From Cellulomonas sp. APG4 (GTDB taxonomy: Bacteria; Actinomycetota; Actinomycetes; Actinomycetales; Cellulomonadaceae), in assembly GCF_009996735.1 (NCBI RefSeq), contig NZ_JAACYI010000020.1, positions 1 to 64,000 on the forward strand: DNA of 64,000 nucleotides, given 5' to 3'. The number at the start of each line of letters is the position of its first letter. Within the stretch, counting starts at the first letter, position 1. This document shows positions 1-64,000 of this stretch, one piece after another. The notes under the pieces were generated by a model. It made no database searches. It was given only the letters and a program-made list of their open reading frames with translations, and had not been told where the DNA came from. The position numbers were made by a program, and so were the translations under genes.

Positions 1-2460
1 CCCGCGGCTCCCGCGGCGGAGGCGGCGAGTGCGTCGCCCGAGGCGGAGCGGAAGCCCGCTCCCGCGCCCGGTCCGCGCACGGCCCCGGCGCCGGGGCCGC
101 GTCCGGGTGGTCCGCGTCCGGGCAACAACCCCTTCGCCCCGAGCCAGGGCATGCCCCGCTCGGGCGGTGGCCCGCGTCCCGGTGGCCCGCGTCCGGGTGG
201 TCCGCGTCCGGGCAACAACCCCTTCGCCCCGAGCCAGGGCATGCCGCGTCCCGGCGGTCGCGACGGCGCCCGTGACGGCGGCGGCGAGCGCACCGGTGGC
301 CCCCGCCCGCCCGCGGGCGGTCCCCGGCCCAACCCGGGCATGATGCCCGGCCGCACGTCGGTCGGACGCCCCGGGGCCGGTGGACCCGGTGGTGGCGCCG
401 GTGGTGGCCGCGGCGGCCGTCCCGGCGCCGGTGGTGGCGGCGGGTTCGGCGGTCGGCCGGGCGGTGGCGGCGGCTTCGCCGGACGTCCAGGTGGCGGCGG
501 CCGCGGCGGCGCGGGCCGTGGCAGCACGGCCGGCGCGTTCGGTCGTGCCGGTGGTCGGCCCGTCCGCGGACGCAAGTCGAAGCGCGCGAAGCGCCAGGAG
601 TTCGAGCAGATGCAGGCGCCGTCGCTCGGCGGAGTCCAGGTGCCGCGCGGCGACGGCAAGACCGTCGTCCGCCTGCGCCACGGCTCGTCGCTCAACGACT
701 TCGCCGACAAGATCGACGCGAACCCCGCGAGCCTGGTCACGGTGCTGTTCCACCTCGGTGAGATGGCGACCGCGACGCAGTCCCTCGACGAGGACACGTT
801 CGGGACCCTCGCGGCCGAGCTCGGCTACGTCGTCGAGATGGTCTCGGCGGAGGAGGAGGACCGCGAGCTGCTCGGGGCCTTCGACATCGACCTCGAGGCC
901 GAGGCCGAGGCCGAGAGCGACGACCAGCTGACGGCGCGGCCGCCGGTGGTCACGGTGATGGGTCACGTCGACCACGGAAAGACCAAGCTCCTCGACGCCA
1001 TCCGCTCGGCGGACGTCGTCGCGGGCGAGGCCGGCGGCATCACCCAGCACATCGGTGCGTACCAGGTGCACGCCGAGCACGAGGGCGTCGAGCGGGCGAT
1101 CACCTTCATCGACACCCCGGGTCACGAGGCCTTCACGGCCATGCGTGCCCGTGGTGCGCAGGTGACCGACATCGCGATCCTCGTGGTCGCGGCCGACGAC
1201 GGCGTGATGCCTCAGACGATCGAGGCGCTCAACCACGCGCAGTCGGCCGGCGTGCCGATCGTGGTCGCGGTGAACAAGGTGGACAAGGAGGGGGCCAACC
1301 CCGCCAAGATCCGTCAGCAGCTCACCGAGTACAACCTCGTGGCCGAGGAGTACGGCGGCGACACGATGTTCGTCGACATCTCCGCGCTCCAGCGGATGGG
1401 CATCGACGACCTCCTCGAGGCCGTCCTGCTGACCGCCGACGCGTCGCTCGACCTCCGGGCGAACGCCGACAAGGACGCTCGCGGCGTGGCCGTCGAGGCC
1501 AACCTGGACAAGGGGCGTGGCGCGGTCGCGACCGTGCTCGTCCAGTCCGGGACGCTGCGGGTGGGAGACGCCATCGTCGCGGGGACGGCCCACGGCCGCG
1601 TGCGTGCGATGTTCGACGAGCACGGCGAGACGGTCGACGAGGCGACCCCTGCACGTCCGGTGCTCGTGCTCGGCCTGACGTCGGTGCCGCGCGCGGGTGA
1701 CACCTTCCTGGTGGCGCCCGACGACCGCACGGCCCGGCAGATCGCCGAGAAGCGTGAGGCCGCCGAGCGCGCCGCGTTCCTGGCCAAGCGCCGCAAGCGG
1801 ATCAGCCTCGAGGACTTCACCAGCGCTCTGCAGCAGGGCAAGGTCGAGACCCTCAACCTCGTCCTCAAGGGCGACGTCTCGGGTGCCGTCGAGGCCCTCG
1901 AGGACGCGCTGCTCAAGATCGACGTGGGCGACGAGGTGGCGCTGCGTGTCATCCACCGCGGTGTGGGCGCCATCACGCAGAACGACGTGAACCTCGCGAC
2001 CGTCGACAACGCGATCATCCTCGGCTTCAACGTCAAGTACGCCGAGCGCGTCGAGGAGCTCGCCGAGCGCGAGGGTGTCGACGTCCGCTTCTACTCGGTC
2101 ATCTACCAGGCGATCGACGACGTCGAGGCTGCGCTCAAGGGCATGCTCAAGCCCGAGTACGAGGAGGTGCAGCTCGGTACCGCCGAGGTGCGCGAGATCT
2201 TCCGCTCGAGCAAGTTCGGCAACATCGCCGGCTCGCTCGTGCGCTCGGGCCTCATCCGCCGCAACGCCAAGGCCCGCGTGCTGCGCGGGGGAGACGTCGT
2301 GGCGGACAACCTCGCGATCGAGTCGCTCAAGCGGTTCAAGGACGACGCGACCGAGGTACGCGAGGGCTACGAGTGCGGCATCGGCCTCGGGTCGTACAAC
2401 GACCTCCAGGTCGACGACGTCATCGAGACGTTCGAGCTGCAGGAGAAGCCGCGCTCCTGA
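1..2460 (+). CDS. infB: Translation initiation factor IF-2 (5' end cut by window)
   Basis: IF-2 is the GTPase that delivers initiator tRNA to the small ribosomal subunit. The frame is open at base 1, so the true start lies upstream; 819 residues are visible. The first about 190 residues are a Gly/Pro/Arg-rich, low-complexity arm typical of actinobacterial IF-2. It is followed by an IF2_N-type segment (bases 660-840) and the G domain: GHVDHGKT at 961-984, DTPGHE at 1111-1128, NKVD at 1272-1283. Domain II and the C-terminal initiator-tRNA-binding part follow to the TGA at 2460. rbfA and truB downstream give the classic ribosome-maturation cluster. The arm contains a 59-bp perfect direct repeat (separate entry). 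Family assignment is certain. Confidence 0.98.
97..245 (+). repeat. 59-bp perfect direct repeat, period 90 bp, inside infB
   Basis: Bases 97-155 and 187-245 are identical; the spacing is 90 bp, exactly 30 codons, so the repeat keeps frame. It encodes a Pro/Gly/Arg stretch ending in [11 protein letters not shown]. It looks like a recent in-frame duplication in the low-complexity N-terminal arm of IF-2, where length variation is tolerated. Confidence 0.9.
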
Positions 2461-2658
2461 GGTCGTGCCGTCGGGTGGGTCGCGTGCCGGGGAACCGGCG
2501 CCCGGCCCGCCCGACGGCCTCCTTCGTCGGCCGTCCGCCAGGCCCACCAGGGCCGGGCACCGGCTCCCCGGCACGCTCCGGGTCGCCGCACCACCGTGGG
2601 TACCCGCGCGGAGCGTGAGGTGCCCCGCACGTCGTCCTCGTAGGCAAGGAGAGAACTC

Positions 2659-3132
2659 ATGGTTGACCATCCCAGGGCGCGGAAGGTCGCGGATCGTGTG
2701 CACGAGGTCGTCGCTCGGATGCTCGACACGCGCATCAAGGACCCCCGGCTCGGGTTCGTGACGGTCACGGACGTGCGCGTCACGGGTGACCTCCAGCACG
2801 CGTCGGTCTTCTACACCGTGCTCGGTGACGCCGAGGCTCGCGCGGGCACCGCGGCGGCGCTCGAGAGCGCCAAGGGGCTCATCCGCTCCGAGGTCGGCAA
2901 GCAGGTGGGCATCCGGCTCACGCCGACTCTCGAGTTCGTCGCCGACGCCGTGCCGGAGACCGCCGAGCACCTCGAGGAGGCGCTGCGCAAGGCCGCCGAG
3001 CGTGACGCCGAGGTGGCCGAGCTGGCTCGTGCCGCGCGCTACGCCGGGGAGGCCGACCCCTACCGGCACGCGACGGACGAGGTGGACGACGAGGGAGAGC
3101 TCGACGACGAGACCGACGGTCCGCGCGCCTGA
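2659..3132 (+). CDS. rbfA: 30S ribosome-binding factor A
   Basis: RbfA assists late 16S rRNA maturation of the 30S subunit. The 157-residue protein starts [18 protein letters not shown] and has the single KH-like fold of the family (residues about 5-110), then a strongly acidic tail that actinobacterial members often carry. The ATG is preceded by AAGGAGAG at good distance. The 198-bp gap from infB holds no credible gene; a ylxP/DUF503 gene that often sits here in relatives is absent. The TGA overlaps the ATG of truB by one base (TGATG), so the two are probably translationally coupled. Confidence 0.95.
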
Positions 3133-4031
3133 TGGCCGCCGAGTCGGGTCTGGTCCTCGTCGACAAGCCGACCGACTGGACGAGCCACGACGTCGTCGCC
3201 CGCGTGCGCCGGCTGGCCGGCACCCGCCGGGTCGGCCATGCGGGGACGCTCGACCCGATGGCCACCGGCCTGCTCGTGCTCGGCGTCGAGCGTGCGACGC
3301 GGTTGCTCACCTACGTGGTGGGTGCCGACAAGGACTACGACGCGACGGTGCGGCTCGGCGTCACGACGACGACGGACGACGCCGGGGGGGAGGTGCTCGC
3401 GCGCGTCGGTGCCGGCAACGTCGACCCGTCGGCGATCGACGCCGCCGTCCGCGCCCTCACGGGTCCGATCCTGCAGGTGCCCTCGGCCGTCAGCGCGATC
3501 AAGGTCGACGGCCGACGTGCGTACGCCCGCGTGCGCGCGGGTGAGGAGGTGCGGCTCGAGCCGCGCCCCGTGACGGTCGACCGGTTCGACGTGGTCGACC
3601 GGCGCGAGCGTCTCGCCGACGGCGCGACGGTGGTCGACCTCGACGTCCGGGTGAGGGTCTCGTCGGGTACCTACGTGCGCGCGCTCGCGCGCGACCTGGG
3701 CGCGGCGCTCGGCGTCGGCGGTCACCTCACGTCGTTGCGTCGTACCCGCGTCGGTGGCTACCGGGTGACCGGTGCGCGGACCGTCGAGCAGCTCACGGAA
3801 GAGCTCGCGGTGCTGCCGATGGCCGAGGCGGCGCGCGCCATCTTCCCGGCGCGCGAGCTCGACCAGGAACAGGCCGAGCACCTGCGCCACGGCCGGCGCG
3901 TCGAGCCCGCGGGGGAGGGTGGCACCCGCGACGCGCCCGTGGCGGCCTTCGCGCCCGACGGCACGCTCGTGGCCCTCGTCGCCGACGACGGCGGTGCGAC
4001 GCGGCCCGTGCTGGTGCTCGCGCCGGCATGA
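3132..4031 (+). CDS. truB: tRNA pseudouridine(55) synthase
   Basis: TruB converts U55 of the tRNA T-loop to pseudouridine. The 299-residue protein carries the family motif GHAGTLDPMATG with the catalytic aspartate at D41, and the lysine-rich N-terminal LVLVDKPTDWTSHD. Length is normal. There is no ribosome-binding site of its own; the start overlaps the rbfA stop, implying coupling. A run of seven G at about 3384-3390 keeps the frame. It belongs to the infB-rbfA-truB-ribF order common in Gram-positive bacteria. Confidence 0.96.
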   Translation: MAAESGLVLVDKPTDWTSHDVVARVRRLAGTRRVGHAGTLDPMATGLLVLGVERATRLLTYVVGADKDYDATVRLGVTTTTDDAGGEVLARVGAGNVDPSAIDAAVRALTGPILQVPSAVSAIKVDGRRAYARVRAGEEVRLEPRPVTVDRFDVVDRRERLADGATVVDLDVRVRVSSGTYVRALARDLGAALGVGGHLTSLRRTRVGGYRVTGARTVEQLTEELAVLPMAEAARAIFPARELDQEQAEHLRHGRRVEPAGEGGTRDAPVAAFAPDGTLVALVADDGGATRPVLVLAPA

Positions 4032-4131
4032 CGGCGCGCCCGCGCGTCCGGGGACGCCCCCGCGGGGTGGCAGGCTTGTCCACGTCCGAGCCGTCGGTCG
4101 GCCCGGCACACCCAGGAGAGCAGGAGGACGC

Positions 4132-5115
4132 GTGCACCGCTGGACCGACCTGAGCCAGGTCCCCGCGGGCTTCGGCCCGTCGGTCGTGACGATCGGCAAC
4201 TTCGACGGCGTCCACCGTGGCCACCGCAGCGTCCTGACCCGCATGGTCGGACGTGCGCGCGCCGCAGGCGCCGCCGCCGTCGCCGTCACGTTCCACCCCC
4301 ACCCGGCCCAGGTGCACCGGCCCGAGGTGGCGCCCGACCTCATCACCGGGGTCGCGGACCGGCTCGAGCTGCTCGCCGAGACGGGACTCGACGCGGTGCT
4401 GCTGGTCGAGTACACGCTCGACTTCGCACGGATGACGCCCGAGGGCTTCGTCCGCACGTACCTCGTCGACGGGCTGCGGGCGGGCACGGTCGTGGTCGGC
4501 CGTGACGTGCGCTTCGGCGTCGACAACACCGGTGACCTGGGCACGATGGTCGCACTCGGTGAGCAGCACGGCTTCGCCGTCGAGGTGATCGAGGACCTCC
4601 ACGGCGAGCACGACCGGCGCTGGTCGTCGACCTGGGTGCGCGAGCTGCTCGCCGCGGGCGACGTGACCCGGGCTGCGGAGATCCTGGGCCGACCCCACCG
4701 CGTACGGGGCGTCGTGGTGCACGGTGACGCGCGCGGCCGCGAGCTCGGCTTCCCGACGGCGAACCTCGGTGCGACGAGCGGCATGGTGCCCGCCGACGGC
4801 GTCTACGCCGGTTGGATGCGTCGCACGGGCCTGCCTGAGGGACTGGCGGACGGCTACCTGCCCGTCGCCGTGTCGATCGGGACGAACCCCACGTTCGACG
4901 GTGTCGGGCGTCGGGTCGAGGCGCACGTGCCCGACCGCGACGACCTCGACCTCTACGACGAGGAGGTCGTGCTCGAGCTCGTGGAGCGCCTGCGGCCGAC
5001 CGAGCGCTACGACTCGGTCGAGGCACTCGTGGCGCAGATGGAGGACGACGTGCGGCGCACGCGTGAGCGGCTCGCTGCGGGCCCCCTGGTGTTGGGGCCC
5101 GACCTGGCCGGCTGA
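4132..5115 (+). CDS. ribF: Bifunctional riboflavin kinase / FAD synthetase
   Basis: RibF phosphorylates riboflavin to FMN and adenylylates FMN to FAD. I place the start at GTG 4132 (327 residues) because GGAGAGCAGGAGG precedes it and [14 protein letters not shown], the nucleotidyl-transferase signature, follows at residues about 17-30. The C-terminal half (from about residue 190) has the riboflavin-kinase motif GFPTANL. The open frame extends further upstream into truB, but that part does not resemble RibF. No FMN riboswitch is visible in the 100-bp gap before it. Confidence 0.95.
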
Positions 5116-5121
5116 TAGCAT
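5092..5121 (+). promoter_or_regulatory. Candidate rpsO promoter
   Basis: TTGGGG at 5092-5097 and TAGCAT at 5116-5121 are separated by 18 bp, a plausible vegetative sigma-factor promoter at the very end of ribF. It would give a leader of about 80 nt before rpsO. The -35 match is only partial. Confidence 0.4.
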
Positions 5122-5207
5122 GCCGGTGCCGTCAGATCGGCCGCGGACCCAGAGCGCCCGGGTGGACATGCCCCGGAGCACCGCGCAACGACCCACCAGG
5201 AGAGCCT

Positions 5208-5477
5208 GTGCCCCTCGATGCCGCCACCAAGCAGCGGATCATGACCGAGTACGCCACCACCGAGAACGACACGGGCTCGCCCGAGGTCCAGATCGCGCTC
5301 CTCACGCAGCGCATCAAGGACCTGACCGAGCACCTCAAGGAGCACAAGCACGACCACCACTCGCGTCGTGGCCTGCTCCTGCTCGTCGGCCAGCGCCGCC
5401 GTCTCCTCGGCTACCTGCAGAAGGTCGACATCAACCGCTACCGCAGCCTGATCGAACGGCTCGGCCTGCGCCGCTGA
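5208..5477 (+). CDS. rpsO: 30S ribosomal protein S15
   Basis: S15 binds the central domain of 16S rRNA early in 30S assembly. The 89-residue protein has the normal length and the typical core [15 protein letters not shown] and [18 protein letters not shown]. It starts at GTG 5208 behind CAGGAGAG. rpsO upstream of pnp is a widely conserved pair; in several bacteria the intergenic hairpin is an RNase III processing site. A strong hairpin lies directly after the stop here (separate entry). Confidence 0.98.
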
Positions 5478-5482
5478 ACCTC

Positions 5483-5522
5483 CCGGACCAGCCCGGGCCC
5501 CTCGGGGTCCGGGCTGGTCCGG
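5483..5522 (+). terminator. Strong rpsO-pnp intergenic hairpin
   Basis: CCGGACCAGCCCGG (5483-5496) pairs perfectly with 5509-5522; the bases between can extend the stem to near-complete pairing. There is no T-tract. It may terminate or attenuate rpsO transcripts, or be a ribonuclease processing site before pnp. A second hairpin with an 8-bp stem follows at 5613-5630. Confidence 0.75.
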
Positions 5523-5685
5523 TTCAGGCCCGCGTACGCGCGGGTCGGCCCGCAGGGGCCACGCACGACAACCCACCACCCCGGAACCGACGTCCGGTCC
5601 TCGGTAGTGGCTCGCGGAGCAGGCTCCGCGGACCTCGATCGAAGACCGCCGCGAAGCCGGGGCACTTCGACACGAGGAGGACCCC

Positions 5686-7905
5686 ATGGAGGGACCCGAG
5701 ATCCAGTTCACCGAGGCGACGATCGACAACGGTCGCTTCGGCACCCGCACCGTCCGGTTCGAGACGGGGCGCCTGGCACGCCAGGCTGCGGGCTCCGCCG
5801 CCGCGTACCTCGACGGCGAGACGATGCTGCTGTCGGCGACGACGGCCGGCAAGCACCCCAAGGACCACTTCGACTTCTTCCCGCTCACGGTGGACGTCGA
5901 GGAGCGCATGTACGCGGCCGGGCGCATCCCCGGCTCGTTCTTCCGTCGTGAGGGCCGGCCCTCGACCGAGGCGATCCTCGCGTGCCGTCTGATCGACCGC
6001 CCGCTGCGCCCCACGTTCGTCAAGGGTCTGCGCAACGAGGTCCAGGTCGTCATCACCGTCATGGCGCTGCACCCCGACGACGCCTACGACACGCTCGCGA
6101 TCAACGCGGCCTCGCTCTCGACGCAGCTCTCGGGCCTGCCGTTCTCGGGCCCCATCGCAGGTGTGCGCATCGCGCTCATCGACGGCCAGTGGGTCGCGTT
6201 CCCGAAGCACAGCGACAAGGAGCGCGCGGTCTTCGACATGGTCGTCGCCGGGCGCGTCGTCGGTGACGACGTCGCGATCATGATGGTCGAGGCCGAGGCG
6301 ACTGAGGGCTCGTGGAACCTCGTCAAGAACGAGGGCGTCGCCGCCCCGACGGAGGAGGTCGTCGCGGAGGGCCTCGAGGCCGCCAAGCCCTTCCTCCGGG
6401 CGCTCTGCGAGGCGCAGTCGGAGCTCGCGGCCAAGGCCGCGAAGCCGACGCAGGAGTTCCCGCGCTTCCTCGACTACCAGGACGACGCGTACGCCGCCGT
6501 CGAGGCCGAGGTCGCGGGCCCGCTCGCCGAGGCGCTCACCATCGCGGACAAGCAGCAGCGGGAGTCCCGCCTCGACGAGATCAAGGACGCCGCGATCGGT
6601 GCGCTCCAGGACGGCTTCGACGGCCGCGAGAAGGAGCTCTCCGCGGCGGTCCGCGCGGTCACCAAGAAGCTCATCCGTGAGCGCGTGCTTCGTGACGGCG
6701 TGCGCATCGATGGTCGTGGGCTCGCGGACATCCGGACGCTCTCGGCCGAGGTCGAGGTGCTTCCCCGCGTGCACGGCTCGGCGCTGTTCGAGCGTGGCGA
6801 GACCCAGATCCTGGGTGTCACGACGCTGAACATGCTCCGCATGGAGCAGCAGCTCGACACGCTCTCGCCCGAGACGCGCAAGCGCTACATGCACAACTAC
6901 AACTTCCCGCCCTACTCGACCGGTGAGACGGGCCGCGTGGGCTCGCCGAAGCGGCGCGAGATCGGCCACGGTGCCCTCGCCGAGCGGGCGCTCATGCCGG
7001 TGCTGCCGTCGCGTGAGGAGTTCCCCTACGCGATCCGTCAGGTCTCGGAGGCTCTCGGCTCCAACGGGTCGACCTCGATGGGCTCGGTCTGCGCCTCGAC
7101 CCTGTCGATGCTCAACGCCGGTGTGCCGCTCCGCGCCGCGGTGGCGGGCATCGCGATGGGCCTGATCTCGGCCGAGGTCGACGGTGAGATGCGCTACGCC
7201 GCGCTCACCGACATCCTCGGGGCCGAGGACGCCTTCGGCGACATGGACTTCAAGGTCGCCGGCACGCGCGAGTTCGTCACCGCGATCCAGCTCGACACGA
7301 AGCTCGACGGCATCCCCGCGTCGGTGCTCGCCGGCGCGCTCACCCAGGCCCGCGACGCGCGCCTGCACATCCTCGACGTGATGCACGAGGCGATCGACGC
7401 GCCCGACGAGATGTCGCCGAACGCACCGCGCGTCATCACGGTCAAGGTCCCGGTCGACAAGATCGGTGAGGTCATCGGCCCGAAGGGCAAGATGATCAAC
7501 CAGATCCAGGAGGAGACGGGCGCCGACATCTCGATCGAGGACGACGGCACCGTCTACATCGGCGCGACCGACGGACCGTCGGCCGAGGCCGCGCGGGCCG
7601 CCGTCAACGCGATCGCCAACCCGCACATGCCCGAGGTGGGCGAGCGCTTCGTGGGCACGGTCGTCAAGACGACCACCTTCGGGGCCTTCGTGTCGCTCTC
7701 GCCCGGCAAGGACGGCCTGCTGCACATCTCGCAGATCCGCAAGCTCGTCGGGGGCAAGCGCGTCGAGAACGTCGAGGACGTCCTCGGCGTGGGCCAGAAG
7801 GTCCAGGTCGAGATCGGTGAGATCGACCCGCGGGGCAAGCTGTCGCTGCACGCGGTGGTCGAGGAGGCCGGCGAGGGCGGCGAGCAGGCCGACGCGCAGG
7901 CCTGA
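5686..7905 (+). CDS. pnp: Polyribonucleotide nucleotidyltransferase (PNPase)
   Basis: PNPase is a 3'-5' phosphorolytic exoribonuclease that can also add tails to RNA. The 739 residues show the full architecture: first RNase PH domain (about 1-145), helical linker, catalytic second RNase PH domain (about 320-550), KH domain containing [16 protein letters not shown] (about 570-630) and S1 domain from about 640. The ATG at 5686 follows ACGAGGAGGACC. The 208-bp leader contains two hairpins, so post-transcriptional control as known for rpsO-pnp elsewhere is likely. Actinobacterial orthologues were once called guanosine pentaphosphate synthetase; that activity cannot be read from sequence. Confidence 0.97.
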
Positions 7906-9192
7906 GGTGCCGGTCGACCTTCCGCTCAGCGCCCCGGGCACGCCCGGGAGCGAGCTGACCGTCGGGCAGGACGGGGGCGCACTCGTGCGCCGGTCCGTCC
8001 TGCCCGGCGGTGTCCGGGTGCTCACCGAGGCGATGCCCGGTCTGCGCTCGGCCACCGTGGGCGCGTGGGTGGGTGTCGGTTCACGTGACGAGCGCGACGG
8101 TCACCACGGATCGACCCACTTCCTCGAGCACCTGCTCTTCAAGGGCACCGGCCGCAGGTCCGCGATGGACATCGCCGAGGCGTTCGACGCCGTCGGCGGT
8201 GAGGCCAACGCGGCCACGGGCAAGGAGCACACGTGCTACTACGCACGGGTGCTCGACGCCGACCTGCCGATGGCGGTCGACGTCATCGGTGACATGGTGA
8301 CGTCGGCGAAGCTCGACGCCGACGAGCTCGAGATCGAGCGCGGCGTGATCCTCGAAGAGCTCGCGATGAACGACGACGACCCGACGGACGTCGTGCACGA
8401 GCAGTTCGCCGCGGCCGTCCTGGGCACGCATCCGCTCGGCCGTCCCATCGGTGGCACGCCCGGTTCGATCCGCGCCGTGCCCCGGGACGCGGTTGCCGCC
8501 CACTACCGGGAGCACTACGGCCCGTCGACCCTCGTGGTCACGGCCGCCGGGGGAGTCGACCACGACGCGGTGTGCGCGCAGGTGCTCGAGGCGCTCGACG
8601 TGGGCGGGTGGAGGCTCGACGCCTCGGCCGCCCCAGCGCAGCGACGGCGCGGTGACGCCTCGGTCGTCGGTTCGTCGGTCGGTACCGAGCTCGCGGTACG
8701 GCGGACGACCGAGCAGGCGAACGTCATCCTCGGCGGGCCAGGGCCCCACGCGACCGACGAGCGGCGGTTCACCCTCTCCGTGCTCTCGGCGGTCCTCGGT
8801 GGTGGCATGTCGTCGCGGCTGTTCCAGGAGATCCGTGAGAAGCGAGGGCTCGCCTACGCGGTCTACTGCTTCTCGTCGGGGCACGCCGACGCAGGCCTGT
8901 TCGGTCTCTACGCGGGCTGCGCACCCGGTCGGGTCGACGAGGTCATCGAGCTGATGGCTGCCGAGTGGGAACGGCTCGCGCAGGACGGCATCACCACCGC
9001 CGAGCTCGAGCGCAGCATCGGGCAGCTCTCGGGCGGGCTCGTGCTGGGCCTCGAGGACACAGGGTCACGGATGAGCAGGCTCGGCAAGGCCGAGCTGGTG
9101 CACGGCGAGCTGCTCTCGCAGGAGGAGTCTCTCGAGCGGATCCGTGCGGTGACGGCTCGCGACGTGCAGGAGCTCGCCGCGGAGCTCGCGGC

Positions 9193-10986
<1,794 letters not shown>

Positions 10987-10991
10987 GGCGC

Positions 10992-11438
10992 ATGCGACGG
11001 TCGCTGCTCGCCGCGCTCCTCGTGAGCGCCCTCCTGCTCGTCTACGTCGTGGCCGTCGCGGGCCGTGGCGTCGCTCTCGTCGGCACGGGTGAGCCGGTCG
11101 CGGTCGCGCTCGGGCTCGCCGTGCTCGTGCTCCCGCTCCTGGCCGTCTGGCTCGTGGTGCGCGAGTGGACGCTCGCGACGCGCGTCCAGCGGCTCGCGGA
11201 CGCGCTCGCCGCGCAGGGCCGCCTGCCCGTCGACGACCTGCCCCGCACGCCCGCCGGTCGCGTCGTGCGCGCGGCGGCCGACGAGGCCTTCGACGCGGCA
11301 CGCCGCGAGGTCGAGCAGCGGCCCGACGATCCCGCGTCGTGGTTCCGGCTCGGCTTCGCCTACGACGCGTCGGGAGACCGTCGGCGTGCCCGCGCCGCCC
11401 TCAGGACGGCCACGCGCCTCGCGCGTCGCCGCGACTGA
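10992..11438 (+). CDS. Small membrane protein with TPR-like tail
   Basis: 148 residues: two N-terminal membrane helices (about 3-25 and 33-57), then a soluble part ending in a tetratricopeptide-like helix pair (DPASWFRLGFAYDASGDRRRARAAL is typical of TPR spacing). It starts 5 bp after dapB and is probably cotranscribed. Similar small proteins accompany dapB in other actinobacteria. Function unknown; TPRs usually mediate protein contacts. Confidence 0.8.
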   Translation: MRRSLLAALLVSALLLVYVVAVAGRGVALVGTGEPVAVALGLAVLVLPLLAVWLVVREWTLATRVQRLADALAAQGRLPVDDLPRTPAGRVVRAAADEAFDAARREVEQRPDDPASWFRLGFAYDASGDRRRARAALRTATRLARRRD

Positions 11439-11469
11439 GCCCCTACGGGTGGCCCGCGCGCCGGCTCAG
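11435..11469 (+). terminator. Convergent hairpin pairing two stop codons
   Basis: CTGAGCC (11435-11441) pairs with GGCTCAG (11463-11469). The TPR-gene stop TGA and the opposing acetyltransferase stop pair with each other. The stem is 7 bp with a GC-rich loop, so this is a modest bidirectional terminator at best. Confidence 0.45.
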
Positions 11470-12023
11470 AGCTCGGCGACCCACCTGTGCTCGACGACCG
11501 CGTGCGTGAGGCCGTCCTCACCCGCCCCGAGGCCCAGCTCGCGCCGCGCACCGTCGGCGCCGAGGCCGGCACCCGCGAGGAACTGCTCGCGCGGCGTGTC
11601 GTCCTCGAGCACCCAGGTCTGCAGGTGGGTGTCGCCGTCCTCGCGCGCGAGGTCGACGCACGCCGTCAGCAGACGTGAGCCGTGCCCCGCCCGCTGGTGG
11701 TCGGGGTCGACCTCGAGCGCCAGGACCTCGACGCCTCGCGGGACCTCGGGTGCGGCGTCGATCGGCGCGCTCGCGGCGAAACCCACGACGACGTTCCCCT
11801 CGCACGCGACGAGCACCCGGTGCCTGCGGGACGGCGGTGCGGTGATCGCTCGCGCCCACTGCTCCCGCACGGCGGTCTCGTCGAGGGCGTCCAGCACGTC
11901 GGTGCCCAGCAGCGCCGAGTGCGCCCTGCGCCACGCCCGGAGCTGGACGCGCGCGACGGCGACGTCGTCCTCGGGGGTCGCCGGCCGCACCGAGACGTCG
12001 GCCTGCTCGCGGAAGAGTGCCAC
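11466..12023 (-). CDS. GNAT family N-acetyltransferase
   Basis: 185 residues. The acetyl-CoA fold is shown by VSVRPATPEDDVAVARVQLRAW at the start (beta1-alpha1) and by the motif A region VLALEVDPDHQRAGHGSRLL, a good match to the R/Q-x-x-G-x-G/A pyrophosphate loop. Substrate unknown. GTG start; a TAGCCT hexamer lies 6 nt upstream, suggesting a leaderless mRNA. It converges on the TPR gene. Confidence 0.88.
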   Translation of the reverse strand: MALFREQADVSVRPATPEDDVAVARVQLRAWRRAHSALLGTDVLDALDETAVREQWARAITAPPSRRHRVLVACEGNVVVGFAASAPIDAAPEVPRGVEVLALEVDPDHQRAGHGSRLLTACVDLAREDGDTHLQTWVLEDDTPREQFLAGAGLGADGARRELGLGAGEDGLTHAVVEHRWVAEL

Positions 12024-12035
12024 CCGGGCAGGCTA
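12024..12035 (-). promoter_or_regulatory. Acetyltransferase promoter, leaderless layout
   Basis: On the minus strand TAGCCT (12035-12030) is followed after 6 nt by the GTG at 12023. Confidence 0.5.
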
Positions 12036-12084
12036 GTCGACGGCGTCCCGGGGCTCGACGTCGACCTCGACCCGTGGCCGTGCC

Positions 12085-12402
12085 CTAGGTGAGGGCGCGG
12101 AGGCCGGCCGCCACGACGGCCGCGACCAGGACCACCACCACGAAGGGAGCGCGCAGCGCGAGCGCGACCGCTGCGGCCGCGAGCCCCGCGAGCCGCGCGT
12201 CGACCACCACCGCACGTCCCGACGTCGCGGCCTGCACCGCGACGAGCGCGGCGAGCAGGGCGACGGTCACGAGGCTGGCGACGCGGGCGACGCGCGGGTG
12301 CGCGAGCCAGTGCTCGGGCAGCCTGTGGCCCACGAGCTTGGTCGCGAAGCACAGCCCGGCCCCGGCGAGGATCGCGATCCACGTCGCGGCGTAGGCGCTC
12401 AC
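12085..12402 (-). CDS. azlD: AzlD-type branched-chain amino-acid transport protein
   Basis: 105 residues, four hydrophobic segments, partner subunit of AzlC in export of branched-chain amino acids and analogues (the BrnFE type of system). It starts [20 protein letters not shown] at GTG 12402, overlapping the azlC stop by four bases (GTGA), which signals coupled synthesis of the two subunits. The open frame continues upstream across azlC, but that part has no membrane-protein character. Confidence 0.9.
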   Translation of the reverse strand: MSAYAATWIAILAGAGLCFATKLVGHRLPEHWLAHPRVARVASLVTVALLAALVAVQAATSGRAVVVDARLAGLAAAAVALALRAPFVVVVLVAAVVAAGLRALT

Positions 12403-13115
12403 GAGCCCGCCCCGGACGGTGCGGCGAGCAGGTGGGGACCGGGCGCGCGCCACCCGGCGACCACGGCGACGGCGGCCGCCGCGAGCACCGGGACGCCCGC
12501 GGGTGCGACCGGGGTCAGTGCGAGCGCGACGACCACCGCACCGGCGGCGACGACGCGCGGGGTGCGTCCGGCGAGCCGGGGCCACAGCAGACCGAGGAAC
12601 GCGGCTGCGGCCGCCGCGTCCAGCCCCCACCGGGACGGGTCGCCCAGGGCGTCCCCCACGAGGGCGCCCACCACGGTGAACACGTTCCACAGGACGAAGA
12701 CCCCGAGACCCGTCCACCAGAAGCCGTGCCGCGCGAGACGGACGTCCGGCTGGGCGGTCGCGACCGCGGTCGACTCGTCGATCGTCAGGTGCGCCGCGAG
12801 CCACCCCCGCGGACCGGGCCGCCGCAGCAGGGGTGCGAGGGCGGCGCCGTAGAGCGCGTTGCGCGCCCCGAGCAGCGCGGCCGTCGCGATCGCGGCCACC
12901 GGTGCGCCGCCCGACCCGATCACGCCGATGAAGGCGAACTGCGAGCCACCGGTGAACATGAGCAGGCTCAGGGCCGCGGTCTGGGCGAGGTCGAGCCCCG
13001 CCGCGACCGCGAGGGCGCCGAACGACACGCCGTACAGCCCGGTCGCCGCGGCGACGGACAGGGCCTGGCGGGTGACCTGGGCAGGGGTCGTCCGTGCCTC
13101 CCCGCTCTGCGCCAT
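12399..13115 (-). CDS. azlC: AzlC family branched-chain amino-acid permease
   Basis: Large subunit of a two-component branched-chain amino-acid exporter. 238 residues from ATG 13115, with the N-terminal family pattern [21 protein letters not shown] and [27 protein letters not shown] hexamer six bases before the ATG supports this start over a GTG at 13142. It is divergent from thyA with only 53 bp between start codons. Substrate is inferred from the family. Confidence 0.92.
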
Positions 13116-13127
13116 GCCGCCAGTATG
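13116..13127 (-). promoter_or_regulatory. azlC promoter, leaderless layout
   Basis: Minus-strand CATACT (13127-13122), 6 nt, then the ATG at 13115. It lies back to back with the thyA promoter. Confidence 0.45.
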
Positions 13128-13155
13128 GCGCGCGGCGACCACCCGCCCGTCGGCC

Positions 13156-13169
13156 TACGATGACCGGCA
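13156..13169 (+). promoter_or_regulatory. thyA promoter, leaderless layout
   Basis: TACGAT (13156-13161), 7 nt, then ATG 13169. An upstream in-frame ATG at 13160 lies inside the hexamer and is therefore an unlikely start. Confidence 0.55.
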
Positions 13170-13975
13170 TGACCCGCCCGGTGACCACGCAGTACGAGGA
13201 CCTCCTGCGTCACGTGCTCGAGCACGGGACCCCCAAGGCCGACCGCACGGGCACCGGGACGCGCAGCGTGTTCGGCCACCAGATGCGCTTCGACCTCGCG
13301 GCGGGCTTCCCGCTCGTGACCACCAAGCGCGTGCACCTGCGTTCGGTCGTCCTCGAGCTGCTGTGGTTCCTGCGCGGCGAGTCCAACGTCCGCTGGCTCC
13401 AGGAGAACCGCGTGACCATCTGGGACGAGTGGGCGGACGACGACGGCGAGCTCGGCCCGGTCTACGGGGTGCAGTGGCGCACGTGGCCCACGCCCGACGG
13501 CGGGCACGTCGACCAGATCGCCCAGGTCGTCGAGCAGGTGCGCAGGGACCCGGACTCACGTCGGCACCTGGTCTCGGCCTGGAACGTGGCCGAGATCCCC
13601 AAGATGGCCCTCGCGCCGTGCCACGCGTTCTTCCAGCTGCACGTGGCGGACGGCCGGCTCTCGTGCCAGGTCTACCAGCGCTCGGCCGACCTCTTCCTCG
13701 GCGTGCCGTTCAACATCGCGAGCTACGCGCTCCTCACTCACATGCTCGCGCAGCAGACCGACCTCGAGGTGGGGGACCTGGTGTGGACTGGGGGGGACTG
13801 CCACATCTACGACAACCACCTCGACCAGGTGCGCGAGCAGCTCTCGCGCGAGCCCTTCCCGTTCCCCGAGCTGCGGTTGCGCCGCGCGGCCTCGATCTCC
13901 GACTACGCCTGGGAGGACGTCGAGGTGGTCGACTACCGGCACCACCCCGCGATCCCGGCGCCGGTCGCCGTCTGA
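13169..13975 (+). CDS. thyA: Thymidylate synthase (ThyA, folate-dependent)
   Basis: ThyA methylates dUMP to dTMP with methylene-tetrahydrofolate, releasing dihydrofolate. The 268-residue protein has the active-site LAPCHAFFQ cysteine, the R-rich phosphate-binding [17 protein letters not shown] signature and the C-terminal valine region. The partner that recycles dihydrofolate, folA, starts three bases after the stop. This locus (between dapB and dapA) holds the flavin-dependent thyX in many actinobacteria; here the classical pair is present. Confidence 0.97.
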
Positions 13976-13978
13976 CGC

Positions 13979-14563
13979 GTGCCGATCTCACTCGTCTGGG
14001 CCCAGTCGGCCGATCGCATGATCGGCCGCGACGGCGCGCTGCCATGGCACCTGCCCGAGGACCTCGCCCACTTCCGCGAGCTCACGCGCGGGCATCCCGT
14101 CGTCATGGGTCGGCGCACGTGGGACTCGTTGCCGGAGCGCTTCCGACCGCTGCCCGGGCGGCGGAACATCGTCCTCACGCGTCGGGCCGACGCCGAGCTC
14201 GAGGGCGCGGAGGTCGCGCACGACCTGGGCGAGGCGATGCGCCTGCTGCCCGACCGGGACGCCTGGGTCATCGGCGGTCTCGAGGTGTACCTCGCCTTCC
14301 TCCCGCTCGCGCGGCGGGTCGAGCTGACCCAGGTCGACGTCGTCGTGGGGGAGGGGACGGCGGCGCCCGCCCTCGGGCTCGGCTGGCAGGTCGTGCAGCG
14401 CGACCCCGCGGACGGCTGGTCGACGTCGCAGACGGGGCTCAGGTACCGCTTCTGCAGGCTCGAGCGCGTGCACGACGTGCGACCCCCCGAGATGGGTGCG
14501 CGCATCGGCGCGGCCGACCGCGCGTACGAGATCCCGCGGCAGGTCCGGCACCGGGAGCGATAG
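13979..14563 (+). CDS. folA: Dihydrofolate reductase
   Basis: Reduces dihydrofolate with NADPH, regenerating the cofactor spent by ThyA. GTG start, 194 residues. Visible motifs: MISLVWAQSADRMIGRDG-type N-terminus, LPWHLPEDLAHF with the substrate-binding acidic residue, VVMGRRTWDSLP, RNIVLTR and WVIGGLEVY. The C-terminal 25 or so residues exceed the usual 160-170. It probably shares the thyA mRNA. Its TAG stop is part of the hexamer proposed as the dapA -10 box. Confidence 0.95.
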   Translation: MPISLVWAQSADRMIGRDGALPWHLPEDLAHFRELTRGHPVVMGRRTWDSLPERFRPLPGRRNIVLTRRADAELEGAEVAHDLGEAMRLLPDRDAWVIGGLEVYLAFLPLARRVELTQVDVVVGEGTAAPALGLGWQVVQRDPADGWSTSQTGLRYRFCRLERVHDVRPPEMGARIGAADRAYEIPRQVRHRER

Positions 14564-14574
14564 TTTGTCGCCCA
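14561..14574 (+). promoter_or_regulatory. dapA promoter, leaderless layout
   Basis: TAGTTT (14561-14566), 7 nt, then ATG 14574. The first three bases are the folA stop codon. Confidence 0.5.
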
Positions 14575-15491
14575 TGGCCACGTCCTCCCGCCCCTTCGGC
14601 GCCCTGCTGACCGCGATGGTCACCCCGATGACGCCCGACGGCGCGGTCGACCTCGAGGCCGCGGTCGCGCTCGCCGAGCACCTCGTGGCGCACGGCAACG
14701 ACGGCCTGGTGCTCAACGGCACGACGGGTGAGGCGCCCACGACCCACGCGCCCGAGAAGGCGGACCTGGTGCGTGCGGTCGTCGACGCGGTCGGTGACCG
14801 GGCCGTGGTCGTCGCAGGTGCGGGCTCCAACGACACCGCCCACGCGGTGCGGATGGCCGAGCAGGCCGCCGAGGCGGGAGCGCACGGGTTGCTCGTGGTC
14901 TCGCCCTACTACTCGCGGCCGTCGCAGGAGGGCGTGTACCGCCACACGGCCGCCGTCACCGACTCGACCGACCTGCCGGTGATGCTCTACGACGTCCCGG
15001 CGCGCACGGGGGTCCGCTACTCGGCGCAGACCATCGACCGCCTCGCCGAGCACCCTCGCGTGGTCGCCATGAAGGACGCCACCGGCGACCTCGCGTCCGC
15101 GGCCGCCGTCATCCGTCGCACGGGCCTGGCCTGGTACTCGGGGGACGACGGCGTGCTGCTCCCGTTCCTGTCGGTCGGTGCGGTCGGCCTGGTCGGCATG
15201 GCGACCCACCTCGTCGGTGCGGAGCTCGCGCAGGTCATCCGCTCGTTCGAGGCGGGGGACGTGACGGACGCACGCGAGAGGTTCCTCGAGACGCTCCCGA
15301 CCATCGACCTCATCTGCGGCAGCGGCAACGGTGCCCTGCGCTCCAAGCTCGCGCTGTGGCTCACGGGCCGCATCCCCAGTCCCGCCATGCGTCTTCCTCA
15401 GGTGCCCGCCGACGACGACGAGGTGGCGGCCGTGCGTGCCGCCCTCGTCGCCGCGGGCCACCCCGCCGCACCGACCACCCAGGAGGCCTGA
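14574..15491 (+). CDS. dapA: 4-hydroxy-tetrahydrodipicolinate synthase
   Basis: DapA condenses pyruvate with aspartate semialdehyde, the entry step of the diaminopimelate/lysine branch. 305 residues with GTTGEAPT (substrate loop), YYSRPSQEG (catalytic tyrosine) and the Schiff-base lysine in VVAMKDATGD. Length is normal. The TGA overlaps the ATG of the RNase J gene by one base. Confidence 0.96.
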   Translation: MATSSRPFGALLTAMVTPMTPDGAVDLEAAVALAEHLVAHGNDGLVLNGTTGEAPTTHAPEKADLVRAVVDAVGDRAVVVAGAGSNDTAHAVRMAEQAAEAGAHGLLVVSPYYSRPSQEGVYRHTAAVTDSTDLPVMLYDVPARTGVRYSAQTIDRLAEHPRVVAMKDATGDLASAAAVIRRTGLAWYSGDDGVLLPFLSVGAVGLVGMATHLVGAELAQVIRSFEAGDVTDARERFLETLPTIDLICGSGNGALRSKLALWLTGRIPSPAMRLPQVPADDDEVAAVRAALVAAGHPAAPTTQEA

Positions 15492-17176
15492 TGTCCCACC
15501 CCCATCCCGAGCTCGGCGCGCCGCCGCCGCTGCCCGCGAACGGACTGCGGGTCGTCGCGCTCGGCGGCCTCGGCGAGATCGGTCGCAACATGGCCGTGCT
15601 CGAGCACGCGGGCCGCCTCCTGATCGTCGACTGCGGCGTGCTGTTCCCGGAGGACCACCAGCCCGGGGTGGACCTGATCCTGCCCGACTTCGAGTACATC
15701 GCCGACCGGCTCGACGACGTCGAGGCGCTCGTCCTGACGCACGGCCACGAGGACCACATCGGTGCGGTGCCCTACCTGCTGCGCATGCGGCCCGACATCC
15801 CCCTCATCGGTTCCCAGCTGACGCTCGCGTTCGTCGAGGCCAAGCTCAAGGAGCACCGGATCACGCCCGTCACCCTCACGGTGGCCGAGGGGCGCACCGA
15901 GACGTTCGGACCGTTCACGTGCGAGTTCGTCGCGGTCAACCACTCCATCCCCGATGCGCTCGCCGTTGCCGTCCGCACCGCGGCGGGCACGGTGCTGCAC
16001 ACGGGCGACTTCAAGATGGACCAGCTGCCGCTCGACGGACGCATCACGGACCTGCGTGCGTTCGCCCGCCTCGGGGAGCAGGGCGTCGACCTCTTCATGG
16101 TCGACTCGACCAACGCCGAGGTGCCGGGCTTCACGACGCACGAGCGCGAGATCGGCCCTGTGCTCGACGGCATCTTCGCGAGCGCCGAGCAGCGTGTGAT
16201 CGTGGCCTCCTTCGCGTCGCACGTGCACCGTGTCCAGCAGGTGCTCGACGCGGCCCACGCCCACGGGCGCAAGGTCGCCCTCGTCGGCAGGTCGATGGTG
16301 CGCAACATGGGCATCGCGGCCGAGCTCGGCTACCTCACCGTGCCCGAGGGTGTGCTCGTGGACGTCAAGGCGGTCGACGACCTGCCGCCCCACGAGGTCG
16401 TCCTCATGTGCACCGGCTCGCAGGGCGAGCCGATGGCCGCGCTGTCGCGCATGGCCAACCGCGACCACCGGGTCGAGGTCGGGCGCGGGGACACGGTCGT
16501 CCTGGCGTCCTCGCTGATCCCGGGCAACGAGAACGCCGTCTTCCGCGTGATCAACGGGCTCATGCGGCTCGGCGCGACGGTGGTGCACCAGGGCAACGCG
16601 CGTGTGCACGTCTCGGGTCACGCGAGCGCGGGCGAGCTCATGTACTGCTACAACGTGCTCCGACCGCGCAACGTGATGCCGGTGCACGGCGAGGTGCGGC
16701 ACCTGGTGGCGAACGCCGCGATCGCGGTCCGTACCGGCGTCCCCGCGGACCGGGTGGTCCTCGCCGAGGACGGCGTGGTCGTGGACCTCGTGGACGGGGT
16801 CGCCCGCGTGGTGGGGGCGGTGCCGTGCGGCTACGTCTACGTCGACGGTTCCGCCGTCGGCACGATCACGGACGCCGAGCTCAAGGACCGGCGCATCCTC
16901 GGCGAGGAGGGCTTCATCTCGATCTTCGCCGTCGTCGACTCGGCGACGGGCAAGGTCGTCGCCGGCCCGCAGATCCACGCCCGTGGCTTCGCCGAGGACG
17001 ACGCCGTGTTCGCCTCGATCCAGCCCGAGGTCGCGCGCGCGCTCGAGGAGGCCGCGATGGGCGGCAACGCGGACTCGCACCAGCTCCAGCAGGTGATGCG
17101 GCGCGTGGTCGGTCGCTGGGTGTCCAACCGCCTGCGGCGTCGACCGATGATCATCCCGGTGGTCGTCGAGGCCTGA
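15491..17176 (+). CDS. rnj: Ribonuclease J
   Basis: RNase J is a metallo-beta-lactamase-fold ribonuclease with endo- and 5'-3' exonuclease activity, central to mRNA decay and rRNA maturation. 561 residues, ATG overlapping the dapA stop. The zinc motif HGHEDH is at H84-H89, followed by the beta-CASP domain (ASFASHVHRVQQ, SGHASAGELMY, MPVHGE) and the C-terminal domain. dapA-rnj-ftsK order is usual in actinobacteria. With PNPase and RNase Y it gives three decay enzymes in this window. Confidence 0.96.
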   Translation: MSHPHPELGAPPPLPANGLRVVALGGLGEIGRNMAVLEHAGRLLIVDCGVLFPEDHQPGVDLILPDFEYIADRLDDVEALVLTHGHEDHIGAVPYLLRMRPDIPLIGSQLTLAFVEAKLKEHRITPVTLTVAEGRTETFGPFTCEFVAVNHSIPDALAVAVRTAAGTVLHTGDFKMDQLPLDGRITDLRAFARLGEQGVDLFMVDSTNAEVPGFTTHEREIGPVLDGIFASAEQRVIVASFASHVHRVQQVLDAAHAHGRKVALVGRSMVRNMGIAAELGYLTVPEGVLVDVKAVDDLPPHEVVLMCTGSQGEPMAALSRMANRDHRVEVGRGDTVVLASSLIPGNENAVFRVINGLMRLGATVVHQGNARVHVSGHASAGELMYCYNVLRPRNVMPVHGEVRHLVANAAIAVRTGVPADRVVLAEDGVVVDLVDGVARVVGAVPCGYVYVDGSAVGTITDAELKDRRILGEEGFISIFAVVDSATGKVVAGPQIHARGFAEDDAVFASIQPEVARALEEAAMGGNADSHQLQQVMRRVVGRWVSNRLRRRPMIIPVVVEA

Positions 17177-17225
17177 CGCGGCGACACCCGAGGTCCGCCT
17201 CCCCGGCGGGCCGGGTGCGCGCAGG

Positions 17226-17239
17226 TACCGTGTGCGCCA
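17226..17239 (+). promoter_or_regulatory. ftsK promoter, leaderless layout
   Basis: TACCGT (17226-17231), 7 nt, then ATG 17239; no ribosome-binding site. Confidence 0.55.
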
Positions 17240-19857
17240 TGGCCACCCGTACGTCCGCACCCCGTGGTGCCACCGGTCGCGGCACCGCCGCACGCACCGG
17301 CACCGGCGCGGCGCGCGCGTCCGGCCGCACCCCCGCGCGACAGGGCGGCGGACGTCCGTCGGGGCGGCAGCCTGCGGCCCCGACGCAGCGTTCGCTGCCG
17401 GTCCGCATGGTCCGCGGCGTGTGGATGGGCGGTGCCCACGTCGTCGGCGGGACGGCGCGGCGGATCGGCCGGGGCGCGCGTGACCTCGACCCCGCGCACC
17501 GGCGCGACGGGGTCGCGTTCACGCTGCTGGGCCTCGCGGTCGTCGTCGCGGCGCGTGAGTGGTGGGGGCTGTCGGGCGGTGCGGGTGAGGTCATCCACGC
17601 CGTCGTCGCCGGGACCTTCGGGGTCGTCGGTGTGGTCGTCCCGCTGCTGCTTCTCGTCACCGCCGTCCGCCTGATGCGCCATCCGGACCGTGTCGAGGCC
17701 AACGGGCGCATGGGCATCGGCGTCGCCGGGATCCTCGCCGCGGTGTGCGGCCTGGTCCACCTCGCCGAGGGCCTGCCCTCACCGCGTGACGGGTTCGAGC
17801 CCGTCAGGGCCGCGGGTGGCGTCGTCGGGTACCTCGTCGCGACGCCCCTCGAGCACCTCGTGACGGCGTGGGTCGCCGTCCCGTTGATGCTCCTGCTGGG
17901 CGTCTTCGGCCTCCTCGTGCTCACGGCGACGCCCGTGCACATGATCGGCCCGCGCCTGCGCGAGACCTACGCGCGCCTCACGGGAGCGCACCGCCGCGAG
18001 GACGCGTCGGCCGACGACGACGACGAGAGCCTCGCCGACCTTCCTACGCTGGCCGAGCAGCAGGACGTCCAGGCGCCGCGCAAGCGGCGCCTGCCCCGGC
18101 GCGCGCCGCGCGCACGTGGTGAGGACGTCACGGTCGAGCTCGGTGCCTACTCGGGTGACGAGGCCTTCGAGAGCGCCGCGGTCACCGAGGCCGCCGTCGG
18201 ACCCGAGGCCACGGAGGTGCTCGAGACCGCACCGGAGACCGCGGCGACAGCCGTGGTCGAGGAAGGGACGGGGCGCGGGACGCTGCGAGCCCCGGCGACG
18301 AGCCCGGTGCCGCGCGGCGAGCAGCCCATGCTCGAGGGCGACGTCATCTACACGCTGCCGCCCGAGGAGGCCTTGGCCAAGGGCATGCCGCACAAGGTGC
18401 GCTCGGCCGTGAACGACCGCGTGGTCGAGGCGCTCACCGGTGTGCTCGAGCAGTTCGAGGTCGACGCGCAGGTGACGGGCTTCAGCCGCGGGCCCACGGT
18501 CACCCGCTACGAGCTCGAGCTCGGACCGGGCGTCAAGGTCGAGCGTGTCACGGCCCTCAGCCGCAACATCTCGTACGCCGTCGCGAGCGCGGACGTGCGG
18601 ATCCTCTCGCCGATCCCGGGGAAGTCCGCGATCGGCATCGAGATCCCGAACGCGGACCGTGAGACGGTCTCGCTCGGCGACGTGCTGCGGTCGTCGGCCG
18701 CGCGCCGCAGCGAGCACCCGATGGTCATCGGTGTCGGCAAGGACGTCGAGGGCGGCTACGTCGTGGCCAACCTCGCCAAGATGCCTCACCTGCTCGTCGC
18801 AGGTGCCACGGGCGCGGGCAAGTCGAGCTTCGTGAACTCCATGATCACGTCGATCCTCATGCGCTCGACGCCCGACGAGGTACGCATGATCCTGGTCGAC
18901 CCGAAGCGGGTCGAGCTCACCCTCTACGAGGGCATCCCGCACCTGATCACGCCGATCATCACCAACCCGAAGAAGGCGGCCGAGGCCCTCGAGTGGGTGG
19001 TGCGCGAGATGGAGGCGCGCTACGACGACCTCGCGATGTTCGGCTACAAGCACATCGACGACTTCAACGCCGGTGTCCGCTCGGGCAAGGTCACGCCCCT
19101 GCCGGGCAGCGAGCGGAAGATCGCGCCGTACCCGTACCTGCTGGTGATCGTCGACGAGCTCGCCGACCTGATGATGGTCGCGCCGCGCGACGTCGAGGCC
19201 TCGATCCAGCGCATCACGCAGCTGGCCCGTGCGGCGGGCATCCACCTGGTGCTCGCGACGCAGCGACCGAGCGTGGACGTCGTGACGGGTCTGATCAAGG
19301 CCAACGTCCCCTCCCGGCTCGCATTCGCCACGTCGTCGCTGACGGACTCGCGCGTGGTCCTCGACCAGCCCGGTGCGGAGAAGCTCATCGGCCAGGGTGA
19401 CGCGCTCTTCCTGCCGATGGGCGCGGCCAAGCCGATGCGTGTCCAGGGCGCCTGGGTCGCGGAGAGCGAGATCCACGCCGTCGTGGAGCACGTCAAGGGC
19501 CAGCTCAAGCCGACGTACCGCGAGGACGTCACGGCGCCCGCGGTCAAGAAGCAGGTCGACGAGGACATCGGTGACGACCTCGACCTGCTGCTCCAGGCGG
19601 CCGAGCTCGTGGTCACCACGCAGTTCGGGTCGACGTCGATGCTCCAGCGCAAGCTCAGGGTCGGTTTCGCCAAGGCCGGGCGGCTCATGGACCTGCTCGA
19701 GTCGCGCGAGATCGTCGGGCCGTCGGAGGGGTCGAAGGCACGCGACGTGCTCGTGCAGCCCGACGACCTGCCCGCGACTCTCGCGATGCTGCGCGGTGAG
19801 CCGGGCACGGCACCGGAGGCGGACGACGACGAGCCGTGGGGCGAGGAGGAGCGCTGA
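17239..19857 (+). CDS. ftsK: DNA translocase FtsK/SpoIIIE
   Basis: Septal DNA pump that clears chromosome termini during division. 872 residues: basic N-terminal tail of about 60 residues (Thr/Arg/Ala/Gly), four membrane segments (about 95-240), an acidic/proline linker, then the motor with Walker A GATGAGKSS near residue 522, LVDPKRVELTLYEG, the Walker B region LLVIVDELADLMM, and a C-terminal winged-helix gamma domain (QFGSTSMLQRKLRVGFAKAG) for polar-sequence reading. The start is set by the leaderless promoter pattern; the frame is open further upstream. Confidence 0.96.
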   Translation: MATRTSAPRGATGRGTAARTGTGAARASGRTPARQGGGRPSGRQPAAPTQRSLPVRMVRGVWMGGAHVVGGTARRIGRGARDLDPAHRRDGVAFTLLGLAVVVAAREWWGLSGGAGEVIHAVVAGTFGVVGVVVPLLLLVTAVRLMRHPDRVEANGRMGIGVAGILAAVCGLVHLAEGLPSPRDGFEPVRAAGGVVGYLVATPLEHLVTAWVAVPLMLLLGVFGLLVLTATPVHMIGPRLRETYARLTGAHRREDASADDDDESLADLPTLAEQQDVQAPRKRRLPRRAPRARGEDVTVELGAYSGDEAFESAAVTEAAVGPEATEVLETAPETAATAVVEEGTGRGTLRAPATSPVPRGEQPMLEGDVIYTLPPEEALAKGMPHKVRSAVNDRVVEALTGVLEQFEVDAQVTGFSRGPTVTRYELELGPGVKVERVTALSRNISYAVASADVRILSPIPGKSAIGIEIPNADRETVSLGDVLRSSAARRSEHPMVIGVGKDVEGGYVVANLAKMPHLLVAGATGAGKSSFVNSMITSILMRSTPDEVRMILVDPKRVELTLYEGIPHLITPIITNPKKAAEALEWVVREMEARYDDLAMFGYKHIDDFNAGVRSGKVTPLPGSERKIAPYPYLLVIVDELADLMMVAPRDVEASIQRITQLARAAGIHLVLATQRPSVDVVTGLIKANVPSRLAFATSSLTDSRVVLDQPGAEKLIGQGDALFLPMGAAKPMRVQGAWVAESEIHAVVEHVKGQLKPTYREDVTAPAVKKQVDEDIGDDLDLLLQAAELVVTTQFGSTSMLQRKLRVGFAKAGRLMDLLESREIVGPSEGSKARDVLVQPDDLPATLAMLRGEPGTAPEADDDEPWGEEER

Positions 19858-22034
19858 CGCCGTCCGCCCTGGTGGCCGCCACCGTGGCCGTGGTGGCCCT
19901 CGCGCTGCTCGTCGCGATCGGTCTCCGGGCCCGGCGTGCACGCGCCCGCGCGGACAGCGCTGCCGCCGGGCGTGCGCTCGCCGAGGGGAGGCTCGCGGGG
20001 GTGCTCGCCGCGGGCCGGGACGGGATCCTGGTGCACACGCGCGACGGCCACGTCACCGAGGTGAGTGCGGCCGCGGCAGAGCTCTTCGGCACCGACATGC
20101 GTTCCCTCGTCGGGACGAGGGTGGACCACCTACCCGTCCGGTGGCGCAACGACGACGGCGAGGAGGTCGTCCCGAGCTCGGTGTTCGCACCCCGGACGGC
20201 ACCGGTGGCGTCCTCACCCGACGAGGCGCCGGGTGCGCCGGGGCTGGTCCTGGGGGTCGACCGCGGAGTCGGGGAGCCGCGCTGGGTCCAGGTCACGACA
20301 CGACCGTTGCCCGGCGGGCCGGGCGACCCCGAGCTCGTCACCGTGCTGACGGACGTCACCGGGCCGCGCGAGGTGCGCGCCGCGCTGGCCCGTTCCGAGC
20401 GCCAGTTCCAGGCGGCGATGGAGAACGCACCCATCGGGATGGCGCTCGCCGACCCCTCGTGGCGGCTCGAGCAGGTCAACCCCGCGTTCGCCGCGCTGCT
20501 CGGCGCGGACGCCGCGTCGCTCGTCGGGCGTGACCTGTCCTCGCTCTCGCACCCCGCCGACCGCGCCCTCGAGCGGGCGCAGGTCCAGGAGATGCTCGCC
20601 GGTGCGCGACAGCGGTTCACGCTCGAGAAGCGCTACGTGCGCGCCGACGGCCAGACGGTCTGGGGCGTGCTCGACGCGGTCCTCGTGCGCAACGCGACCG
20701 GCGCGCCCGATCACGTGGTCCTCCAGCTGCGCGACGTGACCGAGTCCCGGATGCAGTCCGAGCTGCTCGCCCACCGCGCGATGCACGACTCGCTGACCGG
20801 GCTCGCCAACCGCGCGCGGATGCACGAGGTCCTCGAGCACTGCCTCGGTGAGCCCGACGCCGCCGGTCGCGTCGCCGTGCTCGCGATCGACCTGGACGAG
20901 TTCAAGCAGATCAACGACAGGTACGGTCACGCGGCCGGTGACGAGGTTCTCGTGCACGTCGCGGGCGTGCTGCGGGCCGCGACCGCCGGACGCGGCACCC
21001 CCGCACGGCTCGGGGGAGACGAGTTCGTGGTCGTGATCCGCGACCCCGACGCCGCGCGCGTCGTCTTCGAGGTCTCCGCAGGCATCCACCAGGGGCTGCG
21101 TGACCCGGTCCGGACCGAACGACGACGGCTGCCCGTGCGCGCGAGCGTCGGCATCGCCGTGGCCGACACCGCCCTGGTGCGCAGCGGGCCCATGGGCCTG
21201 CTCGCCGCCGCGGACGCCGCGCTGTACCGGGCCAAGGCCGCGGGGCGCGGGCGCAGCGAGGTCTACGACGCCTCGATGACGATGAGCGCGCCGTCGAAGC
21301 ACGGCGTCGCGGCCGAGCTCGGTGAGGCGATCGAGCGCGGTCAGCTCGTGCTGCACTACCAGTCGGTGGTGGACCTCGGGACCGGCGCCGTCGTGGGCCA
21401 GGAGGCGCTCGTGCGCTGGCAGCACCCCGAGCGTGGCCTGCTGCTCCCCGGCTCGTTCCTCCCGACGGCCGAGGAGACCGGGCTCGGGGCCGCCCTGGGC
21501 GGCAACGTCATGACCCAGGCGGCGGCCTATCTCGCGCGCACGCAGGAGGCCGGCCGTTGGCTCTCGGTCAACGTCTCGGCGGACCAGCTGGGCGACGGCG
21601 AGCTCGTGGCACGCATCCTCGCGGAGGTCGAGCGCTTCCGGGTTGCGCCCGGGCGCCTCGTCGTCGAGCTGACCGAGGCGAGCCTGGGTGACTCGAGCGC
21701 ACACATCCGCCACGAGCTCGGTCAGCTGCGTCAGGCCGGGGTGCCCGTGGTCCTGGACGACTTCGGTACGGGCGTGAACCCGCTCTCCTCCCTGCGCGAC
21801 CTGCCCGTCACAGGCGTGAAGCTCGACATGTCCTACACCGCGGGCATCCCTGAGGACCCGGCCGCCGCGCGGGTCTCGCGCGCCCTCGGGTCGTTGGCGC
21901 GTGAGCTCGAGCTCGTGACGATCGCGAGCGGGATCGAGACCGAGGAGCAGGCGCGCGTGCTGCACGGCTGCGGGTGGCGCTTCGGCCAGGGCTGGCTGTT
22001 CGGCGCGGGGGAGTCCGAGCCTCTCGGGATCTGA
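19836..22034 (+). CDS. PAS-GGDEF-EAL cyclic-di-GMP signalling protein
   Basis: Predicted enzyme of c-di-GMP turnover. Domains: one N-terminal membrane helix (about residues 10-28), two PAS domains (about 45-170 and 185-300), GGDEF (393-397 exact, so diguanylate cyclase activity is possible) and EAL (E523 in EALVRW, with DDFGTG further on, so phosphodiesterase activity is possible). Which activity dominates cannot be read. Start uncertain: GTG 19836 is inside ftsK with a poor ribosome site, while CTG 19854, overlapping the ftsK TGA, has GAGGAGGA ideally placed. The 154 bp to pgsA hold five tandem repeats. Confidence 0.9.
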   Translation: MGRGGALTPSALVAATVAVVALALLVAIGLRARRARARADSAAAGRALAEGRLAGVLAAGRDGILVHTRDGHVTEVSAAAAELFGTDMRSLVGTRVDHLPVRWRNDDGEEVVPSSVFAPRTAPVASSPDEAPGAPGLVLGVDRGVGEPRWVQVTTRPLPGGPGDPELVTVLTDVTGPREVRAALARSERQFQAAMENAPIGMALADPSWRLEQVNPAFAALLGADAASLVGRDLSSLSHPADRALERAQVQEMLAGARQRFTLEKRYVRADGQTVWGVLDAVLVRNATGAPDHVVLQLRDVTESRMQSELLAHRAMHDSLTGLANRARMHEVLEHCLGEPDAAGRVAVLAIDLDEFKQINDRYGHAAGDEVLVHVAGVLRAATAGRGTPARLGGDEFVVVIRDPDAARVVFEVSAGIHQGLRDPVRTERRRLPVRASVGIAVADTALVRSGPMGLLAAADAALYRAKAAGRGRSEVYDASMTMSAPSKHGVAAELGEAIERGQLVLHYQSVVDLGTGAVVGQEALVRWQHPERGLLLPGSFLPTAEETGLGAALGGNVMTQAAAYLARTQEAGRWLSVNVSADQLGDGELVARILAEVERFRVAPGRLVVELTEASLGDSSAHIRHELGQLRQAGVPVVLDDFGTGVNPLSSLRDLPVTGVKLDMSYTAGIPEDPAAARVSRALGSLARELELVTIASGIETEEQARVLHGCGWRFGQGWLFGAGESEPLGI

Positions 22035-22040
22035 GGGTGC

Positions 22041-22175
22041 CTGTCCGCCCCACCCCGCCCGGCGGTGCTGTCGGCCCGACCCCGCCCGGCCGTGCTGTCG
22101 GCCCGACCCCGCCCGGCCGTGCTGTCGGCCCGACCCCGCCCGGCGGTGCTGTCGGCCCGACCCCGCCCGGCCCTC
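22041..22175 (+). repeat. Five tandem 27-bp repeats before pgsA
   Basis: Units start at 22041, 22068, 22095, 22122 and 22149. Each begins CTGTCGGCCCGACCCCGCCC and ends GGCCGTG or GGCGGTG. Copies 2-4 differ at one base; copy 1 carries two changes in the first part; copy 5 ends differently. The last unit touches the pgsA -10 hexamer (22176), so the repeats fill the -35 region and upstream. Confidence 0.95.
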
Positions 22176-22188
22176 TAGTGTGGGACGG
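22176..22188 (+). promoter_or_regulatory. pgsA promoter, leaderless layout
   Basis: TAGTGT (22176-22181), 6 nt, then GTG 22188. The position of a -35 box would fall within the last 27-bp repeat. Confidence 0.55.
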
Positions 22189-22754
22189 TGCCCGGGACGA
22201 CATCGGTGTGGAACCTCGCCAACACGGTGACGGTCGCGCGCATCGCGCTCGTGCCCCTCGTCGTCCTGGCGATCCTCGCCGACGACGGCGGGGGCGGCTG
22301 GCGCTGGGTCGCGGGGGCGCTCTTCGCCCTCGCGGCGGCGACGGACCGTCTCGACGGCTACCTCGCGCGACGGCTCGACCAGGTCACGGACTGGGGAAAG
22401 ATGGTCGACCCGATCGCCGACAAGGCCCTCATCGGTGCCACGCTCGTCACGCTCTCGGCGCTCGGCGACGTGCCGTGGTGGATCACGATCGTGGTCGCCG
22501 TGCGCGAGCTCGGCATCACGGCCATGCGCTTCGCGGTCCTGAGGTACGTGGTCATCCCGGCGTCACGCGGCGGCAAGCTCAAGACCGTCCTGCAGTCCGT
22601 CGGCCTCGGCATGTTCGTCGTACCGCTCGGGACGCTGCCGGCCTTCGTCCAGGTCACCGCATGGGTCGTGCTGCTCGCCTCGGTCGTGGTGACGGTGGTG
22701 ACCGGCGTCGACTACCTCCGGCGCGGCTGGGCGGTGCGCCAGGGCGTCGTGTGA
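22188..22754 (+). CDS. pgsA: CDP-diacylglycerol-glycerol-3-phosphate phosphatidyltransferase (PgsA)
   Basis: Membrane enzyme making phosphatidylglycerol phosphate, or a closely related CDP-alcohol phosphatidyltransferase such as phosphatidylinositol-phosphate synthase. 188 residues, about five membrane segments. The CDP-alcohol signature with all its Asp, Gly and Arg residues is visible in DRLDGYLARR followed by DWGKMVDPIADK. ftsK-pgsA-cinA-clgR is a conserved actinobacterial order, which supports PgsA. Confidence 0.93.
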   Translation: MPGTTSVWNLANTVTVARIALVPLVVLAILADDGGGGWRWVAGALFALAAATDRLDGYLARRLDQVTDWGKMVDPIADKALIGATLVTLSALGDVPWWITIVVAVRELGITAMRFAVLRYVVIPASRGGKLKTVLQSVGLGMFVVPLGTLPAFVQVTAWVVLLASVVVTVVTGVDYLRRGWAVRQGVV

Positions 22755-23275
22755 ACCCGCTCCTCCCGGCCCACGGAGTCACCGCCGCCGAGCGGCTCGT
22801 GGCGGCCCTCGTCGCCGGTCGGCTGACGGTCGCCGTCGCCGAGTCGCTCACGGGCGGGTCCGTCTGCGACGCCCTCGTCGCCGTCCCCGGCGCGTCGCGC
22901 TGCGTGCGCGGCGCGGTGGTGGCCTACGCGACCGACCTCAAGGCGCGGCTCCTGGGCGTCGACGCCGGCCTGCTCGCTCGCGTGGGTGCGGTCCACGCGG
23001 AGGTCGCGGCAGCGATGGCCCGCGGCGTCCGGGACGAGCTGGGTGCCGACGTGGGCCTGGCGACCACCGGCGTGGCCGGACCGGACCCGCAGGACGGTCA
23101 TGAGCCAGGGACGTTCCACGTCGCGGTCTGCGGTCCCGACGGCGTCGTCGGAACGGTGACGCGTCGGCCGGGGCCCGGCGACCGACGGCTGTCCCGCGCG
23201 GACGTGCGCGCGTCGGCGCGGGACGCCGTCCTCGCGCTCGCCCTCGAACGGCTCGAGCCTGGGCCGCGCGGGTGA
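22751..23275 (+). CDS. cinA: CinA C-terminal-domain protein (nicotinamide-nucleotide amidase type)
   Basis: 174 residues from GTG 22751, overlapping the pgsA stop (GTGTGA). It is the stand-alone PncC-like domain that deamidates NMN in pyridine-nucleotide recycling; the N-terminal CinA half is absent, as in E. coli YgaD. Motifs: VAVAESLTGGSVCDALVAVPGAS, VAYATDLKARLLGV, TTGVAGPDPQDG. The start and gene order argue for coupling with pgsA. Confidence 0.92.
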   Translation: MNPLLPAHGVTAAERLVAALVAGRLTVAVAESLTGGSVCDALVAVPGASRCVRGAVVAYATDLKARLLGVDAGLLARVGAVHAEVAAAMARGVRDELGADVGLATTGVAGPDPQDGHEPGTFHVAVCGPDGVVGTVTRRPGPGDRRLSRADVRASARDAVLALALERLEPGPRG

Positions 23276-23599
23276 ATTCGCGCACCTGGTCCAGGCGTCC
23301 CGGGACCGGTGGCCCTTGTGCGCCCGCGGCGCGCACTCAGCGTTCTCGCAGGCCGCGCGGCCCGCGACGGGTCGGGAGCTCGAGCCGGGAACACGCCGCG
23401 GGGACGTCGCGTTGGACGGGGTGTGACGACGAACCGGAACCGCCAGGGCATCGACCGCGACTCCGTCGGCCCCGCGGGGTACGGTAAGACCCCGACTCGC
23501 CCCCGGGTCGGGCGACCCGCCTCGGTCCTCCCGGCCGGGACGAGTGTCGTACGCAGCGCCCCGGCACCGGTCGGGTCGGCACCGGAAGGAGGTCGTCCG
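23276..23599 (+). other. 324-bp gene-free region before the ClgR-type regulator
   Basis: No gene is supported here. TACGGT at 23480-23485 is a good -10 candidate for the regulator and would give a leader of about 108 nt. A small hairpin GGGTCG/CGACCC lies at 23505-23518. The rest shows no repeats or recognisable RNA motif. Confidence 0.5.
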
Positions 23600-23932
23600 A
23601 TGGTCGTCCTGCGACGTGAGATCGGCGACGTGCTCCGTGGTGCCCGCCAGCGCCAGGGACGGACGCTGCGCGAGGTGTCGTCCGCGGCGCGTGTCTCCCT
23701 CGGGTACCTCAGCGAGGTCGAGCGAGGCCAGAAGGAGGCCTCGTCAGAGCTGCTCGGCTCGATCTGCGAGGCGCTCGACGTCCCGCTCTCGCTCGTCCTG
23801 CGTGAGGTCAGCGACCGTGTGGCCGTGGCCGAGGGCCTCTCGATCCCGGACACGGTGCCTGCAGACCTGGCGACCTGCATGGGTGGTCGTCACGGCTGGA
23901 CCGCGCGCGACGAGCTCGCCCCCGTCGGCTGA
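23600..23932 (+). CDS. clgR: XRE-family regulator, ClgR type
   Basis: 110 residues from ATG 23600, seven bases behind AAGGAGG. The helix-turn-helix (about residues 7-65) reads [38 protein letters not shown], followed by a conserved second half ([27 protein letters not shown]). ClgR proteins activate clp protease and stress genes in actinobacteria and lie next to cinA in many genomes, the basis for the name. The C-terminus lacks an obvious Clp degron (ends PVG). Target genes cannot be judged here. Confidence 0.88.
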
Positions 23933-24012
23933 GCCGACGGCCGCACGGGCGGCACTCCACTGCGTCCCACCCGCGGCTGCTGCGCGACCTGAACCCTGCA
24001 TGCGGTGCGGAG

Positions 24013-24843
24013 CTACTCAGTCTCGGCCGCAGGCTGCTGCTCAGGCTCCGGCTGGCACCGCGGGCACCAGAACACCGGCCGCTCCGTCGGAGGCCTCCCG
24101 GCTGTCCCCTCGCGCACGGGCGTGGCGCACCTGCGGCAGGGCCGCCCGCGGCGACCGTGCACGCGCGTGGTCGCGCCGCGCACGGTCTCTCCCGTGGCCG
24201 TCGGGCTGTCGGAGTCCACGCTGCGAAGCATGAGCACCCGGCCGGTCATCACGAGCGAGGCGAGGTCGTCGATCTCCTCGACCGGCGTCCACGGCCAGAT
24301 GCGACGTGCGAACAGCGACTCAGCCATGTAGATCGTCCCGAACCCGGCCGCCCTCGTCTGGTCGAGGAGGGCCTCGGCGATGGGCGTTCGGGGGTGCTCG
24401 CGCAGGCGAGCGAGCGCCACCGGGAGCCCGCGCGCGGGGAAGTCGTCGGCCAGGACGTCCGGTCCCAGGTGGGCGATCAGGGTGGGGGCCTGCGCGGTCG
24501 CGACGAGGTCGAGCATGCCGAGGCGGTGCCCGACGGTCGTCCAGGACGGCGTCGTGAGCAGCGCACGGACCCACGGGCTGCGCGCCGCCCGCGCGGCGGC
24601 CGCGCTGCCGGTGCGCTCGAGGCGCCAGGAGCCCTCCATGCGCAGGTGGGTGTGCAGCGTGCGCCCGTCGTCGAAGTGCGTGAACAGGTGCTTGCCGTAC
24701 GACTCGGTCCCGGTGACGGTGACACCGTCGAGGTGGGCCCCTGCGGCGTCCGGCCAGCGCAGCTCGGCCGCCACCACGGGCCGACCGGTCAACGCCTCGT
24801 CGAGACGGTGCGCGGTCCGGCGTAGGATGTCTCCCTCAGGCAC
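24013..24843 (-). CDS. nei2: Fpg/Nei family DNA glycosylase (Nei2 type)
   Basis: Base-excision repair glycosylase/AP lyase acting on oxidised bases. 276 residues from GTG 24843. The N-terminus PEGDILRR supplies the catalytic proline and glutamate, with GD in place of the LP of Fpg, which marks the Nei group. The helix-2-turn-helix region is followed by the zinc finger CRRCATPVREG and FWCPRCQ near the C-terminus. It lies 54 bp downstream of lhr on the same strand, a frequent actinobacterial repair pair. Confidence 0.92.
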   Translation of the reverse strand: MPEGDILRRTAHRLDEALTGRPVVAAELRWPDAAGAHLDGVTVTGTESYGKHLFTHFDDGRTLHTHLRMEGSWRLERTGSAAAARAARSPWVRALLTTPSWTTVGHRLGMLDLVATAQAPTLIAHLGPDVLADDFPARGLPVALARLREHPRTPIAEALLDQTRAAGFGTIYMAESLFARRIWPWTPVEEIDDLASLVMTGRVLMLRSVDSDSPTATGETVRGATTRVHGRRGRPCRRCATPVREGTAGRPPTERPVFWCPRCQPEPEQQPAAETE

Positions 24844-24897
24844 GCCGTGTCCCCGCCTGCATCGCGATCCCGCGGCCGGGGCGTCGGTCGCGGCCGG

Positions 24898-27800
24898 TCA
24901 TGGGCCCGTGCGCAGGCGAAGCCCGCGTGGTGTCGTGCCGAAACCCGCGGCCGTGAGCGCGGTCACGGCCGGCGAGCCGAGGACCTCGCGGTCCAACAGC
25001 TCGGCGCCGTCGACCCGCTGCACCGTCAGCCGGCCGAGGGCCCCACGCCGGGTCACGGCCGCGAGCGCCTCCGCCGCCCGCGCGAGCGGGTCGGCGCGCT
25101 CGGTGAAGGAGAGCAGGGAACGTCCGCCGCGCTCGACGTACAGGACGAGCTCGCCGTCGACGAGCACGACCACCGAGCCCGCCTTGCGCCCGGGACGATG
25201 ACGTCCCGCGGGCCCGCGGTCGGGCCAGGGGAGCGCCGCTCCGTAGGGGTTGGCGGGGTCCGTCGCGGCGAGCAGGACGGCGTGGCCCGGCTCCGCCGCC
25301 GCGTCACGCGCGTCGTCCCGCAGAGCGTCGACCGCGTGCGGCAGGGCGAACTGCGATCCGCCGAGGTGCTCGACGAAGTACCCGCGTCGCACCTTGCCCG
25401 CCTGCTCGAGTGCTGCGAGCACCCGGTAGACCTGCCCGAACCGTGCCCCGACACCCTCGGCCGGGGCAACCGCGCGAGTGAGGACGCCGTGGCGGTCCAG
25501 GAGCTGGGCTGCGAGCGCGTGGGCACGCACGGTCGGGTCGGCCTCCCGCGGCGGGAGCAGGGACCAGCGTCCTCCTGCGGTCTGGTCCGCTGCCGCAGGG
25601 CGCCCGGGCCGAAGCGCGAGCCCGGTCCCCAGGCCCCGCAGCCGCGGAGGGACGCGGCGCGCACGGTGCGCGGTGCCGCCCGACCGCCCCGTCCCCGAGC
25701 CGAGGCGTGCACGGAGCGGGCCGAGGCTGTCGTTGGTCACCAGGCCTGCCCACACGAGGTCCCAGAGCGCTTCGGTCACCGCGGTGGAGGTCACGGAGGC
25801 CTGCGTGGCCGCGCCCACCGCCTGCGCGTCCGGCGCGTCGAGCCGGGGCCCGTGGCCCAGCGCCTCGCGGACCCGCTCGACCACCGCCGTCCCGAAGAAC
25901 GCACCGCCGTGCGTGAGCACGTCCAGCACCGCCCGGTGCACCGGACCGTCGACGCCGTCGGGGAGGTCCCCGATGGCGGGCGGCTCGGGAAGGGTGAGGT
26001 CAGCCGTGGCCGTCGGGTGCAGGCTGATGAGCCCGTCCCTCGAGGCGAGCGAGGAGTGCCCCGCCCAGAGCACCTCGCCCGACGCCGTGAGCTCGTCCAG
26101 CATCGCGGGTGCGTAGTCGGCGACCCGGGCGGGAAGGACGAGGGTCTCGAGCGCCGACGCGGGCACGACGGCCCCCGCGAGCTGTTCGACCGCGCGCACC
26201 AGGGCATCCACGCCGCGAGGCCGGGCACGCGTGCGTGACGCGTCCTCGGACGGGCCCGCCGGGCCGGTCTCGGTGACCGCCTGCCACCGCGGCAGGAAGA
26301 CGCCGAGCGCGCGCTCGTCGACCGGCTCGACCTCCGCGCGCAGGGCGGCGAGCGAGCGTCGCCGCAGGGTCCGCATCACCTCGGTGTCGCACCAGTCCTC
26401 GCCCGTGCCGCCGAGCGAGTCCGGTCGCAGCCGCCCGCGCAGGACCACGCCGCTGCGCTCGAGGCGGGCGAGCGCCTCGCCGGCCACGGCGGCCCCGAGG
26501 CCGAACCTGTGCGCGACCTGCGCCGTCGTGAACGGTCCGTGGGTACGCGCGTGCCGGCGGACGAGATCGCCCACGGGGTCGGCGACGAGCTCGGTGAAGT
26601 CCTCGGGGACACCGACCGGCAGCGCGACCCCGAGGGCGTCACGCAGCCTGCCCGCGTCCTCGACCGCAGCCCACCACGGGTCCACCGAGCTCGCGCGGAC
26701 CCGGATCGCACGGCGTTCGCGGGCGAGCTCGTCGAGCATCGTGGGCACCTGCCCACGCACGTCCGCGCGGCTGCGCGCGAGGACCTCGTCGACCGTGAGG
26801 GGTCCGTGCGTCCGCAGCAGGTCCGCGAGGTCCTCACGGCCACGCGCCTGGCGCTCGGGTGCGGTGCGCATGAGCTCGGCCTCGGTCTGCTCCACCGCGC
26901 CCGGGTCGAGCAGGTCCGCGATCTGAGAGGCGCCCTCCTGACCGAGGAGCTCGGCGAGGAGGGTCGGGTCGAGCGTCAGGGCCGCGGCACGGCGCTCCGC
27001 CAACGGCGCGTCGCCCTCGTAGAGGAACTGGGCGGTGTAGCCGAAGAGGAGGGACTGCGCGAACGGCGAGGGTGCGGACGTGGTGACCTCCACCACCCGC
27101 ACGCGTCCCGCGGCGACGTCGGCCATGAGGGCCGCGAGCGCCGCCACGTCGAAGTCGTCCTGCAGGCACTCGCGCGCCGCCTCGAGCAGGATGGGGAACT
27201 CGGGGTGCTCGGCCGCCACCGCGAGCAGCTGGGCCGAGCGCTGACGCTGCTGCCACAGGGGCTGGCGACGGTCCGGGCGGCGTCGTGGCAGCAGCAGGGC
27301 GCGCGCCGCCGCCTCACGGAACCGTGCGGCGAAGAGGGCCGACCCGCCGAGCTCGTCCCGCACGGCACCGAGCACCTCGTCCGGCTCGACCAGCAGGTCC
27401 GTGAGGTCGACCTCGGGCCCGGAGTCGGGCTCGACCCACCGGGCTGCGTCCTCGTCCCAGTAGCCGGCCGCGACGACGTCGGGCAGGCGCAGGACGATGC
27501 CGTCGTCGGAGTGCATCGCGGCGGCGTCGACGCCGTAGCGCTCACGCAGCCGGGCCGCGATCACGAGGGCCCACGGGGCGTGCACGCGTGCGCCGTACGG
27601 CGAGTGCACGACGATCCGCCAGTCGCCGATCTCGTCGCGGAAGCGCTCGACGACGAGGGTCGTGTCGTCCGGGACCCGGCCGGTCGCCTCGCGTTGCTCG
27701 TCGAGGTACGCGAGGAGGTTGTCGCCGGCCCAGGGGTCGAGGCCGGTGGCCCGCACGCGTGCCCTGGCCTCGTCCGCGCCGATCGTGCCGAGGCCCCGGA

Positions 27801-29925
27801 CCCAGGCGCCGAGCGCGCGGCCGAGCTCCGCGGGACGCCCGGGTGAGTCGCCCTTCCAGAACGGCAGGCGGCCGGGCAGGCCCGGGGCGGGGGTCACCAG
27901 CACGCGGTCGGGCGTGATGTCCTCGATCCGCCACGTGCTCGAGCCGAGCGTGAACGTGTCGCCCACGCGCGACTCGTAGACCATCTCCTCGTCGAGCTCG
28001 CCCACGCGGCGCCCGCCGCGCTGCCGGGTGCCGCCCGAGCCGCCGTCGGTCGGTGCCGCGTCCTGGTCGGCACCCGTCGCCAGGAACACGCCGTAGAGGC
28101 CCCGGTCCGGGATCGTCCCGCCGCTCGTGACCGCGAGGCGCAGCGCCGAGGGTCGGCCGCTGAGCGTGCCCGTCGTGCGGTCCCACACGATGCGCGGGCG
28201 CAGCTCGGCGAAGGCCTCGCTCGGGTAGCGGCCCGCCAGCATGTCGAGCACGGCGCGCAGCGTGCCGTCTCCGAGCTCGGTGAACGGGCTCGCGCGCCGG
28301 ACGAGGGTCGTGAGGTCCTCAAGGGTCCAGTCCTCGACCGCGACCATCGCCACGACCTGCTGGGCGAGCACGTCGAGGGGGTTGGCCGGGACGGACAGCT
28401 CCTCGATCTCACCCGCCCGCATGCGTGCCGCGACGACCGCGGCGGGGATGAGCTCTCCGCGGAAGGTCGGGAACACGATGCCGCGCGAGACCGCTCCGAC
28501 CTGGTGCCCGGCGCGGCCGACGCGCTGGAGCCCCGAGGCCACGGAGGGCGGTGACCCGACCTGGACGACGAGGTCGACCGCACCCATGTCGATCCCGAGC
28601 TCGAGGGACGACGTCGCGACGACCGCAGGCAGGCGCCCGGCCTTGAGCTCGGACTCCGTCCGGGTGCGTTCGGCGCGGCTCATCGATCCGTGGTGGGCGC
28701 GCGCGAGGACGGTCGCGGCGTCGGCCGTCGAGACGCCTGCGGAGGTGCCCGACTGCGCGGGGACGGCCGCGGGCTGACTCGTGGCCGGGTCCGGCACGTC
28801 CTCGCCCTGTCGGAGCGCCCAGACCTCGTTGATGCGTGACGTGAGGCGTTCCGCACCGCGGCGCGAGTTCGTGAACACCAGCGTCGACCTGTGGCCCGCG
28901 ACCAGGTCGACGACGCGCTCCTCGACGTGCGGCCAGATCGACGGCCGCGGCGCCGAGGACGCCGCCGGGCCGCTCAGGTCCGGCTCGGGCACCCCGCGGC
29001 CCGTGGGTGTGCCTCGTCGAGGTCCCCCGGGCGTGTCGGCAGCCTCGGTCGCGGGGTCGTCGGTCGCTGCGCCGCCTGCCAGGCCGGGGACGGGAGCCGC
29101 GCGGAGGTCGGCGAGGTCCGGCACGGGGACCACGACCTCGACCTCGACCCGCTTGGTCGAGGTGGGCTGCACGACGGTGACCCGGCGTCCGCCCTGGTCG
29201 AGCGGTCGGGCCCCGGCGAGGAACCCGGCGACGCGCTCGACCGGGCGGACCGTCGCCGAGAGCCCGACGCGCTGCGCGGGTCCCGCGTGCGCATCGAGGA
29301 GCGCGTCGAGGCGCTCGAGGCTCAGCGCGAGATGTGCACCCCGCTTGGTGCCCGCGACCGCGTGGATCTCGTCGAGGATGACCGTCCGCACGCCGACCAG
29401 TCCGTTGCGTGCACCCGAGGTGAGGACGAGGAAGAGCGACTCCGGCGTCGTGATCAGGACGTCCGGCGGACGCGTCGCGAACGCACGCCGCTCGCTCGCC
29501 GGCGTGTCGCCGGTCCGCACGCCGACCGAGACCTCGGGGAGCGTCTCGCCCCGTCGTGCCGCTGCCTGCCGGATCCCGACGAGTGGTGAGCGGAGGTTGC
29601 GCTCGACGTCGGACGCGAGCGCCTTGAGCGGCGAGACGTACAGCACCCGGCACCGCTCGACGGAGTCGTCCGGCGGCGGGGTGGTCAGGAGCCCGTCGAT
29701 CGCGGACAGGAAGGCCGCGAGGGTCTTGCCCGACCCGGTGGGTGCGACGACGAGCGCGTGCTGGCCGGCACGGACCGCGTCCCACGCGCCCGCCTGCGCC
29801 GCGGTCGGCGCGTCGAACGCGGAGGCGAACCAGTCCCGCGTCGCGGGCGAGAACCCCGCCAGGGCGTCGACACCGGACGCGTCCGACGCGTCCCGGGGTG
29901 CGCGGGCGTGCGGGGGCGGGGTCAC
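24898..29925 (-). CDS. lhr: Large helicase-related protein Lhr
   Basis: Lhr is a long 3'-5' superfamily-2 DNA (and RNA-DNA hybrid) translocase linked to repair. 1675 residues, the large form with the C-terminal extension. Walker A APTGSGKT is at 61-68 and the box DEIH at 185-188; the second RecA domain, winged helix, beta-barrel and Lhr-specific C-terminal domain follow. A low-complexity Gly/Pro-rich insert interrupts the core near residues 280-340. nei2 follows on the same strand. The start is supported by CACAAT six bases upstream. Confidence 0.96.
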   Translation of the reverse strand: MTPPPHARAPRDASDASGVDALAGFSPATRDWFASAFDAPTAAQAGAWDAVRAGQHALVVAPTGSGKTLAAFLSAIDGLLTTPPPDDSVERCRVLYVSPLKALASDVERNLRSPLVGIRQAAARRGETLPEVSVGVRTGDTPASERRAFATRPPDVLITTPESLFLVLTSGARNGLVGVRTVILDEIHAVAGTKRGAHLALSLERLDALLDAHAGPAQRVGLSATVRPVERVAGFLAGARPLDQGGRRVTVVQPTSTKRVEVEVVVPVPDLADLRAAPVPGLAGGAATDDPATEAADTPGGPRRGTPTGRGVPEPDLSGPAASSAPRPSIWPHVEERVVDLVAGHRSTLVFTNSRRGAERLTSRINEVWALRQGEDVPDPATSQPAAVPAQSGTSAGVSTADAATVLARAHHGSMSRAERTRTESELKAGRLPAVVATSSLELGIDMGAVDLVVQVGSPPSVASGLQRVGRAGHQVGAVSRGIVFPTFRGELIPAAVVAARMRAGEIEELSVPANPLDVLAQQVVAMVAVEDWTLEDLTTLVRRASPFTELGDGTLRAVLDMLAGRYPSEAFAELRPRIVWDRTTGTLSGRPSALRLAVTSGGTIPDRGLYGVFLATGADQDAAPTDGGSGGTRQRGGRRVGELDEEMVYESRVGDTFTLGSSTWRIEDITPDRVLVTPAPGLPGRLPFWKGDSPGRPAELGRALGAWVRGLGTIGADEARARVRATGLDPWAGDNLLAYLDEQREATGRVPDDTTLVVERFRDEIGDWRIVVHSPYGARVHAPWALVIAARLRERYGVDAAAMHSDDGIVLRLPDVVAAGYWDEDAARWVEPDSGPEVDLTDLLVEPDEVLGAVRDELGGSALFAARFREAAARALLLPRRRPDRRQPLWQQRQRSAQLLAVAAEHPEFPILLEAARECLQDDFDVAALAALMADVAAGRVRVVEVTTSAPSPFAQSLLFGYTAQFLYEGDAPLAERRAAALTLDPTLLAELLGQEGASQIADLLDPGAVEQTEAELMRTAPERQARGREDLADLLRTHGPLTVDEVLARSRADVRGQVPTMLDELARERRAIRVRASSVDPWWAAVEDAGRLRDALGVALPVGVPEDFTELVADPVGDLVRRHARTHGPFTTAQVAHRFGLGAAVAGEALARLERSGVVLRGRLRPDSLGGTGEDWCDTEVMRTLRRRSLAALRAEVEPVDERALGVFLPRWQAVTETGPAGPSEDASRTRARPRGVDALVRAVEQLAGAVVPASALETLVLPARVADYAPAMLDELTASGEVLWAGHSSLASRDGLISLHPTATADLTLPEPPAIGDLPDGVDGPVHRAVLDVLTHGGAFFGTAVVERVREALGHGPRLDAPDAQAVGAATQASVTSTAVTEALWDLVWAGLVTNDSLGPLRARLGSGTGRSGGTAHRARRVPPRLRGLGTGLALRPGRPAAADQTAGGRWSLLPPREADPTVRAHALAAQLLDRHGVLTRAVAPAEGVGARFGQVYRVLAALEQAGKVRRGYFVEHLGGSQFALPHAVDALRDDARDAAAEPGHAVLLAATDPANPYGAALPWPDRGPAGRHRPGRKAGSVVVLVDGELVLYVERGGRSLLSFTERADPLARAAEALAAVTRRGALGRLTVQRVDGAELLDREVLGSPAVTALTAAGFGTTPRGLRLRTGP

Positions 29926-29937
29926 GCGGCCATTGTG
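29926..29937 (-). promoter_or_regulatory. lhr promoter, leaderless layout
   Basis: Minus-strand CACAAT (29937-29932), 6 nt, then GTG 29925. It is divergent from the DUF3046 gene. Confidence 0.45.
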
Positions 29938-29973
29938 TCCGGGGCCGCCGACATCTGCGCTCCGGACGCGTGG

Positions 29974-29986
29974 CAGGCTTGGCCGG
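29974..29986 (+). promoter_or_regulatory. DUF3046 promoter, leaderless layout
   Basis: CAGGCT (29974-29979), 6 nt, then GTG 29986. The first base departs from the TAnnnT pattern. Confidence 0.35.
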
Positions 29987-30231
29987 TGCGCTACAGCGAG
30001 TTCTGGGACCTCGTCGAGGACGTCTTCGGCGCGCGCATGGGCAAGGTGCTGGTCGCGGACCAGGTGCTGGGGGCCGTCGGCGACCGCACGGCCGCCCAGG
30101 CGCTGGCCGACGGTGTCGACCCCCGCGCCGTCTGGCGTGCGCTGTGCGACGCGATGGAGGTGCCCCAGGACGAGCGCTGGGGTACCACCCGGCGGCCCCC
30201 GGGGCGCGGCCGAGGTGCTCCGGACGCGTAG
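29986..30231 (+). CDS. DUF3046 protein
   Basis: 81 residues starting VRYSEFWDLVEDVFG and continuing with KVLVADQVLGAVGDRTAAQALADGVDPRAVWRALCDAMEVPQDERWG. This small helical family is found almost only in actinobacteria, usually directly upstream of recA as here. No catalytic motif is apparent and the function is unknown; synteny hints at a DNA-repair or regulatory role, without proof. Confidence 0.88.
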   Translation: MRYSEFWDLVEDVFGARMGKVLVADQVLGAVGDRTAAQALADGVDPRAVWRALCDAMEVPQDERWGTTRRPPGRGRGAPDA

Positions 30232-30261
30232 GACGGCGTGTCGTCACCGCGTGCGGCTCCC

Positions 30262-30284
30262 TCGAACACGTGTTCGGGTACGGT
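30262..30284 (+). promoter_or_regulatory. recA promoter with LexA (SOS) box
   Basis: TCGAACACGTGTTCGG (30262-30277) has the perfect core GAAC-N4-GTTC and one end mismatch to the actinobacterial SOS consensus. TACGGT (30279-30284) follows directly, so LexA would cover the -35 region. The implied start near 30291 gives a leader of about 230 nt. Confidence 0.88.
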
Positions 30285-30452
30285 GGTCCCCAGGGCACGG
30301 ACGGCGCCGCACCTCCACAGCACGGGCGGTCCGGCACGGCCGTGTCGGACGGCGGGCGTAGCGTCGCGACCGTCGACGGACCGCACCGACACCGGCCGCG
30401 GACCCGCCGGACCACCTGACCCACATCGACGAAAGATCCTGCAGGCCACAGG

Positions 30453-30482
30453 GCACGCAGACCACAGAGCACGCAGACCACA
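30453..30482 (+). repeat. Direct repeat in the recA leader
   Basis: GCACGCAGACCACA occurs at 30453-30466 and 30469-30482 (period 16), with a degenerate third unit just before. The stretch is AC/AG-rich and unlikely to fold, in contrast with the GC-rich surroundings. It lies 40 bp before the recA ATG. Confidence 0.8.
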
Positions 30483-30521
30483 CGGGCCCACGGCGGCCCC
30501 AGAGCACCGAGGTGACGACAC

Positions 30522-31562
30522 ATGCCAGCTCCCGCGGACCGCGCCAAGGCCCTCGAGGCCGCGCTCGGCCAGATCGACCGACAGTTCGGCAAGGGCTCCG
30601 TGATGCGCCTCGGGGACGAGGGGCGCGCCCCCGTCGAGGTCATCCCCACCGGCTCGATCGCCCTCGACATCGCCCTCGGGATCGGAGGTCTGCCGCGGGG
30701 TCGCGTCATCGAGGTCTACGGACCGGAGTCGAGCGGCAAGACGACGGTCGCCCTGCACGCGGTCGCGAACGCGCAGCGCGCCGGGGGGATCGCGGCCTTC
30801 ATCGATGCCGAGCACGCGCTCGACCCGGACTACGCGAAGAAGCTCGGGGTCGACACCGACGCGCTGCTGGTCTCGCAGCCCGACACCGGCGAGCAGGCGC
30901 TCGAGATCATGGACATGCTCATCCGTTCCGGTGCGATCGACATCATCGTCATCGACTCGGTCGCGGCGCTCGTCCCGAAGGCCGAGATCGAGGGCGAGAT
31001 GGGGGACTCGCACGTGGGTCTGCAGGCCCGCCTGATGTCCCAGGCGCTCCGCAAGATCACGGGGGCGCTCAGCGCGTCCAACACGACCGCGATCTTCATC
31101 AACCAGCTGCGCGAGAAGATCGGTGTGTTCTTCGGCTCGCCCGAGACGACGACCGGTGGCAAGGCACTCAAGTTCTACGCCTCGGTGCGCATGGACATCC
31201 GCCGCATCGAGACCCTCAAGGAGGGCACGGAGCCGGTCGGCAACCGCACGCGTGTCAAGGTCGTCAAGAACAAGGTGGCGCCGCCGTTCAAGCAGGCCGA
31301 GTTCGACATCCTGTACGGGGTCGGCATCTCGCGCGAGGGAGGCCTCATCGACCTCGGTGTCGAGCACGGCTTCGTCCGCAAGTCCGGTGCCTGGTACACG
31401 TACGAGGGCGACCAGCTGGGGCAGGGCAAGGAGAACGCGCGCGGCTTCCTGCGCGACAACCCGGACCTCGCGGACGAGATCGAGAAGAAGATCAAGGAGA
31501 AGCTCGGCATCGGCGCCCGGGTGGACGCCCCGGCCGACGCGACCCCCGAGGTCGACTTCTGA
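30522..31562 (+). CDS. recA: Recombinase RecA
   Basis: RecA forms the strand-exchange filament on ssDNA and triggers LexA self-cleavage. 346 residues, Walker A GPESSGKT at 67-74, conserved [22 protein letters not shown] and the [27 protein letters not shown] core. No intein. ATG follows GAGGTGAC. The LexA box in the promoter makes SOS control near certain. The recX reading frame overlaps or abuts its stop. Confidence 0.99.
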
Positions 31563-32125
31563 CGGGCCGGGGGCGAGCGCCCGAACCTCCTGACTCCGGT
31601 GCGGCGGCGCACGACTCCGAACCGGACCAGGAGGGCGTCGCGCGCGCCATCGCGCTCAGGCTCCTGACGGGCGCGCCGCGCAGCCGGCACCAGCTGGCCG
31701 AGGCGATGGCGCGCAAGGACGTGCCGGACGACGTCGCCGAGCGCGTGCTCGACCGGTTCACCGAGGTCGGGCTCATCGACGACGCCGAGTACGCGCGCAT
31801 GCTCGTGCGGAGCCGGGGCGAGTCGCGTGGGCTCGCCCGGCGAGCGCTGGCCGCCGAGCTCCGCCGCAAGGGCGTGGGCGACGACGAGGCACAGGAGGCG
31901 CTCGCCACCGTGGACGACGAGACCGAGATCGCCAGGGCACGAGCCCTGCTCGAACGTCGGTGGCCCTCGCTCGCCCGGCTCGACCCGCAGGTGCGCGCAC
32001 GGCGTGCGCTCGGGATGCTCGGCCGCAAGGGTTACCCGGCCGGTCTCGCGTCGCGGCTCGTCCGCGAGTTGGAGGCCGAGGACCCCGGATCGACGTGGGA
32101 ACCTTGGGGGACCGAGGTCGAGTGA
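31559..32125 (+). CDS. recX: Regulatory protein RecX (CTG start proposed)
   Basis: RecX binds and restrains RecA filaments. The frame carries the full family sequence, [26 protein letters not shown] to [16 protein letters not shown], with three RecX helical repeats. No ATG, GTG or TTG lies between the recA end and the conserved N-terminal helix. The best start is CTG 31559, overlapping the recA stop (CTGA) with GAGG seven bases before it, giving 188 residues. ATG 31706 would remove the first conserved helices. The frame stays open far upstream inside recA, so a longer overlap cannot be excluded. Confidence 0.88.
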
Positions 32126-32148
32126 CCTCGCGGGGCCGTACGCGGCCC
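32113..32148 (+). promoter_or_regulatory. Two hairpins in the recX-rny gap
   Basis: CGAGGTC (32113-32119) pairs with GACCTCG (32124-32130) across a 4-nt loop and includes the recX stop codon. GGGCCG (32133-32138) pairs with CGGCCC (32143-32148) around TACG. They sit just before the rny ribosome-binding site and could attenuate or process the transcript. Confidence 0.5.
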
Positions 32149-32166
32149 GGGAGCGGGAGGTCGTCC

Positions 32167-33627
32167 GTGGTCGAGACCGCGATCGTGCTGGTGCTGCTGC
32201 TCGCGTGTCTCGTCGCGCTCGTGCTGGTGCTGCTCGCGCGCCGTGAGGCCGCCGTGACGCGACAGCAGGCGACTCAGGACGTCGCGGCGATCAAGCAGGA
32301 GGCCAGGGCGATGCTCTCGGACGCGCAGCGTCGCGAGGAGCGGATCGCCGAGCGCGAGCGCGAGCTCGCGGCCGAACGGCGCGAGGTGCGCACCCTGCAC
32401 GAGGCCGCGCAGCGGCGGGCGGAGCAGGCCCAGGAGGACCGCCGCGCCGCCGCCGAGCAGCTGGGCTCGGCCGACACCGCGGTCGCCGCGCGTCTCGCGG
32501 CCATCTCCGGCCTGTCGGCCGACGAGGCGCGCGCCGAGCAGGTCCGCATCGCCACGCAGGCCGCCGAGCGTGATGCCGAGGCGTCCGTGCGCCGCATCGA
32601 GGCACGTGCACGGCGGACCGCCGAGGAGCGTGCACGCGGCATCGTCGCCAGCGCGGTGCAGCGCGTCGCCGGGCCCACCTCGTCGCAGAGCGTCGTCACG
32701 GTGGTGCGCCTGCCCGGTGAGGAGATGAAGGGCCGGATCATCGGCAAGGAGGGGCGCAACATCCGCACCTTCGAGGCGCTCACCGGTGTCAACGTGATCG
32801 TCGACGACACGGCGGACTCCGTGACGCTCTCGAGCTTCGACGCCGAGCGACGTGAGGTCGCGGCCGTCGCGCTCGAGGCGCTCATCGCGGACGGCCGCAT
32901 CCATCCGCAACGTATCGAGATCGCGTACGCCGAGGCTGTCGCGGGCGCGAAGGACCGCGCAGTGGCCGCGGGTCACGAGGCTGCTGAGCGGGCGGGCGTG
33001 TACGGCCTGCACCCCGAGCTCGTCGAGGTGCTCGGCCGCTTGCGGCTGCGCACCAGCTACGGCCAGAACGTGCTCGCGCACCTCGTGGAGTCGGCGCACG
33101 TGGCCGCGGCCCTCGCGGCCGAGATCGGCGCCGACGAGGCCGTGGCCCGCCGGGCGGCCTTCCTGCACGACGTCGGCAAGGCGCTCACCGCCGAGACGGG
33201 CGGGACGCACGCCGCGGTCGGCGCCGACCTGGCCCGGCGCGTGGGCGAGAACGACGTCGTCGTCAATGCGATCGCGGCCCACCACGACGAGGTGCCGATG
33301 GAGTCGGTCGAGGCTGTCATCGTGCAGGCCGCCGACGCGTGCTCGGCCGCGCGGCCAGGGGCACGGCGTGACGAGCTCGACCAGTACATCGAGCGCATGG
33401 ACACCCTCGAGGCGCTGGTCGCCGCGCACGAGGGCGTCCGGCGCGCGGTCGCGATGTCGGCGGGACGCGAGGTGCGCGTGGTGGTCGAGCCCTCGCAGGT
33501 GCCCGACACCGACATGCCGGGGCTCGCTCGTACGATCGCGCGGCACATCGAGAAGGACCTGAGCTACCCCGGCGAGATCACGGTCACCGTGATCCGCGAG
33601 CTCAGGGCCTCGGCGACGGCAGGCTGA
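32167..33627 (+). CDS. rny: Ribonuclease Y
   Basis: Membrane-tethered endoribonuclease that starts mRNA decay. 486 residues from GTG 32167, six bases behind GGGAGG. N-terminal membrane helix (about 4-26), long charged coiled coil (about 30-165), KH domain (VVRLPGEEMKGRIIGKEGRNIRTFEAL is split by about residue 185-205) and HD domain with H334-D335 in FLHDVGK. It is shorter in the coiled coil than the about 520-residue Bacillus enzyme. It follows recA-recX by 41 bp and may share their SOS-controlled transcript. Confidence 0.94.
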   Translation: MVETAIVLVLLLACLVALVLVLLARREAAVTRQQATQDVAAIKQEARAMLSDAQRREERIAERERELAAERREVRTLHEAAQRRAEQAQEDRRAAAEQLGSADTAVAARLAAISGLSADEARAEQVRIATQAAERDAEASVRRIEARARRTAEERARGIVASAVQRVAGPTSSQSVVTVVRLPGEEMKGRIIGKEGRNIRTFEALTGVNVIVDDTADSVTLSSFDAERREVAAVALEALIADGRIHPQRIEIAYAEAVAGAKDRAVAAGHEAAERAGVYGLHPELVEVLGRLRLRTSYGQNVLAHLVESAHVAAALAAEIGADEAVARRAAFLHDVGKALTAETGGTHAAVGADLARRVGENDVVVNAIAAHHDEVPMESVEAVIVQAADACSAARPGARRDELDQYIERMDTLEALVAAHEGVRRAVAMSAGREVRVVVEPSQVPDTDMPGLARTIARHIEKDLSYPGEITVTVIRELRASATAG

Positions 33628-33658
33628 CTCACCCAGCCGTTGCGGGACGCGGCGCCCG

Positions 33659-34537
33659 CTAGACCCGGCTGTGGTTGCCGGCGGTCCCGGCCTGGGCCGC
33701 GAAGGTCGCGGCCGCGGTCTCCGCCTGGCCGGTGCGGGCCGTGCGCCGCTCGAGCCAGCGCGCGAACCAGGACATCGTGAGGTTGACCACGAGGTAGACG
33801 CTCGCCCCAACGACGAACAGAGCGACGAGGTAGCGCGGACCGAAGAACTGCGAGTTGTTCTGGATCGACTTCAGCAGCTCGGGGTAACCGATGATGAAGC
33901 CGAGCGACGAGTCCTTGAGCAGCACGACCAGCTGTGCGACGAGGCTCGGCATCATCGTCCGCACGGCCTGCGGCAGGAGCACCGAAGCGAGGGTCTGCGT
34001 CCGCGTCAGGCCCACGGCGTACGCCGCCTCCGCCTGCCCCTTCGGCAGCGAGGCGAGCCCGGCACGCAGGATCTCGGCAAAGATCGCCATGTTGTAGAGG
34101 ACGAGGCCGAACACCACGGACTCGAACGCGCTGAGGCCGAGGGCGGTGAAGCCGAAGAACATCATCAGCAGCACCGGCAGGCCGCGGAAGAGCTCGACCA
34201 CACCGACGGCCGGCGTGCGCAGCCAGCGGAAGCGGGTCGTGCGCCAGAGTGCGAGGACCAGACCGAGGAGCAGCGCGAGGGGTGCGGCGACGGCGGCGGC
34301 CCGTAGGGTCGCGCCAAGGCCTTGGATGAGCACGTTGCGCCACACTGCTGCCGCGGTCTGTTGCTTGGGCGGGTCGTAGAGGACGTCCCACCGGTCGGCG
34401 TCGAAGACGCCACGGCCCGCGGCGTACCAGACGCCGAGGGCGAGGAGCCCGAGCAGGACGACGCCGCCGACGACCGAGCCGATCCGTTCGCGACGTCGCG
34501 CTCGGGGACCTGGGGTGTCGTAGAGGACCGAGCTCAT
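33659..34537 (-). CDS. gluD: Glutamate/polar amino-acid ABC permease (GluD type)
   Basis: Second membrane subunit of the transporter. 292 residues, five or six membrane segments after a basic N-terminus; the EAA loop is seen in EILRAGLASLPKGQAEAAYAVGL, the site that contacts the ATPase. ATG overlaps the gluC stop by four bases. It is the last gene of the minus-strand operon and converges on rny, 31 bp away. Confidence 0.93.
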   Translation of the reverse strand: MSSVLYDTPGPRARRRERIGSVVGGVVLLGLLALGVWYAAGRGVFDADRWDVLYDPPKQQTAAAVWRNVLIQGLGATLRAAAVAAPLALLLGLVLALWRTTRFRWLRTPAVGVVELFRGLPVLLMMFFGFTALGLSAFESVVFGLVLYNMAIFAEILRAGLASLPKGQAEAAYAVGLTRTQTLASVLLPQAVRTMMPSLVAQLVVLLKDSSLGFIIGYPELLKSIQNNSQFFGPRYLVALFVVGASVYLVVNLTMSWFARWLERRTARTGQAETAAATFAAQAGTAGNHSRV

Positions 34538-35187
34538 CGCGTGAACGCCGCCTTCCGCTCGGCCTGGGCGGCCATCGCGCCGAGGGAGATGGTGATGATC
34601 AGGTAGCCGAGCGCGACTCCCACGAGGATCCAGACGACGCCGCCCGGGTTGGCCGTCGTGAGGCGGCGGCCGGTCCCCATGAGCTCGACCACGCCGAAGC
34701 CCGCGGCGACCGAGGTGTTCTTGGCGAGCGCGATGAACACGTTGATCAGGGGCGGGATCACGGTGCGGAAGGCCTGCGGGAGCACGACCTGGCCAAGGGA
34801 CTGGCCGAAGGTGAGCCCAATCGCGCGCGCGGCCTCGGCCTGCCCGATCCCCACGCTGTTGATCCCGGAGCGGATCGCCTCGCACACGAACGCCGCCGTG
34901 TAGAGGGTCAGGGCTACGACCGCGAAGCTGAAGAAGTCGAACGGCAGCCGCACACCGAATTGCGGTGTCACGAGGATGATGAAGAAGAACACCAGCGTGA
35001 GCGGTGTGTTCCGCAGCAGCTCGACGTACCCGGCCGCGAGCAGGCGCAACGGGCGCAACGGCGCCACCCGCATCGCTGCGAGCAGGAGCCCGAGGCCCAT
35101 CGCGAGCGCACCTGAGATCAGGGTGAGCTGGAGCGTCACCAGGAACCCCTGGGCGTAGAGGGGGAGGTTGTCCCCGATCACGTCCAC
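34534..35187 (-). CDS. gluC: Glutamate/polar amino-acid ABC permease (GluC type)
   Basis: First membrane subunit, 217 residues, typical His/Glu/Gln/Arg/opine permease domain with the EAA loop CEAIRSGINSVGIGQAEAARAIGLT. GTG start behind GAAGGAGAC. A very strong hairpin separates it from the binding-protein gene upstream, which may lower permease expression relative to GluB. Confidence 0.93.
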   Translation of the reverse strand: MDVIGDNLPLYAQGFLVTLQLTLISGALAMGLGLLLAAMRVAPLRPLRLLAAGYVELLRNTPLTLVFFFIILVTPQFGVRLPFDFFSFAVVALTLYTAAFVCEAIRSGINSVGIGQAEAARAIGLTFGQSLGQVVLPQAFRTVIPPLINVFIALAKNTSVAAGFGVVELMGTGRRLTTANPGGVVWILVGVALGYLIITISLGAMAAQAERKAAFTR

Positions 35188-35214
35188 CGTCGTCGGTCTC
35201 CTTCAGCCGTGGAC

Positions 35215-35253
35215 CGGCGGGGTCCCGGGGAGCGCGTCCCCGGGACCCCGCCG
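35215..35253 (-). terminator. gluB-gluC intergenic hairpin
   Basis: A 17-bp perfect stem: 35215-35231 pairs with 35237-35253 around the 5-nt loop GCGCG. No T-tract. Within one operon this is best read as a partial terminator or an mRNA-stabilising 3' end for the binding-protein message. Confidence 0.75.
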
Positions 35254-35281
35254 TCCGTGTCGTGCCGTGCGGGTCGGTCGC

Positions 35282-36163
35282 TCAGTAGCGGTCGACGGCC
35301 GGCGGCTCGGGCGTCGGCAGCACGGTGCCCGCCGTCGACTCCCAGGCCTCGGTCCAGCTGCCGTCCTCGTAGATCTCCTCGAGCACGTCGTTGATCCAGT
35401 CCCGGAACTCGTCGTCGTCCTTCGCGAGCCCGATGCCGTAGGGCTCCTCGGTGAACGGCTCGCCGCGCACCTCGAGCTCGGGGTCGTCGGCCGCGAAGCC
35501 GGCGAGGATCACGTTGTCGGTCGAGATCGCGTCGACCTGCCCGTTCTTGAGCGGCTCGAGGCAGTCGGAGTACGCACCGAACGGCGTGACCTCGACCTCG
35601 GGGAAGTTCTCGACCAGGTTCTGCTCGGGCGTCGAGCCCGAGACCGTGCACACGTTCTTGCCGTCCAGGTCGTCCGGGCCCTGGATGTCCTCGTTGGAGG
35701 CCAGCGTCAGGATCGACTGCCCGGCCTCGTAGTACGGGCCGGCGAAGGAGATGAGCTCCTTGCGGTCGTCGTTGATCGTGTAGGTCGCGACCACGATGTC
35801 CACCGTGCCGTTCTCGATGAACGTCTCGCGGTTGGCCGAGACGGTCTCGACCCACTCGATGCCGTCGTCGTCGATGCCCAGGCGCTCGGCGATCAGGCGG
35901 CCGATCTCGACGTCGAAGCCCACGGGCACGCCGTCGGGGCCGACGAGGCCGAAAAGGGGCTGGTCGAACTTGGTGCCGATCGTGATGGACCCCGCCTCGG
36001 CGAGCTCGGCCATCGTCGAGCCCTCGGGGAAGTCTGCGACGTCCATGTCCTCCGCGTCGCCGTCGGCGCCGGCGTCCGGCTCCTCGGCGTCGCTGCTGCA
36101 GGCGGCCAGTGCCAGGGTCGTCGCGGCGATGAGCGCGACGGCTCCTCTCCTCCGTGTACGCAT
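35282..36163 (-). CDS. gluB: Extracellular solute-binding lipoprotein (GluB type)
   Basis: Amino-acid-binding receptor of the ABC transporter. 293 residues: basic N-terminus, hydrophobic signal and lipobox LAAC with the lipidated C22, a Ser/Asp/Glu-rich linker, then the family 3 binding fold (SITIGTKFDQPLFG, VPVGFDVEIGRLIAERLG, FAGPYYEAGQSIL). ATG 36163 is preceded by GGAAGGAC. Glutamate is the likely ligand from gene order; other polar amino acids are possible. Confidence 0.93.
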   Translation of the reverse strand: MRTRRRGAVALIAATTLALAACSSDAEEPDAGADGDAEDMDVADFPEGSTMAELAEAGSITIGTKFDQPLFGLVGPDGVPVGFDVEIGRLIAERLGIDDDGIEWVETVSANRETFIENGTVDIVVATYTINDDRKELISFAGPYYEAGQSILTLASNEDIQGPDDLDGKNVCTVSGSTPEQNLVENFPEVEVTPFGAYSDCLEPLKNGQVDAISTDNVILAGFAADDPELEVRGEPFTEEPYGIGLAKDDDEFRDWINDVLEEIYEDGSWTEAWESTAGTVLPTPEPPAVDRY

Positions 36164-36264
36164 GGGCTGTCCTTCCGTGTCGTGCCCCGCCCAGTGGAGC
36201 GGGTGCAGGTCGTGCGGTGCGGTCGGTTGCGGTGCCTCCGGATGGTGCCCGGCGGCACGCGTCG

Positions 36265-37050
36265 TCAGTGCGTCAGGATCTTGGAGAGGAAGTCCTTGGC
36301 CCGGTCGCTGCGAGGGGCCGTGAAGAACGTCTCGGGCTCGGCCTCCTCGACCACCTGGCCGCCGTCCATGAAGACGACCCGGTGGGCGGCCCGGCGCGCG
36401 AAGCCCATCTCGTGCGTGACCACGATCATCGTCATGCCCTCCTGGGCGAGCGAGACCATCACGTCGAGCACCTCGTTGATCATCTCCGGGTCGAGCGCCG
36501 ACGTCGGCTCGTCGAACAGCATGACCTTGGGACGCATCGCGAGCGCCCGCGCGATCGCGACGCGCTGCTGCTGACCGCCCGAGAGCTGCGCGGGCAGCTT
36601 GTTCGCCTGGTTCGCCACGCCGACGCGCTCGAGCAGCTCGAGGGCGTGCGCACGCGCCTCGGCCCGCTTGACCCCCTTGGCCTTGATCGGGCCGAGCGTG
36701 ACGTTCTCGAGCACGGTCTTGTGCGCGAAGAGGTTGAACGACTGGAACACCATGCCGACGTCGGCGCGCAGCCGTGCGAGCGCCTTGCCCTCGGCGGGCA
36801 GGGGGACGCCGTCGATCGAGATGCTCCCGTCGTCGATCGTCTCGAGGCGGTTGATCGCCCGGCACAGCGTCGACTTGCCCGAGCCCGAGGGCCCGATGAT
36901 CACGACGACCTCGCCCCGGTGGACCGTCAGGTCGATGTCCTGCAGCACGTGCAGCTGGCCGAAGTGCTTGTTGACCTTCTCGAGCACGACGAGGGGCTCA
37001 CCGAGCGACGAGGGCGGGGCGTCAGGACGGGGGGCGACGTCGTGGGTCAT
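36265..37050 (-). CDS. gluA: Amino-acid ABC transporter ATPase (GluA type)
   Basis: Cytoplasmic ATPase that drives the importer. 261 residues with Walker [11 protein letters not shown]-loop [12 protein letters not shown], signature [15 protein letters not shown], Walker [14 protein letters not shown] and the switch histidine in VVTHEMGFA. First gene of the order gluA-gluB-gluC-gluD known from Corynebacterium. A leaderless promoter hexamer precedes the ATG. Confidence 0.95.
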
Positions 37051-37062
37051 CTGCTGAACCTA
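37051..37062 (-). promoter_or_regulatory. gluABCD promoter, leaderless layout
   Basis: Minus-strand TAGGTT (37062-37057), 6 nt, then ATG 37050. Confidence 0.5.
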
Positions 37063-37152
37063 GAGGGACCCGGACGCGTGCTGCCAGTGGGGGTGGTCAC
37101 ATTCCGGCAACGACGCGGGGGTGCGACGTCGGTCGGTGCACCGCCGCCCACG

Positions 37153-37167
37153 TACCCTGGGACGTGA
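37153..37167 (+). promoter_or_regulatory. miaB promoter, leaderless layout
   Basis: TACCCT (37153-37158) lies 5 nt before an in-frame GTG at 37164 and 8 nt before ATG 37167. Either could be the first codon of a leaderless mRNA. Confidence 0.5.
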
Positions 37168-38765
37168 TGTCGACGACCACCAGCACCTCTGTGAGCGCCC
37201 CCGTGCCCGCGGTCGAGAGCCGTGCGCAGCCCGCTCGCACCTACGTCGTGCGCACGCTCGGCTGCCAGATGAACGTCCACGACTCCGAGCACATGGCCGG
37301 GATGCTCGAGGCGGCCGGCTACGTGCCCGCCGCGCCCGACGAGGCTGCGGCCTCGCGGGCCGACGTCGTCGTCATCAACACCTGCGCGGTCCGCGAGAAC
37401 GCCGCGAGCCGGCTCTACGGCAACCTGGGGCAGCTCGCCGCGGTCAAGAGCGCCAGGCCCGGCATGCAGATCGCCGTCGGCGGCTGCCTCGCGCAGAAGG
37501 ACCGCAGCGGCATCGTCGACCGCGCGCCCTGGGTGGACGTCGTGTTCGGCACGCACAACCTCGACGCGCTGCCCGTGCTCCTCGAGCGGGCACGGCACAA
37601 CGCCGAGGCCCAGGTCGAGATCGCCGAGTCCCTCCAGGTGTTCCCCTCGACGCTGCCCACGCGCCGCGAGTCGGTGTACGCGGGGTGGGTGTCGATCAGC
37701 GTGGGCTGCAACAACACGTGCACCTTCTGCATCGTGCCGCACCTGCGCGGCAAGGAGCGGGACCGGCGGCCGGGCGAGGTTCTCGCCGAGGTCGAGGCGC
37801 TCGTCGCGCAGGGGGCCGTCGAGGTCACCCTGCTGGGGCAGAACGTCAACAGCTACGGGGTCGAGTTCGGCGACCGTGCCGCGTTCGCCAAGCTGCTGCG
37901 CGCCGTCGGGGCGGTGCCCGGTCTCGAGCGCGTGCGCTTCACGTCGCCGCACCCCGCCGCGTTCTCCGACGACGTGATCGCCGCGATGGCCGAGACCCCG
38001 ACGGTGATGCCGCAGCTCCACATGCCCCTGCAGTCCGGCTCGGACCGCGTGCTGCGCGCCATGCGGCGCTCGTACCGCTCCGAGCGGTTCCTCGGGATCC
38101 TCGAGCGCGTGCGCGCGGCGATCCCGGACGCGGCCATCACCACGGACGTCATCGTCGGCTTCCCGGGCGAGACCGAGGAGGACTTCGCCGAGACCTTGCG
38201 CGTGGTCGAGGCCGCACGCTTCAGCTCCGCGTTCACGTTCCAGTACTCGCCCCGCCCCGGTACCCCGGCGGCCGACGTGCCCGACCAGCTCCCGAAGGAC
38301 GTCGTCCAGGAGCGCTACGAGCGGCTCGTCGCCCTCCAGGAGCGCATCTCGGCCGAGGAGAGCGCACGTCAGGTGGGCCGTACCGTCGAGGTGCTCGTGG
38401 CCGAGCACGAGGGTCGCAAGGACGGCGCGACGCGACGGCTCACGGGCCGGGCGCCCGACAACCGCCTGGTCCACCTCGCCGAGCCGGCCGGTGTGGCCGC
38501 GGACGTCGATCGCAGCGCCGAAGGACTGCCCGATGACGTCGCCCGGCCCGGTGACCTGGTACGCGTCGAGGTCACGGCCTCGGGGCCGCACCACCTGGTC
38601 GCGGACTCCGGTGCGCTCGGGGGCACCTTCGAGGTGCGTCGCACGCGCTCGGGCGACGCGTGGGCCCGACGCGAGCGCGCGCGCCGTGGTGGCGGCGACG
38701 ACCACGCCCACGGTGCCACCCCGGCCGGGGGTCCCGTGCTGCTGGGACTGCCCACCCGGCGCTGA
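37167..38765 (+). CDS. miaB: tRNA-2-methylthio-N6-dimethylallyladenosine synthase
   Basis: Radical-SAM enzyme that methylthiolates i6A37 in tRNAs reading U-starting codons; MiaA, which makes i6A37, is encoded 3.4 kb downstream. 532 residues from ATG 37167. The first iron-sulfur cluster uses C33 (TLGCQMN), the cysteine in INTCAVREN and that in GGCLAQ; the radical SAM cluster is [13 protein letters not shown] domain lies toward the C-terminus with a further extension of about 40 residues. Confidence 0.96.
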
Positions 38766-38776
38766 CCGTCAGGCGC
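38759..38776 (+). terminator. Small hairpin at the miaB stop
   Basis: GCGCTGAC pairs with GTCAGGCGC with one bulged G; the miaB TGA lies in the stem. Weak terminator candidate between convergent genes. Confidence 0.35.
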
Positions 38777-38783
38777 GCTCGGG

Positions 38784-39248
38784 TCACACCGCGCGCGGCC
38801 CGTCGTCGGGCACGAGCCCCGCGAGCGCGGCGAAGAACTGCACGCCCGTGCCGAGCCCGCACGCGACGAGCTGGGCGAGCTGCGCGTCGGTCGCCCCGTG
38901 CTCGAGATCGGTCGAGACCTCGGTGTAGACGGCCGTGCCGTCCTCCTCGTCGCGCAGGTAGACCTTGGGCCAGATGCGCTCGCGGTTCCAGTCGTTCACG
39001 GCGAGGAGGGCCGCGCGTCGCCGTCCCGGGTCGAGCGTGCGACGCCAGCGCCCGCGGACCTGGAGGATCTCGGCCTCGCGCCCGAGGAGCATGAACCAGA
39101 AGCGGTCACCGTCCCAGGTGCCGGTCAGGTCGCCGTCGCCGTCGCGGCGCACGGCGTAGCCGAGGCCGCGCAGGTGGGCCTCGACCCGCTCCGTCGTGAC
39201 GGGTGTCGCCCGCTGCGGCGGGGCCTCGGGGGTCGCGGGACGTCTCAT
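38784..39248 (-). CDS. YbjN-domain protein, second copy
   Basis: 154 residues with the YbjN fold, related in shape to type III secretion chaperones. Compared with its neighbour it shares TTERVEAHLRGLGY, EILQVRGRWRR, NDWNRERIWPKVY and the tail DLEHGATDAQLAQLVACGLG. ATG overlaps the stop of the first copy by four bases (ATGA). Function unknown; YbjN of E. coli has been tied to stress and motility regulation, which need not apply here. Confidence 0.88.
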   Translation of the reverse strand: MRRPATPEAPPQRATPVTTERVEAHLRGLGYAVRRDGDGDLTGTWDGDRFWFMLLGREAEILQVRGRWRRTLDPGRRRAALLAVNDWNRERIWPKVYLRDEEDGTAVYTEVSTDLEHGATDAQLAQLVACGLGTGVQFFAALAGLVPDDGPRAV

Positions 39249-39796
39249 GGTGCGGTCGCCGCCGGGTCGGGGTAGCGCTCGGCGAGCATGTCGAAGAACG
39301 TCGCCGCGGAGCCGAGGCCGCACTCGAGCAGGAGGCCCAGCTGGGCATCGGTGGCGCCGTGCTCGAGGTCGGTCGCGACCTCGCAGGTCAGGTGCACCAG
39401 CCCGTCGTCGCGCACCCGCGCGTACGCCTTGGGCCAGATGCGGTCGGTGTTCCAGGCGTTGCACAGCTCGAGCACCTCGGGGAGGCGCTCGAGGGCGACC
39501 TCCCGGTTCCACTGACCGCGCACCTGGAGGATCTCCTGCTCGTCCCCGAAGAGGAAGAAGTAGAACAGGCGCCCGCGCCAGAGCCCGCCCAGGTCGCCGT
39601 CGTCGTCCACGAACCACGTGAAGCCCTGGTCGGTCAGCCACGCCCCGATCCGCTCGGTGGTCACGCGGCTCGGGACGTCCGGGTCCGGGCGCTGCGGGGG
39701 AGCGGTCCGTGCGGGTGCCCCGAGGAGGCCTGCGAGCGGGCGGCCGGAGCTCGGTGCGACGTCGCGTACCCGGCGCACCCACGAGAGGAAGCCCAT
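39245..39796 (-). CDS. YbjN-domain protein, first copy
   Basis: 183 residues, with an extra basic/proline N-terminal segment of about 40 residues before the YbjN domain (TTERIGAWLTDQGFTWFVDDDGDLGGLW, QEILQVRGQWNRE, NAWNTDRIWPKAY, DLEHGATDAQLGLLLECGLG). A tandem paralogue follows with a coupled start. Both GGAGG and a TAAGGT hexamer lie before the ATG. Confidence 0.88.
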   Translation of the reverse strand: MGFLSWVRRVRDVAPSSGRPLAGLLGAPARTAPPQRPDPDVPSRVTTERIGAWLTDQGFTWFVDDDGDLGGLWRGRLFYFFLFGDEQEILQVRGQWNREVALERLPEVLELCNAWNTDRIWPKAYARVRDDGLVHLTCEVATDLEHGATDAQLGLLLECGLGSAATFFDMLAERYPDPAATAP

Positions 39797-39808
39797 CGGG
39801 GCACCTTA
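39797..39808 (-). promoter_or_regulatory. ybjN pair promoter, leaderless layout
   Basis: Minus-strand TAAGGT (39808-39803), 6 nt, then ATG 39796. GGAGG overlaps the upstream side, so a leadered alternative is possible. Confidence 0.4.
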
Positions 39809-39870
39809 CCTCCGCCACGGGGGCCCGACGGCGCCCGGTCGGGTGGTGCGGGCCGGCCCGCCGTGCGCGG

Positions 39871-39883
39871 TAGCGTCGACGCG
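39871..39883 (+). promoter_or_regulatory. Promoter of the dioxygenase-like gene, leaderless layout
   Basis: TAGCGT (39871-39876), 6 nt, then GTG 39883. Confidence 0.55.
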
Positions 39884-40629
39884 TGCTCCGCGCTGCCGCC
39901 CTGGTCCCCGAGACGGTGCTCCTCGTCCCCGGCGCAGCTGGGCGCGCGGACGTGCTCGAGGCCGAGCGCGCGGCCGCGCTCGAGGCGGTCGGCCGGGTGG
40001 TGGCCGCGGGACCGTCGCGTCTCGTCGTCGTCGCACCGGGGCGGCGGTCCGCGGTGCACCAGGGCGCGCTCGTCCCCACCCTCGGGGGTGCCGGCCTCGC
40101 CGACGACTCCCTCGACTGGCGCGTCGCGTCGGACCCGGCCGGGCCCGACGGCGCGGTGGTCGTCAACGAGGTCGCGGGTGCGGTCGGTCTGCTGCTCGCC
40201 CGGCGCGCGGGCTGGACGAGCGAGGTGACCGTGCTGGTCGTCCCGCCCGACGACGCCGCGGCGGCGCGCTCGCGCGGCGCGACGCTCGCGCAGGACGACG
40301 TCGGTCTGGTCGTCACGGGTTCGCTCAGTGCGCGGCACGGTCCGCAGGCCCCGCTCGCCGACGACCCGGAGGCTCCGGACGTGGACGCGTGGCTCGTCGA
40401 GGAGCTCGGTCGGGGGGAGGCCGGGCTGAGCCGGGCCGCGGACCTGCCGGCCGAGCGCGCGGTGACGCTCGCGATCAGCGCCTGGGCGCCGCTGCAGGTG
40501 CTCGCGGGCGCGGCCGGTGAGGGTGGCGACCATCACACCCGGCCCGACGGCGTCCTGCGCGGCGACGTGCTCCACACCTCGGTCGTGCACGGCGCGTGCT
40601 ACGTGAGTGCGGCGTGGGTGCGCGGGTGA
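39883..40629 (+). CDS. Class III extradiol-dioxygenase-like protein
   Basis: 248 residues of Ala/Gly/Val-rich sequence resembling the LigB-like family encoded between miaB and miaA in many actinobacteria. The expected first metal histidines near the N-terminus are not evident (LVPETVLLVPG), while GSLSARHG and GDHHTRPDG hold histidines further on, so catalysis is doubtful. GTG start; the stop overlaps the GTG of miaA (GTGA). Synteny with tRNA-modification genes is conserved but unexplained. Confidence 0.8.
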   Translation: MLRAAALVPETVLLVPGAAGRADVLEAERAAALEAVGRVVAAGPSRLVVVAPGRRSAVHQGALVPTLGGAGLADDSLDWRVASDPAGPDGAVVVNEVAGAVGLLLARRAGWTSEVTVLVVPPDDAAAARSRGATLAQDDVGLVVTGSLSARHGPQAPLADDPEAPDVDAWLVEELGRGEAGLSRAADLPAERAVTLAISAWAPLQVLAGAAGEGGDHHTRPDGVLRGDVLHTSVVHGACYVSAAWVRG

Positions 40630-41600
40630 GCGGCGACGTGATGGCGCCGCCCGTGATCGCCGTGGTGGGCCCGACGGCGACCGGGAAGTCCGACCTCGGC
40701 CTCGAGCTCGCCCTCGCGCTCGGCGGCGAGGTGGTCAACGCGGACGCGATGCAGCTCTACCGCGGCATGGACGTGGGCACCGCCAAGCTCACGGTCCCCG
40801 AGCGGCGCGGGGTCGCGCACCACCAGCTCGACGTGCTCGACGTCCGCGAGGAGGCCGTGGTCGCCGCGTACCAACGTCACGCGCGTGCGGACCTGGCTGC
40901 GATCGCCTCGCGGGGGCGCCGCGCCCTCGTCGTCGGCGGATCTGGCCTCTACGTGCGTGCGCTGCTCGACCGCATGGAGTTCCAGCCCGTGGATCCAGCC
41001 GTGCGCGCACGGCTCGAGGAGCGCGGCGCACGCGAGGGCCCTGGGCTGCTGCACGACGAGCTCGCCCGACGTGACCCGGCCGCTGCCGCCCGGATCGACC
41101 GGCGCAACCTGCGGCGGGTCGTCCGGGCCCTCGAGGTCATCGAGATCACCGGTGAGCCCTACGGCGCAGCGCTGCCGGAGCACCGGCACGAGGTACCCAC
41201 CGTCCAGCTGGGGCTCGACTGCGACCGCACGGTGCTCGACGCGCGCGTCGAGGCGCGGGTCGAGCGCATGTGGGCACAGGGCCTCGTCGACGAGGTGCGC
41301 GCGCTCGCAGGTCCGGACCTGGACGGCCTGGGACGCACGGCCGCGCGCGCGGTCGGGTACGCCGAGGTGCTGGACCTGCTCGCCGGGCGGGTGACCGAGG
41401 ACGAGGCACGAGCCGCGGTCGTCGCCGGGACGCGGCGGCTCGCGCGCAAGCAGATGGGGTGGTTCGGGCGCGACCCACGCACGCACTGGCTCGACGCGCG
41501 CGACCCCGCACTCGTCGACCGCGCGCTCGACCTGGTCGCCCGTGCCGACGCGGGACGGCTCGCGGACCCGGGCGCGCGGCGTCGTACCCTCGGCTCATGA
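40626..41600 (+). CDS. miaA: tRNA dimethylallyltransferase
   Basis: MiaA adds dimethylallyl to A37 of tRNAs reading U-starting codons, the substrate of MiaB. 324 residues from GTG 40626 (four-base overlap with the previous gene); ATG 40641 is the alternative. P-loop GPTATGKSDL, NADAMQLYRGMDVGTAK and RDPRTHWLDA are visible. The stop overlaps the dapF ATG. Confidence 0.95.
   Translation: MSGDVMAPPVIAVVGPTATGKSDLGLELALALGGEVVNADAMQLYRGMDVGTAKLTVPERRGVAHHQLDVLDVREEAVVAAYQRHARADLAAIASRGRRALVVGGSGLYVRALLDRMEFQPVDPAVRARLEERGAREGPGLLHDELARRDPAAAARIDRRNLRRVVRALEVIEITGEPYGAALPEHRHEVPTVQLGLDCDRTVLDARVEARVERMWAQGLVDEVRALAGPDLDGLGRTAARAVGYAEVLDLLAGRVTEDEARAAVVAGTRRLARKQMGWFGRDPRTHWLDARDPALVDRALDLVARADAGRLADPGARRRTLGS
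41585..41597 (+). promoter_or_regulatory. dapF promoter, leaderless layout
   Basis: TACCCT (41585-41590), 6 nt, then ATG 41597. It lies inside the last codons of miaA, so dapF may be transcribed independently despite the overlap. Confidence 0.5.
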
Positions 41601-42538
41601 GCGCCCCCACCGGTCCCCGCACGCTCGCGGTCGTCAAGGGCCACGGCACCCAGAACGACTTCGTGCTGCTCGACGACCGTGACGGCGTGCTCGACCTGGG
41701 GCCTGGCCTCGTCCGCGCGCTCGCCGACCGACGCGCCGGTGTGGGCGCCGACGGCGTGATCCGGCTGGTCCCGTGCCGGGCACTGCCCGAGGGCGCGGCG
41801 AGCACGGCCGAGGACCCTGCCGCCGAGTGGTTCATGGACTACCGCAACGCCGACGGCTCGGTGGCCCAGATGTGCGGCAACGGCGTGCGCGTGGTCGCGC
41901 GCTACGCCGAGCACCTCGGCCTGTGGGACGGCGCGGACGAGCTCGTGCTCGGCACGCGGGCGGGCGTGCGTCGTGTCCGACGCGACGGCGGCGCGTACGC
42001 GGTGGACATGGGCGAGTGGCGCTTCGTCGACCCGGCACGTGCCGAGTCCGCAGCCGTGGACGCCGAGGTGCAGGTCGCGGGCCTGCCGGTGGCACGTCCC
42101 GCCCTCAGCCTCGACCTCGGCAACCCGCACACCGTGGTCGCGGTCGCCGACCTGGACGAGCTCGCGCGGATCGACCTGACCCGTGCACCGGAGGTGACGC
42201 CGCCGCCGCCCGAGGGCAGCAACGTCGAGGTCGTGGTGCCGTTGGGCGAGGAGGTCACCCCGGAGGGCGAGACCGTGGGCCGGTTGCGCATGCGCGTGCA
42301 CGAGCGGGGCGTCGGCGAGACGCGTTCGTGCGGCACCGGAGCGTGCGCCGCGGCGCTCGCGGTACGGCACTGGGGCGGCCCGGGGTCACCCGACACCTGG
42401 CTGGTGGACGTGCCGGGTGGCACCGTCCGCGTGCGGACCCTCCCGGGCGGACGGGTCGAGCTGGCCGGTCCCGCCGTGCTGGTCGCCGAGGGGCTCGTCG
42501 ACCTCGACGCCCTCGAGGCCGGACGAGCCGGCTCCTGA
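41597..42538 (+). CDS. dapF: Diaminopimelate epimerase
   Basis: Converts LL- to meso-diaminopimelate for peptidoglycan and lysine. 313 residues; both catalytic cysteines are present, C93 in QMCGNGVR and C245 in RSCGTGACAA, plus GHGTQNDFVLLD near the start. Slightly longer than the E. coli enzyme (274) because of an inserted charged loop. Coupled to miaA by ATGA. Confidence 0.96.
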   Translation: MSAPTGPRTLAVVKGHGTQNDFVLLDDRDGVLDLGPGLVRALADRRAGVGADGVIRLVPCRALPEGAASTAEDPAAEWFMDYRNADGSVAQMCGNGVRVVARYAEHLGLWDGADELVLGTRAGVRRVRRDGGAYAVDMGEWRFVDPARAESAAVDAEVQVAGLPVARPALSLDLGNPHTVVAVADLDELARIDLTRAPEVTPPPPEGSNVEVVVPLGEEVTPEGETVGRLRMRVHERGVGETRSCGTGACAAALAVRHWGGPGSPDTWLVDVPGGTVRVRTLPGGRVELAGPAVLVAEGLVDLDALEAGRAGS

Positions 42539-42546
42539 CGGTCAGG
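42534..42546 (+). terminator. Compact hairpin pairing convergent stop codons
   Basis: CCTGAC and GTCAGG (42534-42546) pair; the dapF TGA and the opposing methyltransferase stop are opposite one another. Only 3 bp separate the two genes. Confidence 0.4.
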
Positions 42547-43186
42547 CGGCCGGCGTCACGCGCAGCACGCGGAAGCCCTTGGCGCTCGCGGCACGCTCGC
42601 ACAGCCACCCCTGCTCGTCGGCCATCCACCGCTGCAGGCTGTCGGCGCCGAGGTTGCGCTGCACCACCAGGTGCGCGTCGGCCCCCGCACGCAGCCGCGG
42701 CAGCCACCGCACGAGCATCGTGTGCAGCGCTCCCTTGCCGACGCGGATCGGCGGGTTCGACCAGAGGGCGTCGAGCACCACGTCCGCCGGGACCTCGTCG
42801 GGCGTCACGGCCACGACGTTGTCGAGCCCCAGGCGTGCGGCGTTGCGCGTGACGAGGTCGAGCGCGCGCGCGTTGACGTCGACCGCCCAGACCCGTGCGC
42901 CGGGCGAGAGCATCGCCATCGTGAGGGCGACCGGCCCCCAGCCGGTGCCGAGGTCGAGCAGCTCCCCGTCGGCGGGTGGCGGCGGGACGGTGCGCAGCAG
43001 CACCTGGGTCCCGAGGTCGATCCGTCCGGGGGAGAAGACGCCCGCGGCGACCTCGACCTCGACCTCGCGGCCCGCGAGCCGAACCGCGAGGGGACGCCGC
43101 TGCTCGGGCGAGGCCGGGCGCGCGCTGAAGTAGTGCTCCGCAGCCGGCTCGTCGGGCTCGTCGGGAGCGGGGCTGTCGGGTCGCAC
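42542..43186 (-). CDS. Class I SAM methyltransferase, RsmC-like
   Basis: 214 residues, single MTS-type domain of the 16S rRNA G1207 methyltransferase family. SAM loop LLDLGTGWGPVAL, acidic AVDVNARAL and the catalytic NPPIRVGK (NPPF/Y type). It lacks the N-terminal half of E. coli RsmC, as is normal in actinobacteria. rRNA as substrate is likely but not certain. GTG start with TAGAGT six bases upstream. Confidence 0.88.
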   Translation of the reverse strand: MRPDSPAPDEPDEPAAEHYFSARPASPEQRRPLAVRLAGREVEVEVAAGVFSPGRIDLGTQVLLRTVPPPPADGELLDLGTGWGPVALTMAMLSPGARVWAVDVNARALDLVTRNAARLGLDNVVAVTPDEVPADVVLDALWSNPPIRVGKGALHTMLVRWLPRLRAGADAHLVVQRNLGADSLQRWMADEQGWLCERAASAKGFRVLRVTPAA

Positions 43187-43198
43187 GCGCGCACTCTA
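43187..43198 (-). promoter_or_regulatory. RsmC-like gene promoter, leaderless layout
   Basis: Minus-strand TAGAGT (43198-43193), 6 nt, then GTG 43186. Confidence 0.5.
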
Positions 43199-43296
43199 CC
43201 GACGCGTGGGCGCCGCTCCCCGCGCTCCGCCCTCGGCATATCGCCTCGCGGGTCGACCGGCGCGCGTGTCACGCTTGTGGGGAACGAGAGGACGAC

Positions 43297-44781
43297 GTGA
43301 CGAACCCCACCACCGACCCACGGCGCGCGCGCGAGCTCGCCGACGCCGTCGTCGCCCGCGTCCTGGCACGTGCCGGGACCGCCGTCGACGAGGGTGAGAC
43401 CCGGACCACGAGCTCCGACGGCGAGCAGCTGGACCGCGCCGAGCGCGCGGCCCTGCGGCGTGTCTCGGGGCTGTCGACCGAGCTCACCGACGTCACCGAG
43501 GTCGAGTACCGACAGCTGCGCCTCGAGAAGGTCGTGCTCGCCGGCCTGTGGACCTCCGGTCCCGGGGAGGACGCCGAGAACTCGCTGCGCGAGCTCGCCG
43601 CGCTCGCCGAGACCGCCGGGTCGCAGGTGCTCGACGGCGTCCTGCAGCGCCGTTCGCACCCCGACCCCGGCACCTACCTCGGTGCCGGCAAGGCCGCCGA
43701 GCTCGCCGACGTGGTCCAGTCGACCGGGGCCGACACCGTCATCGTCGACGCGGACCTCGCACCGTCCCAGCGGCGCGGCCTCGAGGACATCGTCCGGGTC
43801 AAGGTGATCGACCGGACCGCGCTGATCCTCGACATCTTCGCCCAGCACGCGAAGTCCCGTGAGGGCAAGGCGCAGGTCGAGCTCGCGCAGCTCGAGTACC
43901 TGCTGCCACGCCTGCGTGGGTGGGGCGAGTCGATGTCCCGGCAGGCGGGTGGTCGCGTCGCCGGCGGCGCGGGGATCGGGTCGCGCGGCCCCGGCGAGAC
44001 CAAGATCGAGCTCGACCGGCGGCGCATCCGCACGCGGATGGCGAAGCTGCGGCGCGAGATCGCCGCGATGGCTCCCGCGCGGGCCGCGCAACGGTCGGGT
44101 CGTCGGCGCAACGCCGTGCCGTCGGTCGCGATCGCGGGCTACACGAACGCGGGCAAGTCGAGCCTCCTCAACCGCCTCACGGGCGCTGGGGTGCTCGTCG
44201 AGAACGCGCTGTTCGCGACGCTCGACCCGACCGTGCGCCGGGCGGTCACGCCCGACGGCCGCGGCTACACCATCGCGGACACCGTGGGCTTCGTGCGGTC
44301 GCTGCCCACCCAGCTCGTCGAGGCCTTCCGGTCGACCCTCGAGGAGGTGGGCGACGCGGACCTGCTGCTCCACGTGGTCGACGTCGCCCACCCCGATCCC
44401 GAGGGACAGGTTGCCGCGGTACGGGCGGTGCTGGCCGAGATCGACGGCGCCCAGGACATCCCCGAGCTCCTCGTCCTCAACAAGGCCGACCGCGCAGATC
44501 CGGACGTCGTGGCACGCATGCGTCGTCGGGAGCCGCGCTCGGTGGTGGTCTCGGCGTTCACGGGCGCGGGGGTCGACGACCTGCGCGAGCAGGTCGCGGC
44601 CCTCCTCCCGCGACCCCAGGTCGAGATCGACGTCGTGGTGCCCTACCAGCGAGGTGACCTGGTGCACCGCGCGCACACCGAGGGTGAGATCGACACCGAG
44701 GAGCACACGGCCGACGGGACGGCTCTGCGCGCTCGGGTCAGCGCCGAGCTCGCGGCCGAGCTCAGGCAGGCCGCGGTCTAG
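43297..44781 (+). CDS. hflX: Ribosome-splitting GTPase HflX
   Basis: HflX binds and splits stalled or heat-stressed 70S ribosomes. 494 residues: N-terminal HflX domain (GAGKAAELADVVQSTGADTVI is the glycine-rich family region), coiled helix with GRVAGGAGIGSRGPGETKIE, then the G domain GYTNAGKSSLLN, DTVGFVRSLP and NKAD. The GTG is preceded by GAGAGGA; CACGCT at 43270-43275 is a possible -10 box for a leader of about 15 nt. Confidence 0.96.
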   Translation: MTNPTTDPRRARELADAVVARVLARAGTAVDEGETRTTSSDGEQLDRAERAALRRVSGLSTELTDVTEVEYRQLRLEKVVLAGLWTSGPGEDAENSLRELAALAETAGSQVLDGVLQRRSHPDPGTYLGAGKAAELADVVQSTGADTVIVDADLAPSQRRGLEDIVRVKVIDRTALILDIFAQHAKSREGKAQVELAQLEYLLPRLRGWGESMSRQAGGRVAGGAGIGSRGPGETKIELDRRRIRTRMAKLRREIAAMAPARAAQRSGRRRNAVPSVAIAGYTNAGKSSLLNRLTGAGVLVENALFATLDPTVRRAVTPDGRGYTIADTVGFVRSLPTQLVEAFRSTLEEVGDADLLLHVVDVAHPDPEGQVAAVRAVLAEIDGAQDIPELLVLNKADRADPDVVARMRRREPRSVVVSAFTGAGVDDLREQVAALLPRPQVEIDVVVPYQRGDLVHRAHTEGEIDTEEHTADGTALRARVSAELAAELRQAAV

Positions 44782-44872
44782 CACCGTCGCGGCGCGCGAC
44801 CGCGTCCGGTGCCGCGTACCGGCCGGTGGGCGCGGACCGGCGGACGCGCGCCCGGGTGCGTCGCCCAGCGCC

Positions 44873-44885
44873 TACCCTTCCGGGG
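44873..44885 (+). promoter_or_regulatory. dinG promoter, leaderless layout
   Basis: TACCCT (44873-44878), 6 nt, then GTG 44885. No LexA box is present. Confidence 0.55.
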
Positions 44886-47005
44886 TGAGCCCAGCACCCG
44901 CGCCGGAGAAGGTCGAGCCCGCCGTCGCGCTGCTCGACCGCGCGGTCGACGCCCTCGGCGGGGCGCGGCGCGAGGGGCAGCGCGTCATGGCCCAGGCGGT
45001 GGCCCGCGCGCTGGGCTCGCGTGACCACCTCCTGGTGCAGGCGGGCACGGGCACGGGCAAGTCGCTCGGCTACCTCGTGCCGGCGGTGCGCCACTCCGTC
45101 CTGCACGACGAGCGGGTCGTGGTCTCGACCGCGACGCTCGCGCTGCAGCGACAGGTCATGACCCGCGACCTGCCCCTCGTCGTCGACGCCGTCGCACCCC
45201 ACCTGCCGCGGACACCCGACGTCGCTCTCCTCAAGGGGTGGCACAACTACCTGTGCCGGCACAAGGTGGTCGGCGGCTACCCGGCCGACGAGCCCGCGAC
45301 CCTCTTCACGGCGGTCGACGGGGGAGACGCGGGGGACCACCCTGCGCCCGCCGACGACGACGGCGCGGGGCCGGGACGCCTGGGGCGGCAGGTCGTCCGG
45401 CTCCGCGAGTGGGCCGAGGAGACCACCACGGGGGACCGGGACGACCTCGTGCCCGGCGTGAGCGACGCGGCGTGGCGGCAGGTGTCCGTCACGGCGATGG
45501 AGTGCCTGGGGGCCAAGTGCCCGCTGATCGACGAGTGCTTCCCCGAGGCCGCGCGTGAGAGGTCGCGTGAGGCCGACGTGGTCGTGACCAACCACGCGAT
45601 GCTCGGGATCGCCGCGAGCGGCTCGCCCGGCGTGCTGCCCGAGCACCAGGTGCTCGTGGTCGACGAGGCCCACGAGCTGACGGACCGCGTGACGGCCCAG
45701 GCGACCGCCGAGCTGTCGGCGGCGACGGTCGAGCTCGCCGCGCGACTCGCACGCCGGCACGGCGGCATCGCGACGGACGACCTCGATGCCGCCGGGCGCG
45801 ACCTCGGCTCGGTCCTCGGCCCCCTGCCCGAGGGCCGGCTGCGCGACGGGCTGCCCGGACAGCTCGCGGCGGTCGTCGGCCAGGTGCGGGATGCCGCTCG
45901 CGGGCTCCTCACGGCACTCAAGCCCGACGGGCCTCCTGCGCCCGGGACCGAGGGTGGGCTCAAGCTCGCGACCTCCGCCGTGCTCTCGGTCTTCGAGATC
46001 GCCGAGCGCATGACGGCCGCGACCGAGGGCCATGACGTGCTCTGGTGCGCACGCGGCACGTCGGGCTCCGCGGGGGGCCGCGCGGGAGTGACGCGCCTGC
46101 ACGCCGCACCGCTCGCGGTCTCGGGGCTCGTCCGCACGCACCTGCTGACGGGCCGCACCGCGGTGCTCACCTCGGCGACCCTGGCGCTCGGCGGGAGCTT
46201 CTCACCGCTCGCCGCCGGGATCGGGCTCGACCCGGCGAGCGAGCGGGACGAGCCGGGCGACGCGACCGGGGCCGAGGGCGACGACGGGATCGCGGACGCG
46301 CCGAGCCAGGACCCGCAGGCCACGCGGCGGTGGCGAGGTCTCGATGTCGGGAGCCCGTTCGACTACCCGAACCGGGCGATCCTCTACGTCGCGCGACACC
46401 TGCCCCCTCCGGGACGCGAGCCGACGACGGAGGCGCAGCTGGACGAGATCGCCGAGCTCGTCGCGGCCTCGGGTGGCGGCGCCCTCGGGCTGTTCTCGTC
46501 GCGCAGGGCCGCCGAGGCCGCGGCCGAGGCGATGCGCGAGCGGCTCGACGTCCCCGTGCTCTGCCAGGGCGACGACCAGCTCCCGACCCTCGTGCGCCAG
46601 TTCGCCGACGACGACGCGACGTGCCTGTTCGGGACGCTGTCGCTGTGGCAGGGCGTCGACGTGCCCGGCCGGACGTGCCGGCTCGTGCTCATCGACCGGA
46701 TCCCCTTCCCGCGGCCCGACGACCCGGTGCGTTCGGCCAGGTCGGAGGCCGTCGCGGCAGGCGGTGGCAACGGCTTCATGGCGGTTGCGGCCACGCACGC
46801 GGCGCTGCTGCTCGCCCAGGGCTCGGGACGCCTGGTGCGCACGGACGCCGACCGGGGCGTGGTCGCGGTGCTCGACCCGCGGCTCGCGACGGCCCGCTAC
46901 GGAGGCTTCCTCGTGCGGTCGCTCCCGCCGTTCTGGCGCACGACCGACCCGCAGGTCGCGCGGGGCGCCCTGGGCCGACTGGCGGCGGCGCCGTCCGAGG
47001 GTTGA
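44885..47005 (+). CDS. dinG: DinG/XPD-family ATP-dependent DNA helicase
   Basis: Superfamily-2 helicase of the XPD/DinG type that unwinds forked or damaged DNA. 706 residues. Walker A AGTGTGKS at 53-60, DEAH at 260-263, and cysteines around CLGAKCPLIDEC that fit the 4Fe-4S cluster of the family. C-terminal motifs FGTLSLWQGVDVPG and QGSGRLVRT complete the core. The start is set by the leaderless promoter; the frame is open upstream but without similarity. Confidence 0.94.
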   Translation: MSPAPAPEKVEPAVALLDRAVDALGGARREGQRVMAQAVARALGSRDHLLVQAGTGTGKSLGYLVPAVRHSVLHDERVVVSTATLALQRQVMTRDLPLVVDAVAPHLPRTPDVALLKGWHNYLCRHKVVGGYPADEPATLFTAVDGGDAGDHPAPADDDGAGPGRLGRQVVRLREWAEETTTGDRDDLVPGVSDAAWRQVSVTAMECLGAKCPLIDECFPEAARERSREADVVVTNHAMLGIAASGSPGVLPEHQVLVVDEAHELTDRVTAQATAELSAATVELAARLARRHGGIATDDLDAAGRDLGSVLGPLPEGRLRDGLPGQLAAVVGQVRDAARGLLTALKPDGPPAPGTEGGLKLATSAVLSVFEIAERMTAATEGHDVLWCARGTSGSAGGRAGVTRLHAAPLAVSGLVRTHLLTGRTAVLTSATLALGGSFSPLAAGIGLDPASERDEPGDATGAEGDDGIADAPSQDPQATRRWRGLDVGSPFDYPNRAILYVARHLPPPGREPTTEAQLDEIAELVAASGGGALGLFSSRRAAEAAAEAMRERLDVPVLCQGDDQLPTLVRQFADDDATCLFGTLSLWQGVDVPGRTCRLVLIDRIPFPRPDDPVRSARSEAVAAGGGNGFMAVAATHAALLLAQGSGRLVRTDADRGVVAVLDPRLATARYGGFLVRSLPPFWRTTDPQVARGALGRLAAAPSEG

Positions 47006-47088
47006 GGCGCGCCGTGCGCGTCCGACACCGTCCGCCCTAGGGTTGTGCCGCGGCCGACCGGTCGTGACGCGACGACGACGGAGCTGGT

Positions 47089-48120
47089 GTGGACACGACG
47101 ACGCTGGTGGGCGAGCAGGCCGGGACGCATGCCGTGGGCACGCCGGGCACGGGTGCTCGCCGACGGAGCAAGCTCGCGATCGTGGGCGCGGGGAGCGTGG
47201 GCGCGACCATGGCGTACGCCGCCCTGATGCGCGGTGCCGCGCGCAGCGTCGCGCTCTACGACATCAACGCCGCCAAGGTCGAGGCCGAGGCGCTCGACAT
47301 CGGGCACGGCATCCAGTTCATGCCGATGGCGGACGTCGAGGGCTCGGACGACATCGCGGTGTGCGCGGGCGCGGACGTCGTCGTCGTGACCGCGGGCGCC
47401 AAGCAGAAGCCCGGGCAGAGCCGGCTCGACCTCGCCGAGGCGACCATCAAGCTCGTCCGCACGATCCTGCCCGGCCTCGTCGAGGTCGCGCCCGACGCGG
47501 TCTACGTCATGGTCACGAACCCCGTCGACATCGTGACGTACGCGGCGCTCAAGAGCTCGGGCCTGCCGCCGAACCAGCTCTTCGGCTCGGGCACGGTGCT
47601 CGACTCGTCGCGGCTGCGCTACCTGCTCGCGCAGCACACGGGCGTCGCGGCCCAGAACGTGCACGCCTACATCGCGGGCGAGCACGGCGACTCCGAGATC
47701 CCGCTGTGGAGCTCCGCGATGATCGGCTCGGTGCCCCTGCTCGACTGGCCGGGGATGCGCGGCCCGGACGGCGAGGTGGTCGGGCGGCTCGCGGCCGAGG
47801 ACCGGACGCGCATCGCGGACGAAGTCGTGAACTCGGCCTACCGCATCATCGCGGGCAAGGGTGCGACGAACTACGCCGTGGCGCTCGCGGGCTCGCGCAT
47901 CATCGAGGCCGTCCTCAACGACGAGCGTCGGGTGCTGCCGGTGTCCTCGCTCCTCCAGGACTACCGCGGGATCTCGGACGTCTGCCTCTCGGTCCCCTCG
48001 GTGGTCGGACGCCACGGCGTCGAGGCGACCCTGCCCATCAGCATGTCCGAGGACGAGCTGGCAGGGCTGCACCGCTCGGCCGAGGCGCTGCGCGACGTCG
48101 CGCGGCGCTTCGGCCTCTGA
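47089..48120 (+). CDS. ldh: L-lactate dehydrogenase
   Basis: Reduces pyruvate to L-lactate with NADH. 343 residues; NAD loop VGAGSVGATMAY, VVTAGAKQKPGQSR (substrate arginine loop) and the catalytic histidine in GEHGDSE. The Q at the specificity loop (KQKPGQSR) marks lactate rather than malate dehydrogenase. N-terminus about 20 residues longer than usual. TAGGGT (47038-47043) is a -10 candidate, leader about 40 nt. No Rex operator was seen. Confidence 0.96.
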   Translation: MDTTTLVGEQAGTHAVGTPGTGARRRSKLAIVGAGSVGATMAYAALMRGAARSVALYDINAAKVEAEALDIGHGIQFMPMADVEGSDDIAVCAGADVVVVTAGAKQKPGQSRLDLAEATIKLVRTILPGLVEVAPDAVYVMVTNPVDIVTYAALKSSGLPPNQLFGSGTVLDSSRLRYLLAQHTGVAAQNVHAYIAGEHGDSEIPLWSSAMIGSVPLLDWPGMRGPDGEVVGRLAAEDRTRIADEVVNSAYRIIAGKGATNYAVALAGSRIIEAVLNDERRVLPVSSLLQDYRGISDVCLSVPSVVGRHGVEATLPISMSEDELAGLHRSAEALRDVARRFGL

Positions 48121-48155
48121 GGGCGCCCGGACCGCGCCTGTCGCGACTCAGAGGC
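48113..48155 (+). terminator. ldh-lexA bidirectional hairpin
   Basis: GCCTCTGAG (48113-48121) pairs perfectly with CTCAGAGGC (48147-48155). The ldh TGA and the lexA stop lie opposite each other in the stem. The 25-nt loop can fold further. Confidence 0.5.
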
Positions 48156-48885
48156 TGCGCAGCACGCTCACGACCCGCCCGAGCACCACGGCGTCGTCGG
48201 CGGGGATGGGCGCGTACGCCGAGTTCTGCGGGAGCAGCCAGACGTGGCCGTCCTTGCGGCTCAGCGTCTTGACCGTCGCCTCGCCGTCGATCATCGCCGC
48301 CACGATCTCACCGTTCTCGGCCACCGGCTGGCGTCGGACGACGACCCAGTCACCGTCGCAGATCGCGGCGTCGATCATCGAGTCCCCGACGACGCGCAGC
48401 AGGAAGAGCTCGCCGTCGCCGACGAGCTGGCGGGGGAGCGGGAAGACGTCCTCGACCACCTGGTCGGCCAGGATCGGTCCACCCGCGGCGATACGGCCGA
48501 CCACGGGCACGTACGACGGTGCGGGCGTCGCGTCGCCAGGGGCGAGGTGGCCGTCGGCCACGTCGTCGTGCCCGAAGGGCCCGACGCCGCGTGAGTCATC
48601 CGGGTGCACGACCTCGATCGCACGGGGTCGGTTCGGGTCGCGACGCAGGTAGCCCTTGCGCTCGAGGGCCATCAGCTGGTGCTTGACCGATGACGGGCTC
48701 GTGAGGCCGACGGCCTCGCCGATCTCACGCATGCTCGGTGGGTACCCACGGTTCTCGACGCTCGCGCGGATCGTCTCCAGCACGAGCCGCTGGCGCGCCG
48801 TCAACCCGTCCACGTCGCTCGGCCCGTCGGGCAGGGCGTGCACGGTCGCGACGCTCTCGTCGCTCGACGGCTGCTCGGGTGCCAC
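48148..48885 (-). CDS. lexA: SOS repressor LexA
   Basis: Represses DNA-damage genes until RecA filaments trigger self-cleavage. 245 residues: winged helix-turn-helix (about 28-92, [22 protein letters not shown]), cleavage bond A134-G135 in GRIAAGG, catalytic S169 (GDSM) and K206 (TVKTL). GTG start behind AGGAGGAG. Its own promoter carries a LexA box, so it is autoregulated. Confidence 0.98.
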
Positions 48886-48981
48886 GTGCTCCTCCTGTCG
48901 TCGCGTCCGGCCCGTGGTGCCGCTGCGCGCGAGACCGGGACGGTCGTGTCGGTGGTCGATGGTCTGCTGACCGACGTCGCC

Positions 48982-49022
48982 AGCCTAGGGCGGGGACGGG
49001 TGGGGATCAAACACCTGTTCGA
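48982..49022 (-). promoter_or_regulatory. lexA promoter with LexA (SOS) box
   Basis: Minus strand: TTGATC (49010-49005), exactly 17 bp, TAGGCT (48987-48982). The box TCAAACACCTGTTCGA (49007-49022, plus strand) overlaps the -35 element and departs from the consensus at one core base (A for G). Leader about 90 nt. Confidence 0.85.
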
Positions 49023-49100
49023 CCGCGTGTCGGTCGCCTCGGGAGTGGCGGCGCTGTCGACTCCGTCGGCACCTTGTGCTAGACATCGTACAGACGTTCG

Positions 49101-49116
49101 ACGTACGTGTGTTCGA
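49101..49116 (+). promoter_or_regulatory. Second LexA box, before the LysM gene
   Basis: ACGTACGTGTGTTCGA: one perfect half site (GTTCGA), two mismatches in the other. It ends 18 bases before the chosen ATG, so bound LexA would block elongation or initiation of the LysM gene. Confidence 0.6.
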
Positions 49117-49134
49117 ATGACCTTGGAGGGTGAG

Positions 49135-49534
<400 letters not shown>

Positions 49535-49706
49535 AGTGTCGTCGTGCTGGGGAGTCGCCGGGCGGCCCGGAGGGGAGCAGCGCTCGCTGTCGTGCCGCCC
49601 GCTCCGTGTGGCAGAGTCGGGGCCGCGGCACGCCGGTGACGGGTGTGTCCGGGGCGCCCCAGCCCCGCCGCGCGCAGCGGCCAGGTCCGCGGAGAGGTGG
49701 TCGTCG

Positions 49707-50201
49707 GTGCACTGCCCGTTCTGTCGGCACAGCGACTCGAGGGTCGTCGACTCGCGGACGTCGGATGATGGTGCGTCGATCCGTCGGCGACGCCAGTGCC
49801 CCGAGTGCGGCCGGCGATTCACCACGCTCGAGACGGCCAGCCTGTCGGTCGTCAAGCGCTCGGGCGTGACCGAGCCCTTCAGCAGGGAGAAGATCGTCAA
49901 CGGCGTGCGCAAGGCGTGCCAGGGGCGCCCGGTGAGCGAGGACGACCTCGCCCTGCTCGCCCAGCGTGTCGAGGAGGCGCTGCGCACGACGGGCAGCGCG
50001 GAGCTCGACGCGCACGAGATCGGTCTGTCGATCCTCGGCCCGCTGCGTGACCTGGACGAGGTCGCCTACCTGCGGTTCGCGAGCGTGTACCAGGCGTTCG
50101 ACTCGCTCGAGGACTTCGAGGCGGCGATCACCGCGCTCCGTGCCTCACACGGCGACGGTGCCCCCCACGAGACCAGCGAGCCGGCCGTCGACGAGGTGTG
50201 A
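49707..50201 (+). CDS. nrdR: Transcriptional repressor NrdR
   Basis: Zinc-ribbon and ATP-cone repressor of ribonucleotide reductase genes. 164 residues from GTG 49707 behind GGAGAGGTGG. Zinc cysteines C3, C6, C31 and C34; the ATP-cone follows ([24 protein letters not shown]). The ribonucleotide reductase gene that often follows in actinobacteria is not here. Confidence 0.97.
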
Positions 50202-50258
50202 CCGCGGCCCGGTCGCGGCCCGTCGTCGCCGATGTGAGAGTGGGCCCGAGGAGGGCCC

Positions 50259-50795
50259 ATGAGCGACGACCCAGGCAGCGGCCACGATGTCCGGAGGGAC
50301 AGGCGTGCCCGCACGGACAGGCACCTGCTGCGGGTGTACCTCGACGACCATCTCGCGGGATCGTCGGCCGGTGCGCGGCGCATGCGTCACGCGGCTGGTC
50401 GCCTCGCGCGGACCCCTGTGGGCCCTGATCTCGAGGCGGTGGCGCACGAGGTGGCCTCGGAGCAGCGTGAGCTGGCGGCGGTCGTCGACGCTCTCGGGCT
50501 GTCGCGGTCGCGCCTCAAGGAGTTCGCGGCGCGCGTGGGCGAGATCGTCGCCCGGCTCAAGCCCGACGGCGGGCTCCGGCGCAGCTCACCCATGACTGCC
50601 CTGATCGAGGCCGAGCTGCTGCGCAGCGCGCTCGTCGGCAAGCGCGGGGTGTGGCAGACGCTGCTCGACCTCTCGGAGGAGCTGGACCTCGACGGTGCGC
50701 GCATGGCCGAGCTCGTCGCCCGGACCGACCGCCAGCTGGCGACGCTCGACCGTGTGCACGCCTACGTCCGCGTGCGCGCCCTTCGCAGCCACTGA
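50259..50795 (+). CDS. Unknown all-helical cytosolic protein
   Basis: 178 residues, ATG behind GAGGAGGG. A basic, disordered-looking N-terminus is followed by amphipathic helices (DRHLLRVYLDDHLAGSSAGARRM, AVAHEVASEQRELAAVVDALG, SRLKEFAARVGEIVARLKP, TALIEAELLRSALVGKRG) that suggest a four-helix bundle. I do not recognise the family. Metal-site residues of ferritin-like proteins are not clear. It sits between nrdR and the acyl-CoA ligase. Confidence 0.8.
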   Translation: MSDDPGSGHDVRRDRRARTDRHLLRVYLDDHLAGSSAGARRMRHAAGRLARTPVGPDLEAVAHEVASEQRELAAVVDALGLSRSRLKEFAARVGEIVARLKPDGGLRRSSPMTALIEAELLRSALVGKRGVWQTLLDLSEELDLDGARMAELVARTDRQLATLDRVHAYVRVRALRSH

Positions 50796-50828
50796 CCGCC
50801 GTGCGCGGGCGGACCGCGCGTCCGGGCG

Positions 50829-52532
50829 TCAGCCCTCCTGGTGCCCGCCGCGCGACAGGATCTGTTCGCGCACCACGCGTCGCAGCACCTTGCCGATCTG
50901 CGACCGCGGGAGCTCCGGCAGGACGACGAGCTCACGTGGGTGCGCGTAGCGTGCGAGATGGTGCTCGCTCCACGCGCGCACCGCGGCGAGCTCGACCTTC
51001 GTGGCGCCCTCGGCCAGCACGATCGCCGCGACGACGCGCTCTCCCAGGTCTCCACCGGGGACGCCCACGACCGCGACGTCCTCGATGCCCGGCATGCCAC
51101 GCAGGTGGTCCTCGACCTGGGACGGGTACACGTTGTACCCGCCGCTGATGATGACCTCCTTGATGCGGTCCACGAGCCGGACGAAGCCGTCCTCCTCGAC
51201 CACGACGATGTCGCCCGTCCGCAGCCAGGTGCGTCCGTCGAGCTCGACGAGCACGGATGCCGTCTCCTGCGGCCGCTGCCAGTAGCCGTCGAACACCTGG
51301 GGGCCGGAGATCCAGAGCTCGCCGCGGTCCCCGCGTGCGACCTCGCGGTCGGGATGCTCGGGATCGCGCACGGTGATGTAGGTCGACGGGAACGGCAGTC
51401 CCAGGGTTCCGGGCCGGCGGGCCGACGACATCGGGCTGCCGAGCGCGACGGGCGAGGTCTCGGTGAGGCCGTACCCCTCGACGAGCAGGCCGCGGGTGAG
51501 GGTCTCCCAGCTCGCGGCGGTCGTGCTCGGGAGCGCCATCGCTCCCGAGATCGCGTGCGTGACGCTCGACAGGTCGACCCCCTCCCGTGCCGCGCCCTCC
51601 GCGAGGCGTTCGAACATCGGCGGGACCCCCGGGACGAACGTCGCCGGGCGCCTGCGCTGCGCGGCGAGGACCGCGGGCACGTCGAACTTCGGGAAGATCA
51701 CCACGGTGGCGGCGATGAGGACCGCGTAGGTGAGGCAGAGCGTCAGGCCGAAGGCGTGGAAGAACGGCAGGGCTGCGTACACGGTCTCGGTGCCTGAGCC
51801 GTGCCCGGTCCACGCGCGCCCCTGCTCGGCGTTCACCGCGAGGTGGCGGTGGCGCAGCACCGCGCCCTTCGGCGTGCCCGTCGTGCCCCCGGTGTACTGC
51901 AGCGTCGCGACGTCGTCGGCGGTCGGGCGTGGGTGCTCGGGTGAGAGCGGCCCCGCTCGCCGCACGAGGCGCTCCCAGCGCGGGACGCCGGGGACGGGGC
52001 TGCGCAGGGCGTCACGGCTGGCTCGCGCGGAGGCCACCGGCAGGTGGAGTGCCGCGCGCTTGACGGCGGGGAGGTCGGCCGCGATGTCCACGGCCACGAC
52101 GTGGCGCAGCGCCGTGTCCTCGCGCACCTCGAGCACACGGGCCACGGCCTTCTGCCAGACCAGGGCGACGACGGCGCCGCTGTCGGCCAGCTGGTGGCGC
52201 AGCTCGGGCGCGCTGTACGTGGGGTTGTGCTCGACGACGACGGCGCCGAGGCGGAGCACGGCGTAGAAGGCGACCACGTGCGTCGTGCAGTTCGGTAGCA
52301 CGAGTGCGACGCGGTCGCCGCGCCGGACGCCGAGCCGCCGCAACGCCTCGGCGGCGTGCGCGACCTTGCGCGCCAGGTCCGCGTAGGTCGTGACGGCCCC
52401 CAGGAAGTCGGTCGCGACGCGCGCGGGGTGCGCCGCGGCGGCGTCCTCGAGCGCCTGCGTCACGGGGGCCGTCGGTGCGGGCACGTCGTGCGGTACACCG
52501 GGGGCGTACGAGGAGAGCCATGGTCGTTCCAC
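50829..52532 (-). CDS. Long-chain fatty-acid-CoA ligase (AMP-forming)
   Basis: Activates a carboxylate, probably a fatty acid, through an acyl-AMP to its CoA thioester. 567 residues from GTG 52532. Motifs: P-loop YTGGTTGTPKGA, YGLTETSP, TWLRTGD, RIKEVIISGGYNVYP and the C-terminal lysine in GKVLRR. Several rounds of FadD-like ligases exist in actinobacteria, so the chain length is open. Three 15-bp repeats lie in its promoter and could be an operator. Confidence 0.92.
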   Translation of the reverse strand: MERPWLSSYAPGVPHDVPAPTAPVTQALEDAAAAHPARVATDFLGAVTTYADLARKVAHAAEALRRLGVRRGDRVALVLPNCTTHVVAFYAVLRLGAVVVEHNPTYSAPELRHQLADSGAVVALVWQKAVARVLEVREDTALRHVVAVDIAADLPAVKRAALHLPVASARASRDALRSPVPGVPRWERLVRRAGPLSPEHPRPTADDVATLQYTGGTTGTPKGAVLRHRHLAVNAEQGRAWTGHGSGTETVYAALPFFHAFGLTLCLTYAVLIAATVVIFPKFDVPAVLAAQRRRPATFVPGVPPMFERLAEGAAREGVDLSSVTHAISGAMALPSTTAASWETLTRGLLVEGYGLTETSPVALGSPMSSARRPGTLGLPFPSTYITVRDPEHPDREVARGDRGELWISGPQVFDGYWQRPQETASVLVELDGRTWLRTGDIVVVEEDGFVRLVDRIKEVIISGGYNVYPSQVEDHLRGMPGIEDVAVVGVPGGDLGERVVAAIVLAEGATKVELAAVRAWSEHHLARYAHPRELVVLPELPRSQIGKVLRRVVREQILSRGGHQEG

Positions 52533-52544
52533 GCCTCCAGCGTA
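52533..52544 (-). promoter_or_regulatory. Acyl-CoA ligase promoter, leaderless layout
   Basis: Minus-strand TACGCT (52544-52539), 6 nt, then GTG 52532. The hexamer shares bases with the first 15-bp repeat. Confidence 0.5.
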
Positions 52545-52585
52545 GGTTACGCGCGCGTAGGTTACGACCGCGTAGGTCCCGTGAC
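52541..52585 (+). repeat. Three phased 15-bp repeats, candidate operator
   Basis: CGTAGGTTACG at 52541 and 52556, and CGTAGGTCCCG at 52571, each starting 15 bp after the last. The first two contain the inverted repeat CGTA-N3-TACG. They overlap and extend upstream of the ligase -10 region. Confidence 0.85.
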
Positions 52586-52688
52586 CGGAGGAAATCGCTG
52601 GCCGTCCGCGGGGCGTCGGAGCACAGTGTGGCCGGGCGCGGACGCAGCCCCCGGACCGGGACGGCGCCGCGACAGGAGGAGGTGCACG

Positions 52689-52865
52689 ATGACGGACCGA
52701 CGCGAGGGCGGGGCCGACGAGGACGCCAAGCGAAAGTTCCGTGAGGCGCTCGAGCGCAAGCGCGGGCACACCCACCGCACGGAGCAGGCGCCCCCGGGCG
52801 CCGGCGGCGTGCAGGGCCCCGAGACGCACGGGGGGCGCCGGACGTTCCGGCGCAAGACCGGCTGA
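52689..52865 (+). CDS. DUF5302 small protein
   Basis: 58 residues from ATG 52689 behind AGGAGGTG. Charged and probably disordered: EDAKRKFREALERKRG followed by a Pro/Gly-rich middle and basic tail RRTFRRKTG. The KRKFREALxRK motif is the mark of DUF5302, a small family known mainly from actinobacteria. Function unknown. Its stop codon is inside a 21-bp hairpin shared with serA. Confidence 0.85.
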   Translation: MTDRREGGADEDAKRKFREALERKRGHTHRTEQAPPGAGGVQGPETHGGRRTFRRKTG

Positions 52866-52909
52866 GCGCCGCGGGCCCGGGACGGCAGTCCCGGGCCCGC
52901 GGCGCTCAG
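52862..52909 (+). terminator. 21-bp perfect bidirectional terminator
   Basis: 52862-52882 pairs without mismatch with 52889-52909 around a 6-nt loop. Both stop codons, the TGA of DUF5302 (52863-52865) and that of serA (52906-52908), are inside the stem and pair with each other. No T-tract, as usual in GC-rich actinobacteria. Confidence 0.9.
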
Positions 52910-54105
52910 GAGAGGACGCGCAGGCGGATCGTCTGGTCCATCGTCTCGAGCTCGCGGGTGACCTCCGGCGTCAGCCCCGAGCTGACGTCGGTGACCACGT
53001 ACCCGTGCTGGCCCCGCGTCGCGAGCAGCTGACCGTCGATGTTGACGCCGTGCTCGGCGAGGGTCCGGTTGATGCCGGCGAGGACGCCGGGGGTGTTGTG
53101 GTGCAGGTGCGTGATCCGGTGCGAGCCGGTGCGCGCCTCGAGGGCGAGGTTGGGCAGGTTGACGCTCAGCATCGTGGAGCCGTGCGCGAGGTAGTCGCGC
53201 AGCTTGTTCGAGACGAACTGGCCGATGGCCTGCTGGGCCTCGAGGGTCGAACCCCCCACGTGGGGTGTCAGGATGACGTTGGGCAGGCCGCGCAGCTCGG
53301 ACTCGAACGCGTCGCCGCGGCGCTTGGGCTCCTCCGGGAACACGTCGACCGCGGCGCCGGCGATGTGGCCGGAGAGGATCGCCTCGCGCAGCGCCGTGTA
53401 GTCGACGACGAAGCCCCGGGACAGGTTGAGGAAGATCGAGCGCGGCTTCATCCTCGCGAGCTGGGCGGCCCCGAAGAGTCCCGCGTTGCCCGAGCGTCCG
53501 TCGACGTGCAGGGTCACGGTGTCGGCCACCTCGAGGAGCTCGTCGAGCGAACCCATCCGGCGCGCGTTGCCGAGCGCGAGCTTCTCCTGGGTGTCGTAGA
53601 AGACGACGGACATGCCGAGGTTCTCGGCGAGCACCGAGAGCTGCGTGCCGATGTTGCCGTAGCCGACGATGCCGAGCGTGCGTCCCCTGACCTCGTGGGC
53701 TCCTTCGGCGGTCTTGTCCCAGACGCCCTGGTGCAGCGCCCGGTCGCGCTCGGTGAGTCGGCGCGCGAGCGCGATGATCTCGGCCAGCGCGAGCTCGACG
53801 ACCGAGCGGGTGTTCGAGAAGGGCGCGTTGAAGGCCACCACGCCGTGCTCGGCCGCGGCTGCGAGGTCGATCTGGTTCGTGCCGATGCAGTACGCACCGA
53901 CGGCCTGCAGGCCCGGCGCGGACGCCAGGACCCGCTGCGTCACCTGGGTCTTCGATCGGATGCCGAGGAGGTGGACGCCGTCGAGCGCCGCGATGAGCTC
54001 GTCCTCGTCGAGGGCGCCCGAGCGGGTGACGACCTCGATCCCGTCCTGCTCGAGGACGGCGGTCGCGAGCGGGTGGAGGTTCTCCAGCAGCAGGGCTCTC
54101 AGCAC
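52906..54105 (-). CDS. serA: D-3-phosphoglycerate dehydrogenase (ACT-domain type)
   Basis: First step of serine synthesis. 399 residues from GTG 54105, the shorter E. coli-like form: substrate/NAD domains (GYGNIGTQLSVLAENLG, catalytic histidine in TPHVGGSTLEAQ) and a single C-terminal ACT domain (about 325-399, LHHNTPGVLAGINRTLAEHGVNIDGQ) for serine feedback. The larger form with an extra ASB domain, common in actinobacteria, is not this one. Confidence 0.93.
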   Translation of the reverse strand: MLRALLLENLHPLATAVLEQDGIEVVTRSGALDEDELIAALDGVHLLGIRSKTQVTQRVLASAPGLQAVGAYCIGTNQIDLAAAAEHGVVAFNAPFSNTRSVVELALAEIIALARRLTERDRALHQGVWDKTAEGAHEVRGRTLGIVGYGNIGTQLSVLAENLGMSVVFYDTQEKLALGNARRMGSLDELLEVADTVTLHVDGRSGNAGLFGAAQLARMKPRSIFLNLSRGFVVDYTALREAILSGHIAGAAVDVFPEEPKRRGDAFESELRGLPNVILTPHVGGSTLEAQQAIGQFVSNKLRDYLAHGSTMLSVNLPNLALEARTGSHRITHLHHNTPGVLAGINRTLAEHGVNIDGQLLATRGQHGYVVTDVSSGLTPEVTRELETMDQTIRLRVLS

Positions 54106-54117
54106 GCGCCTATCGTG
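54106..54117 (-). promoter_or_regulatory. serA promoter, leaderless layout
   Basis: Minus-strand CACGAT (54117-54112), 6 nt, then GTG 54105. Confidence 0.4.
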
Positions 54118-54176
54118 GCCCTCGTCGGCGGCCCGGCCAAAACGCGCCCGACAGGCGGGACGTCGCACGGCTCGGG

Positions 54177-54189
54177 CACACTTGTCTCG
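54177..54189 (+). promoter_or_regulatory. Matrixin-like gene promoter, leaderless layout
   Basis: CACACT (54177-54182), 6 nt, then GTG 54189. Confidence 0.4.
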
Positions 54190-55061
54190 TGAGCCGTCAC
54201 GACCGACGTGAGCTCCGACGCCGTCGTCGTGAGCTCGCCCAGCTCGACCGGGCCGCGCGCGGGCGCCGTCGGTCGCGGCCGCTGCTCGTCCTGACGGTCC
54301 TCGGTGTCCTCGTCGCGGGTGTCGCGCTGAGCCCCTGGGGTGAGCTCGACCGTCTGCGTGACCTCCTCGGCACGAGGGCGTACGTCGAGATCGACGGACG
54401 CGCCGTCGCGGTGCCACGTCCGGCGGCCGCGGAGGGCCGGATGCTGCCGGTCGTACCCGTCACGAGCTCGGGCGCGCACGAGTTCCTGCACACGACCGAC
54501 GACGGGCTCCCGGTCGGCTACGACCCGTGCCGGCCGGTCAGGTACGTCGTCCGCCCCGACGGCGCCCCGCCGGAGGGGGACCGGCTGCTCGCCGACGCCC
54601 TCGCCGTGGTGTCCGCCGCCACGGGGCTCGCGTTCGAGCACGTCGGGACGACCGACGAGGAACCCGTGAAGGACCGTGACCTCATCCAGCCCGGTCGCTA
54701 CGGGGACGGCTGGGTGCCGGTGCTCGTGGCGTGGTCGGACGAGGACGAGCTCCCCGAGCTCGCCGGCCAGGTGGCCGGCGTGGGCGGGTCCGCCGCGGTC
54801 CCGGGCTCCGACGGCCGGGGCAGGTGGCTCGCGGCCGGGCGCCTCGTCCTCGACGCCCCCGACCTCGTGGCCCTCCTCGAGCGCCCCGACGGCGAGGCCC
54901 AGGCGCGCGCCGTCGTCGTGCACGAGCTCGGCCACGTGCTCGGCCTCGACCACGTCGACGACACGGCCGAGCTGATGCACCCCCAGACCTCGGCGCGGGC
55001 CGAGCTGGGTCCGGGTGACCGGCAGGGCCTCGCTCTCCTCGGGGCGGTCGCGTGCGAGTGA
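54189..55061 (+). CDS. Membrane-anchored matrixin-like zinc protease
   Basis: 290 residues. A very basic N-terminus of 30 residues and one membrane helix (about 31-50) predict a type II anchor with the rest outside. The metzincin zinc site is exact: H245, H249 and H255 in HELGHVLGLDH, with the Met-turn in ELMHPQ. This is M10A (matrixin) family architecture without a recognisable propeptide cysteine switch. Substrate unknown. GTG start with a promoter-like hexamer six bases before. Confidence 0.87.
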   Translation: MSRHDRRELRRRRRELAQLDRAARGRRRSRPLLVLTVLGVLVAGVALSPWGELDRLRDLLGTRAYVEIDGRAVAVPRPAAAEGRMLPVVPVTSSGAHEFLHTTDDGLPVGYDPCRPVRYVVRPDGAPPEGDRLLADALAVVSAATGLAFEHVGTTDEEPVKDRDLIQPGRYGDGWVPVLVAWSDEDELPELAGQVAGVGGSAAVPGSDGRGRWLAAGRLVLDAPDLVALLERPDGEAQARAVVVHELGHVLGLDHVDDTAELMHPQTSARAELGPGDRQGLALLGAVACE

Positions 55062-55075
55062 GGTGACCGCTGTGG

Positions 55076-55090
55076 GCCCGCCGCGCGGGC
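55076..55090 (+). terminator. Small hairpin between matrixin-like and helD genes
   Basis: GCCCGC and GCGGGC pair around CGC directly before the helD stop. Six-bp stem; weak. Confidence 0.3.
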
Positions 55091-57436
55091 TCAGTGCTGG
55101 ACGAGCCCCTCGGGCGGCTCGGCGGACGTGACCACGTGGAGCGTCTGCGTGGGACGTGTCATCGCGACGTACAGGTCACCCGCGCTCTCGCCGCCCACCT
55201 CGTGCGGCTCGACGAGCACGACGACGTCGTACTCGAGCCCCTTGCTCTCGTGCGGCGTGAGCACCACGACCCGGGCGTCGGGCGTCGACGGCGCGCTCCC
55301 GTCGACGTACGCGGCCGACGCGCCGGTGGCCAGGACGGCCCGCAGGTCCTCGACGCGGGACGCCGGGGCCAGCACCGCGACCCGCCCGGCGAGCTCGGTC
55401 TCGCCGGCGGCGGTCGCCGCGAGGTCCTGCGCGGCCCAGCCCCGCACCGCGTCCGCGACGACCGCGTCGGCGGTCGTCGTCACGTCGTCGGCCGGGACCC
55501 GGTGGAGTACCAGTGCGTCGGGCACCTCGCGGGCCGAGGTCAGGGCGCTCACGGGCAGCCCCGCCACGCGCGCGACGCGTCCGGCCGCGTCCGCGACCTG
55601 CGCCGGCGTGCGGTAGTTGACGGTGAGCTCGGCGAGCCGCCACGAGTCGCCGAGCACGGGGTCGAGCGCCTGCGCCCAGTCGCGGGTCCCGGCCGCCGAC
55701 GACGTCTGCGCGACGTCGCCGACGATCGTCAGCGACCGCGTCGGGCAGCGTCGCAGCACCATGCGCCACGCCATGGGCGAGAGCTCCTGCGCCTCGTCGA
55801 CCACCACGTGGCCGTAGGTCCAGCTCCGGTCGGCAGCGGCGCGCTCGGCGGTCGTGAGCGCCGGACCGGTGTGGGCGAACCGCTCGGCCAGCACCTCCGC
55901 GCTGACCAGCCCGCGCCCGGCGCCCGAGGACTGCAGCACCTGGCGCGCGTAGTCGAGCTCCTCCTGACGTCGTCGGGCGTCGGCGGCGGCCTGGGCACGC
56001 GCGGCCTGGTCGTCCTCGCCCAGCAGCTCGGCGGCCTCGTCGAGCAGCGGGACGTCGCTGTCCGTCCAGGGCGCGTCGGCCTCGCGCAGCAGCGCGTGAC
56101 GTTCGGCCGGGCTCAACCAGGGAGCCGCCTCCTCGAGCCGTGCCGGCCGGCTGAGCAGGTCGCCCACGAGCTTCTGCGGGGTGAGGGGCATCCACGCGAG
56201 GTTGAGTGCGATGCGCACCTCACGCGTCGTGCGCAGCTCCTCGACGATCTCGGCGCGGTCCTCCGGCGGCACCGTGTAGCCCAGCTGCTCGACGTACTGC
56301 GACGCGAGCCGGGTGAGCATGTCCCGGACGAACGTGACGCGCGCCTGGTTGTGGGGCTTGCCGGTACGGCGCGCGCGCTGGACGGCCTCGGCGACGTCCC
56401 TCGGGCGCACGACGACGCGGCGACCGTCGACCGAGACCTCGACCGGTGCCTGCGGGACCCGCTGACGCGCCCGCACGGCCCGGGCGATCACCTGCGCCAG
56501 CACGGGACGTCCCTTGATCTCCGCGACGTGCGGGGCGTCCTGGCCCTCGACGACCAGGCCCGGCACCAGGTCGGCGACGGTCGCGGTCACGACGCCGGTC
56601 TCGCCGAGCGAGGGCAGTACCTGGTCGATGTAGCGCAGGAACACCCTGCTCGGGCCGAGCAGCAGCACCCCCGAGCGTTCGAGCACGCGCCGGTGCGCGT
56701 AGAGCAGGTACGCCGCCCGGTGCAGGGCGACCGCCGTCTTGCCCGTCCCGGGGCCGCCCTGGACGACGAGCGCGCCGGCGAGGTCCGACCGGATGATCGC
56801 GTCCTGCTCGGCCTGGATCGTGGCGACGATGTCGCCCATCCGGCCCGTGCGTCCGGCGGCGAGAGCCGCGAGGAGCGCGCCCTCCCCCGAGAGGCCGGCG
56901 AGGGTCGCCTCGGCCTCGGGGCCGTCGAGCGCGTCGAGGTCGAGCACCTCGTCCTCGAGGGCCGTCACCGTACGGCCACGTGTCACGAGGTGCCGTCGTC
57001 GGACGACGTCGTCAGGGCGAGCCGCGGTCGCGCGGTAGAAGGCCTGGGCGGCGGGTGCGCGCCAGTCCGTCAGCAGGGAGGTGTGCTCGGCGTCCGTGAG
57101 CCCGATGCGGCCCACGTAGCGGACGGCGCCGTCGGTCAGGTCCAGCCGGCCGAACACGAGCCGCTGCTCGACCGCGTCGAGCTGGGCGAGCCGGTCCTCG
57201 TAGAGCGTCGCGAAGGCGTCACGCTCGGAGCGGTTCTGGGGCGAGCCCGAGGGCCCGACCCGACGCACCTCGGCGAGGCGGGCGGCCGACTGGGCGCGCA
57301 GCTCGTCGAGCCGCGCGTAGCGCAGGTCGACAGCGCCCTGCTCCTCGCGCAGCTGGTCCTGCCTGCCTGTCACACGGCCCCCCAGGGTCCCTCGCGCACC
57401 CGTGAGGGGTGGCGTCGGTTCGGATCGGCCGTCCAT
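55091..57436 (-). CDS. helD: HelD-like RNA-polymerase-associated helicase
   Basis: Superfamily-1 UvrD-like ATPase that in other bacteria removes stalled or drug-bound RNA polymerase from DNA. 781 residues: long N-terminal coiled arm (about 22-100), Walker A GGPGTGKT at 227-234, DEAQELSPMAW (Walker B), GDVAQTSS, and C-terminal VLTPHESKGLEYDVVVLVEP and YVAMTRPTQTLHV. The order and length suit the actinobacterial (class II) group. The start may instead be GTG 57373 (TGRQDQLREEQ), which has GGGGGG before it. Confidence 0.9.
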   Translation of the reverse strand: MDGRSEPTPPLTGARGTLGGRVTGRQDQLREEQGAVDLRYARLDELRAQSAARLAEVRRVGPSGSPQNRSERDAFATLYEDRLAQLDAVEQRLVFGRLDLTDGAVRYVGRIGLTDAEHTSLLTDWRAPAAQAFYRATAARPDDVVRRRHLVTRGRTVTALEDEVLDLDALDGPEAEATLAGLSGEGALLAALAAGRTGRMGDIVATIQAEQDAIIRSDLAGALVVQGGPGTGKTAVALHRAAYLLYAHRRVLERSGVLLLGPSRVFLRYIDQVLPSLGETGVVTATVADLVPGLVVEGQDAPHVAEIKGRPVLAQVIARAVRARQRVPQAPVEVSVDGRRVVVRPRDVAEAVQRARRTGKPHNQARVTFVRDMLTRLASQYVEQLGYTVPPEDRAEIVEELRTTREVRIALNLAWMPLTPQKLVGDLLSRPARLEEAAPWLSPAERHALLREADAPWTDSDVPLLDEAAELLGEDDQAARAQAAADARRRQEELDYARQVLQSSGAGRGLVSAEVLAERFAHTGPALTTAERAAADRSWTYGHVVVDEAQELSPMAWRMVLRRCPTRSLTIVGDVAQTSSAAGTRDWAQALDPVLGDSWRLAELTVNYRTPAQVADAAGRVARVAGLPVSALTSAREVPDALVLHRVPADDVTTTADAVVADAVRGWAAQDLAATAAGETELAGRVAVLAPASRVEDLRAVLATGASAAYVDGSAPSTPDARVVVLTPHESKGLEYDVVVLVEPHEVGGESAGDLYVAMTRPTQTLHVVTSAEPPEGLVQH

Positions 57437-57567
57437 TATCCGCGCTCGCGGACGCGCGACGTGCCGTGGTCCACGCGCCGGGCGGCACGCCGTCCGGGTG
57501 ACCGAGGGGCGACACGTCGCCGCGCCCCCGTAGGATCGGGCCCGCCGGACCCCCAGAAAGGTCGACC

Positions 57568-58761
57568 GTGCCCTACACCGAGCTCACCTCGCGCCCCTTG
57601 AGGGTGCTCCTCGTCGAGGACGACGACGGTGACGCGCTGCTCGTCTCCGAGCTCTTCGCGGACTCGGGCGTCACCGTCGAGCTGCGCCGGGCCCGGACGC
57701 TCGAGGAGGCGTCGACCCAGCTCGACGTCGAGTGCGTGCTGCTCGACCTCGGGCTGCCCGACGCCGACGGGATGTCCGCCCTCGAGAAGGTGCTGCGCTC
57801 GGCCCGGAACCCGGCCGTCGTGGTGCTCACCGGTCTCACCGGCTCGGGCGCCGGCCTCAAGGCCGTCGCGGCAGGCGCGCAGGACTACCTCGTCAAGGGT
57901 GAGGTCACGCCGGCCCTCCTCGCGCGCTCGGTCCGGTACGCCATCCAGCGGCGTCACGCCGAGGTCCAGGAGCGAGACCTCTACCGCGCGAAGCTGCGGG
58001 CGTCCGAGACCAGTCGGCTGGAACGGGCCCTGCTCCCCACGCCGCTCGTGGGTGACGCGGCCGTCGAGGTGCTGGTGGGCTACCGCGCGGGCCGGGACGG
58101 CCTGCTCGGCGGCGACTTCTACGACGTCGTCGAGCGTGCCGACGGCTCGATCGCGGCGATCGTCGGGGACGTCGCGGGGCACGGCCCGGACGAGGCCGCC
58201 CTCGGCGCGACGCTGCGCACCGCCTGGCGCACGTCGGTGCTCGCCGGGCTGCCGGCCGCCCAGGTCCTCGACGTCGTCGAGCAGATCCTCTCGGCCGAGC
58301 GCGGCCGTCCGGAGATCTTCGCGACGATGGTGATGGTCGTGGTCACGCCCGAGCGCGACGCGCTCGACCTCTTCCTGTGCGGTCACCCGACGCCGTTCCT
58401 CCTCGGCACGCCGACCCGTTCGCTCCCGAGCGAGCACCGGGGACGGGCTCTGGGCATCCCGGTCCTCGGCGGCTGGACCTCGCAGCGGGTCGAGCTCGGC
58501 TCGTCGTGGCGCGTGATCATGTACACCGACGGCGTGCTCGAGAGCACGGTCGACGGCGGCGGCACGCGGCTCGGCGAGGAGGGCCTCCAGCTCGTGATGG
58601 AGGAGCAGGTCGCGGCCGAGCGTGCCGACCGCGAGGCAGGCGCCGACGGACCTGCCTCGATCGTCGACCGCATCCTCGAGGCCGTGCGCACCCGGCACGG
58701 TGGCGACCTCGTGGACGACACGGCCCTGGTCGTCCTCGGCTGGGACGGCGGCGCCGCATGA
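57568..58761 (+). CDS. Response regulator with PP2C (SpoIIE/RsbU) phosphatase output
   Basis: 397 residues. REC domain (about 10-125) with D60 as phospho-acceptor ([11 protein letters not shown]) and K110; linker helix; PP2C-type phosphatase (about 155-395) with metal ligands in [14 protein letters not shown] and DDTALV intact. Such regulators dephosphorylate STAS anti-anti-sigma proteins in partner-switching pathways. TAGGAT (57531-57536) gives a leader of about 25 nt with AAAGG. It overlaps the kinase gene by four bases. Confidence 0.94.
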
Positions 58762-60494
58762 CGTCCCCGGTCACGGACGGGACCGGGGCACCCGGCGAGG
58801 GGCGCGCGCCCGTGTCTCTCCGCCGACGCGTCGATCTCGCCGTCGCGTCGGCCCTCGTGCTCGTCGTGCTCGCGCTCGCCGTCGCTGCGGGGGCCGTCCT
58901 GAGCGCGCGTGAGCGCCAGCACGAGGTGCTCACGGTGTACTACGAGGCCATCACGCAGACCGACACGGCGTACGTCCGTCTGCTCGACGCCGAGACCGCG
59001 GTGCGGGGGTTCCTGCTCACGGGCGACGAGGTCACGCTCGAACCCCTCGAGCGGATGCTCGACGCACCCGATCCCGGTGTGGACGTCACGACGCTGGTCG
59101 AGGACCACTTCGGCCCGGACAGTGCGGAGGTGCGCACGCGTGAGGAGGCGGCCGACGCGGCGCGCGCGTGGCTGCAGGACTGGGCTCAGCCAGCGATCGC
59201 CACGGTGCGTGCCGAGGGACCGGAGTCGGTGCCGGCCGCCGAGGTCGAGCGGGGTCGTGCGCTCTTCGACGAGGTGCGACGTCCGGTCGAGGAGCACACC
59301 CGGCTGCTCAAGGAGGGGCGGCTCGCAGCGGTCGCGGAGCTGCGCGCGGTGACGAACGTCCTCGTCGCGACCGTCGTCGTGCTGGCGGTCCTCGTGGTGG
59401 CGGGTGGCGCCCTGCTCTGGGTGTACCTGCGCCGGTGGATCACCGGCCCGCTCGACTCCCTCGTGGGGGACGTGCGCGTCGTGGCCGACGGCGATCTCGC
59501 CCACCCGGTCCGCGAGGTCGGGGCGGGGGAGGTGCACGAGGTGAGCGGTGTCGTCGAGGACATGCGCCGTGCGCTGGTGCGGACGATCGACGACGCCCAC
59601 CGCGCGCGGGTAGCGCTCGAGGAGTCCGAGGCGCAGCTGCGCACGCAGGCCGACGACCTCGCGCGCTCCAACCGCGACCTCGAGCAGTTCGCCTACGTGG
59701 CGTCCCACGACCTGCAGGAGCCGTTGCGGAAGGTCGCGAGCTTCACCCAGCTGCTCGCCAAGCGCTACGAGGGTCAGCTCGACGAGCGAGCGGACCAGTA
59801 CATCGGCTTCGCGGTCGACGGCGCCAAGCGCATGCAGCGGCTGATCAACGACCTGCTCGGGTTCTCGCGCGTCGGGCGGATCGGCGGCGAGGTCACGGAC
59901 GTCGACATGTCGGCGGCGCTCGCGAGTGCGACCAGTGACCTCGAACGACGCATCGAGGAGACCGGTGCGACCGTGACGGCCGGTGAGCTCCCGGTGGTTC
60001 CCGCCGAGGAGCCCCTCGTGGTGCAGCTGCTCGCGAACCTGATCAGCAACGCGCTCAAGTTCCGGCATCCGGACCGGCCCCCGCACGTGCGGCTCGAGGC
60101 GCACCGCTCGGGTGAGGTCTGGGAGTTCGCCCTGAGCGACAACGGCATCGGCATCGATCCCCAGTACGCCGAGCGGGTCTTCGTGATCTTCCAGCGACTG
60201 CACGCCAAGGAGGTCTACGAGGGCACGGGCATCGGCCTCGCGCTGTGCAAGAAGATCGTGGAGTACCACGGCGGGGACATCTGGATCGACGAGGCCGCCG
60301 TCGAGGGCACGACGGTGCGGTGGACCCTGCCGGTGGCCGGCCCGGGCGGTAGCACGCCGCCTGCGGGTGAGGCGGCCCCGGGTCCGGACGCCGACGCCGA
60401 GGAGGCAGGGGAGCCTGAGGCGGTCGCCCTGACCTGGCGCGACACGCTCTCGGTCGAGCAGGACGACGGGCCCTCGAGGCCCCAGGATGTGTGA
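58758..60494 (+). CDS. CHASE3-HAMP membrane histidine kinase
   Basis: 578 residues: two membrane helices (about 28-48 and 205-225) flanking an extracytoplasmic CHASE3-like helical sensor, HAMP, coiled linker, HisKA with H317 in [11 protein letters not shown], and HATPase with [16 protein letters not shown] and GTGIGLAL. The HisKA sequence is of the phytochrome-like class that often signals to Rcp1-type regulators, one of which follows. Coupled to the upstream phosphatase gene by ATGA. The ligand is unknown. The acidic/proline tail is not conserved in the family. Confidence 0.94.
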
Positions 60495-60550
60495 CGGGTG
60501 CCGTCCGGCCCCGCGAGACGGGTCGCTGGTCGGCCGGGAGGTCTGAGGAC

Positions 60551-60988
60551 ATGAACGAGCAGAAGCAGATCGACGTCCTGCTGGTCGAGGACGACCCGGG
60601 CGACGTCCTCATGACGCGCGAGGCGTTCGAGGAGAACAAGGTGGCCAACCGTCTCGCGGTGGTCAACGACGGCGCGAGCGCGATGCAGTACCTGCGCAAG
60701 GAGGGGCCCTACGCCGACGCGCCGACCCCTGACATGGTGCTCCTCGACCTCAACCTGCCGCGCATGGACGGCCGCGAGGTGCTGGCTGCCATGAAGTCCG
60801 ACGAGGCACTGGGGCGGATCCCGGTGGTCGTGCTCACCACGTCGGAAGCCGAGGAGGACGTGCTGCGCAGCTACGCGCTGCACGCGAACGCCTACGTCAC
60901 CAAGCCGGTCGACTTCCAACGGTTCATCGACGTGGTGCGGCAGATCGACGACTTCTTCGTCTCGGTCGTGCGCCTGCCCGGTCGCTGA
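60551..60988 (+). CDS. Rcp1-like single-domain response regulator
   Basis: 145 residues, REC only, with D66 in MVLLDLNLPRMDG, T in VVLTTSEAEED and K in YVTKPVDF. The pattern VLLVEDDPGDVLMTREAF matches Rcp1/CheY-like proteins that pair with phytochrome-class kinases. GAGG precedes the ATG. It probably carries the phosphate from the kinase upstream to another partner. Confidence 0.93.
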   Translation: MNEQKQIDVLLVEDDPGDVLMTREAFEENKVANRLAVVNDGASAMQYLRKEGPYADAPTPDMVLLDLNLPRMDGREVLAAMKSDEALGRIPVVVLTTSEAEEDVLRSYALHANAYVTKPVDFQRFIDVVRQIDDFFVSVVRLPGR

Positions 60989-61069
60989 GACGCGGGAATC
61001 GGCCCAGCCCGTCCGGCGTTGTCGCCTGAGTCCGCGGCGCGCCCGGCGCGCGGTGCGAGGAAGGTGAAG

Positions 61070-62002
61070 ATGCAGGATCCACGTGAGATCTACACGGTCG
61101 ACGAGAGCATCGCCGCCGAGGTCGCCCTGGGGGCGGAGCGGGCAGGGCTCGGCCCGACGATGCTGCACATGGTGCGCGGGTTCGTCGACGCCGGGAGCGC
61201 GGGCCAGGTCGGCGCGGAGCACCTGCTCGAGCGGTTCACCCCCCGGCGCCTGGTGACCTTCGACGTGGACGCCCTGCTCGACTACCGGGCGCGACGCCCC
61301 GCGATGACGTTCGACGCGACGGCGTGGGTCGACTACGCCGAGCCGGAGCTCGCCATCGACGTGCTCACCGACGGCGAGGGGGTCGACCTCCTCCTGCTCC
61401 ACGGGACCGAGCCCGACGTCCAGTGGGAACGCTGGGTGGCTGCGGTGCGGCAGGTCGTCGAGCGCTTCGACGTCCCGTTGCTCGTCGGCGTGCACGGCAT
61501 CCCGATGGGCGTCCCCCACACCCGTCCGCTCGGCGTGACCGCGCACGGGACCCGCCCCGAGCTCGTGGCCGACCATCGCTCGTGGTTCGGCACCGTCCAG
61601 GTTCCCGCGAGCGTCGGAGCGCTGCTCGAGTACCGGCTCGGACGCTGGGGGCACGACGCCCTCGGCTTCGCGGTGCACGTGCCGCACTACCTCGCGCAGT
61701 CGCCGTACCCCCAGGCCGCGCGGACCGCGCTCGAGCACGTCGAGCGCGTCACCGGTCTCGTGCTCTCCCCGGACGCGCTCGCGGACGCCGCGCAGGAGGC
61801 TCTCGAGGAGGTCACCCGCCAGGTCTCGGAGTCGGAGGAGGTGGCCGCCGTCGTGCGCGCCCTCGAGGAGCAGTACGACGCCTTCGCGCGTGCCGCGGGG
61901 CGGTCGAGCCTCCTCGCCGAGCCCGAGGACCTGCCGACGGCGGAGGAGCTCGGGGCCGAGTTCGAGCGGTTCCTCGCGCGCCAGCGGCCAGACGGGTCAT
62001 GA
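61070..62002 (+). CDS. PAC2 family protein
   Basis: 310 residues from ATG 61070 behind GAGGAAGG. PAC2 domain (about 18-235; FVDAGSAGQVGAEHLLERF, LVTFDVDALLDYRARRP, VGVHGIPMGVPHTRPLGVTAHGT) and a helical C-terminal region. PAC2 is the fold of eukaryotic proteasome assembly chaperones; actinobacterial members are of unknown role. Proteasome genes are not in this window. Confidence 0.88.
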   Translation: MQDPREIYTVDESIAAEVALGAERAGLGPTMLHMVRGFVDAGSAGQVGAEHLLERFTPRRLVTFDVDALLDYRARRPAMTFDATAWVDYAEPELAIDVLTDGEGVDLLLLHGTEPDVQWERWVAAVRQVVERFDVPLLVGVHGIPMGVPHTRPLGVTAHGTRPELVADHRSWFGTVQVPASVGALLEYRLGRWGHDALGFAVHVPHYLAQSPYPQAARTALEHVERVTGLVLSPDALADAAQEALEEVTRQVSESEEVAAVVRALEEQYDAFARAAGRSSLLAEPEDLPTAEELGAEFERFLARQRPDGS

Positions 62003-62034
62003 CCCTGGCGTCGGGAGACGGCCGCGTGCCAGAC

Positions 62035-62063
62035 TTGTCCGTGTTGCAGTGAGGTGTTACGCG
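62035..62063 (+). promoter_or_regulatory. Candidate cold-shock gene promoter
   Basis: TTGTCC (62035-62040), 17 bp, TACGCG (62058-62063). It would leave a leader of about 160 nt, long leaders being usual for cold-shock genes. The -10 lacks the final T, so the match is only fair. Confidence 0.35.
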
Positions 62064-62230
62064 TGACCCCGGGCGGGGTGCACCACTGCCGGTGCCTCCG
62101 CCCTCGTCGTACCTGTGGCACGGACCGCCAGGCTCCACCGCTCAGGACGTGGGACCAGGCATTGCGGCACGAGGACCAGGCAGAGGGCCCGGTCACGACG
62201 TCCCCGGTCGGACAGAAGGACAGGAACAGC

Positions 62231-62434
62231 ATGGCGCAGGGATCCGTGAAGTGGTTCAACGCTGAGAAGGGCTACGGCTTCATCGCGCAGGACGGCGGCG
62301 GTGCGGACGTGTTCGTGCACTACTCGGCGATCGAGACGCAGGGCTACCGGACGCTCGAGGAGGCCCAGCGGGTCGAGTTCGAGATCACCCAGGGTCCCAA
62401 GGGCCCCCAGGCCGAGAACGTCCGTCCGCTCTGA
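62231..62434 (+). CDS. Cold-shock domain protein
   Basis: 67 residues, complete [24 protein letters not shown] with RNP1 (KGYGFI), and VFVHYSAIE with RNP2. Binds single-stranded RNA/DNA and melts structure. ATG follows AAGGACAGGA. Length is typical of CspA-like proteins. Several copies per genome are common, so a specific name is not given. Confidence 0.96.
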
Positions 62435-62484
62435 GCCGCTGACGGCTCGTCACGAGGCCGCGCCCCCACGGGGTGCGGCCTCGT
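62433..62484 (+). terminator. Cold-shock gene terminator, two hairpins
   Basis: GAGCCG/CGGCTC (62433-62448) followed by a 15-bp stem (62452-62466 with 62470-62484, one G-T pair) around CAC. The second hairpin covers the last codons of the opposing gene, so it may serve both directions. Confidence 0.75.
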
Positions 62485-63367
62485 CGCCGTCGTGGGGGCG
62501 GTGGGCGGCCGGCGGGTCGTGGAGGGGACGCGCGGCCCCGACGAAGGCGTCGAGCTCTGCCCCCGCGCGCAGGTGCACAGGTACGGGCAGCGAGCGGAGC
62601 GCGCGCACGAGCGAGGGATCGGCGAACCGTCCCGCCGTCCCGCCGTCGCCGCCGGGACGCACCGCCGCGAGGACGAGGTTGCCGTAGCGGCGTCCCTTGA
62701 GCTGGGCCGGTTCGGCGACGAGCGCGACCTCGTCGGCGTGGGTCCGCAGCGCCGCCAGCTCGGCGCGGGCGCGCGTGAGCGGGGGCCGGTCCGCGCAGTT
62801 GACCAGGTAGAGGCCGCCGGGTCGCAGGACCCGCATGACCTCGGCGACCGCCTCGACCGTGCAGAGGTGACCGGGCGTCCGGTCACCTGCGAACACGTCG
62901 CGGACGACGACGTCGGCGCGCGCGTCGGGAAGCGTCGTGAGGACCTCGCGCGCGTCCCCCGGGCGCAGGCGGAGCAGGGGCGAGCGTGGGAGGTCGAACC
63001 ACTCGCGCACGCGCGTGAGCAGCGCGGCGTCGAGGTCCACCGCCAGCTGCCGGGACCCCGGACGGCGCGCCTCGAGGGCGCGGGGGAGCGCGCACGCGCC
63101 TGCGCCGAGGTGGACGGCATCGAGAGCACCGCGGGTGAGGTGCTCCACCAGCACGGCCATCTGCTGCATGTACTCGAACTCGAGCCACGCGGGGTCGTCG
63201 AGGTCGAGGTGCGAGCTCGGCACGCCGTTCACGAGCACGGTCACGGCGCGCGGGGCCGCCCTGTCCACCACCACCTCGGCGGTACCTGTGTCGATCGGCA
63301 CGGGATCCACGGGGAGCGATGCGACGTCGGGCACGCGTGGACGGCGGCGTGGGCGGCGGTCGGGCAC
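62450..63367 (-). CDS. Spermidine-synthase-like SAM-domain protein
   Basis: 305 residues with a Rossmann methyltransferase-like fold: SAM loop VHLGAGACALPRAL, acidic LAVDLDAAL, and DVVVRDVFAGDRTPGHL in the catalytic position. It aligns in plan with the spermidine synthase family, but polyamine-site residues are not clear, so it may have another substrate. Pro/His/Asp-rich tail. GTG start with TAGCGT six bases upstream. Confidence 0.85.
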   Translation of the reverse strand: MPDRRPRRRPRVPDVASLPVDPVPIDTGTAEVVVDRAAPRAVTVLVNGVPSSHLDLDDPAWLEFEYMQQMAVLVEHLTRGALDAVHLGAGACALPRALEARRPGSRQLAVDLDAALLTRVREWFDLPRSPLLRLRPGDAREVLTTLPDARADVVVRDVFAGDRTPGHLCTVEAVAEVMRVLRPGGLYLVNCADRPPLTRARAELAALRTHADEVALVAEPAQLKGRRYGNLVLAAVRPGGDGGTAGRFADPSLVRALRSLPVPVHLRAGAELDAFVGAARPLHDPPAAHRPHDGDEAAPRGGAAS

Positions 63368-63379
63368 GCGGTCACGCTA
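63368..63379 (-). promoter_or_regulatory. Spermidine-synthase-like gene promoter, leaderless layout
   Basis: Minus-strand TAGCGT (63379-63374), 6 nt, then GTG 63367. It lies 38 bp from the LexA box of the divergent HEPN gene. Confidence 0.5.
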
Positions 63380-63416
63380 ACGCGATGTCGGAGGGTCGTG
63401 AGACGCTTGCGTCAGG

Positions 63417-63432
63417 TCGAACAGGTGTTCGA
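63417..63432 (+). promoter_or_regulatory. Perfect LexA (SOS) box before the HEPN gene
   Basis: TCGAACAGGTGTTCGA matches the actinobacterial SOS consensus at every defined position. TTGCGT (63407-63412) lies upstream and GATGAT (63431-63436), 18 bp away, overlaps its end as possible -35 and -10 elements. Confidence 0.92.
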
Positions 63433-63490
63433 TGATAGTGGCGGCTTCTGGTACCGGCGGCCGACGGACGCGAGCAGGGAGGTGAGCCGC

Positions 63491-63970
63491 GTGAGCACGG
63501 GTGTGAGCACGGACGGCAGAAGAGGCGCGGTGCGGCCGTTGCAGGGCGCTGCGCCCCTCCCGCCCCAGGTCGACGAGCTCCTCGCGCGCAGCGACGCCGA
63601 GCTCGTCGCGTCCCAGCTGGCCCAGCTCCCGGGCGACCGCTACGTGCACGCCCACCTCGCCGCCCTGCGCGCCGGTGCCGCCCTGCTCGAGGTGACGGGC
63701 CGGCCGCGACGTCGGCCGGCCCCGCGTACGGTGTGGGACATGGTCGCCGCCGTGAGTCCGGAGCTGAGCGGCTGGACCGCCTTCTTCGCCTCGGGCGCGT
63801 CCCTCCGGGCCGCGGTCGAGGCCGGTCGTGACGAGGTCGTCGACGCGGCGCGTGCGGACCAGGCGGTGGCTGCGGCGGAGGACTTCCAGGATGCCGTGCG
63901 GGAGGCGGTCGGGGCGCCGTCGGGCCGCCTCCCGATGGTGGTCCCAGGCGCCGCTCGGGTGGCCTCGTGA
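63491..63970 (+). CDS. SAV_6107-type HEPN-domain protein, SOS-controlled
   Basis: 159 residues from GTG 63491, eight bases behind GGGAGG (GTG 63482 and 63503 are alternatives). Helical: LLARSDAELVASQLAQLPGDRYVHAHLAALRAGAALLEVTG is the first HEPN-like half, with a TVWDMV second helix and an Ala-rich C-terminus. In other actinobacteria this family sits next to Y-family polymerase and dnaE2 genes. The perfect LexA box upstream and the coupled gene downstream fit an SOS mutagenesis operon. Whether it has RNase activity is unknown; the RxxxxH motif of toxin HEPNs is not evident. Confidence 0.82.
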   Translation: MSTGVSTDGRRGAVRPLQGAAPLPPQVDELLARSDAELVASQLAQLPGDRYVHAHLAALRAGAALLEVTGRPRRRPAPRTVWDMVAAVSPELSGWTAFFASGASLRAAVEAGRDEVVDAARADQAVAAAEDFQDAVREAVGAPSGRLPMVVPGAARVAS

Positions 63971-64000
63971 GCCGATCTCCTGCGGCCCCGGGGGTGCGCC
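63967..64000 (+). CDS. Start of a coupled gene running off the window
   Basis: GTG 63967 overlaps the HEPN stop (GTGA) and opens a frame to the edge (VSRSPAAPGVR). Eleven codons are too few to name it. From gene order in relatives a Y-family DNA polymerase (ImuB type) is expected; this is inference only. Confidence 0.45.
   Translation, partial: MSRSPAAPGVR

Follow-up and report, generated by a model that had tools for sequence, protein, structure and literature searches.

A five-unit 27-bp tandem repeat directly upstream of the pgsA -10 box in an Actinotalea genome, probably a recent intergenic minisatellite

Introduction

Does a row of short tandem repeats standing directly before the core promoter of an essential phospholipid gene act on that gene, or has it merely grown there? 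The question is raised by five 27-bp units upstream of pgsA in a genome of the genus Actinotalea (Cellulomonadaceae), a 3.74-Mb draft of 48 contigs. The window, i.e., the whole stretch of DNA analysed, comprises 64 kb of contig 12. Tandem repeats in promoters are known from Mycobacterium tuberculosis, where they occur at lpdA-glpD2, cysG-efpA and dop (PMC12817950). A search of the literature on pgsA tandem repeats and on Cellulomonas VNTRs gave nothing on the pgsA array locus.

Results

The array consists of five contiguous 27-bp units, which start at positions 22041, 22068, 22095, 22122 and 22149 of the forward strand and fill the interval 22041-22175. It is bordered on the upstream side by a PAS-GGDEF-EAL gene (19836-22034, forward strand, taken from the ORF list; Pfam EAL 1.9e-60, GGDEF 1.1e-37, and PAS), whose stop codon lies 6 bp before the first unit. 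On the downstream side it borders on the -10 box TAGTGT (22176-22181, forward strand) of pgsA (22188-22754, forward strand, GTG start). The pgsA product, CDP-diacylglycerol--glycerol-3-phosphate 3-phosphatidyltransferase, was recognized by Pfam CDP-OH_P_transf and by NCBIfam TIGR00560 (127 bits, cut-off 109). Units 2 (22068-22094, CTGTCGGCCCGACCCCGCCCGGCCGTG) and 3 (22095-22121) are identical, and unit 4 (22122-22148) has one difference from unit 2. The two edge units are variants, unit 1 (22041-22067, CTGTCCGCCCCACCCCGCCCGGCGGTG) with three differences from units 2 and 3, and unit 5 (22149-22175) with two; the 3' end of the latter, CCCTC, abuts the -10 box. Near-identity of units 2 to 4, which differ by at most one base, together with more divergent edges is what slippage or unequal exchange is expected to leave.

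TRF called the region 22036-22171 with a period of 27, 5.0 copies, 95% matches, no indels and a score of 235, whereas 30 simulated versions of the 64-kb window, drawn from a first-order Markov model, scored at most 84. The sequence-only reading, which had described five 27-bp repeats abutting the pgsA -10 box, had the register right, and the array is real. The interval given there for the repeats, 22041-22187, was correct in its start but too long, since the repeats stop at 22175 and the remainder is the -10 box and a 6-nt spacer. The array is a minisatellite in the sense of two or more head-to-tail units of at least 10 bp that occur beyond chance. The same reading held that the frame of the array is not part of a supported gene. 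We agree, and a coding repeat was ruled out: the open reading frames across the array are of low complexity and unsupported, and the EAL gene terminates upstream. The window also contains a perfect 7-bp repeat, CTGAGCG, in 5.1 copies at 49499-49534.

The number of five units was read from a draft assembly, and one may ask whether a repeat collapsed or expanded during assembly accounts for part of it. The fragmentation into 48 contigs and the near-identity of the units, which add up to 135 bp, the length of a short read, speak for such an error. However, the edge units differ from the inner ones, the unique flanks are continuous with the array on both sides, and the error would touch the unit count alone, not the existence of the array. 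We regard this explanation as extremely improbable.

When the whole genome was searched for the unit with up to 3 mismatches, six matches were obtained. Five of them were the units of the array and one was a single copy on contig 30, while a reversed control pattern gave one match under the same threshold. The array is therefore confined to a single locus. Scattering of the repeat over unrelated loci, named earlier as the observation that would speak against a role at pgsA, was not seen genome-wide, and a scattered or mobile repeat was ruled out by the same search. Upstream of pgsA the array was absent from all 16 other Actinotalea loci found. The near-identical inner units and this restriction to one lineage bear out one of the two earlier suggestions, that the array is recent, though, with one genome compared, the near-identity of the units could come from selection instead. 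DNA matches in the rest of the family were weak, and those at about 1e-4 are GC-rich noise, given by half of all genomes. The best two (L052 and L053) are built of other units (15/30 bp and 13/27 bp, respectively). To judge by their neighbours, they lie between other genes, a comM-like and a dprA-like gene in the first case and a CAP-domain gene and an aminotransferase gene in the second. With other units and unrelated gene neighbours, they were rejected as related arrays and treated as compositional look-alikes.

The promoter was compared across the family in those 68 pgsA loci, the window included, that allowed alignment of the N-terminus. A TANNNT sequence stands 6 or 7 nt before the GTG or ATG in 67 of the 68 loci, the window again among them, and this conservation of a leaderless-type box shows that the -10 box proposed from the sequence is genuine. 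The commonest boxes are TAGGGT and TAGGCT, from which TAGTGT departs only mildly. Leaderless genes of actinobacteria have a published signature, a TANNNT placed about 12 bp ahead of the start codon (PMC3160421), and mapping of transcription starts in M. tuberculosis recovered a TANNNT -10 element and no -35 consensus (PMC3898074). The first base of TAGTGT lies 12 bases before the GTG, so that transcription of pgsA is predicted to start at or beside the start codon and the gene should be leaderless. The locus resembles the published leaderless promoters in its family-conserved box 12 bases before GTG and in belonging to a genus without a -35 consensus; it differs from them in that the start site is here predicted from sequence alone.

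The array directly precedes the -10 box and, as the sequence-only reading had it, stands in place of a -35 element and the upstream region. In the family the bases upstream of the -10 box are hardly conserved, with a preference only at -26/-25 and immediately beside the box (positional counts in which similar sequences had a reduced weight, leaving about 45 effective sequences). The strongest preference, 11.8 where the mean is 2.3, is for TG at -26/-25 before the box, and (T/A)CGG often comes next. This preference was observed post hoc and rests mainly on other genera, and TG is found in only 1 of 16 congeners. In unit 5, TGTCGG (22150-22155, forward strand) occupies bases 26 to 21 before the -10 box, and a copy of it is present in each of units 2-5. 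We treat TGTCGG of unit 5 as a lead, a possible weak -35-like element. PafBC-type promoters carry the motif TGTCRGTG-N8-TANNNT; this type was ruled out, because the locus lacks the second half of that motif and exceeds its spacing by 10 bp.

Elsewhere in the family, where an EAL gene lies directly upstream, 9 to 104 bp separate the EAL stop from the pgsA start. At loci L003 (A. soli) and L015, the GGDEF/EAL gene has as its stop codon the TAG with which the pgsA -10 box TAGGGT begins. Because the gap varies so widely and the EAL stop can overlap the -10 box, the upstream sequence appears to be freely replaceable, and no constraint is visible at the present site of the array.

The repeats had also been suggested to form a multi-site operator, which would bind one regulator dimer per unit at GTCGGCCCGAC. 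An 11-bp partial palindrome, GTCGG-C-CCGAC, is indeed present in each of units 2-5, but by a rough estimate about 0.8 such palindromes are expected per random GC-rich 27-mer with loops of 0-6, i.e., it is at chance level. Moreover, the period of 27 bp corresponds to 2.57 helical turns, which would place adjacent sites on different faces of the DNA. The unit is not conserved in the congeners, and no conserved upstream element was found there. Neither a site shared by the orthologous promoters nor a regulon in the genome was seen, the one further match of the unit carrying 3 mismatches. The operator proposal was consequently abandoned as very unlikely.

A further explanation is that the array acts by its structure, either in RNA, as the 3' end or terminator of the EAL transcript, or in DNA, as a G-quadruplex on the template strand at the pgsA promoter. 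Antisense RNA of the array folds better than shuffled sequences (z -2.75), while for RNA in the sense of the EAL gene, the strand which would be transcribed from it, the folding is at chance level (z -1.53). Repeating a GC-rich unit of partial dyad symmetry may by itself account for the antisense stability. No terminator-like site was found at the array, and the array had no match in Rfam, upon which a structured RNA was ruled out. On the template strand there are 16 G-runs in the 135 nt of the array, exceeding the count in every one of 38,200 sampled stretches of 135 bp. The region has a single canonical G-quadruplex-forming sequence, GGGCCGGGCGGGGTCGGG (22156-22173, reverse, i.e., template strand), which lies beside the -10 box. 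None of the 66 other aligned family pgsA promoters has the motif, and it is regarded as incidental unless shown otherwise. As a whole, the structural explanation is very unlikely.

Tandem arrays were also counted in 1.26 Mb of sampled Actinotalea DNA, comprising 864 kb of the same genome and 400 kb from two congeners, with minimum values of 10 for the period, 2.8 for the copy number and 100 for the score, and with crude gene calls. About ten arrays lie outside genes, roughly one per 130 kb, and the pgsA array is among the strongest. Among the nine with both neighbours called, four are in convergent gaps, which should hold no promoter, and none in divergent gaps; intergenic arrays are thus not a speciality of promoters.

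Discussion

The array upstream of pgsA is probably a recent, slippage-born intergenic minisatellite of a single locus, near to neutral. We infer its slippage origin and near-neutrality from the uniform inner units, the divergent edges, the occurrence at one locus in one lineage, and the tolerance of a -10-dominated promoter. A stretch of about 27 bp in the gap that separates the EAL gene from the pgsA -10 box would have multiplied recently in this lineage only, by replication slippage or unequal recombination. It would have been tolerated because the leaderless, -10-dominated promoter of pgsA would need no particular upstream sequence. The last unit would now supply the -35 region, and the effect on pgsA transcription would be incidental and probably small. 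The array shares with bacterial VNTR and minisatellite loci (such as MIRU-VNTR) its head-to-tail units of more than 10 bp, intergenic position, uniform inner units and restriction to a lineage, and differs from them in being known from the sequence of one strain.

Some points count against neutrality. The array is flush with the -10 box, where an effect in cis is physically likely; the number of G-runs on the template strand is above that of every sampled stretch; and, by analogy, M. tuberculosis repeats that are placed alike vary in copy number, which has been linked to changes in expression (PMC12817950). A rival explanation is that slippage changes the copy number and shifts the strength of the promoter, so that phospholipid synthesis would be phase-variable. 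As in promoter tandem repeats, the array, with its end at 22175, adjoins the core promoter. At M. tuberculosis lpdA, the number of 58-bp repeats, the last of which stops 12 bp short of a leaderless gene, is variable, and more biofilm is formed by strains that were engineered to have a second copy (PMC12817950). The layout at lpdA, and at cysG, is that of pgsA, where the array likewise ends 12 bp upstream of the predicted leaderless GTG. Both hosts are actinobacteria, and in both, single-locus tandem units stand directly upstream of leaderless promoters (predicted as such in pgsA). In addition, TGTCGG is present in every full unit, its last copy at the commonest TG position of the family. On the other hand, the M. 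tuberculosis units are 54-58 bp long against 27 bp here, the sequences and genes are unrelated, and variation in copy number is shown there, while the copy number of the pgsA array is known from a single genome, one strain having been compared. Congeners do without the array and without a conserved -35 element, similar arrays lie in gaps that hold no promoter, and phase variation is less readily expected of an essential gene. Tuning of the promoter by slippage is plausible, but we hold it to be unlikely. We find it more doubtful still that the number of 27-bp units sets and reversibly varies pgsA expression, which would make the supply of phosphatidylglycerol phase-variable outside the mycobacteria.

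If copy number does tune pgsA, tandem repeats in promoters would be no peculiarity of mycobacteria but a device of wider use in actinobacteria, able to act on an essential gene. If the array is neutral, which we judge likelier, -10-dominated leaderless promoters would tolerate the growth of repeats up to the core promoter. The pgsA array is a further example of an already known kind of locus.

Other arrays were noticed in the course of the comparisons. At locus L110, in one other genome of the family (G098), an unrelated perfect minisatellite, GTCCACCCGGCCCT, with 3.9 copies of 14 bp, lies about 81-134 bp upstream of pgsA; in a relative (L140) there is apparently just one similar copy. With a second, unrelated array upstream of the same gene, births of such arrays therefore recur. 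The genome that carries the pgsA array also has a dispersed minisatellite family with the core GGAACGCTCCACACG and a period of about 20 bp, which, unlike the pgsA array, occupies many loci. It gave 45 matches on both strands at up to 1 mismatch, with none for the control, on contigs C1, C7, C11, C18, C19, C24, C27, C36, C44 and C48, all outside the window. On C11 of the same genome, at about 60-140 kb (L116-L118), many tandem arrays with units of 18, 21, 24, 40, 53, 66, 71 and 86 bp are clustered, perhaps as a variable island.
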